Below are positions 1-49,661 of a stretch of DNA of 49,661 nucleotides, in pieces; position 1 is the stretch's first letter; the number at the start of each line of letters is the position of its first letter. Made by a program: the position numbers and the translations under genes. Below the pieces are notes generated by a model. It did not search any database and was not told the DNA's origin. It worked only from the letters and a program-made list of their open reading frames with translations. This stretch comes from Bacteroidaceae bacterium (GTDB lineage Bacteria > Bacteroidota > Bacteroidia > Bacteroidales > Bacteroidaceae): contig JAFSVI010000068.1 of the NCBI GenBank assembly GCA_017445145.1, positions 1-49,661 of the forward strand, read 5' to 3'.

Positions 1-2472
1 AACCTCTCCTCCTGCGCTCCCCGCGGGGGCATCTTTAGTCTTGTGCTTGGATTTCTTATGGGTTGAAGGTGCCGTAGCCCCTTTGGTGGCAGAGGGGTTG
101 GCTGGGGGTGCTATGAAGATGCCGAGGTAGTGCTCGCCGTTCATCACGTTGGGGTGGTCGAGGGCTTCGGCGTAGGTGACCCATCCTTCTTGCTGGTTGA
201 GGACGTAGCCCTCGGAGTTGCTCTCGTGGACGACGATGCCGGCACAGACGGGTGTGGGCTGGGTGAGACCCTCGTAGGTGACTTCCACGCGGGCGAAGTG
301 GCTGCCGCAGTCCTGGGTGATAAGGCGGGTCTCGCGGATGGAATCACGGGACTCGGCGGGCAAACCGCCGAGCACCGACGAAAGGGGACGGGCGGGCATG
401 GTCATGCGGACGGCGAAGCGCAGGGGGCCATTGTCGAGGATTTCTGCTTTCTCGTAATAGAGTGGATAGAGAAGACCCCCTCCCTGCTCCCCCGTAAGGG
501 GGAGGGCCTCCCCTCCCTTACGGGAGAGGTTAGGGGTGGGTCTTAGTGCTGCCGCCCCGGCACCGAGGGTGGCACCGACGGTGTAGGCATCCATGCCGGC
601 ACCGTGGTTGCGGTGATAAGTGTAGCCGCGGTGTACCTCGTTCCAGTCGAGGGGGCTGCCGCTCTTCTTGATGCGGTCGTTGACACCGTAGGAGGTGAGC
701 TCGTTGTGGTAGAGCTGGTCCTGGATGGGGTGGGGGGTGTTCTTGGTGAAGGTGTCGAAGCCGTAGGCGTTGTTCTTCATGTTCTTGTGGGCACCGGGGC
801 CGTAGAAGCGCCAGGCCGAGCGGTCGTTCTCCCAGACGAGGTCATCCCAGCGGTTGGGGTAGATGCGGCCGTTGGCGGTGAGCTCATAGTCCTGCGGCTG
901 ACCCTTGATCATGGAAAGTCCGATACTGCTCTGTGGACGCACGGTGCAGAAGACCAGCACCTTGCCGTCATGGGTGATCTGATAGGGCACCTCGTTGCCG
1001 TCGCTGTCCAGGACGATGAACTCGCGGGCGACGGCGCAATTCCCCTTTTTCAGGTCTTCCATCTTGGCAATCTCAATGACCTGAGAGATGTTCTCCTTGG
1101 TGGGGTTCTTCACTTCGGTGAACCAGAAGGCCTCGTGCCCGCGGTCGATGGGGCGAAGGGCGCGGGCACCGCCGGTGAGGGGGATGGCGGCGGACGAACC
1201 GCCGCCCACCGGGCCGGAGACGGTGGGGGTGCCGGGGGTGTGGTGGAAGATGGAGTTGTCCGAGGGAGAACCCTCGGGAACCGTAACGGGTGCGGGGATG
1301 AGCGGGTCGGCGTTGATGTAGCGAATCATTTCACAGGCGGCGAGGAGCCATGCGCCGGTGCCGAAGGGGGCTTGGGAGTGAGCATCCACGGTCTTGGTGG
1401 GGTCGGGCTTCTCGCCGATGGGCTGCACGAAACCGATGCTGCCGTCTGCCTGTAGGGCGGTCTCGGAGAGATACTTCCACGCCTTCTGGATGACGGGGCC
1501 ATAGGTGGCGTTGTCGAGGTAGCCGTTGTTGACGCCCCAGAGCATACCGTAGGTGAAGAAGGCGGTGCCGGAGGTCTCGGGGCCGGGAGCGTCATCCTCG
1601 CAGAGCATGGAGCGGCTCCAGTAGCCACCGGGCCGCTGCACACGGGCCACGCCCTCTGCCAGCTCGCGGAAACGCTGGACGAAGATGGGACGGTTCTTGT
1701 AGTCGTGCGGCATGTCGGCCAGCACCTTGGCGAGTCCAGCCAGCACCCATCCGTCGCCGCGCGCCCAGAAGCTCTTGCCGCCGTTGCAGGTGGTCTTCAC
1801 CTTGGGGTAGATATACTTGGCATCGCGGTAGTAGAGCTGCTCGTCCTTGTCGAACATGAGGCTGTCGCTCCAGAGGAAGTTCTCGGTGAGTTTGTCCAGA
1901 TATTTGATGTCGCCCGTGAGTTTATACATCTTGGTCATCACGGGCATGACCATGTAGAGGGCGTCGGCCCACCACCAGAAGTGGGTGTCCTCCATGGAGC
2001 ACTCATGGCTCATGACCTCGATGGCGCGCGCCACCTTGTAGGGGGCGGGCACGAGGTTATACATATCTATATAGGTCTGGAAGCAGATCTGCCAGTCGCC
2101 GAAGAGGACGAAGTCCTGTCCTTCGCCGTAGGTCTTGTATTTCCAAGCCCGGACATCATCGCTCTTAGCACCCTTCCACTCGTTGTGGCGGCACCACTTG
2201 TCGGTGTAGGCATACCAGTCGGCGCGGCCTGTGAGGCGGTAGGCCTCCATGTTGCCGGTGTGGTAGGCGGCGTGGTCCCAGAAGGAGCGGACGTAGGGGG
2301 TGTTATGGGCCTGCCAGTAGTTGTTGACCTTGATGATTTGGTCGAGAACCTTTCCTGAACGCTGGGTGGCTTCGGTGAAGGGGCCGCCGTCGTAGGAGAG
2401 GTCATTCGCTGACGCTGAAATGATAAATAATAAATGATAAATAATAAAAAATAACTTTGCTGTTGGTTTCAT
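1..2472 (-). CDS. Glycoside hydrolase family 105 (GH88-type) with DUF4861-like C-terminal region, 3' end cut by window edge
   Basis: The frame is open from the ATG at 2472 to base 1 (824 codons, no stop), so the C-terminus lies outside the window. Residues about 1-22 form a hydrophobic signal peptide. Residues about 30-380 read as an (alpha/alpha)6 barrel of the unsaturated rhamnogalacturonyl hydrolase type: HFWWWADALYMVMPVM around residue 170 carries the Asp expected at the catalytic position (D170), and SFWARGDGWVLAGL is the second typical family segment. The family removes the unsaturated uronate from pectin-lyase products. The part after about residue 400 resembles DUF4861, which is often fused to GH105 in Bacteroidota. 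Oddities: the signal peptide is built on an AT-rich repeat, residues about 643-666 are encoded by a palindromic repeat, two short GC-rich stem-loops lie in the frame, and a Lys/Ala/Ser/Thr-rich tract precedes the edge. Family call good; exact substrate uncertain. Confidence 0.85.
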   Translation of the reverse strand, partial: MKPTAKLFFIIYHLLFIISASANDLSYDGGPFTEATQRSGKVLDQIIKVNNYWQAHNTPYVRSFWDHAAYHTGNMEAYRLTGRADWYAYTDKWCRHNEWKGAKSDDVRAWKYKTYGEGQDFVLFGDWQICFQTYIDMYNLVPAPYKVARAIEVMSHECSMEDTHFWWWADALYMVMPVMTKMYKLTGDIKYLDKLTENFLWSDSLMFDKDEQLYYRDAKYIYPKVKTTCNGGKSFWARGDGWVLAGLAKVLADMPHDYKNRPIFVQRFRELAEGVARVQRPGGYWSRSMLCEDDAPGPETSGTAFFTYGMLWGVNNGYLDNATYGPVIQKAWKYLSETALQADGSIGFVQPIGEKPDPTKTVDAHSQAPFGTGAWLLAACEMIRYINADPLIPAPVTVPEGSPSDNSIFHHTPGTPTVSGPVGGGSSAAIPLTGGARALRPIDRGHEAFWFTEVKNPTKENISQVIEIAKMEDLKKGNCAVAREFIVLDSDGNEVPYQITHDGKVLVFCTVRPQSSIGLSMIKGQPQDYELTANGRIYPNRWDDLVWENDRSAWRFYGPGAHKNMKNNAYGFDTFTKNTPHPIQDQLYHNELTSYGVNDRIKKSGSPLDWNEVHRGYTYHRNHGAGMDAYTVGATLGAGAAALRPTPNLSRKGGEALPLTGEQGGGLLYPLYYEKAEILDNGPLRFAVRMTMPARPLSSVLGGLPAESRDSIRETRLITQDCGSHFARVEVTYEGLTQPTPVCAGIVVHESNSEGYVLNQQEGWVTYAEALDHPNVMNGEHYLGIFIAPPANPSATKGATAPSTHKKSKHKTKDAPAGSAGGEV
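352..380. repeat. Short in-gene stem-loop, family B
   Basis: CGGCGG, loop GCAAA, CCGCCG, followed by AGCACC. It lies inside the GH105 frame, where the minus strand reads SVLGGLPAES. One of six related stem-loops in the left 12 kb, all inside coding sequence. Confidence 0.6.
473..545. repeat. In-gene palindromic repeat made of two hairpins
   Basis: Two adjacent hairpins, CTCCCCCGTAAGGGGGAG and CTCCCTTACGGGAG, flanked by GACCCC on the left and GGGGTGGGTC on the right, so the whole unit is roughly symmetric. It is a variant of the larger CCCCTCTCC-type repeats at 3.8-9.8 kb. The GH105 frame runs through it without a stop and gains about 24 residues rich in Pro, Gly and Arg. Confidence 0.7.
1186..1212. 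repeat. Short in-gene stem-loop, family B
   Basis: GGCGGCGG, loop ACGAA, CCGCCGCC: a perfect 8-bp stem followed by CACC. It is inside the GH105 gene, where the minus strand reads VGGGSSAAIP, near the junction between the barrel and the DUF4861-like part. Confidence 0.55.
2418..2450. repeat. AT-rich interspersed repeat inside the GH105 signal peptide
   Basis: On the minus strand the bases are repeats of TTATTTATCATT. They encode the hydrophobic core of the GH105 signal peptide (LFFIIYHLLFIIS). The same repeat reappears in the opposite orientation at 2581-2620, just past the 3' end of the phosphoesterase gene, so the two copies flank the 100-160 bp between the genes. Confidence 0.6.
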
Positions 2473-2580
2473 AACATTAAGTATTATCTTTTGATGATTT
2501 GATAGTTGCAGTTAGTAACTTGATGAGTTCTTCACAATTACCCCAAAATCTGTGCTCTTTTCTGCGAGTATGTTATTCTG

Positions 2581-2620
2581 TATCATATTTATCATTTAAT
2601 ATTTATTATTTATCATTTAA
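2581..2620. repeat. AT-rich interspersed repeat, second copy
   Basis: Repeats of TTTATCATTTA / TATTTATTATTTATC run up to and slightly into the last codons of the DHH phosphoesterase gene. Related to the copy at 2418-2450. The rest of 2473-2580 shows no gene and no clear TAnnTTTG promoter box on the minus strand. Confidence 0.55.
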
Positions 2621-3906
2621 CTCTTTAGGAGTGGTAGATACTTCTGCACGGCTTTCTTGACGATGGCGAGGGCCTCGTCCATGGTGCCCCAGACTTCACC
2701 GCCGGCGGCGTTCTTGTGGCCGCCGCCGCCGAAAAACTCAGTGGCCATCTCGTTGGCGGGGAAGTCATCGACCGAGCGGAGGGAGACGCGGATGCAAGGG
2801 TGCTCGGTGTCCTCGCGGAGGAAGATGGAGAGCTTCATGCCCTGAATCTGAAGGGGGAGGTTGACCAGCCCCTCGGTGTCACCGTTGAGGATACCGAAAC
2901 GGCGACGCTCGGCGTTGGTGAAGGTCATGATGGCGGTGTGGGCTTTCTTCCAGACATCCAGCTTCACGTAGAGCATATAGCCCATGAGCTTCATGCGGTT
3001 GGGGCTGTAGGTGAAGAAGACGTTGCGGTAGATCTTGTCCTTATCGATGCCGTAGCTGAGGAGGATGCTGATGAGCTGGAAGATTTCGGGGCGGGTGCTG
3101 GCGTAAGTGAAAGCACCGGTGTCGGTCATCATGCCGGTGTAGAGGGAGGTAGCCTCGTCGTGGGTGAGAAGATTTCCGGCGGGGAAACCGCCGGACACCA
3201 ACGGCGGGGAGAGAGAAGGCAATGGGGAGAGGGCTTCCAATTCCAGCATGATGCGGAGGAGCACTTCGCAGGTGGAGGAGAGGTCGGGGTGGGAGATGAC
3301 GAGGTCTGCGATGCCGGGTTCGGGGTCGATGTGGTGATCGATCATGATGCAGCGGACGGTGTCGCTGAAAGCGGCATCGAGGGGTTGCAGGGGCATGCCC
3401 TGCCCGATGGGGAGGCGCGGACGGATGGCATCGCCGAGGGTCCACATCCGCTTGAGTTCGCCGTGGTCACACAGGATGAAGAGGTCTGCGTCCTCGATGA
3501 TGGGGCGCACCTCCTCTTCATGGTGTTCATAGACGAGGATGTCCTCGGCTCCGGGCACCCATTTCAAGAAGTCGGGGAAGATGGTAGGGGCGATGATGCG
3601 GATGTCTGCGTCGGGCAAACGGCGGCGTAGCCAGGAGGCCAGGGCTGTGGTGCTCCCGATGGCATCGCCGTCTGGACCTCGGTGGCAGGTGATGACGATG
3701 TGGCGGGCGGCAGCGAGGAGATCGTGCCAGAGGGTGAGCTGTTCGGGGGTGAGAAGAGGCTCGCCCACAAACCCAGCCACAGCCCCGACCCCTCTCCGAT
3801 TGGAAGTGGAAGCCTCAGCCCCGACCCCTCTCTGATTGGAGAGGGGAGTAGATACTACTTGACTATTGGATGGTTCTGCTGCTGTTGTTATCTTAATAGG
3901 TTCCAT
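2617..3906 (-). CDS. nrnA: DHH/DHHA1 phosphoesterase, NrnA type (oligoribonuclease / pAp phosphatase)
   Basis: The 429-residue product has the DHH-superfamily signature set: HRGPDGDAIGS (about 75-85) with the Asp-x-Asp metal ligands, a CDHGEL segment near 146, DHH as IDHHIDPE at 189-196, and the C-terminal DHHA1 substrate loop GGGGHKNAAGG at 393-403. Family members remove nucleotides from nanoRNAs and dephosphorylate 3'-phosphoadenosine 5'-phosphate in the cytoplasm. The N-terminal 45 residues are unusual: STPLSNQRGVGAEA and a second partial copy are encoded by palindromic repeats. The native protein probably began near LLTPEQLTLW (residue 51), so the repeat has lengthened it. A second insertion, PLVSGGFPAGN near 236-245, comes from a family-B stem-loop between the DHH and DHHA1 parts. 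The start at 3906 is the ATG in frame upstream of the repeats. Confidence 0.88.
   Translation of the reverse strand: MEPIKITTAAEPSNSQVVSTPLSNQRGVGAEASTSNRRGVGAVAGFVGEPLLTPEQLTLWHDLLAAARHIVITCHRGPDGDAIGSTTALASWLRRRLPDADIRIIAPTIFPDFLKWVPGAEDILVYEHHEEEVRPIIEDADLFILCDHGELKRMWTLGDAIRPRLPIGQGMPLQPLDAAFSDTVRCIMIDHHIDPEPGIADLVISHPDLSSTCEVLLRIMLELEALSPLPSLSPPLVSGGFPAGNLLTHDEATSLYTGMMTDTGAFTYASTRPEIFQLISILLSYGIDKDKIYRNVFFTYSPNRMKLMGYMLYVKLDVWKKAHTAIMTFTNAERRRFGILNGDTEGLVNLPLQIQGMKLSIFLREDTEHPCIRVSLRSVDDFPANEMATEFFGGGGHKNAAGGEVWGTMDEALAIVKKAVQKYLPLLKS
3176..3206. repeat. Short in-gene stem-loop, family B
   Basis: CCGGCGG, loop GGAAA, CCGCCGG: a perfect 7-bp stem followed by ACACCAACG. Lies in the phosphoesterase gene, where it encodes LVSGGFPAG between the two conserved domains. 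Confidence 0.65.
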
Positions 3907-3959
3907 ATCTGTTTGGTATATACTCCACTCTCCAATCGGAGAGGGGTCGGGGGTGAGGC
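3780..3959. repeat. Family-A palindromic repeats (one partial plus an inverted pair) at the 5' end of the phosphoesterase gene
   Basis: A partial unit (3780-3811) is followed by a full inverted pair at 3812-3959. One arm begins GCCTCAGCCCCGACCCCTCT and contains a small hairpin (CTCTCTGATTGGAGAG); the other ends CCAATCGGAGAGGGG then TCGGGGGTGAGGC. The phosphoesterase start codon (3906) lies in the spacer, so the left half of the pair has become its N-terminal coding sequence and the right half is upstream. Confidence 0.85.
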
Positions 3960-3995
3960 TTTTTCCCTTGTCTGTTGGGTTGGGGGTGGGTCTTC

Positions 3996-6431
3996 TTATT
4001 TTGTTTTTACTTCACTCCAGGCAGGCGGGTCTATGCCGAGGAGGTTCTTGACAAAGAAGTCGAAGCGCTTGTGCTCGCCATAGGCTTCACCCACGGTGTG
4101 GTGAGCACCGGGGATGACCACCAGCTCAAAGGGTTTGTTGGCCTTGATGAGTGCATTGGCCACCTGCATGGTGCTGGCGGGATCCACGTTGTCATCCAGC
4201 TCACCGACGACGAGCATTAGGGGACGCTCAAGGCGGTAGGCGTTCTCCACGTTGGAGCACTCGACGTAGGAGGAGTCAACGGGATAGGACATCCATTGCT
4301 CGTTCCACCATATCTTGTCCATGCGGTTGTCGTGACAGCCGCAAGCGCTGTAGGCAGCCTTGTAGAAGTCGCCATGGAAGAGGACGGCGGCGGTGCTCTC
4401 CTGGCCTCCAGCAGAGCAACCGTAGATGCCCACGCGGTCAATGTCCATATAGGGATATTTCTGTGCGGCGGCTTTAATCCACGCGATGCGGTCGGGGAAG
4501 CCTGCATCCTTCAGGTTCTTGTAGCAGACCTCCTCGAACTTCTTGCCCCGGTTGCTGGTGCCCATGGCATCGAGCTGCACGACAATGAAGCCGAGGTTGG
4601 CGAGGGCGGTGGTGTAGTAGTTGAAAGGTTGGAAGGACTTGGGGACGTAGCTGTCGCCGGGACCGGCATAGATGTACTCGATGACGGGATATTTCCTGGA
4701 GGGGTCGAAGTTGGCGGGGCGCTGGATGATGCCCCACATGGGAGTGGTGCCGTCGCGGCCTGGGGCGATGAAGATTTCGGGTGCCACCCAGCCGGCGGAG
4801 ATGAGGGAGGAGATGTCGGCGGTTGCAAGAAGAGCCTCACCCCCTACCCCTCTCCCAAGGAGAGGGGAGTGATTACCTATGCTAACGGTTTCACCATTGT
4901 TTCCTTTTGTATATACTCCCCTCTCCTTGGGAGAGGGGTTGGTGGTGAGGCTGCTGAGGTTCCGCACCACAGTGACGGGTGGGGTGTCCTGGGTGGAATA
5001 GGTGTCGATGAAGGCGGTGTAGTCCTCGTTGAAGCGGGCGGAGTGGTTGCCTGGCTCGGGGGTGAGGTCGGTGAAGCCTGTGCCGTCGAGGTTGACGCGG
5101 CAGTAGTGGATGTGATAGGGATCCTCTTCGGGGTGGATGCCGTTGGCGGTGAAGATGATGAAGCCGCGTTCCACGTCAATGTGGAGGACACGGCGGACAC
5201 AGAAGGTGCCGCGGGTGAGCTGCAGGGAGGGGCAGTCGTTGCCAGTGGCGGCGAATACGCCGCCCACCCGACCATGGGCGGCAGAGGATGCACCACCAGC
5301 TATTGAAGTTTGGGAGGTCTTCTTGCCTTTGGCTGCCTTTCCTTTGAGGGGGAGGGTGGTGTCAAAGAGGTAGAGGTGGGGGAAACCGTCGCGCTCGGAG
5401 AGCCAGAGGATGAGGCTGTCGCCGCGGAGGTCACGGCGGTAGTTGTTAGAGTAGCGGACATATTTCTCCTCGCGCTCCTCGATGAGGGTGCGGACATTGC
5501 CGTCCACTGCCATTTCATAGACGCGGTAGAGGTGGTGGCCGCGCTGGTTATACTCGAAGCGGATGGCATGGGAATCCCGGCACCATTCGGGGCGGGAGAG
5601 GTCATACTGGTTGGCGATGAGTTCGGGAGCGGGGCAGACGGTGCGGCCGGTGGCGACCTCTATCATGTAAGGTGTCTTCTGCGCCAGCTCGTCGCCGGGC
5701 TTGGCGTATTCCTGCTTGTGGAGGATGGGCTGCAACTGGTCGGTGGGGGAGGACTCCACGTAATAGACGTAGCGCTTCTCGATGGGGCGGATGCGGGTGG
5801 TGGCGAGGTAGCGGCCGTCGGGGCTCCAGGAGATGTAGCTGCTGAAGTAATGGCTGAGGGTGCCTTCGGTGGTGAGGGCGCGGGCTTCGCTGCCGTCGGG
5901 CTTGGCGATATAGACGTTGTCGTTGCGGATGAAGGCCGCGAGGGAGGAGTCTGGGGAGAGGACGGGGTCGCCGCTGCGCTCGTCATCGGTTTCCATCCAG
6001 TGGCGCTCTTGGTGGCGCTTGGAGGGGTTGGCGATGAAGCGGGCGCGCTGGTTGTTGTCGCGACGGGCAAACCGCCGCGCACCAACGCCATCGAAGGGGA
6101 ATCTGCGGGAGGGGTCGGACTCGATGGGGCGGTCGGCGGTGCTGTCGGCGAGGGTGATGGTGCCGTCATCATTGATTTGGCCGAAGTGCCAGAGACCGCG
6201 TTCACCGTCGGTGAGGTGATACTGGAAACGGTGATTGTCTATCCAGCGGCAGTCGTCGGCGTGGTTCTTGACTTTTTGCCAGGTGAAGGTGCGCTGGAGG
6301 GCGTAGGCGCGGTTATAGTCATCGACGGTGCCCTGGGCATGGAGGGGGAACTGCAACGATGTTGCAGCAAAGAGGACGAGGAAGTGTCTCTTTATGAGAA
6401 GGAGGTGACTCATCATTGGGAGATGTTTCAT
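3996..6431 (-). CDS. S9 family peptidase, dipeptidyl-peptidase IV-like
   Basis: The 811-residue product has a signal peptide (cleavage likely after LHAQ, about residue 33; M7 at 6413 is an alternative start), a DPP-IV-type beta-propeller and a C-terminal alpha/beta-hydrolase domain. The triad is visible: nucleophile S673 in GIYGCSAGGQES, D746 in GELDDNVDP and H778 in PGAHHTVGE. Family members act in the periplasm or at the surface and release X-Pro or related dipeptides; which specificity applies here is not clear. Three repeat-derived stretches are read through: about residues 494-533 from a 118-bp family-A pair between propeller and catalytic domain, AAHGRVGGVFAAT near 385-396, and GVGARRFARRD near 115-125. 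None removes a catalytic residue, so the enzyme may still fold. It follows the heme-propeller gene on the same strand. Confidence 0.9.
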   Translation of the reverse strand: MKHLPMMSHLLLIKRHFLVLFAATSLQFPLHAQGTVDDYNRAYALQRTFTWQKVKNHADDCRWIDNHRFQYHLTDGERGLWHFGQINDDGTITLADSTADRPIESDPSRRFPFDGVGARRFARRDNNQRARFIANPSKRHQERHWMETDDERSGDPVLSPDSSLAAFIRNDNVYIAKPDGSEARALTTEGTLSHYFSSYISWSPDGRYLATTRIRPIEKRYVYYVESSPTDQLQPILHKQEYAKPGDELAQKTPYMIEVATGRTVCPAPELIANQYDLSRPEWCRDSHAIRFEYNQRGHHLYRVYEMAVDGNVRTLIEEREEKYVRYSNNYRRDLRGDSLILWLSERDGFPHLYLFDTTLPLKGKAAKGKKTSQTSIAGGASSAAHGRVGGVFAATGNDCPSLQLTRGTFCVRRVLHIDVERGFIIFTANGIHPEEDPYHIHYCRVNLDGTGFTDLTPEPGNHSARFNEDYTAFIDTYSTQDTPPVTVVRNLSSLTTNPSPKERGVYTKGNNGETVSIGNHSPLLGRGVGGEALLATADISSLISAGWVAPEIFIAPGRDGTTPMWGIIQRPANFDPSRKYPVIEYIYAGPGDSYVPKSFQPFNYYTTALANLGFIVVQLDAMGTSNRGKKFEEVCYKNLKDAGFPDRIAWIKAAAQKYPYMDIDRVGIYGCSAGGQESTAAVLFHGDFYKAAYSACGCHDNRMDKIWWNEQWMSYPVDSSYVECSNVENAYRLERPLMLVVGELDDNVDPASTMQVANALIKANKPFELVVIPGAHHTVGEAYGEHKRFDFFVKNLLGIDPPAWSEVKTK
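4834..4951. repeat. Family-A inverted repeat pair inside the S9 peptidase gene
   Basis: 118 bp from GCCTCACCCCCTACCCC to GGTGGTGAGGC. The two ends are inverted copies, and each arm itself contains a hairpin (CTCTCCCAAGGAGAG and CTCTCCTTGGGAGAG). The spacer (TTACCTATGCTAACGG to TTTTGTATATAC) can be aligned with the spacer of the copy at 9728-9845, which is also exactly 118 bp. The peptidase frame stays open, giving SPKERGVYTKG and SPLLGRGVGGEA. Confidence 0.9.
5247..5282. repeat. Short in-gene stem-loop, family B-like
   Basis: GGCGGCG, loop AATA, CGCCGCC: a perfect 7-bp stem followed by CACCC. The segment is in the propeller part of the S9 peptidase and encodes HGRVGGVFAAT, beside a Lys-rich stretch (LKGKAAKGKK). 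Confidence 0.5.
6055..6090. repeat. Short in-gene stem-loop, family B
   Basis: CGACGG, loop GCAAA, CCGCCG, then CGCACCAACG. The stem has one A/C mismatch. It lies in the S9 peptidase gene but is read in a different frame from the copies in the phosphoesterase and GH2 genes (here GVGARRFARRD), so the DNA rather than a peptide is what is shared. Confidence 0.55.
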
Positions 6432-6552
6432 TTCATTTTGAGGTAGGCGGGAATGCCTGTGGCGTGGTGGCTGTGTCCTCTATTGGGACTGTTGCATCTT
6501 GAGGTAGGCGGGAACGTCTGTAGCGTGGTGGCTGTGTCCTCTATCTGGACTA
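6431..6552. repeat. 61-bp tandem repeat derived from the 3' end of the upstream gene
   Basis: Two consecutive 61-bp units (6431-6491 and 6492-6552) share GAGGTAGGCGGGAA and GCGTGGTGGCTGTGTCCTCT. A third, more diverged unit starts in phase at 6553 and is the last coding stretch of the heme-propeller gene (PAQLKMK-stop). In minus-strand reading each unit ends like that C-terminus: PAYLKMQ and PAYLKMK-stop. The whole S9-peptidase leader is therefore made of this array. Confidence 0.8.
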
Positions 6553-8256
6553 TTTCATCTTCAGCTGGGCAGGGGTGGCATCCTTCTTGATGAGGGCGGC
6601 GAACTCCTGCGGGCGGATGGTGACGGGTCCAGAGAGGAACTCGGGGATGTTGTAGCTGCGGAGGAACTGGCGGTGATACTGTGGGTCATCCTGTGGCAGC
6701 TCGAAGGGTCGGCTGAAATGGCCATTGCCATCGTGGTGGGCGATGAAGGGACGGGTGAAGTTGCCGTCGGTGCGGCGCGTGGAGAAGATGACCCATGCGC
6801 CATTGCTGGACCAGCAGTGCCAGCTCTCCACGTCGGGTGAGTTGAGCTCGGTGATGCAGCGGATGTGGCTGGGGAGTGGTGTGCGCAGCCCTTGTGCCTC
6901 GCGGAGACTGTCGGCGATGTTCTCCCGATCGACATTATTGGCCATCGGTGGCAGCACATCCTCGGACAGACTGTTGGGGCTGTAGATGGTGACGGGTGTG
7001 GGCTCCACGGGCTGAGCCTGGGTGAGGTCCATCAGATAGAGGTCTGCGGTGTTGTGCCAGATGTGGAAGACACCGAACTGCCCCTCGGTGAACATCAACC
7101 AGCGGCCATCGGGCGAGACACGAGGCAGGGTGACGCTGCGGTTGCGGGCCACGGCATCATAGATGAGTTCGCGTGGACCGAAGGTGAGGGTCTGCTCGTT
7201 GAAGGGTTTACGGTAGAGGTTATACTGCACCTCCTTGTAGTTCTTGATGAGCTCGAAGTCCATGTTGACCGTATCGCGCTTCTCCCAGTGGCAGCTCACA
7301 TAATAGATGTACTTGCCGTCGGGGCTCCAGAAGGGGAAGCAGTCGAAGTCTGTGGTGTCACGGGTGATGGGCGTGACCTCGTTGGTCTCCAGATTGTAGA
7401 AGATGAGGTTGCTCTTGGTGTCCTGCACCTCTATCTTCTGCACGTCGCGTGTGTGGAAGCTCTGGCCTGTGCTGTTGGTGGAATAGACAATCCAAGGCTT
7501 CGACGGATGCCAGGTGGGATAGACGCCTGCGGAGAGGGTGCTGTCTGTCTTGAGGTTGATCTTCTGGAGCTTGCCGTCGTAGGCGATGACGGTGCCTCCG
7601 AGGTACTGGCGGACGTGGAACTGGACGCGCTGCGGGTTGTACCATTGTGAATGGTGACAGTTGATGCACTGCCCGTTGGCTTCATCGCCGTTGATCATGT
7701 TGCCATAGATGAGGCTCTCGTCGAAGTTTTCCAAGCACCGCTGGTTGAGGGTCAGGTCCTCGTAGGTGACGTAACTGGGCGAGATGAGACGGTAGGAGAT
7801 ATAGGGGTCGATGCTGTCCCTGGAGACGGTAATGGTGAAGGGCTTGTTGCGCTGCCATGTGCTGCCGGATTGGGTGAAGACCTCAACGGTGATGGTGCCG
7901 TCGGCAGCGAGGGCGGCATCCTTCATTTGCTGCCACTTCTTCAAGCCCGGACGGACATCCTCGCCGCCGAGCGTCCACTGCTCACTGCCCGCCGTGAAGC
8001 GGGTGACAAAGTCGGTGGTGGTGCTGTCTGCATCAATGTGGAAGTGCAACGGAGCAATGTTCACGGGGACGGTGACGCCGATGTAGTCGGGGTAGATGGA
8101 GGGAAGGGTGGGGGAGTCCTCAAAGGTGGTGGGGACGGAGGGGGAAGTGCAGGCGGTGAGGAAGAGCAAGCAAAGAACAGCCTCACCCCCGACCCCTCTC
8201 CGATTGGAGAGGGGAGTATATAGTCTTGTTAATAGCTTATGGAATAATATTTTCAT
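6550..8256 (-). CDS. Lipoprotein with TolB/PD40-type propeller and one c-type heme motif
   Basis: 568 residues. A lipobox, LFLTAC with C36 as lipid-bearing Cys, directs it to a membrane facing the periplasm or surface. The central and C-terminal parts contain repeated propeller motifs (FPFWSPDGKYIYYVSC, PRVSPDGRWLMFT, WHCWSSNGAWVIFSTRR) like TolB/WD40-like PD40 repeats. A single CINCHH motif (C197, C200, H201) could bind heme c covalently. The N-terminal third has a beta-rich carbohydrate- or protein-binding look but no family I can name. A family-A repeat has been built into the signal peptide: residues about 12-26 (YTPLSNRRGVGGEA) separate the charged n-region from the hydrophobic core. The DUF6057-like gene lies directly upstream on the same strand. 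Role unknown; an electron-transfer or sensing function is only inference from the heme motif. Confidence 0.75.
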   Translation of the reverse strand: MKILFHKLLTRLYTPLSNRRGVGGEAVLCLLFLTACTSPSVPTTFEDSPTLPSIYPDYIGVTVPVNIAPLHFHIDADSTTTDFVTRFTAGSEQWTLGGEDVRPGLKKWQQMKDAALAADGTITVEVFTQSGSTWQRNKPFTITVSRDSIDPYISYRLISPSYVTYEDLTLNQRCLENFDESLIYGNMINGDEANGQCINCHHSQWYNPQRVQFHVRQYLGGTVIAYDGKLQKINLKTDSTLSAGVYPTWHPSKPWIVYSTNSTGQSFHTRDVQKIEVQDTKSNLIFYNLETNEVTPITRDTTDFDCFPFWSPDGKYIYYVSCHWEKRDTVNMDFELIKNYKEVQYNLYRKPFNEQTLTFGPRELIYDAVARNRSVTLPRVSPDGRWLMFTEGQFGVFHIWHNTADLYLMDLTQAQPVEPTPVTIYSPNSLSEDVLPPMANNVDRENIADSLREAQGLRTPLPSHIRCITELNSPDVESWHCWSSNGAWVIFSTRRTDGNFTRPFIAHHDGNGHFSRPFELPQDDPQYHRQFLRSYNIPEFLSGPVTIRPQEFAALIKKDATPAQLKMK

Positions 8257-8339
8257 ATTGTATATGATTTATCTTTATGTGTTAATCGTTATTTGGTATA
8301 TACTCCCCTCTCCGAAAGGAGAGGGGTTGGGGGTGAGGC
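8180..8339. repeat. Family-A inverted repeat pair across the start of the heme-propeller gene
   Basis: 160 bp from GCCTCACCCCCGACCCC to GGTTGGGGGTGAGGC, with inner hairpins CTCTCCGATTGGAGAG and CTCTCCGAAAGGAGAG. The AT-rich spacer (8220-8295) contains the start codon of the heme-propeller gene at 8256. The left arm is coding (signal peptide), the right arm is leader. Confidence 0.9.
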
Positions 8340-8393
8340 TGTTTTCCTTGTTTGAGGGGGCGGGGTGAGGCTGGGGTTGAGGGGAGGGTCTCT

Positions 8394-10439
8394 TTAATTG
8401 GTCTTCTGGTTCCTTACCAAGAAGTAGAAGTAATAGAAGGTGTTGCCGAATTGTGGATAGAAGGCGACGGCCTTCTGCTCCTCGGTCATGGGTCCGCACT
8501 GCTCGTTGAACTTCATGAAGCGCTCGTAGGTGTCACGGGTGGATTTGTCGAAGGGCATGTGGGAGATATCGACTTTGTTCTCCAGGTGGCCGTAGAGGTA
8601 GGCAGCTTCCTGATAATGGCGCGGCATGTGGACATCGGGGTTCAGGTTGGCATACTTCATGAAGCGCGGCCAGAAGATATCGATGTCCTTCATGATGAGG
8701 GCGCAGAGGAGCGTCATCTCCTGGAAGAGCTTGTCATCGCCGTTGCCGTGGGCGAAGGTCTGGAGGAGGTACATCTCCACGAGGGTGTTGTCGCCGTCGA
8801 GGCGGTCGGGGTAGGTCATCATGTGCATGATGGGTAGGAACTCGCGCGTCATCTGCTCGTCCATGAGGGGTTTGCCGGCACGGATGGCGGCCTCTGCTTT
8901 CTGGAGGTCGAAGGCATCGGGTGTGGCGAGGAGGCGTTCATAACGCTCGGCCCATTCGCGGTGGAAGGTTGTCTTCTTCAAGAGGTCCAGGTACTTGCGT
9001 GCCACCGTCCATTCTTGGTTGAGGAGGCTTGTGCGGGCCATGAACTTCAGGGTCTCGGCTTTCCAACCGAACTCCACACCGTCCTCCATGCACCAGCGGT
9101 AGCAGAAGTTCTCCTTGCCGTAGTGGTAATAGATGAGCTTGCCGCCCACCTGCGTCATGTGCACTTTCCACGGGGCGTTCTGGGGCGTGGAGCCTTCGGG
9201 GTAGTTGAACATCTCGTTGCCCGCACGTCCCAGACGGAAGAGAGCCAGGTTCTTATACATCACAATCTGGCGGGTGGGGCGCACGTCGGTGCTGCCATCG
9301 CGGGCGTAGGTGAGGACACGCTCCCAGTCGCCGTCCTCGATGGCGCGGTTCATGGCGAGCTCCTTCTGGAAGTTGACATCGTTATACCAGACGGTGCTGA
9401 CACCGATAATGGCGGCAAAGAGGAGAAGGAGAACAATGACAGCCTCACCCCCGACCCCTCTCCAATAGAGAGGGGAGTGGATACCTTTGATGGTTGTGGG
9501 CTTTAGATAGTTGGTCAGGAAACTCACCACCAAGAGAAGGAGGAAGGCGAGGATGATGGCGTAATAGGGAAGGCGGTACTGCTCGAAGCTGTCCTGGCTA
9601 TAGCGCATGGAGGGGAGGGCGGCCACATAGACAAAGGCGCGCTCGGTCATCTCAAAGAGGCGCTGGTAATAGATTTGCGGGACGGCGGCGATGAGGGCGA
9701 GGGCAAGGAGAAGGCGCACGCCAAACAGCCTCACCCCCGACCCCTCTCCCAAGGAGAGGGAAGTGGTTACCTTTGCTTGTGGCTTTATCTCTGTTTCTTT
9801 GGGTATATACTCCCCTCTCCTTGGGAGAGGGGTCGGGGGTGAGGCTACTAACAACCCTGTGGCCCCTAATGCCCAGGCACCGAAGAAGGGGTAGCCGGCG
9901 ATGCAGACGAGAGCCATCCAAACGAGGCGTGACCAGCGGGCTGCCTTGGCGGGGAGGGTCATGTCAAGCAGGTGCTGGATGACGAGACAGAGCACGGCAA
10001 AGAGGACACCGATGGTGGGCACGAAGAGGTGGCCGGGCAGTTTCTGGTAGAACAGCCAGTAGCCGGTCTGCACAAAGCAAGCCATGAGGGCGAGGGGCAC
10101 GAGGGTCGTGAGTGCCATCCACGGCCCTTTCAGCCGATAGACCCAGGTGAGCAAGAGGCAGATGATGAGCCATAGGCCGCAGAGGATGGCGGTGCCCAGC
10201 CAGGGATAATAGAAATACTGGGTGAGATAGGTGGCGATCCACGAGGCGGCGCCGCCGGGGTATTGCATGACTGTCTTCCAGTAGAGTCCCGTAGGCAGCC
10301 ACAGGTTCAGCTCCTGGGCACGCAACAGAAACTCGGTGTCACGCTGCACGAGGCGGATGCCGAAGATGGCCAACAGCATAATAACAACCAGAAGCCATGG
10401 GGTACGTTTAGAGAACAAAGCCAAAGATGGATATTTCAT
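8394..10439 (-). CDS. DUF6057-like polytopic membrane protein
   Basis: 681 residues. The N-terminal half is strongly hydrophobic with about eight or more predicted membrane spans (for example WLLVVIMLLAIFGI, ILCGLWLIICLLLTWVY, VLFAVLCLVIQHLL, AIILAFLLLLVVSFL). The C-terminal half (about 345-681) is soluble and helical, with segments such as AIEDGDWERVLTYARDG and ALFRLGRAGNEMFNY that resemble TPR-like repeats. This arrangement matches the DUF6057 family as I know it; function is unknown. Two family-A repeats are in frame: about residues 199-237 (a 118-bp pair, between two membrane spans) and about 318-333 (a single unit, before a membrane span). Both fall in loops. The start codon overlaps the stop of the upstream GxxExxY gene (ATGA), so the two are translationally coupled. 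Confidence 0.75.
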   Translation of the reverse strand: MKYPSLALFSKRTPWLLVVIMLLAIFGIRLVQRDTEFLLRAQELNLWLPTGLYWKTVMQYPGGAASWIATYLTQYFYYPWLGTAILCGLWLIICLLLTWVYRLKGPWMALTTLVPLALMACFVQTGYWLFYQKLPGHLFVPTIGVLFAVLCLVIQHLLDMTLPAKAARWSRLVWMALVCIAGYPFFGAWALGATGLLVASPPTPLPRRGEYIPKETEIKPQAKVTTSLSLGEGSGVRLFGVRLLLALALIAAVPQIYYQRLFEMTERAFVYVAALPSMRYSQDSFEQYRLPYYAIILAFLLLLVVSFLTNYLKPTTIKGIHSPLYWRGVGGEAVIVLLLLFAAIIGVSTVWYNDVNFQKELAMNRAIEDGDWERVLTYARDGSTDVRPTRQIVMYKNLALFRLGRAGNEMFNYPEGSTPQNAPWKVHMTQVGGKLIYYHYGKENFCYRWCMEDGVEFGWKAETLKFMARTSLLNQEWTVARKYLDLLKKTTFHREWAERYERLLATPDAFDLQKAEAAIRAGKPLMDEQMTREFLPIMHMMTYPDRLDGDNTLVEMYLLQTFAHGNGDDKLFQEMTLLCALIMKDIDIFWPRFMKYANLNPDVHMPRHYQEAAYLYGHLENKVDISHMPFDKSTRDTYERFMKFNEQCGPMTEEQKAVAFYPQFGNTFYYFYFLVRNQKTN
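9442..9485. repeat. Single family-A repeat unit in the DUF6057-like gene
   Basis: One arm only: GCCTCACCCCCGACCCC, hairpin CTCTCCAATAGAGAG, then GGGAGTGGATACC. The gene reads through it as GIHSPLYWRGVGGEA, just before a hydrophobic segment. Confidence 0.85.
9728..9845. repeat. Family-A inverted repeat pair inside the DUF6057-like gene
   Basis: 118 bp, the same length as the copy at 4834-4951 and alignable with it through the spacer (GTTACCTTTGCTTGTGG to TTTGGGTATATAC). Ends are GCCTCACCCCCGACCCC and TCGGGGGTGAGGC. The gene reads through as SPPTPLPRRGEYIPKE and SLSLGEGSGVRLF, in another frame than the peptidase copy. Confidence 0.9.
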
Positions 10440-10843
10440 GTGTGTTTCAGTGTCTTGAAGTTGGGGACTCGTTCAAAGGTGATGTCGTTGCGTCCAAGGT
10501 TGACAAGCAAACCTAACTCATAGCCAGTGGCGAACAGGTAGTTCAACAACTGTGCTTTGTGTTCTCCAAGCAGACGTTCAACGGCTTTCAGTTCAACGAT
10601 AATTATGTTGAAGCAGATGAAGTCGGGGCGCAATAGTTTCTCCAATTCATGTCCTTTATAATGAATGCAGATGGACGGTTCGCGTGTGAAGGGAATTCCC
10701 CGAAAGTTCAGTTCCAGTGCCAGACATTCTTGATATACTGGTTCCGTGAAACCAGTTCCCATACTGCGGTTCACTTCTCTGCAAGCATCGAGAATAGCAC
10801 CGCATTCTGCATAGTATGGTATGTTGTTTCTGTTTTCTGTCAT
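10436..10843 (-). CDS. GxxExxY family protein
   Basis: 135 residues. The name-giving motif is present as GFTEPVY in the N-terminal helix, and the middle has ICIHYKGHELEKLLRPDFI followed by IIIVELKAVE, which fits the PDDEXK nuclease-like fold (D, then E-x-K) suggested for this family. The family is small, common in Bacteroidota and of unproven function. The stop overlaps the start of the DUF6057-like gene by four bases (ATGA). Unlike the five following genes it carries no interspersed repeat, which fits its short, compact fold. Confidence 0.85.
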   Translation of the reverse strand: MTENRNNIPYYAECGAILDACREVNRSMGTGFTEPVYQECLALELNFRGIPFTREPSICIHYKGHELEKLLRPDFICFNIIIVELKAVERLLGEHKAQLLNYLFATGYELGLLVNLGRNDITFERVPNFKTLKHT

Positions 10844-11286
10844 GATGTGTTGATTATATTAACAACGACTGATAACGAGATACGGTTCTAACGAACCGAG
10901 GGCTAACGCCGTAACAACGGAAACACTTTGTGCTAACGCGCAAAGGCATGTCCTGCAAGTTGTGGAGTATTGTCCTGCAAGTTGTGATTCGTCTTCTTGC
11001 AATATGTGAATAGTGTCATCGGTAATGTCTATAAGTTAATTCTCCACATCTTGTTATGTGCTTGGCATCCAACGGGAATATTAGTTTGTATTAGCGAAGC
11101 ATTAGACTGGACAAGCTATCAGGAATTGTTACATAGTTTATCACAGGACATGCCCTTGGGCGTTAGTCCAAGGCGTTTTCGTTGTGGCATTGCGAGTTGA
11201 AACCCAGCACCCGTTAGGGGTGCTGAGTCGTTTATGGTCGTTGTTTAATATTGACAACATCTGTTGTTATTGAGCAATGAAAAAAA
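10844..11286. repeat. Non-coding region with a cluster of TAAC/GTTA-loop stem-loops
   Basis: No convincing gene in 443 bp. It holds stem-loops with the same loop: CGGTTC-TAAC-GAACCG (10883-10898); a weak GGC-TAAC-GCC (10901-10910); CTTTGTGC-TAAC-GCGCAAAG (10926-10945); and in opposite orientation CCTTGGGC-GTTA-GTCCAAGG (11154-11173) and CAGCACCC-GTTAG-GGGTGCTG (11205-11225). A 16-bp direct repeat TGTCCTGCAAGTTGTG occurs at 10949-10964 and 10971-10986, with a degenerate third copy near 10995. The AT-richer centre (about 11010-11150) shows no motif I recognise. Confidence 0.7.
11205..11225 (-). terminator. Possible terminator of the GH2 gene
   Basis: An 8-bp perfect stem (CAGCACCC / GGGTGCTG) about 60 bp past the GH2 stop codon. 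On the minus strand it is followed by GGTTTC, a poor T-tract, so intrinsic termination is only possible. It also belongs to the TAAC/GTTA-loop cluster. Confidence 0.4.
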
Positions 11287-14739
<3,453 letters not shown>

Positions 14740-14781
14740 CTATTGTGGCACGTGGCGGCGCGGGCGCCGCACATGTTGCTG

Positions 14782-17166
14782 TTACGGAAGCTTGAAGAAC
14801 CAGTTGTCGAGCGAGCTGGACAGGTGGCCGTAGAGGCTGCTGTTGAGCGAGCCGTTGCGCTCGGCCACACGCTTGGCCACGCGCTGCAGGCCCTCGGTGC
14901 CTCCGATGAGGCGGCTGTAGCAGACGAGGTCGAAGAAGCGTGTGCCCTCGAAGGCTGTCTCCAGTCCCTGCTCGTCGAGGATGAGCGATGCTATGGCATC
15001 CTGTACCTCTGTCAGGTTGGCAGGGTCGTAGATTTCTTCCTCGGTGAGGTCCTCGGTGGCTCCGGCATAGAGGCGGCGCATCTTGTTGATCTGGTCAACA
15101 TAGTTGTAGGTGGAGGATATCTCTCCAAGCTTGAGCACGCCACAGCCGCGGGCGTGGATACCCATTGTCACGGGGCCGTTGGCGTTGGTTTGTGTCTCGT
15201 TGGGCATGATGTTGTACTCGGTGATTCCTCCCCATAGTAACAGGGATGTTCTGCTCTCGCTGCCACGCAGGTAGATGGTGTTGAAGTTGAGGAATGGCGT
15301 GCGCTTGGCTGCCTGCATCTCACGCTTGCTGATGTAGTCGCAAGCCGCTGCGCCCACGCGAGGTATCTCCGAGAAGGTTGCTCCTTTCTGGTAGAATGTG
15401 TTGGGATGGGCATTAACGTATGCGGTAATCTCCTCGGCGAATGCCATGACCTGTTCGCGTTGCTCGTCAGTTATCGTATTTGAATCCCAGTTTCCTTGGA
15501 AGTAGAGGGCTATAGTCTCCTCGTCGGCCTCAAACACTGTACCTTCCTCGATGGCTCGCTGGTAGATGTGCTTGATGAATTCAAGATTGCTCGCGTAGAA
15601 CACCGTATCGCCTGTCTCCGGGTCTATCTCGTCCTTGTCGTAGTACTTGTAGGTTGCTGGCATGTAGTCAGTCTCGTCGTTAGGCACCCATCCCTCCGTG
15701 CCTATGAGGCCGTTGCGCAGGATGGCGAAGGCGTAGCCGGGGAAGCCGGCGCCGTTGAGCGCCTGCGCAAAGTGGAGCCAGATGTTGGCCTTGCGGTAGA
15801 TGACGGGGAAGGTCGTGGAGAAGGCACCACCCGGGTTCTGCTTCGTGACGAACGTCTCCTCGGTGTTGGAACCCTTGGAGTAGTCGGTGTAGTTGGAGGT
15901 GGCCATGTAGTAGCGGGCATCGCCGGCGCCTTCGAACACGGTGCATCGTGTGTTGCCGGCGGGGCCGATGTATGCCTCGAAGTTCTGACTCTTGTTGAGC
16001 TGCTTGTAGGCCTGTGAGGCCACGAGCTGGCGTTCGAACTCACGGGTGAGGGTGATGGATGCAGAGGTGGTGGTGGTGGTGTCCTGTGTGGAAGTGTTCA
16101 CGCTGATGGTGGCTCGGAAGCCAAAGAGCTCGTTGACCCCGCGCTGCACCTCGCCCCACAGCTTGTTGGTGTTGCTGGGGATGACGGTCACCACTTCCTG
16201 TGTCTGGCTTGTCTCGGCCACGGACCTGAATATGCTCTGCCATGAGGGCGACACCGTGACATTGTTGTTGTACTCGTATTCCTCCGTGTTCATGTCCTTG
16301 CGCATGGAGCCGAGCAGCGTGTTGGGAATCAGCGGGCCGCCCTTGTCGGAGTTGAGGAAGTTGTAGTAGTGCTGGGCGGCCGTGCGGTAGTCGGCCTCCG
16401 AGCCTTGGCCCTGTGCGCGCAGCAGGTAGATGTCGCCGAGGACGAGGTCCTGCGGGAAGAAGCACTGCGAGGCGTAGGCTATGAGGCGTGTGTTGCCGTA
16501 GTAGAAGTAGTTGGGGTAGCGGATGACGCGGATGGAGTCGCCAGCCAGCTGCGTGGGCACGTAGCACACCTCCTCGAGCTTCTTGACAGCACCGCTGGAT
16601 GCCAGTGTGTTGATATCGACATACTGGGGCGCAGAGCGGAAGTCCTCCATGTCGGCTGTGGAGAGCATGGGTGTCTCGAAGTAGGGCACGCGGTTGTAGG
16701 CCAGCACGAGCTGGAGGTATGCCCAGGCGCGGATGCTCACCACCTGTGCGTACTCCGAGAGCATGAGCGAGCGGTTGAGGCCGGAGACTTTCGATGTGTC
16801 GCAACGGTAGATGTAGGCGTTGCAGGAATTGACGACACGGTAGAAGTCGGCAGCGCGCAGGTAGCGGTTGGAGCCGTCGGTGGCGTCGCCCGTGAGGCCG
16901 AAGTCGAGGATGGCGTTGATGGAGTCGCTGACATACGTAGTGCCCTCGACGAGGTCGCCACGGCACTCGCCGAGCACGACATAGCGTTCGGCCACGCGCT
17001 GCAGTGTCTGCAGTATGCCCCAGTAGCTGTAGAGGGTGTCCTGGGCTATGTCGTCAATCTCGACATGGCGGTCCATGTCGCCCGTGAGCATGTCCTCACA
17101 GGATGAGAATCCCACTGTGAGCGACAGTGCTATGAAGAGTGATGCAAATATATTCTTTTTCATCAT
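14782..17166 (-). CDS. SusD/RagB-family outer-membrane lipoprotein (long form)
   Basis: 794 residues, clearly longer than the usual 500-600 of SusD proteins. The signal peptide ends in a lipobox with C23 (GFSSCEDM). The N-terminal helical region carries typical SusD elements (RYLRAADFYRVVNSCNAYI, SIRAWAYLQLVLAYNRVPYF) and the C-terminus has the family-like ending (EGTRFFDLVCYSRLIGG). It would sit as a lid on the SusC barrel encoded 9 bp upstream and bind the ligand at the cell surface. The extra length lies mainly in the middle (about residues 270-550), where no known domain is apparent. Last gene of the FAS1/SusCD operon; a strong hairpin follows. Confidence 0.88.
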   Translation of the reverse strand: MMKKNIFASLFIALSLTVGFSSCEDMLTGDMDRHVEIDDIAQDTLYSYWGILQTLQRVAERYVVLGECRGDLVEGTTYVSDSINAILDFGLTGDATDGSNRYLRAADFYRVVNSCNAYIYRCDTSKVSGLNRSLMLSEYAQVVSIRAWAYLQLVLAYNRVPYFETPMLSTADMEDFRSAPQYVDINTLASSGAVKKLEEVCYVPTQLAGDSIRVIRYPNYFYYGNTRLIAYASQCFFPQDLVLGDIYLLRAQGQGSEADYRTAAQHYYNFLNSDKGGPLIPNTLLGSMRKDMNTEEYEYNNNVTVSPSWQSIFRSVAETSQTQEVVTVIPSNTNKLWGEVQRGVNELFGFRATISVNTSTQDTTTTTSASITLTREFERQLVASQAYKQLNKSQNFEAYIGPAGNTRCTVFEGAGDARYYMATSNYTDYSKGSNTEETFVTKQNPGGAFSTTFPVIYRKANIWLHFAQALNGAGFPGYAFAILRNGLIGTEGWVPNDETDYMPATYKYYDKDEIDPETGDTVFYASNLEFIKHIYQRAIEEGTVFEADEETIALYFQGNWDSNTITDEQREQVMAFAEEITAYVNAHPNTFYQKGATFSEIPRVGAAACDYISKREMQAAKRTPFLNFNTIYLRGSESRTSLLLWGGITEYNIMPNETQTNANGPVTMGIHARGCGVLKLGEISSTYNYVDQINKMRRLYAGATEDLTEEEIYDPANLTEVQDAIASLILDEQGLETAFEGTRFFDLVCYSRLIGGTEGLQRVAKRVAERNGSLNSSLYGHLSSSLDNWFFKLP

Positions 17167-17175
17167 AGTATCGTG

Positions 17176-20100
17176 TTAGAGGTTGATGGAAACGCCAAGG
17201 TTGAAGCTGCGGCCAACGCTGAGCAGACCGGTGTCGATGCCCTGGTAGAGGGCGCTGTTGCGGGCGCTGGTCTCGGGATCCACGCCAAGGTATTTGGTGA
17301 TGGTGAACACGTTGTTGGCCTCGCCCCACACGCGCAGTCCCTGCAGCCAGTCGCTGTGGACGGGCACCTTCCACGTCAGGCGCACGTTCTTGAGCTTGAG
17401 GTAGCTGCCGTCCTCAATCCAGCGGTCGGACATGCGCTCGTTGTTGCGCCAGTCCTCGCTGTCGGTGTACATGGCGCGCGGGATGTCGGTGCGCTGGCCC
17501 TCGTAGGTCCAGCGGTTCTGCATGGCCGTGGTCTGGTTGTAGGTGGTGTTGCCGCCCTCGATGATGCTGCGCTGGTAGTTATAGACGTCGTTGCCAAGTG
17601 AGTACTTGAAGATGACGTCGAGGCGCAGGTGCTTCCACGTGAGGTTGGTGAAGATGTTGCCGAAGAGGGTGGGGTTGGGGTTGCCGATGGCCACCTTGTC
17701 GGCGTCGTCGATGACACCGTCGCCATTCTGGTCCACGAAGAGCACGTCGCCGGCCTGGAAGTTGCGGTAGGGGTTTTCCTTGAGGCCGGTGGGGTACTTG
17801 AGGTAGCCCTGTGTGCCGGCGGTGCTGGCCTGCGCGTCGTCGGCGATGACGCCGTTGGTCTGCCATCCGAAGAAGGTGCCGGCGGCATATCCCACGGCGG
17901 TGAGCACGTTGTCGGTGCCGTAGATGCTGGAGGTGTGGCCTTGGATGGTGTTGGTGACAGCTCCCGTGACGGCGTTCTTCTGTGTGATGATGTCTGTCGA
18001 TGGCAGCTTGGTGATTTCGTTCTTGTAGTGGCCGAGGCTTGCCCCGAGTTCCCACTTGACGTTCTTGCGGTTGATGAGAGCGGCGGCGGCATGTGCCTCG
18101 ACGCCGATGTTCTTCAGCTCACCGTCGTTGGTCCAGTACTGTCCGAGGCCGGAGATGAAGTCGAGGTTCTTGAGGGTGAGCAGGTTGCTGGTGCGGCTCA
18201 TGTAGAAATCGACACCGGCATTGAGGCGGTTCTTGAAGAACGAGCCCTCGAGAGCGACGTTGAAGCGCGAGGTCGTTTCCCACTGTATGGAGCTGTTCTC
18301 GATGTTGGCCAGGACGAGACCCACGCTGTTCTCCGTCACCTGGCGGCTTTCCCAGTAGGTGCGGGCGGCGTAGTAGTCGATGCCGTCGTTGCCGCTGACA
18401 TCATATCCGGCGGTGAGCTTGAGGTAGTTGACGGCCGGGGCACGGAACCACTTCTCGTTGCTGATAATCCATCCGAGCTGCACGCTGGGGAACACGCCCC
18501 AGCTCACACCGGCGAGCTTGAAGCCCTTGTTGGTGTTGTGGCCGAAGCGCGAGCTGGCCTGGGTGGAGATGGTGAACTGTGCGAAGTAACGGTTCATCCA
18601 GTTGTAGTCGGCGTTGAGGTAGTAGGCCATGTCAATCCAGTTGTCCTTGGTGCCGCCGGAGTTGACGTACTGCATGTTCTTGGAGATGTTGGGCAGCTTG
18701 TCGTTCTCGTTGTTGTAGCCGCGGTTGTAGGAGTAGGAGTAATTGTAGTTGTTGTAGCGCCATCCGCCGAAGAGCTTGATGGTGTGGGCACCGTAGGTGT
18801 TGCCCCACTCTATGCGCAGGTCGTTGTTGATGGTTGTCTCCTTAGTGAACTGCGACTTGATGACCGATGTTATCTCGCCGAGGTCGGTGAGGTAGTAGGG
18901 CGTTGCTCCGTTGATGGGGAGGAAGTACTTCTCGTTGTTGCGGTTGAGGGTGTAGTTGAAGCGGTCGGAGATGGCGAACTGCTTTGTGACCTGATAGCGT
19001 GGCGAGAAGTTGATGCTGATTTGCGTCATCTCGGCGTAGTTCTTGTTCTTGCCATCTCCGTTCTCGATAATCCAGTAGGGGTTGCGCAGACACTCGTTGA
19101 TGTCGTAGTCCAACCCGTGGGGGAAGGCGAAGGGGTTCTGCACCCACAGGCCGAGGGCTGCGGTGGAGGCGTACTTGCCGGCATACTCGCCAGAGAGCTG
19201 GAGGCCGCCGGTGCGCTCGTCGTGGTAGTAGGCGTATGGCGAGATGAAGGGTGCCTGCAGCAGACCGAGGACGTTGGTGGAACCGATGTTCTGCATGTCG
19301 TAGTCGGGGCTCCAGCCGTTGTCGAGCACGTTGTAGGACGTCTGGTTGTAGGCGATGTCCAGTCCGGCCTTGACCTTCTCAAACACCTTGATGTCGGTGT
19401 TGAAGCGCAGGTTGAGGCGGCTGAAGTCGTTGCCCTTGAGCGTGGCGTTGCCCTTGGTGTAGCCCAGCGAGAGGGCATACATGCCGATGTCGTCGCCACC
19501 TTCCACGCTGACCTTGTAGTTCTGTGTCACGGCGGCGTTGCGGTAGAGGTCCTTCTGCCAGTCGGTGTTGTTGTTGAACACCTTGCGGTAGTAGTTGCTG
19601 CTCTCGGGGGCGTCGTTGAGGAAGGCATACTGGTTGAGCGTGCCGTTGGTGCCCTCGCGCACGTCCTTGACGGTGCCGGCGAGTTCGCTGAGGTATGAGC
19701 GGTAGGCGTCGCCGCCCATCATCTTGATGCGGCTGGGCGCGAGTTCCACGCCGCCATACACGCGGACGTTGATCTTCGTGGCCATGCTCTTGCCGCGCTT
19801 GGTGTTGATGATGATGACACCGTTGGCGCCCTTGGCGCCGTAGAGTGCCGTGGCGTTCTTGATGACCTGCACGCTCTCGATGTTCTCGGGGTCGAGGCCG
19901 GCGAGGATGTTGTTGAAGTAGCCCTCGTGGAGGCTGGTGCGCTCCTCTTGCATATCGACCATGTTGCCGTCGATGATGAAGAGAGGCTGTGCCGTGGCGT
20001 TGATGGAGTTGATGCCTCGTATGGTGAAGAAGGCACCCTGCCCGGGCAGCGCGCTGCGGCTGGTGGAGTGGACGTCGGCAGCGAGGAGGTTCTGGATGTC

Positions 20101-20613
20101 GCTCTCCACGCTGATGGAGCTCGTCTGGTCGAGCACCACCTTACGCTGCGAGGTGATGCTGGTGGCATCGGTGTAGTAGGAGGAGAAAGCCGTGCTGAGC
20201 AGTGCGGCATCCTGTCCCGTCTCGCCCTTGATGGCGAGCTGCAGGATGTTGTAGTCGGGAGCATCGACGACGAGTGCGTGGCAGAACACGGGCACCTGGA
20301 GCGAGTAGGTGCCGTCCTCCTCGGTGAGGGTGGAGTACTGCGGCAGCTGCAGGGCCTGCACCCTGACGCCTCCCATGGGCTGCTTCGTGGCGGCATCGGT
20401 GATGGTGCCCGCCACAGCCTTCATTTCGTATTGCTTTTGTGCTTTCTTCGCTGCGCGGCGCTTGGCGAGTGCTATGCTGTCGGCCTCGGCGATAGCCTCC
20501 TCATCGACCTCGTCCTGTGCCATGGCCTGTGGGGCGTAGGTTGCGACGAGCATCATGCAGAGCGCTATGCGGAAGGTCATTCGTAGTGTTGAATTGATGA
20601 ATCTCATAGTCAT
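17176..20613 (-). CDS. SusC/RagA-family TonB-linked outer-membrane protein
   Basis: 1145 residues. Signal peptide (ending near PQAMAQ), an acidic and Lys/Arg-rich stretch, a carboxypeptidase-regulatory-like fold (AGTITDAATKQPMGGVRV), a plug domain with the SusC signature (FFTIRGINSINATAQPLFIIDG, NATALYGAKGANGVIIINTKRG), then a large beta-barrel ending in FNLGVSINL with the C-terminal hydrophobic residue expected for barrel assembly. SusC proteins import ligands using TonB energy. The start at 20613 could equally be M3 (20607). The partner SusD follows 9 bp downstream; a FAS1 lipoprotein gene lies 27 bp upstream. Confidence 0.93.
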   Translation of the reverse strand: MTMRFINSTLRMTFRIALCMMLVATYAPQAMAQDEVDEEAIAEADSIALAKRRAAKKAQKQYEMKAVAGTITDAATKQPMGGVRVQALQLPQYSTLTEEDGTYSLQVPVFCHALVVDAPDYNILQLAIKGETGQDAALLSTAFSSYYTDATSITSQRKVVLDQTSSISVESDIQNLLAADVHSTSRSALPGQGAFFTIRGINSINATAQPLFIIDGNMVDMQEERTSLHEGYFNNILAGLDPENIESVQVIKNATALYGAKGANGVIIINTKRGKSMATKINVRVYGGVELAPSRIKMMGGDAYRSYLSELAGTVKDVREGTNGTLNQYAFLNDAPESSNYYRKVFNNNTDWQKDLYRNAAVTQNYKVSVEGGDDIGMYALSLGYTKGNATLKGNDFSRLNLRFNTDIKVFEKVKAGLDIAYNQTSYNVLDNGWSPDYDMQNIGSTNVLGLLQAPFISPYAYYHDERTGGLQLSGEYAGKYASTAALGLWVQNPFAFPHGLDYDINECLRNPYWIIENGDGKNKNYAEMTQISINFSPRYQVTKQFAISDRFNYTLNRNNEKYFLPINGATPYYLTDLGEITSVIKSQFTKETTINNDLRIEWGNTYGAHTIKLFGGWRYNNYNYSYSYNRGYNNENDKLPNISKNMQYVNSGGTKDNWIDMAYYLNADYNWMNRYFAQFTISTQASSRFGHNTNKGFKLAGVSWGVFPSVQLGWIISNEKWFRAPAVNYLKLTAGYDVSGNDGIDYYAARTYWESRQVTENSVGLVLANIENSSIQWETTSRFNVALEGSFFKNRLNAGVDFYMSRTSNLLTLKNLDFISGLGQYWTNDGELKNIGVEAHAAAALINRKNVKWELGASLGHYKNEITKLPSTDIITQKNAVTGAVTNTIQGHTSSIYGTDNVLTAVGYAAGTFFGWQTNGVIADDAQASTAGTQGYLKYPTGLKENPYRNFQAGDVLFVDQNGDGVIDDADKVAIGNPNPTLFGNIFTNLTWKHLRLDVIFKYSLGNDVYNYQRSIIEGGNTTYNQTTAMQNRWTYEGQRTDIPRAMYTDSEDWRNNERMSDRWIEDGSYLKLKNVRLTWKVPVHSDWLQGLRVWGEANNVFTITKYLGVDPETSARNSALYQGIDTGLLSVGRSFNLGVSINL

Positions 20614-20640
20614 GATTTCAGAAGTTAGGAGTTCATGATG

Positions 20641-22554
20641 TTATTCTGCTTTTGCCCTGAGGATGATCTTGTCGATCGAGAAGGATGTCTGGAAGATGCC
20701 TCGCTCGTCGCGCTTGACGGACCCTGAGGAGAGCGTGATGACAGGGTAGGACTTGGGGAGGTTGCGGTAGGAGTAGGGGAAGGTGACCGTTCCGGCATAC
20801 ACCTCCTGCACGCGCTCGCCCTCGTAGTCGAACTTCCATGTTTCCGTCTTGCCGTCGCGCCCGTTGTCGCCGATGCGCGTGATACTGACGTTCATGTGTG
20901 TCTTCTTGAAGGGCGTCTCGCCGGGCACCATGGCCACGATGGAGTCGGGGTCGGCGCGGTAGAAGTCGGGCACCATGACGATATATACGTCGTAGGCCAC
21001 GTTGGAGAGCACCTGATGGTCGCGCTCGAGGTCGCGTAGGCAGAACTCTGCCGTTGCGACACCGTCGCTGTTGGTGAATGTCATGAAGGTGTTGCGTGTG
21101 ACTTGCCCGAGCAGGCTGTCGGTGACGAGCTTGCTGGTGGCTGAGTTGAAGCTGTAGGTGAGGTAGTCGGCCTTGTAGTCGCGCTCGCGTTTCTCCTGCG
21201 TGGTGAGGTTGTAGCGCACGCGCTGGAACACGTTCACGGGCGAACACTTCACCTCCACGTCGAGGTAGCCGTAGGCGTTGGTGTAGTTCCAGTGGTCCAC
21301 GGGGAAGATGATACCGTTGCTGACGGTGACGGGCTGCTTCTGGTCGAAGATGAGTGGCTTGACGTCGATGGTGGCAGCTGAGTCGATGGTGAAGGTGTCG
21401 TTGCGCGTGTTGGTGAGCTTGGTGATCTGCTTGTTGAGGAAGTCCTCGACGGTCCAGAAGTCAGTCTGCTCGGGTGTGCGCTTCTGTGTGCGCACGTTGA
21501 AGGCGAGTGGCGACACGATGTCCATGCTTATGGCCACGTCGCGCAGCGAGTCGCTGACGGCGAAGCGCATGTTGTTCTTGGCGGCGGGATCGTCCTTGAC
21601 CAAGGCGTCCTCCTTGGTCTTGTCGTAGTACATGGCGGCATAGTTGTACCAGGAGTTCATCTTGGCGCTGGCTTCTTCCCAGGCGGCGTCGGAGGGCAGC
21701 ACCATGGCCCACACGCTGTCCTCGCTCTCGATGTTGGCGGCCAGACCCTTGTGGGGCATTGCCCACTCCACGGATGCCGGCTCGTAGCTGCTGAAGTAGA
21801 GGCTGTTGAAGCGGGTATATACGCTATCGACATATATTGGCTCGCCCGTCTCGGGGTTGGAGCCTGCCTCTGCGCTGGCGTTGGAGTTGAAGTAGAGCGT
21901 GTCGTGCTGCTCGAGCCAGGCGTTGAGGTGGCGGTAGGTGTTGTTGTTGGCGCGTATGTACTCATAGACGTTGTAGGCAAAGGGAGCCTGCTGGGCCATG
22001 ATGTGGAGCACTCCGTTGGTGGCCCCGATGTTGGCCTTCTCGAAGGCGATGCCCTTGAAGGTCTTGGCCTGGCGGTCGAAGTCGGCCTTCTTGTTGTTGA
22101 CGAGGACGATGCTCTCGGCCTTGCCTGTGGGGCTGGTGCCGGTGGCCACGTAGCGGTTGCGTGCGATGTGGTTGCCCACGAGGCGCAGGAACACGTCGTA
22201 GGGCCTCACCTGGAGTATGGAGTCATATATGCGGACGTCCTCGGCCGTGAAGGCGTCGTTGTTTGGCGCGAAGACGGTGAGCACCTGTGTCCCGTTGAGC
22301 ACGTCCTTGAAGGTGTAGCCCTGTATGAGGTGCTTCTCGTCCTTGAATGCCGGTGTCTTTTCTACTATTGACGCGAAGTTGCTCAGGTTGGCGTTGCTGC
22401 TGATCTGCTGCCACAGCGTGAGGGTGGCGTTGTCACCTTCCCCGCCGGCGGTGTTGACGTCGAAGTGGTCGTCAGAGCACGAGGGCATGATGGCTGCGAT
22501 CGCCAGCGCGAGTATTCCTGTTGCTGCGCGTCGTGTTATTCTTGCTTGTATCAT
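20641..22554 (-). CDS. FAS1 (fasciclin) domain lipoprotein, 637 residues
   Basis: Lipobox ending at C26 (AIMPSCSDD) indicates an outer-membrane, probably surface, lipoprotein. A FAS1 domain lies at about 55-210, with the conserved segment TQVLTVFAPNNDAF near 92-105. A second, more diverged unit has WAMVLPSDAAW near 285. The C-terminal third is beta-rich (VKCSPVNVFQRVRYNL, EVYAGTVTFPYSYRNL) with no family I can name. FAS1 domains usually mediate adhesion or binding of proteins or glycans. It is tightly spaced between another FAS1 gene (25 bp) and a SusC gene (27 bp), so it probably assists the import complexes encoded by the operon; what it binds is not known. Confidence 0.85.
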   Translation of the reverse strand: MIQARITRRAATGILALAIAAIMPSCSDDHFDVNTAGGEGDNATLTLWQQISSNANLSNFASIVEKTPAFKDEKHLIQGYTFKDVLNGTQVLTVFAPNNDAFTAEDVRIYDSILQVRPYDVFLRLVGNHIARNRYVATGTSPTGKAESIVLVNNKKADFDRQAKTFKGIAFEKANIGATNGVLHIMAQQAPFAYNVYEYIRANNNTYRHLNAWLEQHDTLYFNSNASAEAGSNPETGEPIYVDSVYTRFNSLYFSSYEPASVEWAMPHKGLAANIESEDSVWAMVLPSDAAWEEASAKMNSWYNYAAMYYDKTKEDALVKDDPAAKNNMRFAVSDSLRDVAISMDIVSPLAFNVRTQKRTPEQTDFWTVEDFLNKQITKLTNTRNDTFTIDSAATIDVKPLIFDQKQPVTVSNGIIFPVDHWNYTNAYGYLDVEVKCSPVNVFQRVRYNLTTQEKRERDYKADYLTYSFNSATSKLVTDSLLGQVTRNTFMTFTNSDGVATAEFCLRDLERDHQVLSNVAYDVYIVMVPDFYRADPDSIVAMVPGETPFKKTHMNVSITRIGDNGRDGKTETWKFDYEGERVQEVYAGTVTFPYSYRNLPKSYPVITLSSGSVKRDERGIFQTSFSIDKIILRAKAE

Positions 22555-22578
22555 AGCTTGTTGTGGTTTTTAGTGTGA

Positions 22579-24801
22579 TTACCAAATGTCCTCGGGTTCC
22601 TCGGGGTTGTCATATACGTCTTTCGACACAAACTCGAAGTAGTCCATGAAGAACTGCGACTGCTCGTCGTTGAGCACATTCTTGAAGCGGATGTAATAGG
22701 TCTTGTCGGGGTCGAGGTCGGCGCTGACCATGATGCGGCGCGTCACCCACTCGCCCTGCTGGCCGTTGAGTGCCGATGTGCCGTTGCCGATGTGGAAGTA
22801 CTTGGGACCTTTCATGAAGCCACGTGCGCGCAGGTTCTTGGTGATCTCGTCCTGCTCGTCGAGGGTGAGCTTGGCCTCGTTCTCGTAGTCGGTGTCGGAG
22901 GTGTAGCCGAAGTTGGAGGTCTGGTTTCCGGTGCGGAAGCGGTGGCGGAAGAAGCCTATGCGCAGGTCCATAGGGATGCCTGCTGCGGGGAGGTAGTTGA
23001 TGTTGTCGCCGAAATAGACCTGGCACATGCTGCGGTATGAGGAGCCTGAGCTGACGCCGAAGCGTACCTCATAGTGGCCCTTGGCCGGCACGGGCGGGAG
23101 CTTCATGGTGAACTCATACTTGCCGATGATGTTGAACTCATCCATCTGGTAGTTGCTCCATCCGCGGTCGTGGCCGGTAAAGTAGTAGAAGAGGGTGCCC
23201 TGCTGCATGGACACGTCGGCCAGGTACTTGTACTCGTAGGGGAAGCCTCGTGTCTGGTTGGAACCTTCGGTGTAGTAGCCCAGCGGCCGGCGTATGTCGT
23301 TGTTGATCATCTCGGGGAACATGGCTGCCATGTCGATGCGGATGCGCTCGCCGGCGAGACGGCGCTGCACGTTCTCGGTGTAGATGAGCATGCGCTCGAT
23401 GGGGTAGATGGTGCCGTTTATGAGCGACTGGTGCTTGGCGTCGCCCTCGGCATCGATGTTGATGCGGTTGCCGGTGTTCTCGTCGGCATACATGGCGAAG
23501 CCCGACACTTCGCGGTACTCGCCGCTCTCGTGGTAGTCGTTGATGTCGAGTTCCTCGGGGCCGTACTTGCCGCGCCCGTTGCGCAGGATGGGGAAGCAGT
23601 TGAGGTATATGCCCTCGCGGTCGCCGCTCTCGAAGATCTTGAGCAGGCGTCGCTTGCCCATGGTGGTGAAGTACTCATAGACGGGGATGCTGTACTGCGT
23701 GGATGTCTTCCAGTAGTAGCCCAGCTCGTTGTAGTGGATGACGAGGCGGTCGCGCGAGAGCTTCTCCGGCAGGATGTGGTATGTGAGGAACTGGTTGAGG
23801 ATGTTGTCGGTGCTGCGGTAGTTGGCATCGTCGGTGGCATCGGGGTAAGCGCCCTTGGCCACGAGGTAGTTGCGCACGTCGTCGACGGTAATCTCCGTGG
23901 CGTCCTTGCCCAGCTCCTGCTCCCACAGCGCGTCGGGTTCAGCGAAGATGGTGAAGCCGTACTTGCGGTGGCGGGGTATGCTGCCCACCTGCTCCGTGGG
24001 GTGCTGCTTGAGGTCCTGCACCTGCTGGTTGAGGTAGAGGTTCTCCCACACATCGTCGCGCGTGCGGCTCAGCGTGTCCTCGAGTCCGCATGCCAGTATG
24101 AGCTTTGCCATGACGAGGTAGCCCTTCTGCCCTTCGGCAATCATGGCGCGGAAGATGTCGGCCATGGTGTCGTTGCTCGGGGCTATGACGCCATGCACCT
24201 GATGCACGCGTCCGTTGATGGTCTCGATGTCGCGGTTCTTGAAGTCGATGAATGCCATTCCGTTCATCCAGATGGAGTCTGTCTGCGTGATGGAGGTCTT
24301 GTAGAGCTTGCGGTCGAAGAGGTTGGAGGTGTTGATCTCGTCGAAGTCGTTGAGCGACGAGATGGTGCCCATGTCATAGATGTCGCCGCTGTTGCTGCCG
24401 TCGATGATGCTGTTGAGCACGATGACCTTGCGCACGGAGTCGAGCGTGGCCTCAGAGGTGAAGCCGCTCCACGCGGGCTGCACGATGATGCCCTTCTGGT
24501 AGAGTGAGTCGAGGTAGTCGTAGATGGCCTTGTTGGTTGGTGCGAAGCACGTGAACTTGCCTCGTGCCGAGAGGAGCTGTGCCACCGTCGATTCCGAGAA
24601 GTCGCTCACCGGCACCTGGTTGAGCAGCTGGAGGTACTCTGTGTAGTCGGAGTCGCTCTGTAGGTATGTGAGCACGGTATATTCGTCGAGCGTGAATCGT
24701 GCCGAAGTGTCTATCTCCTCCGTACACGCACTCACAAGGGCGCCCATGACAGCCAGCGCCATGGCGAGGCTGAGCTGGTGGATCTTGTTGATATACTTCA
24801 T
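22579..24801 (-). CDS. FAS1 (fasciclin) domain lipoprotein, 740 residues
   Basis: Start taken at 24801 because MKYINKIHQLSLAMALAVMG is a proper signal sequence leading to the lipobox VSACTEE; an ATG 18 bp upstream adds only a few residues. Two FAS1 units: KFTCFAPTNKAIYDYL near 80-95 and YGFTIFAEPDALW near 280-293, the latter followed by FLTYHILPEKL, the usual second FAS1 motif. The C-terminal region (about 540-740) looks like a beta-sandwich with GHYEVRFGVSSGSSYRSM and ends with the acidic tail EEPEDIW. Likely surface-exposed. It stands directly after a SusC/SusD pair and before another FAS1 gene. Confidence 0.85.
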   Translation of the reverse strand: MKYINKIHQLSLAMALAVMGALVSACTEEIDTSARFTLDEYTVLTYLQSDSDYTEYLQLLNQVPVSDFSESTVAQLLSARGKFTCFAPTNKAIYDYLDSLYQKGIIVQPAWSGFTSEATLDSVRKVIVLNSIIDGSNSGDIYDMGTISSLNDFDEINTSNLFDRKLYKTSITQTDSIWMNGMAFIDFKNRDIETINGRVHQVHGVIAPSNDTMADIFRAMIAEGQKGYLVMAKLILACGLEDTLSRTRDDVWENLYLNQQVQDLKQHPTEQVGSIPRHRKYGFTIFAEPDALWEQELGKDATEITVDDVRNYLVAKGAYPDATDDANYRSTDNILNQFLTYHILPEKLSRDRLVIHYNELGYYWKTSTQYSIPVYEYFTTMGKRRLLKIFESGDREGIYLNCFPILRNGRGKYGPEELDINDYHESGEYREVSGFAMYADENTGNRINIDAEGDAKHQSLINGTIYPIERMLIYTENVQRRLAGERIRIDMAAMFPEMINNDIRRPLGYYTEGSNQTRGFPYEYKYLADVSMQQGTLFYYFTGHDRGWSNYQMDEFNIIGKYEFTMKLPPVPAKGHYEVRFGVSSGSSYRSMCQVYFGDNINYLPAAGIPMDLRIGFFRHRFRTGNQTSNFGYTSDTDYENEAKLTLDEQDEITKNLRARGFMKGPKYFHIGNGTSALNGQQGEWVTRRIMVSADLDPDKTYYIRFKNVLNDEQSQFFMDYFEFVSKDVYDNPEEPEDIW

Positions 24802-24841
24802 AACTTGTAGATTTAGCATTTTGTGATAGTGTTACGAGGGT

Positions 24842-26665
24842 TTATTCTCCGGCGAGTATTGCTTTCTCGCGGTTCCATACGGGGTTCTGGTTGAAGAGGT
24901 ACTTGTTGGCGCGGAGCTCCATGTAGTAGTATGGGCTGTAGAGGCCGTAGCGGTTCTTGATGCGGTTCTTGAGCACCGATGCCTTGCGGCTGTAGGCTCC
25001 CTTGGCCAGGTAGTTATCTACAATGAGCGTTACGCCGTCGGCACCGTCGGTGTATTGCGGCTCCAGCGGGTCGGGGTTGTGGCCGCCGGCAAAGCGCTCG
25101 GCGTAGCGCACGAGGTCGAACCATCGCTTGCCCTCGCCGGTGAGTTCCAGGAGTCGCTCCTTCATGACGAGGTCTATGCATTTCTGCTCGGTGTTGTCGG
25201 TGGTGGCAGAGAGGCCTGTCGTCTGGTCGAGCTGCGAGCGCTTGTGTATGGCATCGACGATGTCGCGGCACTTCTTGGTGTCGGTGGCCTTGGTACCCCC
25301 GTGCTCCGACTTCACGGCGTATGCCTCGGCCATCATGAGCATGACGTCGGTCATGCGGTAGATGATCCAGTTGTTGTAGGTGTAGCTGGAGGTGTGGTAT
25401 GTTCGCACCTTGCTGCCGTCGGAGAGGAAGGAGCAGCGTGACCATTTGAGCATGAAGGGGTCGGAGAGCTCGTCCTGGCTGCCGGAGTCTTCGGTCCTCT
25501 TTGTGCATGTGTACCAGAGGCGTGTGTCTGTCGTTCCCGTCTTGCTGGCGTTGGTGAATGCCTGGTCGGAGGTGCACAGCTCAGAGACGCTGGAGTGTCC
25601 GTAGAGTTCGTTGACGGTCTTGAACTCCCGCTGGTCAGCGCTGTTGAACTGCAGCTCAAGGATGCTCTCGTCGCTGTTGCCGCTCAAGAAGATGGCTTCG
25701 TAGCTGGGAATCCAGACAGAGCTCTGGGCGTTGAAGTCGTTCTGCATGTCCTCGTTCTGGATGAGGTTGGCGTTGGAGAGGCCGCTGCCGTAGTCGTTGG
25801 TCTTCTCCTGCGAGCGGTCGAACTGGCTGGAGGCCGTCTGCTGTGTCTGCAGGGCGAGGGCGTCGAGCGAGCGCTGTGCGTAGAAGATGACGCTGTCGGC
25901 ATCGCTGCCGATGCTGTCGGTCGAGTAGCCGTGGCCCTCGCGCAGGGCGCTGCGCCAGAGGTACATCTCCGCCAGCAGCGCGTAGATGGCGGTGTTGGTC
26001 ATCTGCCCCTTGGTGTCGAGGGTGCCGTAGGTGCCACCGAAGCGGTTGCGTCCGAGGCCTGCCACGGAGCGCACGTCGCTGATGAGCGTGTCGAGTACGT
26101 CTATGCCCCGGGTGGTGGTGAAGGGGTGTGTGTCCTCGTCGGAGTTGATGACCTGGTTGCTGTAGGGTATGTCCTTGAATGCGCGGATGAGGTAGAAGTA
26201 GTTGAGTGCGCGCAGTGCCGTCATCTCAGCCTTCATCTGGTTCCACTCTGTCTGCGTGAACTGTGCGTCCTTGGCGAGCACCTCCTCGCCGTGGGAGAGC
26301 ACCTTGTTGCAGAAGTTGATGGTGGTATATACCGACCCCCAGTCGTAGAATCCCATGGTGGAGTCGAGCTCCGCATCGAGGATCTTCTTGTAGGTGTAGT
26401 AGTCACCCATCTGGCTGTTGTAGTCGGGGTTGATGTAGTAGGCGTCGGAGCGTATGTCGCCCCAGATGATGAGGTTCTTGACAGTGCTTGCCATCTGCTT
26501 GTATGCTCCGTAGCGCACTCCTTCGAGGTCGTTCTTGTCCTCCCAGAAGTTCTCCTCAACGACGCGGTCCTGCGGGTATATGGTCAGGAAGTCGTTGCAG
26601 GATGTGGCTCCGAGCATGGCGATGCCCAGCATGGCTGCTATATAGTGTTGTTTGTTGGGTTTCAT
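24842..26665 (-). CDS. SusD/RagB-family outer-membrane lipoprotein
   Basis: 607 residues, normal family length. Signal peptide with lipobox LGATSCNDFL (C23), N-terminal helical repeats (MTALRALNYFYLIRAFKDIPY; IYALLAEMYLWRSAL), and the family's C-terminal hallmark ERLLELTGEGKRWFDLVRY. Binds ligand above the SusC channel encoded 15 bp upstream. Part of the 18.5-kb FAS1/SusCD operon. Confidence 0.94.
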   Translation of the reverse strand: MKPNKQHYIAAMLGIAMLGATSCNDFLTIYPQDRVVEENFWEDKNDLEGVRYGAYKQMASTVKNLIIWGDIRSDAYYINPDYNSQMGDYYTYKKILDAELDSTMGFYDWGSVYTTINFCNKVLSHGEEVLAKDAQFTQTEWNQMKAEMTALRALNYFYLIRAFKDIPYSNQVINSDEDTHPFTTTRGIDVLDTLISDVRSVAGLGRNRFGGTYGTLDTKGQMTNTAIYALLAEMYLWRSALREGHGYSTDSIGSDADSVIFYAQRSLDALALQTQQTASSQFDRSQEKTNDYGSGLSNANLIQNEDMQNDFNAQSSVWIPSYEAIFLSGNSDESILELQFNSADQREFKTVNELYGHSSVSELCTSDQAFTNASKTGTTDTRLWYTCTKRTEDSGSQDELSDPFMLKWSRCSFLSDGSKVRTYHTSSYTYNNWIIYRMTDVMLMMAEAYAVKSEHGGTKATDTKKCRDIVDAIHKRSQLDQTTGLSATTDNTEQKCIDLVMKERLLELTGEGKRWFDLVRYAERFAGGHNPDPLEPQYTDGADGVTLIVDNYLAKGAYSRKASVLKNRIKNRYGLYSPYYYMELRANKYLFNQNPVWNREKAILAGE

Positions 26666-26680
26666 AGTCTCGTGCAGGTT

Positions 26681-29600
26681 TTAGAATCCGAGGTTGATAC
26701 TTGCGGTGAAGGAGCGTGAGCGCGGCGTGCGGTTGTTATCGACGGCGATGCTGAAGCCCGAGGGGCTTACTTCGGGGTCTGTTCCGGTGTATTTGCTCCA
26801 TACGAAGAGGTTGTTGGCCGAGGCGTAGAGCTTCAGCGAGCGTATGCCCCACTTCTTGAGGAGCTTCGGGTCGAAGTCGTAGCTCAGCTGCACGTACTGC
26901 AGGCGCACGTAGTCGCCGTTCTCAACGTAGCGGTCCGATGGCAGTGAGTTGAAGCTGGCGAAGTTGGTGGAGTTGAGCGCCCGTGGTATCTCCGTGATGT
27001 CGCCGTTCTTGCGCCAGCGCCACGTTGTTGCGAAGCTCTGGTTGGCGTTGGTGAGCATGCTCTCGGCGTTGGCACGTGCGAGGTTCACGATTTGGTTGCC
27101 TATGCGGAAGTTGAAGCCGGTGTTGAGGGATATGCGGTCCCACTTCATGGTGAATCCGAAGCCACCGTTGCACGTTGGGTTGGAGTTGCCGAGATAGACG
27201 ACGTCGTAGCGGTCTATCTGTCCGTCGTGGTTGATGTCCTCGTAGATGGCGTCGCCGCCGCTGAAGGGCTTGGCGTTGCTCTCGTTGTAGGCGTAGTAGA
27301 ACTGCAGTGGTTCGCCGCGCTGGTCGGTGAGCATGTTGCCGTTGGCATCGTAGGCGATGGGGCATGTGGCGTTCTCGCCGCGGTGAGCGGCAGCCGACGC
27401 GGTGTTGATGGGGTTGCCCTGTGCGTCGTAGCCGGTGCCTCGTGCGAGGGCGTCGGCGAAGTTGGAGAAGGTGTTGCCGTTGGCATCGACCTCATACTGG
27501 CCGTACTTGTACCACGACGACTGTGTGTAGCCGCTGTGGTCGTAGTCGTAGCGATACACACCCTTGTAGCGCAGGCCGTAGATGGAGCCGAGGGCGTTGC
27601 CCACCTGCACGCGCCGCAGTGCGTCGTACTGCAGGTTGGCGGGCTGGTATGTGTCGCTGGGGTTGAGTGCGTCGAGGATGAGGGGATCCATCTCCTCCAC
27701 CTGGTTGATGTTCTGGGCTATGTTGGCGCGCAGCTTGAGCGAGAACTTGCCCACCTTTGCGAACCACCCTGTGTGGAAGTTGAGGTCCCATCCCTTGTTG
27801 CGCATGGTGCCGACGTTCATCTTGTCCAGGCTGCTGAAGCCGTTGGCCGATGCTATGCGCTGGTTGTGCATGATGAGGTCGGTGGTCTTGTGGTCATAGA
27901 CATCGAGTTCGAAGTTGAGCAGGTCGTCGAAGAGGCCGAGGTTGAAGCCGAGGTTGAGCTTGCGCGTCTTCTCCCAGCGTATGGAGCGCAGCGAGAGGTT
28001 CTCGGGCACGATGACGGTGTGGCGGTTGTAGTAGCCCGATGTGCCGTACTTATTATATTGTGCGAAGCCGCCGCCGCTGGTGTTACCCGTGACACCCCAG
28101 GTGGGCCTCACGGCGAGCATGGAGATGACGGGCTTGGACCACTGCATGAACTTCTCGTCGATGATGTTCCAGCGCAGACCCACGAAGGGGAAGGTGCCGA
28201 AGCGGTTGCCCTCGCCAAAGGCTGTGCTGCCGTCGAAGCGCACGCTGACGTCGAGGTTGTACTTACTCTTGTAGGAGGCGTGTGCCTGGAGGAAGAAGCT
28301 CGTCTCGCGCCATTCGTTGTTGCTGGCCGAGATGCCGGTGAGCAGGGCGTTGACGGTGGGGTCGGTGATGCCCGAAGGCACGTTCCACTGGTCGGTGTTC
28401 TGGCTGCTGCTCTGTCCGCTCTTCATCTCCCAGCGGAAGAGCGCGCTGGCGCTCCAGTCCTCGTTCTTGAAGTGGGGGTACAGCGCGAGGTCGTGGCGTG
28501 TGGTGAACTCCAGGCTCTTGTACTCGGAGTTGCCCAGGACGTTGCGGTTGTTGGCGTGCTTGACGTTGTCCCAGCTCTGACCGTTGGTGTCGCCATACAC
28601 CCAGTCCATGGTGCGGAGCTCCGATGGGAGGTAGCGGTCGTTGCTGGTGTTGTAGATGTTGAGCTGCACGTCGCCCTTGTAGTTGAGCTGCCAGTGCTCA
28701 TCGTCCTTGCCGAGGAGCTTGTACTCGATGGCAAACTGCGGCGTGAGGTTGTACTGGTTCTCCTTGTTCCATCCGCCGTAGGCGTAGGCCACGGGGTTGC
28801 CGTTGAGGAACATGTCGCGCAGCTGGTAGCTGGTGTGGTGGCCGTCGTTGTCGTTGGTGAGGTCGAGCGGCAGCATGTTGAAATAGCGGCCGGTGGGCAA
28901 GTAGGTGAGCGTTCCGTTGACATCCTGTGCCATGAGTTCGTTGACGCTCATGTTAGGCATGGCGGTGTAGGCGCGGTTGAGGATGTCGTTGGGGTTGTTC
29001 TTGTAGTTGGTGGTGAAGGTCAGGCTGATGTTCGACGTGAACTTGATGCGGTCGCTGACCCAGTAGTCGAGGGCTGTCTGCGTGGTGAAGCGGTTGAGCT
29101 TCTGGGCGATGATGGAACCCGTGCTCTTGTCGTAGCCGGCCGAGACGCGGAAGGTGGCTTTCTCGCCGCCGCCGGAGAGCGTGACATACCACTTGTGCTC
29201 CTTACCGAACTGGCGCACCTGGTCAATCCAGTCGGTGTTGTTGGAAAAGTGGCCATAGATGTCGGTGAGGTTGTTGTTGTAGTCGAGCTCGGGGATGGTG
29301 GTGGCTCGCTGCTGTGGGTTGTAGTAGGCCTCCTTGAGCATCATGGTGTAGCCGTCGCCGTCGAGCATCTTGTAGCCATTGGGCTGCCAGGTGCCGTTGA
29401 ACTTGTAGGAGAAGGTGACGTTGGTGGGTCCGCGGTGGCCGCGGCGCAGCTTGATCTCGATGACACCGTTGGCGCCTCGCGAACCCCACTTGGCCGTGGA
29501 TGCGTCCTTGAGCACCTCGATGCTCTCGATGTCCTCGGGGTTGACATTGAGAAGGGTTGAGAACTGCTCCTCGTTGTCCATGTCCTCGAAGTTCACGGTC

Positions 29601-30211
29601 TGCGCGTCCTCGGGCAGCTCGAAGATGTGGTCGTTGACGACGATGAGCGGCTGCGCGTTGCCGTTGATGGTCGAGGTACCGCGCAGGCGCATGGTGGTGC
29701 CGGAGCCGAGGTTACCGGAGTTGGCCACGATGTCGAGACCGGCAATCTGGCCTTGCAGGGCCTGATCGACCGACTCGAAGGCCATACCCTGCATCTCGTC
29801 CATGGAGAAGGTCTGCGTGGCGCCGGCGAGCTCGCGCACGGGTATGCTGAGTCCGCCGCTCTGCTGTTTCTTCTTGCCGACGACCTTCACTTCCTTCATG
29901 ACCTTGGTGTTGTCCTCGAGGGTTATCTTGAACACGTTGCGTGTGCCAATCTTCTGGGCCCAGGGCTTGTAGCCCATGAAGGTGACGGAGAGAGTGTTGT
30001 TGGGGTCCTTGATGTTGAGCGTGAAGTTACCGTTCATGTCGGTGACAGTGGCGCTGACGATACGGTTGTTTTTGTCCCGTTCGACGACGTTGGCACCAAT
30101 GACCACGTCGATGTCATCCGCTACGGTACCGGAGATACGTCTCTGTGCGCTGACGTTAGTAGCTGTCAGGATGATGGTCCAGAACAGTATTAGTTTTATC
30201 AGTCTATTCAT
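26681..30211 (-). CDS. SusC/RagA-family TonB-linked outer-membrane protein
   Basis: 1176 residues. Signal peptide to NVSAQ, carboxypeptidase-regulatory-like domain with the conserved NGNFTLNI and SVTFMGYKP segments, plug with LRGTSTINGNAQPLIVVND and DASTAKWGSRGANGVIEI, then a barrel ending RSRSFTASINLGF. It differs clearly from the SusC at 17.2-20.6 kb, so the two pairs are not a recent duplication. Spaced 27 bp from the upstream FAS1 gene and 15 bp from its SusD. Confidence 0.94.
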   Translation of the reverse strand: MNRLIKLILFWTIILTATNVSAQRRISGTVADDIDVVIGANVVERDKNNRIVSATVTDMNGNFTLNIKDPNNTLSVTFMGYKPWAQKIGTRNVFKITLEDNTKVMKEVKVVGKKKQQSGGLSIPVRELAGATQTFSMDEMQGMAFESVDQALQGQIAGLDIVANSGNLGSGTTMRLRGTSTINGNAQPLIVVNDHIFELPEDAQTVNFEDMDNEEQFSTLLNVNPEDIESIEVLKDASTAKWGSRGANGVIEIKLRRGHRGPTNVTFSYKFNGTWQPNGYKMLDGDGYTMMLKEAYYNPQQRATTIPELDYNNNLTDIYGHFSNNTDWIDQVRQFGKEHKWYVTLSGGGEKATFRVSAGYDKSTGSIIAQKLNRFTTQTALDYWVSDRIKFTSNISLTFTTNYKNNPNDILNRAYTAMPNMSVNELMAQDVNGTLTYLPTGRYFNMLPLDLTNDNDGHHTSYQLRDMFLNGNPVAYAYGGWNKENQYNLTPQFAIEYKLLGKDDEHWQLNYKGDVQLNIYNTSNDRYLPSELRTMDWVYGDTNGQSWDNVKHANNRNVLGNSEYKSLEFTTRHDLALYPHFKNEDWSASALFRWEMKSGQSSSQNTDQWNVPSGITDPTVNALLTGISASNNEWRETSFFLQAHASYKSKYNLDVSVRFDGSTAFGEGNRFGTFPFVGLRWNIIDEKFMQWSKPVISMLAVRPTWGVTGNTSGGGFAQYNKYGTSGYYNRHTVIVPENLSLRSIRWEKTRKLNLGFNLGLFDDLLNFELDVYDHKTTDLIMHNQRIASANGFSSLDKMNVGTMRNKGWDLNFHTGWFAKVGKFSLKLRANIAQNINQVEEMDPLILDALNPSDTYQPANLQYDALRRVQVGNALGSIYGLRYKGVYRYDYDHSGYTQSSWYKYGQYEVDANGNTFSNFADALARGTGYDAQGNPINTASAAAHRGENATCPIAYDANGNMLTDQRGEPLQFYYAYNESNAKPFSGGDAIYEDINHDGQIDRYDVVYLGNSNPTCNGGFGFTMKWDRISLNTGFNFRIGNQIVNLARANAESMLTNANQSFATTWRWRKNGDITEIPRALNSTNFASFNSLPSDRYVENGDYVRLQYVQLSYDFDPKLLKKWGIRSLKLYASANNLFVWSKYTGTDPEVSPSGFSIAVDNNRTPRSRSFTASINLGF

Positions 30212-30238
30212 AATGGTGAGTATTTATCGGATGACACA

Positions 30239-33200
30239 TTATCTGATGGCGGCATGTTTAGCCTTGCGCATGGTGGCCGGTGCGGCCTCGTCGTACTCGG
30301 CATCGACGATGGGGAAGCGTTTGAGATAGCGGCGGCACTCGCTGACGATGTCGAAGTCGGGGTAGCTGCCGTCGGCCTCAAGCTTGTGGTTGAGCACGCC
30401 TCCGATCTGGTGGATGACGGCGAAGCTCGAGCTTTGCAGCACGATGTCGTTCATCGTCTGCAGTCCCGTGGGCGATGTCTTCTTGCCGGTGTAGTTTCCG
30501 CTGGGGTCCTTGAGGCAGATGATGTCGCGCGACATGATGTTCTTGAGGTCGCCCTCGACGGCTATGTTGCTGCCTCCCTGCTCGTCACGCACGTAGAGTG
30601 TGGTCTGCCCGCCGCTCTTGGCGCGGCTGATGACCACCTTGACGAATGAGCCGAGCTCGGTGTCGTAGCTGGAGGTGACGTACTCATTCTCGGCAAGCTC
30701 GCTCTTGTCGGCGAAGACGCTGTTATCGACGAAGTGCGTGCGGATGAAGTTGCTCAGGTAGGTGATCTTGGCCTGCAGGCGCAGCGAGTCGGCACCGTTG
30801 AGGATGCGATTGCCGGTGTCGTCGTCGGTCTCGGGCAGGCTCTCGTAGTCGGCCACGATGTCGTCCCATGTCTGCAGTCCGCGTGCGCGTGCCTCCTCGA
30901 TGGCGTCGTTGGTGGGCACGAACACGGTGTAGAGGTAGTTGTTGAAAAACTTCACGTTCTGGTCCACGCCGCCCGACGATGCTCCGTCGAGCCACACGAG
31001 CAGCTTGCTGAGCGTGAGGCCGCATGCCTTGACGATTTCCTCGTGTGCGGCGATGTCGGTGAGGTCGTAGAACTCCGAGCACTGCTCGGGGAATTCCTTC
31101 GTGATGATGTTGTACACGCTCTTGCTGGTGGGTATTAGTGGCGAGTCGTCGATGACGTAGGTGATACCGTTGTCCATGCGGTTGGTGTTCTCGGTGGTGA
31201 TGTCCACCTGGAGTGTGCCGCGGTCGCCGGCGGTGATGCCCGCGCGCTCGTTCTCGAGCTGGAAGCCACCCTGCACCTTGGTGATGTTGTTGCTGGCGTC
31301 CTTGGTGACCTTGATGGCGGCATAGTTCTTTGCCACGTAGTACTCATCCTCGTTGTCGATGGGGTTGGTGCCGTCGTGTACGATGGTGTGGCTCTCGAGG
31401 ATGTCCTTCAGTCGGTTGATGATCTCGCTTTCGGTGATGTCGTCGCCGCGGTACTGGTCGCCGATGGTGCCAGTGGCGGTGTCGTAGGCGTAGAGTATCT
31501 TGCCGGTGAGCACGGGCATGGTGGTGTTGCGTGCGTTGTAGCCCATGCGTATGATGCGCGGTTTGCGGCTGGTGAAGCTCACGGGGTCGTAGTATCGTGT
31601 GAGAGCCTCGTCGCTGGGCAGGAAGAATGTGAACTGCGAGCGCATGGCCATGAGGTAGGCCGAGTAGTTGAGGTGCATCTTGTCGTTGTTCTGGTTGGCA
31701 CCGTTGTTGATGGCCCACTGCATGATCATGTTGGTCTTGCTGATGTTGGCGGGTGCCGCCACTGAGACGTATGATGCCGGCCCATAGACCTTGTCCATGA
31801 CATACACGGCGCCGTTGCAAGCGAGTATGCAGGTGTCAATCTCGTTGAGGTCATCGGGGGTGAACATGTTCTCCTGCGACTCGTAGTCGCGCAGGTCCAT
31901 CATCTTGCTGGGCACGGAGCCGTTGAAGCTCGGGAACATGATGACGTTGATGAGCTTGTAGAGCGTGGAGAGCGGCACCATGTCAATCTTGCGGTAGAGG
32001 GTGGTGAGGTCGTTGGGGTCAACCTCGGCATACGGGTCGGTGGCGTAGGTCCTGACGAGCTGCCAGCCGGCACCTCCCTCGGCGAAGTATTTGAGCATGG
32101 CCTCGTCGTTGGGCACGAACATGGCTGCCATGTCCTCGCGCTTGTCGAACTCGTTGTAGAACTCATTCCATCCGGGGTCGAACTGCAGCAGTGCCTGCGC
32201 GTCGAAGAGCTTGCCGGTGGGAGTCATGGACTGCACGCCCTTGGGTCCTGCCTGTGCGAAGTACTTCTTGGTGTATATCATCCCGTCGAACTCGGGGTGT
32301 AGCTTCTTGTAGTTCTCGGTGACGGCCTGGTTCTGGTAGGGGTAGGAGAAGCGGTCCATCATGTGGCTGAAGATGTTGGTCTTGCCGTTGGTGCGGATGA
32401 CCTCGGCCATGTTTGGCAGCGGTGCCACCACCTTCTCCGTGACGTTGACGTAGCCGTTCTCGGCCACACCGTCCTGCTCGAGCAGGAGGGCGTCATATAT
32501 ATGTACGTCGCGCGTGGCGCGCTCGCGACCCATGAAGTAGCGGAAGTCGTCGTTGGTGATGAGGTGGTTGGACATGTGCTCCTGTGTGAAGTGGAGCATC
32601 ATGCTCAGCGTGGAGTCCATGACGAGGTATATGCCCTTGCCGCCGTTGCGGGTGTCGAACTCCTTCCAGAAGTTGCGCTCGGCGTCGTCATCGGGGTTGT
32701 AGGTCGTGGGCACCTCCTCAGCTGGCAGGAATGTGACGGAATCGACGAGGTCAACGTCCGTGAAGCGGCGCATGTACTGTCCGCGCAGCGGTGCGTCGGT
32801 GCCGTTGCCGTCGCTGCTGGCGAGGTTTTCCATGACGATGGCGTTGTTGAGCATGGAGGTGTGGATGAGCAGCTTCTTCTGTGCCGGGCTGAGGCGCTCG
32901 TAGCTCGTGGCGTTGTGCCAGGGGTTGTTGGCAGGCAGCGTGGCATTGTGCTGGAAGAACTTCTGCCAAGCGTCGTCGTCGGCCACGAAAACGGTCTTGG
33001 AGCCGGTCTTGCTCAACACATCTTTCAAATTACGGACACCTTCGGGGTTGACGTCCTTGTCCTCGAGCAGCCTGAGATAGTTGCTGAAGGTGTGGACCAC
33101 CTTCCCGTTGTCGTCCTTCATGCCTTCTTGCAGACTCTCATAGATGCTCGCGTTGAGCCAGGTGGGTTTCTCGTCGTCCCACTTGTAGTCGTCGGAGCAT

Positions 33201-33280
33201 GCCCATGAAAGCCCACACGCAGCAATCACGCACAATGCGTGCGCCGTGTGCTTAGCAGTGGTGCTAAAACGGTTTTTCAT
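30239..33280 (-). CDS. Large FAS1 lipoprotein with about four fasciclin units, first gene of the operon
   Basis: 1013 residues from the ATG at 33280 (one 6 bp upstream is equivalent). Lipobox LSWACSDDY. Four FAS1-like motifs can be seen: KTVFVADDDAW near 98, MAAMFVPNDEAML near 387, FTFFLPSDEAL near 550 and YTVFVPTNDAI near 783, each followed by the expected helical and H/N-rich stretches. The number of units makes a rod-like, surface-exposed binding or scaffold protein likely. It opens the operon FAS1-SusC-SusD-FAS1-FAS1-SusC-SusD. No sigma/anti-sigma pair or other regulator adjoins it. Confidence 0.85.
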   Translation of the reverse strand: MKNRFSTTAKHTAHALCVIAACGLSWACSDDYKWDDEKPTWLNASIYESLQEGMKDDNGKVVHTFSNYLRLLEDKDVNPEGVRNLKDVLSKTGSKTVFVADDDAWQKFFQHNATLPANNPWHNATSYERLSPAQKKLLIHTSMLNNAIVMENLASSDGNGTDAPLRGQYMRRFTDVDLVDSVTFLPAEEVPTTYNPDDDAERNFWKEFDTRNGGKGIYLVMDSTLSMMLHFTQEHMSNHLITNDDFRYFMGRERATRDVHIYDALLLEQDGVAENGYVNVTEKVVAPLPNMAEVIRTNGKTNIFSHMMDRFSYPYQNQAVTENYKKLHPEFDGMIYTKKYFAQAGPKGVQSMTPTGKLFDAQALLQFDPGWNEFYNEFDKREDMAAMFVPNDEAMLKYFAEGGAGWQLVRTYATDPYAEVDPNDLTTLYRKIDMVPLSTLYKLINVIMFPSFNGSVPSKMMDLRDYESQENMFTPDDLNEIDTCILACNGAVYVMDKVYGPASYVSVAAPANISKTNMIMQWAINNGANQNNDKMHLNYSAYLMAMRSQFTFFLPSDEALTRYYDPVSFTSRKPRIIRMGYNARNTTMPVLTGKILYAYDTATGTIGDQYRGDDITESEIINRLKDILESHTIVHDGTNPIDNEDEYYVAKNYAAIKVTKDASNNITKVQGGFQLENERAGITAGDRGTLQVDITTENTNRMDNGITYVIDDSPLIPTSKSVYNIITKEFPEQCSEFYDLTDIAAHEEIVKACGLTLSKLLVWLDGASSGGVDQNVKFFNNYLYTVFVPTNDAIEEARARGLQTWDDIVADYESLPETDDDTGNRILNGADSLRLQAKITYLSNFIRTHFVDNSVFADKSELAENEYVTSSYDTELGSFVKVVISRAKSGGQTTLYVRDEQGGSNIAVEGDLKNIMSRDIICLKDPSGNYTGKKTSPTGLQTMNDIVLQSSSFAVIHQIGGVLNHKLEADGSYPDFDIVSECRRYLKRFPIVDAEYDEAAPATMRKAKHAAIR

Positions 33281-33629
33281 ACACATTTGAAATTGAGTTT
33301 ATTAATTATTGTTGTTACTTCGGTAAATGTTGGGTAAACAAGTTAAAAAGTAGGTTAATAATGGTAAATTTTGGCTTAACTGCGCCCAAAATTAAGGCTT
33401 TTTTGCTGATTGCCATTTCTCATAGCATGGAAAGTTTGTCTTGTTTAAGTTAGTTTAACACTTGCTCCATTCCTTTGACCTCGCCGCGAAACCACTATCA
33501 GGTTAGTGGTGGTCATCGTCTGCAGTCGTTGACAATTGTCAATGTTTCGGCATCCCTTTTCGTAGTGTGCGGGCTCTTCATGGCTGCTGTTTTTCGTCCT
33601 CTGAGGTTTGATTTCTGTTGCGCAAAGGT

Positions 33630-33682
33630 TTGAACCCTGTTATTTGACAGGTGTTGAACCACGTTTTGTACATAATTGAACC
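33630..33682 (+). promoter_or_regulatory. Three phased TTGAACC direct repeats
   Basis: TTGAACC at 33630-33636, 33654-33660 and 33676-33682, so 24 and 22 bp apart, about two helical turns. Two are followed by a similar CTGTT. The last ends 21 bp before the TACCTTTG box and covers the -33 region, which has no good TTTG at the right distance. This is the pattern expected for an activator of the AraC type. Confidence 0.55.
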
Positions 33683-33703
33683 TCTGTTGCTATGCAAACA
33701 CCT

Positions 33704-33711
33704 TACCTTTG
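33704..33711 (+). promoter_or_regulatory. -7 box of the GH5 PUL promoter
   Basis: TACCTTTG matches the Bacteroidota -7 consensus TAnnTTTG. No proper -33 TTTG stands 19-21 bp upstream, consistent with a promoter that needs an activator. Confidence 0.6.
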
Positions 33712-33850
33712 CGCTGCAATCCGTGCATCAGCCATTCTCCTTATTATATTTAATGACTATCCTCAATCGTACCTCCAAGACGCTGCGCTCGCCTCAGGCG
33801 CTCCGGCACGTAGGATAGCGAATAGCGTTCATCTACTTAAATTATATGTT

Positions 33851-35098
33851 ATGAAGAACAAATTTCTTTCTGTGCTTCGCTTTGGCTCCGTGGCGCTGTT
33901 GGCCATGACGGGCGGCATCGGTTGCGAAGCACAGTCGGCAACAGCCGAGCAGCCTACCCAGCAGAGCAATGCCGACGCACCCATTCCGGCTGCCGTCTGG
34001 AACAAGGATGTTGTGGGCTGGAACCTCGGCAACCAGCTGGAGTGCTCGGCACCCGGACAGGATGGCGAATCCATGGCCATAGGCATGCCGGATGGCAGCA
34101 TCAATGCCGAGACGGCGTGGGGCAATCCCGTCGTGACGAAAAAGATGATTCGTGCCGTCAAGGATGCCGGCTTCAATGCCGTGCGCATTCCCGTGCGCTG
34201 GCAATGCCACATCACCAATGCCCAGGCCATGAGCATCGACAAGGCTTGGATGGCCCGCGTGAAGGAGGTCGTGGACTGGTGCCTGGCCAGCGACCTGAAG
34301 GTCATCATCAACGTTCACCACGACAAATGGCTCGAAGGGCGTCCCACCTATCAGTTTAAGGATGAGAACAACCAGAAGCTGGCGTTGCTGTGGATGAACA
34401 TCGCCAGCGAGTTCGCGGCCTACGACTACCGCCTCGCCTTCGCCGGCACCAACGAGGTGCATGTGCGCGACAACTGGGGCAAGCCACAGGCCGAGAACCT
34501 CGCCGTGCAGAACTCCTACAACCAGACGTTCATTGACGTGGTGCGCGCCACCGGTGGCAACAACGCTTTGCGCCACCTCATCGTTCAGACCTACGTGTGC
34601 AATCCCGACTTCGGCCTCTACAACGGCGACTTCATCGTGCCCACCGATGCCGAAGGCAATGGCAACGCCTACATGAGCGTGGAGTTCCACTACTACACAC
34701 CATGGGACTATTGTGGCGAGTGTACGCGCTACTTCTGGGGCGAGAAGTACAGGCAATATGGTGAGATCTCGAAGGATACCGAGACAACGATGACCACCTT
34801 CTTCGACCGTGTGGTCAGCACATGGGCCAGTCTTGGACTTGGCATTGTCATCGGCGAATGGGGCGTGACGAATCACACCAAGGGCGGCCAGGCCGATATT
34901 CAGCACGAGAATGCAGCATATTATTGCCAGTTCCTGGTGGGCGAGGCCCGCAAGCGCGGCTTCTCGACCTTCGTGTGGGACAACAACCGCTTTGGCGACG
35001 GGCAGGAGAACTTCGGCATCTTCGACCGCGACCACGGCATGAAGGTGAAGAACGAATGGGTGCTTCGCGGCATTATGTCAGGGAAGCAAGGTAATTAA
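33851..35098 (+). CDS. Glycoside hydrolase family 5 (cellulase-type endo-beta-glucanase)
   Basis: 415 residues from the ATG at 33851, which gives the signal peptide MKNKFLSVLRFGSVALLAMTG; an in-frame ATG at 33692 lies before the -7 box and is rejected. The GH5 barrel shows RIPVRWQCH, INVHHDKW, acid/base E202 in AGTNEVH and nucleophile E336 in IGEWGVTN. Such enzymes cut internal beta-1,4 linkages of cellulose, mixed-linkage glucan, xyloglucan or mannan; the subfamily cannot be fixed by eye. A Cys (GIGCEA) at the end of the signal peptide may be a lipobox, which would anchor it at the surface. First gene of the plus-strand PUL, 52 bp before susC. Confidence 0.9.
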   Translation: MKNKFLSVLRFGSVALLAMTGGIGCEAQSATAEQPTQQSNADAPIPAAVWNKDVVGWNLGNQLECSAPGQDGESMAIGMPDGSINAETAWGNPVVTKKMIRAVKDAGFNAVRIPVRWQCHITNAQAMSIDKAWMARVKEVVDWCLASDLKVIINVHHDKWLEGRPTYQFKDENNQKLALLWMNIASEFAAYDYRLAFAGTNEVHVRDNWGKPQAENLAVQNSYNQTFIDVVRATGGNNALRHLIVQTYVCNPDFGLYNGDFIVPTDAEGNGNAYMSVEFHYYTPWDYCGECTRYFWGEKYRQYGEISKDTETTMTTFFDRVVSTWASLGLGIVIGEWGVTNHTKGGQADIQHENAAYYCQFLVGEARKRGFSTFVWDNNRFGDGQENFGIFDRDHGMKVKNEWVLRGIMSGKQGN

Positions 35099-35150
35099 CG
35101 TTTAGCGTGTTTGCTCTGAACAAAGAACAACTATCCTTAATATAACATTT

Positions 35151-38100
35151 ATGAGAAACAATCGAAGAATCTTCTGTTTGGCAGCCCTCGGCACATGTGT
35201 GCTGACGGCTTCCATGCCAGTGATGGCAGCGACGGCGGCGACCACAGCCGCTGTCAGCCAAGACGATGTCAAGGTGACGGGTACAGTCACTGACGGCACA
35301 GAGACCATCATCGGCGCGAGTGTTAAAGTGAAAGGCTCCAACCAAGGCACGGTGACCGACATGGACGGCAACTTCCGTCTGGATGTCGCCCCCGGCACGG
35401 AACTCGTCATCAGCTGCATAGGCTACAAGACCGTGACGGTGAAGGCCACTCCCAGCATGCGTGTCGTGCTTGAGGACGAGAGCACTGCCATGAGCGAAGT
35501 GGTGGTGACGGCCCTCGGCATCAAGCGCGACCGCAAGGCCCTGGGCTACGCCCTCACCGAGGTCAAGGGCGAGGAGCTTACGAAGGCCAAGGAGACCAAT
35601 GTCATCAATTCGCTGTCGGGCAAGGTGGCCGGCCTCGTGGTTCAGAACACCGCCGGCGGCGCTTCAGGTTCCACGCGCGTGCTTCTGCGTGGCAACACCG
35701 AGATGGCCGGCAACAACCAGCCCCTGTACGTCATCGACGGCGTGCCCCTGGACAACACCAACTTCGGCAGCGCCGGTGAGGCTGGTGGCTACGACCTTGG
35801 CGATGGCATCTCGGCCATCAACCCCGACGACATCGAGAACATGACCGTGCTGAAAGGCCCTGCCGCCTCAGCCCTCTATGGCAGCCGCGCCTCCCACGGC
35901 GTCATCCTCATCACCACGAAGAAGGCCGAGAAAGACCGCCTGAGCGTGGAGTACAACGGCTCGTTCACCTTCGACAGCCAGCTGGCCAAGTGGAACGACA
36001 TCCAGCAGGAGTATGGCATGGGCTATGGCGGCAAGCTGCCCACGTCGAGCACCTCTGGCACCAATTCCAGCTGGGGCCCGAAGGCCGACGGCTTCATCTA
36101 CAAGTACTTCGACGGCGAGGAGCGCGAGTTCAAGATGTATCCCAACAACGCCAATGGCTTCTTCCGCACGGGCTTCACGACGCAGAACTCCGCCGTGCTG
36201 AGCGTCAGCTCCGGCAAGACCGGCATGCGCTTTTCCTTCACCGACATGCGCAACAAGGACATCCTGCCCAACACCAACATGAGCCGCGACAACTTCAACC
36301 TGCGTGTGACGACGTCTGCCGGCCCCGTCGATTTCGACTTCACCGCCAACTACACCCGCGAGGACGTGAAGAACCGTCCCGCACTGGGCGACTCGCAGAG
36401 CAACGTGGGCAAGAACCTCATGACCCTGGCCGGAACCTACAACCACGAATGGCTGAAGACCTACGAGGATGCCGACGGCAACTACTCCAACTGGAACGGC
36501 AACGACCAGTATAACCGCAACCCCTACTGGGATCTCTACAAGAACAAGAACACGACGGCCAAGGACGTGTTCCGCCTCACCGGCAAGGTCATCTGGAACA
36601 TCAACGACCACCTGAAGCTGCAGGGTACCCTGGGCACGGATATCAACAGCATGACCTTCCAGGACTACATCGCCAAGACCACGCCGGGCATCCCCGCCGG
36701 CAAGCTCACCGACCAGTTCTTCAGCAACCGCACGCTGAACGCCGAGCTGCTGGCCATGTACAACAACTCTTGGGGCGACTTCGACCTGAATGCCACCTTG
36801 GGTGGCAACATCTTCAAGGTCAACAACAAGACGACGACCAACGTGGGCCTGAACCAGCAGATGAGCGACATCATCAACATCATGAACTACCAGGAGCAGA
36901 ACATCACCGAGGACACTTACAAGAAGCAAATCAACTCCATCTTCGGCAGCGCCAGCCTGGGCTGGAAGCACACCTACTACCTCGAAGGCACCGTGCGTGG
37001 CGACAAGTCCTCGACCTTGCCCGTCGGCAACAACATCTACGTCTATCCCTCGGTGTCGGGAAGCATCGTGTTCTCCGAGTGGATCAAGAACCGCAAGGTC
37101 ATCAGCTATGGTAAGATCCGCGCCTCATGGGCGCAGGTGGGTAGCGACACCGACCCCTATCAGCTCGCCCTGAACTACGCCACCGGCAAGTACAGCTATG
37201 CCGGCTACACCATCGGCATGATCAACAACAGCACACAGCCCAACAAGGACCTGAAGCCCACGCGCACCAACTCCTTTGAGGTGGGTCTGGAGATGAAGTT
37301 CTTCAATGGCCGCCTGGGCTTGGACGTCACCTACTACAACCAGCTGTCGAAGGACCAGATCCTCGGCCTGAAGACCACCACGACGTCGGGCTACAGCTAT
37401 CGTCTCATCAATGCCGGCGAGATAGAGAACAAGGGTGTTGAGATAGCCCTCAACGGCCGCGTGGTCCAGGCTGGCGACTTCGCCTGGGATGCAGGTCTGA
37501 ACTTCTCGAAGAACGTCAACAAGGTGAAGTCGCTCGTTGACGGCATGGACTATTTCGAGCTGGCCAACGCCTCCTGGTGTGGCGTCAGCGTGGGTGCCAA
37601 GGTTGGCGAGGACTATGGTGCCATCGTCGGCAAGGACTTCCTGCGCAACGACCAGGGCCAGGTCATCATCAATGCCGAGACGGGTCTGCCCGAGGTGGAC
37701 CAGACGGTGAAGACCATCGGCAACTCCTCATGGGATTGGACAGGCGGTTTCTACTCCACCTTCACATATAAGGGATTCCGCCTCTCGGCCGGCTTTGACG
37801 TGAAGGTGGGCGCCGACCTCTACTCCATGTCCATGAACTCGGCCTACAAGACCGGCAAGGCCATCGAGACCGTGGAGGGCCGCGACGCGTGGTATGCCTC
37901 CGAGGAAGCCCGCGAGGCAGCCGGCATGAGCGACAAGGAATGGCGTGAGTCGGGCAACAGCCGCGGCTTTGTGGCCCCGGGCGTCATCGCCAACGGCGAC
38001 GGCACCTACCGTGCCAACGACATCCCCGTGAACCCCGAGACATACTGGAAGGCCATTGCCAACAACGTGCAGAGCGCCTTCGTATATGACAACAGCTACG

Positions 38101-38327
38101 TGAAGTGCCGCGAGATCACCTTTGGCTACAGCCTCCCCGAGAAATGGCTGGGCAAGGCCGTGAAGAGCTGCAGCATCTCGTTCGTGGCCCGCAACCCCTT
38201 CATCATCTGGAAGAACATCCCCAACATCGACCCCGACTCGGGCTACAACACCTCCGGCCTCGGCCTCGAATACGGCTCGCTGCCCTCGCACCGCAGCTAT
38301 GGCCTCAACGTGAACCTGAAGTTCTAA
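35151..38327 (+). CDS. SusC/RagA-family TonB-linked outer-membrane protein of the beta-glucan PUL
   Basis: 1058 residues. Signal peptide (to MPVMAA), carboxypeptidase-regulatory-like domain (VTGTVTDGTETIIGASVKV, MDGNFRLDV, SCIGYKTVTV), linker EVVVTALGIKRD, plug with RVLLRGNTEMAGNNQPLYVIDG and GPAASALYGSRASHGVILITTKK, barrel ending SYGLNVNLKF. Imports oligosaccharides with energy from TonB. Very GC-rich, codon-biased gene. The SusD-like partner follows after 31 bp. Confidence 0.95.
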   Translation: MRNNRRIFCLAALGTCVLTASMPVMAATAATTAAVSQDDVKVTGTVTDGTETIIGASVKVKGSNQGTVTDMDGNFRLDVAPGTELVISCIGYKTVTVKATPSMRVVLEDESTAMSEVVVTALGIKRDRKALGYALTEVKGEELTKAKETNVINSLSGKVAGLVVQNTAGGASGSTRVLLRGNTEMAGNNQPLYVIDGVPLDNTNFGSAGEAGGYDLGDGISAINPDDIENMTVLKGPAASALYGSRASHGVILITTKKAEKDRLSVEYNGSFTFDSQLAKWNDIQQEYGMGYGGKLPTSSTSGTNSSWGPKADGFIYKYFDGEEREFKMYPNNANGFFRTGFTTQNSAVLSVSSGKTGMRFSFTDMRNKDILPNTNMSRDNFNLRVTTSAGPVDFDFTANYTREDVKNRPALGDSQSNVGKNLMTLAGTYNHEWLKTYEDADGNYSNWNGNDQYNRNPYWDLYKNKNTTAKDVFRLTGKVIWNINDHLKLQGTLGTDINSMTFQDYIAKTTPGIPAGKLTDQFFSNRTLNAELLAMYNNSWGDFDLNATLGGNIFKVNNKTTTNVGLNQQMSDIINIMNYQEQNITEDTYKKQINSIFGSASLGWKHTYYLEGTVRGDKSSTLPVGNNIYVYPSVSGSIVFSEWIKNRKVISYGKIRASWAQVGSDTDPYQLALNYATGKYSYAGYTIGMINNSTQPNKDLKPTRTNSFEVGLEMKFFNGRLGLDVTYYNQLSKDQILGLKTTTTSGYSYRLINAGEIENKGVEIALNGRVVQAGDFAWDAGLNFSKNVNKVKSLVDGMDYFELANASWCGVSVGAKVGEDYGAIVGKDFLRNDQGQVIINAETGLPEVDQTVKTIGNSSWDWTGGFYSTFTYKGFRLSAGFDVKVGADLYSMSMNSAYKTGKAIETVEGRDAWYASEEAREAAGMSDKEWRESGNSRGFVAPGVIANGDGTYRANDIPVNPETYWKAIANNVQSAFVYDNSYVKCREITFGYSLPEKWLGKAVKSCSISFVARNPFIIWKNIPNIDPDSGYNTSGLGLEYGSLPSHRSYGLNVNLKF

Positions 38328-38358
38328 ATCATAACACATAAAGCATAACTCAGAATCT

Positions 38359-40122
38359 ATGAAACGATATATTTCCTTGCTCTTCGGTTGCGTATGTTGC
38401 TGTCTCGCAGCTACCATCACCACCTCATGCAGCGACAGCTACATGGAGGAGCTGAACACCGACGAGTCGAAAGTGGCCAAGATCGACCCCAACGCCCAGC
38501 TGACGACAGCCCTGCTGCAGACATACGGCGACTTCAGCCTGATGGACACCTACCGCAACTACATCACCGGCTTCACGCAGCACTTCGCCGGCGGATGGAA
38601 CGTCACCAACTACGCCGGTGCCGTGCATTTCGAGAACGACATAGCCCGCCGCATCTGGGACCGCTACTATGAGGTGTCTGTCAAGAACCTCGTCGATGCC
38701 ATCCACAATTCCGAGGACAAACCCAACCTCAACGCCGCGCTGCGCATACACCGCGTGTTCCTCATTGCCGTGCTGGCCGACACCTACGGCGACGTACCCT
38801 GCGAGGAAGCCGGCCTGGGATATATCTCCGGCATCTCCACGCCGAAGTACGACACCGTTGAGGAGCTCTACAGCTGGTTCTTCACCGAGCTGGATGCCTG
38901 CGTGGCGCAGCTTGGCACCGGCACCGACCGCATCAGCGGCGACGTCACCAGCCTTGGTGGCGACGTCACCAAGTGGAAACAGTATGCCAACTCCCTGCGC
39001 ATGCGCTATGCCATGCGCATCTCCGACGTCGCCCCGGCCCGGGCGCAGCAGGAGTTCGAGAAGGCCATGGCGGGCGGCTACATCACCACGGCAGCCGACG
39101 AGGCATACGTCATCTACTCCGACTCGCCCTACACCTTCTACGACGGAGCCAACGAGTACGATTTCCGGACCAACGCCCTCAGCGAAATCCTCTACGGACA
39201 GGACCCCTCGTCGCCCACCTTCGTCAGCTCCACGCTGTTCTATCAGCTGCAGAACACCGGCGACCCGCGCCTCTATCGCATCTGCCGCCACTACTACAAC
39301 ATCAAGCGCAGCCAGATCAAGCCCGACAAGGAGCAGAACATAGACCTCACGGACGATGTCTTGGCATACTTTGCCAGCCGCAACATCGGCGAGGAGCCGT
39401 GCAACGTCGGTGCGGCATGGTACGACAACTGGATGGACGTCATCACCATCGACAACATCCCCACGCTGGCCAAATGGGCGGAGATGGATGCCAACACCTA
39501 CGACAACAGCGACTACCGCGCACGTGCCACACGCCCGAGCCTGAACATCGACTTCGAGATGCCCTCATGCCCCGGCATTCTCATCACGGCCGCCGAGGTG
39601 CAGTTCCTCCTGGCCGAGGCCAAGACCATGGGGTGGAACGTCGAGGGCGATGCCCAGAGCCACTACGAGGCCGGCGTGCGCCTCTCTATGGAGATGCTCA
39701 ACAGCCATTATCTCACCTCCAACAAGATTACCGACGACGAGGTCAACACCTTCCTGGCCAACAACCCCCTCGGGGCCAATCCCAAGCAGACCATCAACAC
39801 GCAGGCGTGGATCCTCCACCTGATGAACCCCTCCGAGGCATGGGCCAACATGCGGCGTTCCGACTATCCCGCCGTGCTCGACCGCACACGCCTGGCCACC
39901 TTCCCCGGCGACGGCTTCGTATATGACGACCCCGACCTCTCGATGCCCACACGTCTGCGCTACCCCGAGCTGGAGCTGCAGTACAACAGCGTCAACTACA
40001 ATGCTGCCATCCAGCGCATGGGCGGCAAGGACAACTGGCACAACCGCCTCTGGTGGGACACTGCCGACCTCAACGTGCAGGACACCTTCACGCCTCCGTT
40101 TGGCAAAGGCTATGAGGAGTGA
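38359..40122 (+). CDS. SusD-like outer-membrane lipoprotein (SusD_2-type)
   Basis: 587 residues with lipobox ITTSCSDSY (C24). The opening MEELNTDESKVAKIDPNAQL and the GFTQHFAGGW segment are typical of the SusD-like_2 branch, distinct from the RagB-type SusDs of the FAS1 operon. It would bind oligosaccharides over the SusC channel encoded upstream. The C-terminus includes IQRMGGKDNWHNRLWWD, common in this branch. Confidence 0.92.
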   Translation: MKRYISLLFGCVCCCLAATITTSCSDSYMEELNTDESKVAKIDPNAQLTTALLQTYGDFSLMDTYRNYITGFTQHFAGGWNVTNYAGAVHFENDIARRIWDRYYEVSVKNLVDAIHNSEDKPNLNAALRIHRVFLIAVLADTYGDVPCEEAGLGYISGISTPKYDTVEELYSWFFTELDACVAQLGTGTDRISGDVTSLGGDVTKWKQYANSLRMRYAMRISDVAPARAQQEFEKAMAGGYITTAADEAYVIYSDSPYTFYDGANEYDFRTNALSEILYGQDPSSPTFVSSTLFYQLQNTGDPRLYRICRHYYNIKRSQIKPDKEQNIDLTDDVLAYFASRNIGEEPCNVGAAWYDNWMDVITIDNIPTLAKWAEMDANTYDNSDYRARATRPSLNIDFEMPSCPGILITAAEVQFLLAEAKTMGWNVEGDAQSHYEAGVRLSMEMLNSHYLTSNKITDDEVNTFLANNPLGANPKQTINTQAWILHLMNPSEAWANMRRSDYPAVLDRTRLATFPGDGFVYDDPDLSMPTRLRYPELELQYNSVNYNAAIQRMGGKDNWHNRLWWDTADLNVQDTFTPPFGKGYEE

Positions 40123-40126
40123 ATGT

Positions 40127-40155
40127 GGGATGTATAATGTATAACGTTAAATGTA
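40127..40155. repeat. Short ATGTATAATGTATAACG-type repeat in the susD-SGBP gap
   Basis: The 51-bp gap holds GGATGTATAATGTATAACG followed by TTAAATGTAC, a simple-sequence relative of the AATGCACAATGCAC repeat found inside the GH3 gene. Confidence 0.4.
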
Positions 40156-40173
40156 CAACAAGAACCAACGATT

Positions 40174-41526
40174 ATGACTCACAATATCAAACACCATCAT
40201 CATAGAGGCTGGAAGGCTATGACAATGCTCTTTGCCTTGTGCCTCGCTCTTGCCGGCACCGCGACCTTCACGGCTTGCTCCGCCGACGACCCCTACTTCA
40301 CCGTGACGGAGGATGACGACCCCCGCATCCTCAACACCGACCTCTCGGACAAGACCCTCGACCGCAAGAGCAACCTGAAGATTGAGATCAGGGTCACACC
40401 CATGCAGTACACCACCGTCACCTGGCTGCTCAACGGCGTGCAGATTTTTGAAGGCGCCACCCTCGACCAGACACTGCCCGTGGGCAACCACGTCCTGAAG
40501 ATTGTCGCCACGACCACCAAGGGCAAGAGCACCTCGCGCACCATCAACGTCACCGTGCTCCCCGCCGACGGCGACCCCGTTTTGGCTGCCGACGCCAAGT
40601 CGCGCTGGCTCACCGTGGGTGCCACCAAGACCGTTGCCTGTGAGAACGTCACCTCCGTGAGCCGGGTCATCGTGGGCGACAAGGAGGCCACCAACGTCTC
40701 CTATGCCGACGGACACATCACCTTCACCGTGCCCACGATGGACGAGGGCGAGTACATGCTCTTCATCGAGGATGCCAGTGGCACGCGCTATGGCTGCGGC
40801 ATGTTCACCGTGAGCAACGACGCTTACGTGGATCCGGGCATCAAGGAAACAGTGCTCTGGGAGGGTGCCACCGACATCAACTGGGGCGACAGCAACGTGA
40901 CCATCACGGCCGAGACGCTGGCCGGCGTGCCTGTGGGCGCCACGATACGTGTTTGCTACGAGATTATCGAAGCCGAGTACCACGCCCTGCGCATCACCAC
41001 CCCCTGGTGGGGCGACAACGCCGAGGACCAGGTGGTGGCGCAGTTCGACCTCACGGCCGAGACGCCCAACCCATTTGAGTTCACCTACACCGAGGCCAAC
41101 AAGGCCATCGTCGATGAGCGCGGCGGCATGCTCGTCGTGGGCTTCGGCTACAAGCTGACAAAGGTGATTGCCGTGGAGAACGCCGGCCCCGTGGAGAACA
41201 CCCTCTGGGAGGGTGCCACCGACATCAACTGGGGCGACAGCAACGTGACCATCACGGCTGAGGAGATGGCTACCGTGCCTGTGGGGGCCACCATGCGCGT
41301 CTATTACGACGTCATCGAGGCCGACTACCACGCCCTGCGCATCACCACTCCCTGGTGGGGCGACAACGCCGAGGACCAGGTGGTGGCGCAGTTCGACCTC
41401 ACGGCCGAGACGCCGAACCCCTACGTGTTCACCTACACCGAGGCCAACAAGGCCATCGTCGATGAGCGTGGCGGCATGCTCGTCGTGGGCTTCGGCTACA
41501 AGCTGACGCGCATCACCTATGAGTGA
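40174..41526 (+). CDS. Surface glycan-binding lipoprotein with tandem C-terminal domains
   Basis: 450 residues. The start at 40174 gives a His-rich n-region (KHHHHRGWK); M16 at 40219 is an alternative. Lipobox TFTACSADD (C35). Residues about 45-135 resemble a PKD/Ig-like domain (TVTWLLNGVQIFEGATLDQ), 140-220 an IPT-like domain, and 225-450 two copies of one 116-residue beta-sandwich starting LWEGATDINWGDSNVTI. Tryptophans and WWGD in each copy suit carbohydrate binding. Position right after susD is that of SusE/SGBP proteins, which hold polysaccharide at the surface. No enzyme motif seen. Confidence 0.8.
   Translation: MTHNIKHHHHRGWKAMTMLFALCLALAGTATFTACSADDPYFTVTEDDDPRILNTDLSDKTLDRKSNLKIEIRVTPMQYTTVTWLLNGVQIFEGATLDQTLPVGNHVLKIVATTTKGKSTSRTINVTVLPADGDPVLAADAKSRWLTVGATKTVACENVTSVSRVIVGDKEATNVSYADGHITFTVPTMDEGEYMLFIEDASGTRYGCGMFTVSNDAYVDPGIKETVLWEGATDINWGDSNVTITAETLAGVPVGATIRVCYEIIEAEYHALRITTPWWGDNAEDQVVAQFDLTAETPNPFEFTYTEANKAIVDERGGMLVVGFGYKLTKVIAVENAGPVENTLWEGATDINWGDSNVTITAEEMATVPVGATMRVYYDVIEADYHALRITTPWWGDNAEDQVVAQFDLTAETPNPYVFTYTEANKAIVDERGGMLVVGFGYKLTRITYE
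40855..41520. repeat. Tandem duplication inside the glycan-binding gene
   Basis: Two copies at an offset of 348 bp (116 codons), from CTCTGGGAGGGTGCCACC at 40855 and again at 41203. Long stretches are identical in DNA, including third positions, so the duplication is recent or kept alike by conversion. Differences cluster around DGAETLAG / AEEMATV and CYEIIEAEY / YYDVIEADY. Confidence 0.9.
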
Positions 41527-41592
41527 ACCCGCGGGCCACGACTGCATATCCACAGACATTGAACATTAAAAGAACATCTATCTATCAGGACA

Positions 41593-41673
41593 CAAAGGCG
41601 CTGAGAAGCGGAGGGCAGAATAGCAAGTCATTGACCCCGTAAGCAAGAAAGGCTCTGCGCATTAGCGCCTTTG
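41593..41673. repeat. Inverted repeat between the glycan-binding and GH3 genes
   Basis: CAAAGGCGCT (41593-41602) and AGCGCCTTTG (41664-41673), 61 bp apart, in a 182-bp gap. The left arm follows TATCAGGACA, which is shared with the repeat at 44107-44160. It may lower GH3 expression relative to the genes upstream or be an interspersed element. Confidence 0.55.
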
Positions 41674-41708
41674 CGTTCACTAACCATCTAACATAGCATC
41701 CCGTCATT

Positions 41709-44063
41709 ATGAAACACAAATTATTCTTGACAATGATAGTCAGCACAACGATGCTCGCCTCCTGCACCAAGCAGACAGCTGCCACGGGCCAGGATGCCGC
41801 CCTCGAGGCAAAAGTGGAAGAGACACTGAGCCGCCTCACCACGGAGGAGAAAGTGGGGCAGATGATGCAGCTGGTCACGGACCTCTTTGGCACCAACGAC
41901 GCCAACGGCGTGTTCCACATCGACCCGGCCAAGGCCGACACGCTGTTCTCCAAGTACAAGATTGGCTCCATCCTCAATGCCCCCAACACCTGTGCCCCCA
42001 CAGCCGAGCAGTGGCAGGAAATCATGGCCGACATACAGGAGCTGTCGATGAAGCACATCGGCGTGCCATGTCTCTTCGGCCTCGACCAGAACCACGGCTC
42101 CACCTACACCCAGGGCGGAACGCTCTTCCCGCAGAACATCAACGTCGGAGCCACCTTCAACCGCGACATAGCACGCCGCAGCGCCGAGGCAACGGCCTAC
42201 GAGACGCGCGCTGTCTCCGTGCCATGGACCTTCAGCCCTACCATTGACCTGGGGCGCGACGCCCGCTGGCCGCGCCTGTACGAGAACTTCGGCGAGGACT
42301 GCTACGTCAACGCCGAGATGGGCGTGGCACAGACCCTCGGCTTCCAGGGCGAGGACCCCAACCATGTCGATCAGCACCACGTGGCCGTGTCGCTCAAGCA
42401 CTACCTCGGCTACGGCGTGCCCTGGACGGGCAAGGACCGCACACCGGCCTACATCGCCCCGGCACAGCTGCGCGAGAAGTACTATGCCCCCTATCTGGCC
42501 TGCGTCAAGGCCGGCGCACACTCCGTCATGGTCAACTCGGCTTCCATCAACGGTCTCCCCGTCCACGCCAACCACGAACTGCTCACCGTGTGGCTCAAGG
42601 AGCAGACGGGGTGGGACGGCGTGCTCATCACCGACTGGGCCGACGTTAACAACCTCTACACGCGCGAGATGATAGCCCGCGACAAGAAGGATGCCCTGCG
42701 TATTGCCATCAACGCCGGCATCGACATGGTCATGGAACCCTACAGCGCCGACGCCTGCCCGCTGCTCAAGGAGCTTGTCGATGAGGGCGCCATACCCATG
42801 AGCCGCATCGACGATGCCGTGCGTCGCGTGCTGCGCATGAAGTACCGCCTGGACCTCTTCGACCACCCCACGCAGCGCCTCGCCGACTACCCCAAGTTTG
42901 GCGGCAAGGAGTTTGCACAGCTCGCCCTCGAGGGCGCCGTGGAGAGCATGGTGCTGCTCAAGAATGCACAATGCACAATGCACAATTCACAATTGGCTTC
43001 GCCGATGCTGCCGCTTGAGAAGGGTGTGACAATTCTGCTCACGGGTCCCAATGCCAACCAGATGCGATGCCTCAACGGCGGCTGGAGCTACACGTGGCAG
43101 GGCGACCGCACCGACGAGTTTGCCAGCCAGTACAACACCATCTACGAGGCCATGTGCAACGAGTTCGGCGAGGCCAACGTGCGCCTGGCCCAGGGCGTGA
43201 CCTACAACGAGAAGGGCAAGTGGTGGGAAGAGAACGAGCCTGACATTGCCGCTGCCGTCAGTGCCGCTCAGGGCGTGGATGTCATCGTGGCTTGCATAGG
43301 CGAGAACTCCTACACCGAGACACCCGGCAACCTCACCGACCTCACCCTCTCCGAGAACCAGCGTAACCTCGTCAAGGCACTGGCCCGGACGGGCAAACCC
43401 ATCGTGCTCGTACTCAACGAGGGCCGGCCGCGCATCCTCGCCGACATAGAGCCGCTGGCCAAGGCCGTGGTCCACATCATGATTCCCGGCAACTACGGCG
43501 GCGACGCCCTGGCTGGACTCCTCAGCGGCCGCTACAACTTCTCCGGCCGTCTGCCCTTCACCTATCCCAGCGAAATCAACTCGCTCACCAACTACGACTT
43601 CAAGAAGAGCGAGGAGACAGCGACCATGGAGGGCGCCTACGACTACAACGCGCGCGTCACGCAGCAGTGGGGCTTCGGCCACGGCCTGAGCTATACCACC
43701 TTTGAGTATGCCAACATGAAGGTCGATAAGCAGAACTTCACCCGCGACGACGTGCTCACCGTGAGCCTCGACGTCACCAACACGGGCCAACGTGCCGGCA
43801 AGGAGAGTGTGCTCCTCTTCAGCAGCGACGTCATTGCATCCATGGTGCCCGACGGCCGCCGTCTGCGCCAATTCGACAAGGTGGAGCTGCAACCTGGCGA
43901 GACACGCACTGTCAGCTTCCAGCTCCCCGCTGCCGACCTGGCATTCGTGGGCTACGACGGCCGCTGGCGCCTTGAGGAGGGCGACTTCGTCCTCAGCGCG
44001 GGTCTCCAGGGCGTGACTGTCCACTGCGACAAGACCTACGTGTGGGACACTCCCAACAGGTAG
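41709..44063 (+). CDS. Glycoside hydrolase family 3 beta-glucosidase (BglX-like)
   Basis: 784 residues. Lipobox MLASCTKQT. (beta/alpha)8 domain followed by an alpha/beta sandwich and a fibronectin-III-like C-terminal domain, the usual BglX order. Nucleophile D309 lies in [20 protein letters not shown] and [15 protein letters not shown] are typical. It would split cello- or other beta-oligosaccharides to glucose in the periplasm. Residues about 418-430 ([14 protein letters not shown]), in the linker between the first two domains, are encoded by an AATGCACAATGCAC repeat absent from normal GH3 enzymes. Last gene of the plus-strand PUL. Confidence 0.93.
42963..42994. repeat. AATGCACAATGCAC simple repeat inside the GH3 gene
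   Basis: Three copies of AATGCAC followed by AATTCACAATT. It is read through in frame as [11 protein letters not shown] between two GH3 domains. This kind of sequence is normally intergenic in Bacteroidota. Confidence 0.75.
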
Positions 44064-44110
44064 CTTGTTATCCGCAAGTAACCAATCACCATTATTGACA
44101 CAATCGTCAG

Positions 44111-44154
44111 GACACAGGGACACAGGGGGCGTATATCCTCTGTGTCCCTGTGTC
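44111..44154. terminator. Inverted repeat after GH3, possible bidirectional terminator
   Basis: GACACAGGGACACAG (44111-44125) and CTGTGTCCCTGTGTC (44140-44154): a 15-bp perfect stem with a 14-nt loop, followed by TTTGTGTCC. It lies between the convergent GH3 and regulator genes and shares TCAGGACACA with the repeat near 41590. Confidence 0.6.
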
Positions 44155-44188
44155 TTTGTGTCCGAAATGCATGCCCGACCCTTGGCCG

Positions 44189-44278
44189 CTCCGAAACTTC
44201 GGAGAGCTGATTGTGCTCATACGCTCTCTGCCAGCACTACCGCAAGGCGGTCCCACCGTCTTGGTGGTACGATTGCGG
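44189..44278 (-). terminator. Hairpins just after the regulator stop codon
   Basis: A compound stem, CCGCAA (44240-44245) with TTGCGG (44273-44278) enclosing CCACC-GTCTT-GGTGG (44253-44267), five bases from the regulator stop; and CTCCGAA-AC-TTCGGAG at 44189-44204. Either could end the minus-strand transcript. Confidence 0.45.
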
Positions 44279-44282
44279 GTCA

Positions 44283-47258
44283 TCATTGACAGAACTTCGA
44301 TGGCGACATGCCGAAGTACTTCTTGAACACGGTGCTGAAGTACTTGGGGTTGTCGAACCCGGCCATCATGGCGGTGTCGGCCACGGAGCGCCCGCCGCGC
44401 AGGAGCGACGCGGCGCGCTCGAGGCGTATGATGCGTATGAAGTCCTGCGGCGACTTGCCCGTGTAGGTCTTCAGCTTGAGGTAGAAGAGGGTGCGGCTCA
44501 TGGCCATCTCGCGGCATAGGCGGTCGATGTTGAACTCCGTGTCCGTGAGGTTGTCGGCCACGAGCTTCGTCACGCGCGCTATGAACTCCGAACCCTCGGC
44601 GCCCAATGGGCCGTGGGGGGGCGCTTCGCCGTCGGTGGCCGTCTGGGCGGAGGCGTCGGCCTCTGCGCCGGCCTCTGCGGCTGCCGTGGTGGTAGCATTG
44701 GTGGTTGCCGTGGTGGTTGCCGTGGTGGTCGCCGTGGTGGCTTCCGGGATGTCGGTGTCTGTGGGTGCTGCCATGGCGGCGGGGAGCCTGTTGGCGGGCG
44801 CCGTGTCGGCATTCAGGTCCCTGACCACGAGGCGCATGTATTTGTCGTGCAGCTGATATACGCGCCAAGCGCCGTAGAAAGCCATCACCACCAGCCCCAC
44901 ATACACCACCCACATCCACCACGTGTTCCACCACGGCTGCGCCACGACGATGGTCAGCGGCAGCTCGTCGAGCACGGTGCCGCAGGTGCGGCTCACACAT
45001 CGCAGCAGCAGCTCGTGGGTGCCGGAGGCGATGTTGGTGAAGCGTATGGTCTGTTGGTCGGAGGGTTGGCTCCACTGTCCGTCCGACATCTTGTATTGGT
45101 ACATGATGTCGAAATGGTTGCGGAGGTTGATGCTTTCGATGTGCAGGTCGAAGGTGCGCTGTGAGTAGTCCAGGCACAGCTCGCGCCGCGCCAACATCTC
45201 GTGGGCACGTAGCGCGAAGCCGTCGTCGCCCGCTGTGCAGTCCACACCCACGAGCCGCAGCCGGGCCTCGTAGTTGAGTGCCTGCATGTTGGCGGGGTCC
45301 AGGATGAGCGCCCCCGTGGTGGTGCCGAAGAAGAGGTGGCCGTGGAGCAGTATGGCAGCGGCGCGGGCCGAGTACTCGCGCTCGATGCCGTAGCCATAGT
45401 TCATGCACACGACCTGCGGCCGCGCGGCGGGTGCCCCGTGGGCCGCCGTCGCGGTGGGACTGACGAAGGCGAGTCCCTGCTCCGTGGCGATGTGTATGCG
45501 GCCCATGTCGTCCTTGGTGAAGCTGCAGACGACGTTGGACGGGAGGCCGTCGGCCGTGGTGAGCTGTATGCAGCTGCGCTGGCGTAGGTCATAGACGTAT
45601 GCCCCGCCGCCGTCGGTGCCTATCCATAGCTGGCGCCCGTCATCGACGTAGAGTGCCAGCACATAGCGGTTGACGTTGTCCGAGACGCTGGAGTAGTCCA
45701 GCTCGCCACGCAGGCCGTCGGTCGTGGAGATGAGTTTGATGCCGTCGGCCGTGGCCACGGCGATGAGGCCGTCGGGCAGCTGCACGATGTCCTGCACGTT
45801 GCGTATGGGGTAGTAGCACCAGCCCGAGGGCGTCTGCTGCACGAGGTCGCCGTCCAGGCAACCCATCCACAGGCTTCCCTCGCGGTCGTAGAACACCTTG
45901 TACACATGGTCGTCGCGCAGCACACCGCCGCGCTTGCTGTAGAGCTGGCGCGCCGAGCCGTCGTCGCCAATCTCATAGACACCCATGCCGAAGGTGGAGG
46001 CCAGCATGGTGCCCCGTGGTGTGGCACAGAGGCTGAGCACCACAGCTCCCTCGCAGCAGTGGGTCCAACTGCGGCGGGCGTAGTCGTGGATGCTGACGCC
46101 GTTGTCGGTGGCCATGACGAGGGCCCCGCCGGGAAACTGCGCCACGCTGTTCACGCGGTCGTTGAGCAGCGACTGGCGGTTGCCGCGCACATGCTTCAAC
46201 ACGGCCAGTGTGCTGCACACGGGGCGCGCTATGTCGATGCCGCCGGAGTATGACCCCACGATGATGTTGTCCCAGGTGTCGCGCACGACGGCATAGACAC
46301 CGTTGCCGTGGAGCACGCCCTCGTCGCCCTCGTTGGCGTCGAAGAGCAGCACACAGTCGTGGCGGCCGTCGGCCGTGGGCTGCCGTGTGGCGCGGTACAC
46401 GCCATGGCCGTCGATGCCCACAAGCATCGTGGCCTCATCATAGGGGCAGATGCTGCGCACGGGGTTGCAGTGGTCGCCGTGGGGTGGGGTGGTCGTGAGG
46501 GGGACGGGCGTTGAGCGTGCGAGGCTGCCGTCGGCTCCGGGCTTCAGCAGCTGCACGCCGTGGCTGAAGGTGCCGAGCCACACGACATCGTTGTCGGCGT
46601 CGTAGAACCCGCTCTCCACATTGTCTGCCAGGACCGTTGGCAGTGGCTGCTCGCGCTGTGGGCTGCCGTCGGTGGGGCGATATTCCATCACGCCGTCCTT
46701 GGTGCAGAGGAGCCGGCTGTGGCTCGTCGCGACGATGGTGGTGGCGAACACCCCAGGCACGACGGGTGCGAGCGTGTCGTGGCGCAGGATATAGACGCCC
46801 TCGCGCAGAGCCAACCACAGGCCCTCGTGTGTGGCGAGGATGTCGTTGGCCAGCACCACCGTCTGCAACGTAGCGCCCACGTCGGCATGCAGGCGGAAGG
46901 TGTCGCGCACGGCGTCGTAGGCGAAGATGTGGCCGTGGTTGTCGAAGGCGTAGAGCACCGAGTCGCTGCGCCCGAGGTGCAGCTTTATGGTGCGCCCGGC
47001 AAAGTCGCTGTAGGCTTTGTCGCTCGTCAACGCGTAGTGGCGCAACGTGAGGCCGTTGTAGCGCTCCACGTCTTTCTTCGTGGACCACCACAACGCCCCG
47101 TCGGCATCCTGGCAGACGGAATAGACGCGTTGGCAGCACACCCCTTCCTCCTGCCCAAGATGCGAGTACGTGAACTTGTCGGCATCGATGGCGCCGTGGC
47201 CGTGGCTGGCGATGGCCAGACATAGGGCGAGAAACAGCTGTTTCCCCTTCCAGTTCAT
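44283..47258 (-). CDS. Transmembrane one-component regulator: Reg_prop propeller, Y_Y_Y, one TM span, AraC-type HTH
   Basis: 991 residues. Signal peptide; residues about 25-690 are periplasmic propeller repeats of the Reg_prop kind (DADGALWWSTKKDVERYNGL, DREGSLWMGCLDGDLVQQ, DDGRQLWIGTDGGGAYVY); 690-765 Y_Y_Y; one membrane span about 779-799 (WVVYVGLVVMAFYGAW); a Thr/Ala-rich linker about 815-885; AraC HTH about 891-991 with AMSRTLFYLKLKTYTGKSP and GFDNPKYFSTVFKKYFG. Hybrid two-component systems have histidine kinase and receiver domains between TM and HTH; here both are absent. The order is like SusR of Bacteroides. It probably senses the PUL's oligosaccharide in the periplasm and binds DNA while still in the membrane. 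It is 14 bp downstream of the GH43-like gene and convergent with the PUL. Confidence 0.88.
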   Translation of the reverse strand: MNWKGKQLFLALCLAIASHGHGAIDADKFTYSHLGQEEGVCCQRVYSVCQDADGALWWSTKKDVERYNGLTLRHYALTSDKAYSDFAGRTIKLHLGRSDSVLYAFDNHGHIFAYDAVRDTFRLHADVGATLQTVVLANDILATHEGLWLALREGVYILRHDTLAPVVPGVFATTIVATSHSRLLCTKDGVMEYRPTDGSPQREQPLPTVLADNVESGFYDADNDVVWLGTFSHGVQLLKPGADGSLARSTPVPLTTTPPHGDHCNPVRSICPYDEATMLVGIDGHGVYRATRQPTADGRHDCVLLFDANEGDEGVLHGNGVYAVVRDTWDNIIVGSYSGGIDIARPVCSTLAVLKHVRGNRQSLLNDRVNSVAQFPGGALVMATDNGVSIHDYARRSWTHCCEGAVVLSLCATPRGTMLASTFGMGVYEIGDDGSARQLYSKRGGVLRDDHVYKVFYDREGSLWMGCLDGDLVQQTPSGWCYYPIRNVQDIVQLPDGLIAVATADGIKLISTTDGLRGELDYSSVSDNVNRYVLALYVDDGRQLWIGTDGGGAYVYDLRQRSCIQLTTADGLPSNVVCSFTKDDMGRIHIATEQGLAFVSPTATAAHGAPAARPQVVCMNYGYGIEREYSARAAAILLHGHLFFGTTTGALILDPANMQALNYEARLRLVGVDCTAGDDGFALRAHEMLARRELCLDYSQRTFDLHIESINLRNHFDIMYQYKMSDGQWSQPSDQQTIRFTNIASGTHELLLRCVSRTCGTVLDELPLTIVVAQPWWNTWWMWVVYVGLVVMAFYGAWRVYQLHDKYMRLVVRDLNADTAPANRLPAAMAAPTDTDIPEATTATTTATTTATTNATTTAAAEAGAEADASAQTATDGEAPPHGPLGAEGSEFIARVTKLVADNLTDTEFNIDRLCREMAMSRTLFYLKLKTYTGKSPQDFIRIIRLERAASLLRGGRSVADTAMMAGFDNPKYFSTVFKKYFGMSPSKFCQ
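44683..44742. repeat. 12-bp minisatellite in the regulator linker
   Basis: Five units of GCCGTGGTGGTT (one with CATT in place of CCGT) between 44683 and 44742. On the coding strand they give ATTATTTATTTATTNATT. A change in unit number stays in frame and only alters linker length. Confidence 0.8.
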
Positions 47259-47272
47259 GTCAAGCCCTGTTG

Positions 47273-48247
47273 TCAGTCATTGGGGAAGGCTTTGAGCAGT
47301 CGCTTCAGCTCCTTGGCGGTGATGGCGATGACGGTGCCGTGGCGGGGCGTGAAGGCTCCCTTGGTCTCGGTGTCCTGCACGCGCTTGAAGGTCTTCAGGT
47401 CGGTGCTCTTGCAGAACTGGTAGTGGCCGCTGGTGTAGCAGTCGTACATGAGCACCCATGTGCCGTCGTGCAGACGGAACACTCCCGAGCCCTCTACGGC
47501 CTTGTTCGTGTCCTGACACCACCCGTCCTGCAGCTGCCATGTGCTGTTGTCGAGCAGGTCGGTGGCGATGAATTGCTTGATGCCCTTTTCCTTGCTGCCC
47601 TCGGTCTTGAAGAAGATGTGGTACAAGCCCTCGTCGTCCTGCACGATGTCGGTGTCGATGCTGGCATTGTTCACGTCGAAGAGCACCTTGGGTTCGCCTT
47701 CGAAGTCGCTGAAGTCCTTGTTGGCGTATGCCCAATAGACGCGGTCGTAGGGGCAGGAGCCGTCGTCGGTGAGGATGGAGAAATACACTATGTACTTGCC
47801 CGTCTTCTCGTCGTAGATGGTCTGCGGCGCCCACACGCGGGTGACGTGCTCGAACATGGTGCCCTTGAAGCGCTCGGGGAAGTGTATGGTGTGGTGTTCC
47901 CAGTTGATGAGGTCCTTGGAGCGCATGAGCACCATGCCTCGGTTGCTGCTCCATCCGAGGCTCGACTTCATGTCGGTCACCACTTGGTAGAACCAACCTT
48001 TCTTGCCGCGCAGGATGTGGGGGTCGCGCACGCAGCCTGTGAGGGCGATGTTCTTGGATGCTATCACGGGCTTGCCGTTGTTGAGCGGCGTGTAGCTCCA
48101 TCCGTCGTATGAGATGGCATAGCATATCTGCTCTTGCTCGGGTGCGTTGCCGGTGAAGTAGGTGAAGAGATAGGCCGTCGTCTTCTTGGCTGCCATGGTG
48201 GCTGCCGTGGCAGCGGCGAGGGTGAGTGTGAGGATGAGTTTCTTCAT
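47273..48247 (-). CDS. Glycoside hydrolase family 43-like five-bladed propeller enzyme
   Basis: 324 residues with a cleavable signal peptide (to TMAAK). The blade pattern and key acids fit GH43 or a near relative: D75 in CVRDPHILR, D198 in ASIDTDIVQDDEG and E252 in AVEGSGVFRL, plus VWAPQTIYDEKTGKYIVYFS. GH43 enzymes release arabinose, xylose or galactose from side chains; the substrate here is open. The nearby GH32/GH68/DUF4975-like propellers are the main alternative. It is transcribed ahead of the transmembrane regulator, 14 bp apart, so the two are likely one transcript. Confidence 0.75.
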   Translation of the reverse strand: MKKLILTLTLAAATAATMAAKKTTAYLFTYFTGNAPEQEQICYAISYDGWSYTPLNNGKPVIASKNIALTGCVRDPHILRGKKGWFYQVVTDMKSSLGWSSNRGMVLMRSKDLINWEHHTIHFPERFKGTMFEHVTRVWAPQTIYDEKTGKYIVYFSILTDDGSCPYDRVYWAYANKDFSDFEGEPKVLFDVNNASIDTDIVQDDEGLYHIFFKTEGSKEKGIKQFIATDLLDNSTWQLQDGWCQDTNKAVEGSGVFRLHDGTWVLMYDCYTSGHYQFCKSTDLKTFKRVQDTETKGAFTPRHGTVIAITAKELKRLLKAFPND

Positions 48248-48282
48248 GTCTGTGGGGTTTTAGTTAGTTTGCTATGTTTGGG

Positions 48283-48290
48283 CAAAGGTA
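48283..48290 (-). promoter_or_regulatory. -7 box upstream of the GH43-like gene
   Basis: TACCTTTG on the minus strand, 36 bp ahead of the start codon at 48247. No clear -33 TTTG at 19-21 bp. Confidence 0.5.
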
Positions 48291-48378
48291 AAGAGAAAAT
48301 TCGGGCTGGCTCCGCAGGGGGGCTAAGAATTAAGGTTGTTTAACGGTTGGGGCGCGCGAATACGCGCTACACCCGACA

Positions 48379-48492
48379 CTGCCGCCTCGGGGGCAGGAGG
48401 CTTCGGGCCTGGTGGCGGGGAGGGGGCGGTGCCGCCTCGGTGGCTGGAGGCTTCGGTGCCTGATGGCTGGAGGCTTCGGGCCTGATGGCGGG
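48379..48492. repeat. GC-rich tandem repeat after the helicase gene
   Basis: Repeats with core TGGCTGGAGGCTTCGGGCCTGA. Two longer units begin TGCCGCCTCGG at 48380 and 48430 (50-bp offset) and a shorter unit follows. AGGC-TTCGG-GCCT can fold as a small hairpin in each. It starts about 15 bp past the helicase stop, so it may serve as a terminator region. Confidence 0.6.
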
Positions 48493-48507
48493 GTGGTGGC
48501 GGGTGGG

Positions 48508-49661
48508 TTATTTGCGCTTGCGCTTGCGTGCGGCGCGTCGTTGCAGCTTTGCGGCGATGTCCCAGTGGCGGCGCGCCTCGTCGTGTCGGCCTTCGCGGTC
48601 GAGGCAGTCGCCGAGGCGCTTGTGGGCTGCTTCGAAGTCGGGCCACAGAGCCACGGCTTTCTCGTAGTTGCGCATGGCGGCGCTGTTGCTGTTGAAGTCG
48701 CGCAGCGACTCGTTGCCGAGGAGGTAGTATTCCTTGGCGTATTTCTGCAGCGTTCGCGAGCGGTTGGCGAGCTGCTCGTCCTTGTCGGCAAGCTGCTGTT
48801 TCAGTTCGGCGATGTGGCGGTGGAGGCGTGTGATGGTGTTGAGCTTCCGGCGCAGCAGGCGCTGTGCTGCGGGCTTCTCGATGTCGTAGCGTGCGTGGAT
48901 GGCGGTGAAGAAGTGGCGCAGGAGGTCGTCCCACCGCTGCTCGTCGAAGGCGCGTGCGGCGGCGTCGTACTCTATGTCGGCTTGTGCGGCCTGGAGGGCT
49001 CGCTCCTGTGCGCTGCGGTCGTTGAATAGCGTGGCGAATCGCATCACCTCGGGCCGCACGAAGATGTCGGAGCGCGCGAGGGGCCGCTTGAGGGTCATGC
49101 CCTGTAGGGTGCGGCAGCGGCTGAGTGCGACGTAAGCCTGTCCGGCGGCAAAGGCGCCGCTGCCGAAGTCTATGGTGGCGCGGTCGAAGGTGAGCCCCTG
49201 GCTCTTGTGGATGGTGATGGCCCATGCCAGGCGTATGGGGAACTGTGTGAAGGTGCCCAGCTCCTCTTCCTCGATCTTGTGCTCCTGCTCGTTGTAGGAG
49301 TAGCGTATGTTGGCCCACTGCGCCTGCTCCACGAGCACGTCGGTGCCCGTGTCGGTGTGTACCTCGAGGGCGTAGGGCGAGTCGGACATGCCGGTGACGA
49401 TGCCGAGGGTGCCGTTGACCCAGCGCCGCTCTTGGTCGTTCTTGACGAAGATGACCTGTGCGCCGGGCTTGATCTCGAGGTCGATGAGCGTGGGCAGCAT
49501 GGTGGCGGGGAAGTCGCCGCTGATGGTGCCCCGGAGGTGTATGGCTTCGCCGCTGAGTGCTGCCAGGCGGGTGTCGTTGAGGTAATCGACGTCGTCGCGG
49601 CGCGTGCACAGGGTGATGCCGAGGTGGGTGGCGGTGGTGGGGGAGGGGGATTCAAGATAAG
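48508..49661 (-). CDS. PIF1/RecD-like helicase, C-terminal part, with TPR-like tail (5' end outside window)
   Basis: The frame is open from the right edge to the TAA at 48508 (about 384 codons), so the ATP-binding N-terminal part is missing. Visible: TLCTRRDDVDYLNDTRLAAL (helicase core), an OB-like segment GAQVIFVKNDQERRWVNGTLG, then LAWAITIHKSQGLTFDRATI and AYVALSRCRTLQGMTL, the last helicase motifs of the PIF1/UvrD_C_2 type. The remaining 170 residues are helical, with a coiled-coil stretch (LKQQLADKDEQLANRSRTLQ) and TPR-like repeats (AMRNYEKAVALWPDFEAAHKRLGD), ending in a basic tail RKRKRK. An inner ATG at 49500 is not the start, because conserved helicase sequence continues upstream. Such fusions are seen in Bacteroidota; precise role unknown. 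Confidence 0.88.
   Translation of the reverse strand, partial: YLESPSPTTATHLGITLCTRRDDVDYLNDTRLAALSGEAIHLRGTISGDFPATMLPTLIDLEIKPGAQVIFVKNDQERRWVNGTLGIVTGMSDSPYALEVHTDTGTDVLVEQAQWANIRYSYNEQEHKIEEEELGTFTQFPIRLAWAITIHKSQGLTFDRATIDFGSGAFAAGQAYVALSRCRTLQGMTLKRPLARSDIFVRPEVMRFATLFNDRSAQERALQAAQADIEYDAAARAFDEQRWDDLLRHFFTAIHARYDIEKPAAQRLLRRKLNTITRLHRHIAELKQQLADKDEQLANRSRTLQKYAKEYYLLGNESLRDFNSNSAAMRNYEKAVALWPDFEAAHKRLGDCLDREGRHDEARRHWDIAAKLQRRAARKRKRK

Follow-up and report, generated by a model that had tools for sequence, protein, structure and literature searches.

A likely mobile palindromic repeat persisting in frame inside genes of rumen Bacteroidaceae

Introduction

Passages of PMC10969869 describe the Rickettsia palindromic elements (RPEs) as palindromes of about 100-150 bp inserted, without a break of the reading frame, into many unrelated protein genes whose products appear to be functional. 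Among REPs, intragenic GTAG/CGTC copies are known, e.g. in Opitutus terrae and R. conorii, according to part of PMC3733652. In-frame fusions are sometimes formed by bacterial MITEs such as RU, ERIC and Correia (PMC10969869; PMC2759123), and long inverted repeats lie in translated genes of Nematomorpha mitochondria, where both arms code for conserved protein rather than being mobile insertions (PMC6649704).

The repeat described here, family A, resembles the RPEs in being palindromic and in frame in unrelated protein genes, a comparison made by description that claims no membership. It differs in belonging to another phylum, in adding a start-codon form and 45-nt singles, in having one dominant frame and in the occurrence of several families in the same enzyme linker. 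With REPs, BIMEs and REPINs it shares a palindromic unit of 20-50 nt, inverted doublets and high copy number; however, it lacks a GTAG or CGTC tag at the palindrome end and is not predominantly extragenic, about half of the sampled copies being in genes. Like MITEs, it is short and non-autonomous with terminal inverted repeats, but it lacks a target duplication and has a palindrome inside each arm. In-frame mobile palindromes have hitherto been treated mainly as a Rickettsia peculiarity and a minor side of REPs. Coding palindromes are thus already known; what is new here is the scale, the frame bias and the shared hotspots.

Family A units in the window

The DNA analysed, hereafter the window, is the whole 49,661-nt stretch of contig JAFSVI010000068.1 (assembly GCA_017445145.1, Bacteroidaceae bacterium). 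Matches to GCCTCACCCCCNACCCCTCTCC with at most 3 mismatches revealed 10 family A units at 3775-9846, starting at 3776, 3812, 4834, 8180, 9442 and 9728 and, on the minus strand, at 3938, 4930, 8318 and 9824. As only 0.01 matches were expected by chance (maximum 1 in 100 shuffles), chance is excluded, and the palindromic repeats that an earlier note had proposed for these positions were confirmed. The elements and genes are listed below, with gene assignments by Pfam except for the first line.

473..545, minus strand, inverted pair of a repeat family other than A, inside a GH105-like gene (LRPTPNLSRKGGEALPLTGEQGGGL), frame open
2617..3906, minus strand, DHH/DHHA1 phosphoesterase gene
3775..3960, minus strand, three family A units: pair 3811-3960 across the DHH gene start, plus an extra direct unit
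3996..6431, minus strand, S9 peptidase (DPP IV-like) gene
4833..4952, minus strand, family A inverted pair, 120 nt, inside the S9 peptidase gene, dominant frame
6550..8256, minus strand, PD40 propeller gene
8179..8340, minus strand, family A inverted pair, 162 nt, across the PD40 gene start (ATG 8256)
8394..10439, minus strand, DUF6057 gene
9441..9485, minus strand, single 45-nt family A unit, inside the DUF6057 gene (site 2), dominant frame
9727..9846, minus strand, family A inverted pair, 120 nt, inside the DUF6057 gene (site 1), second frame

The arms of the pairs were 91-95% complementary (3810-3855/3916-3961, 4833-4870/4915-4952, 8176-8222/8297-8343 and 9727-9771/9802-9846). The two pairs given as 118 bp were exactly of that length (120 nt counting the flanking A..T) and aligned through their spacers with 85% ungapped identity (4830-4955 against 9724-9849). 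The five described sites were borne out, with the correction that 3775-3960 contains three units, two of them in the same direction. The pair at 473-545, taken for a variant of the same repeat, does keep an open frame but belongs to a different family; the GH105-like label of its gene is a name given from sequence reading alone. The 45-nt unit consists of AGCCTCACCCCCGA, the hairpin CCCCTCTCC..GGAGAGGGG and a GTATATAC-like end, and the inner-end tags of the printed elements are GTATATAC, GTAACTAC, GTAATCAC or GTATCCAC. Family A occurs either as a lone unit or as a tail-out inverted pair, usually of 117, 120 or 129 nt.

The S9 element and both DUF6057 elements lie within genes; the DHH and PD40 pairs (two of five) straddle gene starts. 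The S9 insert corresponds to residues about 494-533, reading SLTTNPSPKERGVYTKGNNGETVSIGNHSPLLGRGVGGEA; when aligned to PDB 2d5l, the gap falls between aligned stretches. The DUF6057 elements read as ASPPTPLPRRGEYIPKETEIKPQAKVTTSLSLGEGSGVRL (site 1) and GIHSPLYWRGVGGEA (site 2). At the DHH start, the ATG (3906) is at offset 54 of the element and the downstream half reads TPLSNQRGVGAEA, while the downstream half of the PD40 element lies within a putative lipoprotein signal peptide (MKILFHKLLTRLYTPLSNRRGVGGEAVLCLLFLTAC). Both start-spanning pairs, 3811-3960 and 8179-8340, are clearly coding in their downstream halves only. Predicted peptides derived from family A include SLTPDPSPKGEG and GVGGEA.

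Rfam, searched with 3600-10000, returned 11 matches (E up to 1), mostly miRNA hairpins; all were far below gathering scores and were therefore attributed to chance, and a known RNA family was rejected. A text search of the literature for the insert peptides and the core returned unrelated papers only.

Distribution across the genus

Family A was found in 101 of 139 genomes, all draft MAGs, of a rumen Bacteroidaceae genus. Seven relatives contained 15-86 units each (reversed-pattern control, 0). The copies of G141 and G150, or those shared with G071, do not count as independent. Identity between non-orthologous sites of one genome reached 91% over 120 nt, and the arm match within elements exceeded that between elements (0 of 10000 permutations). 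In G018, 41 of 42 units lay in the fetched regions. Its pairs numbered 19, of which 11 were in-gene, in a single frame, and 8 lay between same-strand genes.

With 7 contig-edge elements left out and certain overlapping units treated separately, 64 of the 134 elements classified were in-gene and in-frame, in regions picked by similarity to in-gene copies and so biased toward in-gene, dominant-frame copies. Since random positions in the same loci are in-gene at a rate of 0.48-0.50, there is no visible depletion from genes. The host genes include, by Pfam, those for CTP synthase, carbamoyl-phosphate synthase, valyl-tRNA synthetase and glutamate synthase, and PDB alignments of host proteins showed gaps at the insert. 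Variable loops, interdomain linkers, signal peptides and gene ends account for many of the sites, in agreement with the landing sites suggested earlier. The same enzyme loops are occupied by several repeat families in different species; one linker is repeat-filled in most species, and in 9 of 30 CTP synthases the loop is short. With genomes of about 2-4 Mb, the genus carries palindromes in core enzymes at recurrent sites, and variable loops and linkers, core enzymes included, appear to be partly made of parasitic DNA.

Reading frames and start codons

The 64 in-gene, in-frame elements used the three frames 56, 8 and 0 times. With 56 of 64 in one frame, frame use is not arbitrary. The dominant frame was used by 11 of 14 single units with all frames open (p 0.0007) and by 14 of 16 pairs with two open frames (p 0.002). 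Among the window elements, only the one at DUF6057 site 1 has a different frame; S9, DUF6057 site 2, DHH and PD40 share one frame. Host frames stay open, as claimed, but openness in every frame is not general: 36 of 37 in-gene pairs in the genus have a closed third frame, usually through the TGA of GGGGGTGAGGC.

A 129-nt form located at gene starts carries an ATG in a constant place. The ATG is at offset 54 of six elements, from three genomes, and at 55 of one more. RNA folding gave -82.6 kcal/mol (z -11.6) for the S9 pair (4833-4952), -90.6 kcal/mol (z -13.2) for the pair at DUF6057 site 1 and -78.6 kcal/mol (z -11.3) for the DHH pair (3811-3960). Such stable hairpins, the fixed ATG and the linker filled in most species would suit selected regulatory or structural modules (ribosome-pausing mRNA hairpins, attenuators, start modules or useful linkers) rather than selfish DNA. 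This explanation is nevertheless distinctly unlikely: sites and families vary by species and several species have none, as the short-looped CTP synthases illustrate, and 21 of 200 shuffles fold at least as well as the single unit at DUF6057 site 2 (-21.3, z -1.4, not significant). In addition, spacer differences in the 120-nt class show an even distribution among codon positions (175/157/149), which gives no sign of peptide conservation; purifying selection on the insert peptide was rejected for lack of a codon-position signal.

Orthologous sites and mobility

Full family A copies were absent from the S9 site in 19 orthologues (0/19) and from DUF6057 sites 1 and 2 (0/19 and 0/20). Together with dispersal in unrelated genes, this partly supports the mobile-element reading of the earlier note. 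The orthologue comparison was not uniformly negative, as degraded relatives were present at DUF6057 site 1 in 3 of 19 orthologues (G071, G016 and G003), and the DHH-site unit is also present at the same site in G071; not all insertions are therefore new. By inspection, some further orthologues have other repeat peptides at DUF6057 site 1. At site 2, nothing resembling the unit was seen in 20 orthologues. The gene there exceeds the most frequent orthologue length by a net 30 nt rather than 45, so the insertion borders are not clean, and a clean 45-nt insertion was rejected.

The proposed search for a target duplication found no direct flank repeat of at least 4 nt at any of 64 in-gene copies (shuffled expectation, 0.003). 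HUH enzymes are expected to leave no target duplication. This result, the inverted doublets of palindromic units and the Y1 domains in 41 of 101 genus genomes are consistent with ordinary REPINs, moved by a RAYT (Y1/HUH transposase), whose location in genes is coincidental. The proposed RAYT/Y1 search, however, found no link to family A: a unit at up to 4 mismatches, the association seen in REPs, flanked 0 of 30 Y1 loci (3 at 5-6 mismatches; genomes incomplete), many Y1 genes have their own, different hairpins, and copy-rich G018, only about 80% complete, gave no Y1 match. The tag is also GTANNTAC-like, not GTAG or CGTC, and REPs are mostly intergenic (part of PMC3733652; PMC8266576). Ordinary RAYT-driven REPINs are thus an unlikely explanation.

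The likely explanation is that family A, a palindrome of REPIN-like build, is mobile but non-autonomous and persists in frame inside genes. It would spread across genomes of the genus via trans-acting machinery without target duplication, and about half of the copies would persist in genes, at the kinds of sites named above, where loops presumably tolerate them. A length of 3n and a stop-free dominant frame would give a hydrophilic insert of 15 or 40 residues, presumably translated, while in the homologous 129-nt form a spacer with stops and an ATG would supply the first residues of the downstream gene. Several unrelated palindrome families would share the same tolerant sites. More tentatively, linkers might be a habitat in which many families compete and replace one another at core-enzyme loops, the linker and start-codon forms of family A might interconvert by few point changes, and the family might be selfish DNA that codes for linkers and N-termini and has its main reservoir in the coding form.

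The rise of new protein segments from selfish DNA, ribosome passage through a hairpin of 80-90 kcal/mol and the share of mobile-element debris in the linker length variation of gut bacteria become testable. Caution is also needed with protein families and design data, in which such peptides are a contaminant.

Origin of the window tract

The cluster in four consecutive genes is not typical of the window's own genome, in which a 6-kb part of a single contig contains all ten close copies. As the locus is duplicated in the same genome and the second copy is element-free, the tract of five elements was probably acquired from an element-rich relative, or the contig misbinned. A misbinned contig, which is possible, would leave the finding unchanged.

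The fragmented MAG, with its two copies of the locus, also raises decayed genes, assembly error or a chimaeric contig as explanations. Composition is atypical over the contig's first 10 kb (tetranucleotide distances 1.75 and 1.72; native chunks, 95th percentile 1.59, maximum 3.03), and hairpin density, 10.0 per 10 kb within 1-11000, is 1.0 in the remaining window. Yet the gene order GH2-DUF6057-PD40-S9-DHH is conserved, with GH2 adjoining the operon in 19 of 20 loci, which makes a chimaera joined at 11 kb unlikely. The check for frameshifts and decay showed open reading frames and complete domains, and the family and insertion type recur in many independent MAGs. Decay or assembly artefacts are largely refuted by these relatives and are highly improbable.

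A carrier search of phage and plasmid collections gave no match at E 1e-5 in either, and a phage or plasmid carrier was rejected. Separately, the family A core was present in viral contigs, in 41 stretches.

Family A in the window

The window contig, C188, comes from a draft genome of 2.73 Mb in 202 contigs that is 91% complete. Ten units of a palindrome, family A, were found across four minus-strand genes, against a chance expectation of 0.01. The host genes, as assigned by Pfam, and the sites are listed below.

3775..3960, minus strand, start of the DHH phosphoesterase gene
4833..4952, minus strand, S9 peptidase gene
8179..8340, minus strand, start of the PD40 propeller gene
9441..9485, minus strand, DUF6057 gene, site 2
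9727..9846, minus strand, DUF6057 gene, site 1

Each unit of about 45 nt combined AGCCTCACCCCCGA with a hairpin (CCCCTCTCC..GGAGAGGGG) and an inner end, for example GTATATAC; the units of a pair were oriented tail-out. As RNA, a pair formed a single extended hairpin (-82.6 and -90.6 kcal/mol, z -11.6 and -13.2; for the pair at 3811-3960, -78.6 kcal/mol, z -11.3); the fold of a single unit was not distinct from shuffles (z -1.4). The earlier note had described elements within, or across the start of, the four genes, translated in different frames. The placement was borne out, the S9 and DUF6057 copies lying inside their genes and the two remaining pairs straddling the starts of DHH and PD40. 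The difference in frame held for DUF6057 site 1, which is translated in a second frame, but not for S9 residues 494-533 and DUF6057 site 2, which share one.

Two other duplications were seen in the window: two 61-nt direct copies, 87% identical, at 6431-6552 between the PD40 and S9 genes, and two 300-nt copies, 91% identical and separated by 348 nt, at 40855-41502.

Placement in genes and frame usage

To classify family A elements from fetched regions of the genus, we used a coding model based on hexamers, with the window and the genus loci as its training set. After seven of the 141 elements were dropped for lying too near an end, 134 remained, a few overlapping units among them being counted separately. 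In 64 of these (37 of 65 pairs and 27 of 69 singles), both flanks were coding in one frame with open read-through; the others had one coding flank (42), none (18), an internal stop (6) or flanks in differing frames (4). Random positions in the same loci had same-gene flanks at a proportion of 0.48-0.50, so genes are not avoided by family A in this sample. The sample is skewed, since regions had been selected for their resemblance to in-gene copies. For the relative G018, a near-census was available (41 of 42 units inside fetched regions); of its 19 pairs, the 11 located in genes all used the dominant frame, and the other 8 lay between same-strand genes.

The in-frame elements used offset 0 in 56 cases, offset 1 in 8 and offset 2 in none. 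Stops explain part of this bias, offset 2 being closed in 36 of 37 pairs. Offset 0 was used in 14 of 16 pairs with two open frames (p 0.002) and in 11 of 14 singles open in all three (p 0.0007), p values that are optimistic because of shared descent and sampling.

An ATG lay at element offset 54 in six cases (L112, L114, L115 and L116 of G018, L393 of the relative G071, and the window DHH) and at offset 55 in L394 of G071. These elements precede genes, some with upstream stops. Judged by their spacers, the 129-nt form at gene starts and the one in linkers share homology: identity was 0.53, to which the conserved inner ends contribute part, versus 0.30 for shuffled spacers (maximum 0.335). Differences among linker spacers fell evenly over codon positions, and thus openness alone seems to be retained there.

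Orthologous sites and origin of the window tract

The earlier note had proposed comparison with orthologues to find exact insertion borders. Across 20 loci, including the second copy in the window genome (contig C172), no full family A copy was present at the S9 site or DUF6057 site 1 (0 of 19 orthologues each) or at site 2 (0 of 20). The borders of site 2 were not clean, since its gain of 30 nt (96 nt against the commonest orthologue length of 66 nt, in 13 of 20) is shorter than the 45-nt unit. In a shuffle test of 79 non-self comparisons, of which about 0.8 would pass at 0.01 by chance, degraded relatives were detected at DUF6057 site 1 in G071, G016 and G003. At the S9 site, G057 had a related unit of another family and G056 a short possible remnant (p 0.01); the G057 gene also carried a family A pair in another linker. 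A copy at DHH was common to the window and G071; in G092 a short DHH match also passed the test, probably by chance. The degraded relatives, the G057 and G056 sequences at the S9 site and the shared DHH copy count against a simple reading of the insertions.

A genome-wide search, also proposed, added no close unit: all ten with at most two mismatches lay at C188:3776-9845, and none was at the homologous locus on C172. A second palindrome, family B (CGGCGGTTTGCCCGCCG, at most two mismatches), had four window copies, all before 6.1 kb. They are distributed over GH105, DHH and S9, where the frame of translation varies (GGLPAES, SGGFPAG, ARRFARR).

354-370, minus strand, family B
1188-1204, minus strand, family B
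3177-3193, minus strand, family B
6061-6077, minus strand, family B

A 238-kb sample drawn from 20 other contigs of the genome contained no family B copy. Hairpins per 10 kb numbered 10.0 at window 1-11000, 1.0 in the rest of the window and 2.4 in that sample. The composition of the first 10 kb was above the 95th percentile of native chunks and below their maximum. Of 20 loci, 19 had GH2 next to the operon and 12 had GH105 there; the gene order is therefore genuine. We read the tract as probably either acquired from an element-rich relative or a misbinned contig of one.

Host proteins and hotspots shared by repeat families

One set of Pfam hosts included CTP synthase, UvrD helicase, a carbamoyltransferase, S41 peptidase, arabinofuranosidase and an outer-membrane efflux protein; a second included carbamoyl-phosphate synthase, valyl-tRNA synthetase, glutamate synthase, altronate dehydratase, a radical-SAM protein and a MutS-domain V/Smr (MutS2-like) protein. 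Three of the 20 host proteins scanned had no Pfam match. The transcarbamylase aligned with PDB 1js1 on either side of a 40-residue insert, and likewise around one of 15 residues; the S9 and CTP-synthase inserts fell between aligned stretches of PDB 2d5l and 9kao, respectively. These alignments suggest that family A inserts are placed in loops.

At L416:2-4942:-, a single open frame carried an aminotransferase domain and, after it, glutamate synthase; it contained several palindrome units and reflects either a fusion or a missing stop. In two different ORFs of G002 (L317, L318), the same 15-residue unit stood directly ahead of a YTLDGR-like C-terminal tail, perhaps as a linker ahead of a secretion signal.

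The CTP synthase loop after TDEIKRRML measured 18-30 nt in 9 of the 30 genus sequences and 63-138 nt in 21. The long loops comprised at least four sequence types, family A not among them; in 3 of the 30 enzymes, family A occupied a different, second site. In carbamoyl-phosphate synthase, the linker between CarA and CarB was excisable in 32 of 34 loci; 22 of the 32 folded at z < -3, and three contained family A, whole or in part. Against a repeat-rich library, which inflates match counts, 17 of the 21 long loops matched outside CTP synthase (E < 1e-3, without a shuffled control) and 28 of the 32 linkers matched repeats outside the carbamoyl-phosphate synthase gene (0 of 32 when shuffled). The native linker of the window genome (AFPPGLRRASAAFPPGL) was among the 28, with 82% identity over 106 nt to another contig of the same genome (L519, L439; contigs C171, C80). 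Its fold was not unusual (z 0.7), and it is possibly a linker repeat without a hairpin fold.

In L240 (4927-5043), L488, L390 and other loci, CarA and CarB formed one open frame, with a species-variable junction linker of mostly repeat sequence.

Distribution and inferred movement

Intragenic REPs and RPEs are already known (PMC3733652, PMC10969869, PMC8266576), as are coding palindromes of Nematomorpha mitochondria (PMC6649704). Within a library of openly licensed papers, no account of comparable elements from Bacteroidota was found.

Between copies in unrelated genes of G018, identity over 120 nt reached 91%. The arms matched better within than between elements (loop region, 0.82 versus 0.64; 68 pairs, 0 of 10000 permutations). 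This pattern is consistent with a fold-back or hairpin step, although subfamilies also contribute to it. The target duplication and RAYT link sought on the suggestion of the earlier note did not appear: no direct repeat of 4 nt or more flanked the 64 in-gene copies, Y1 transposases occurred in 41 of 101 genomes and were not found in G018, a genome only about 80% complete, and no unit at four or fewer mismatches lay beside any of 30 Y1 loci.

By element search, family A was present in 19 of 41 relatives; when a G018 copy served as the query, 101 of 139 genomes of the genus were positive. At two or fewer mismatches, the core numbered 42 units in G018, 15 in G002, 54 in G071, 42 in G109, 49 in G150, 48 in G141 and 86 in G154, and the reversed core gave none in the same seven genomes. 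A genome scan for the core gave at least 117 stretches; among the 80 matches listed, nine were titled outside Bacteroidota (Chloroflexi including Anaerolineae, Patescibacteria, Lambdaproteobacteria, SAR324, Acidobacteria, Armatimonadetes). Two listed loci shared with G018 both the inserts and their protein contexts. The record of one, L223, is titled Bacteroidaceae bacterium RGIG3623 from goat rumen, and the genus is therefore taken to be rumen Bacteroidaceae.

A 43.5-kb contig filed as viral, IMGVR_UViG_3300020057_000061 (L274, L278, L280 and other loci), carried more than 20 core copies, nearly all in the same direction and partly translated, together with phage-like ORFs.
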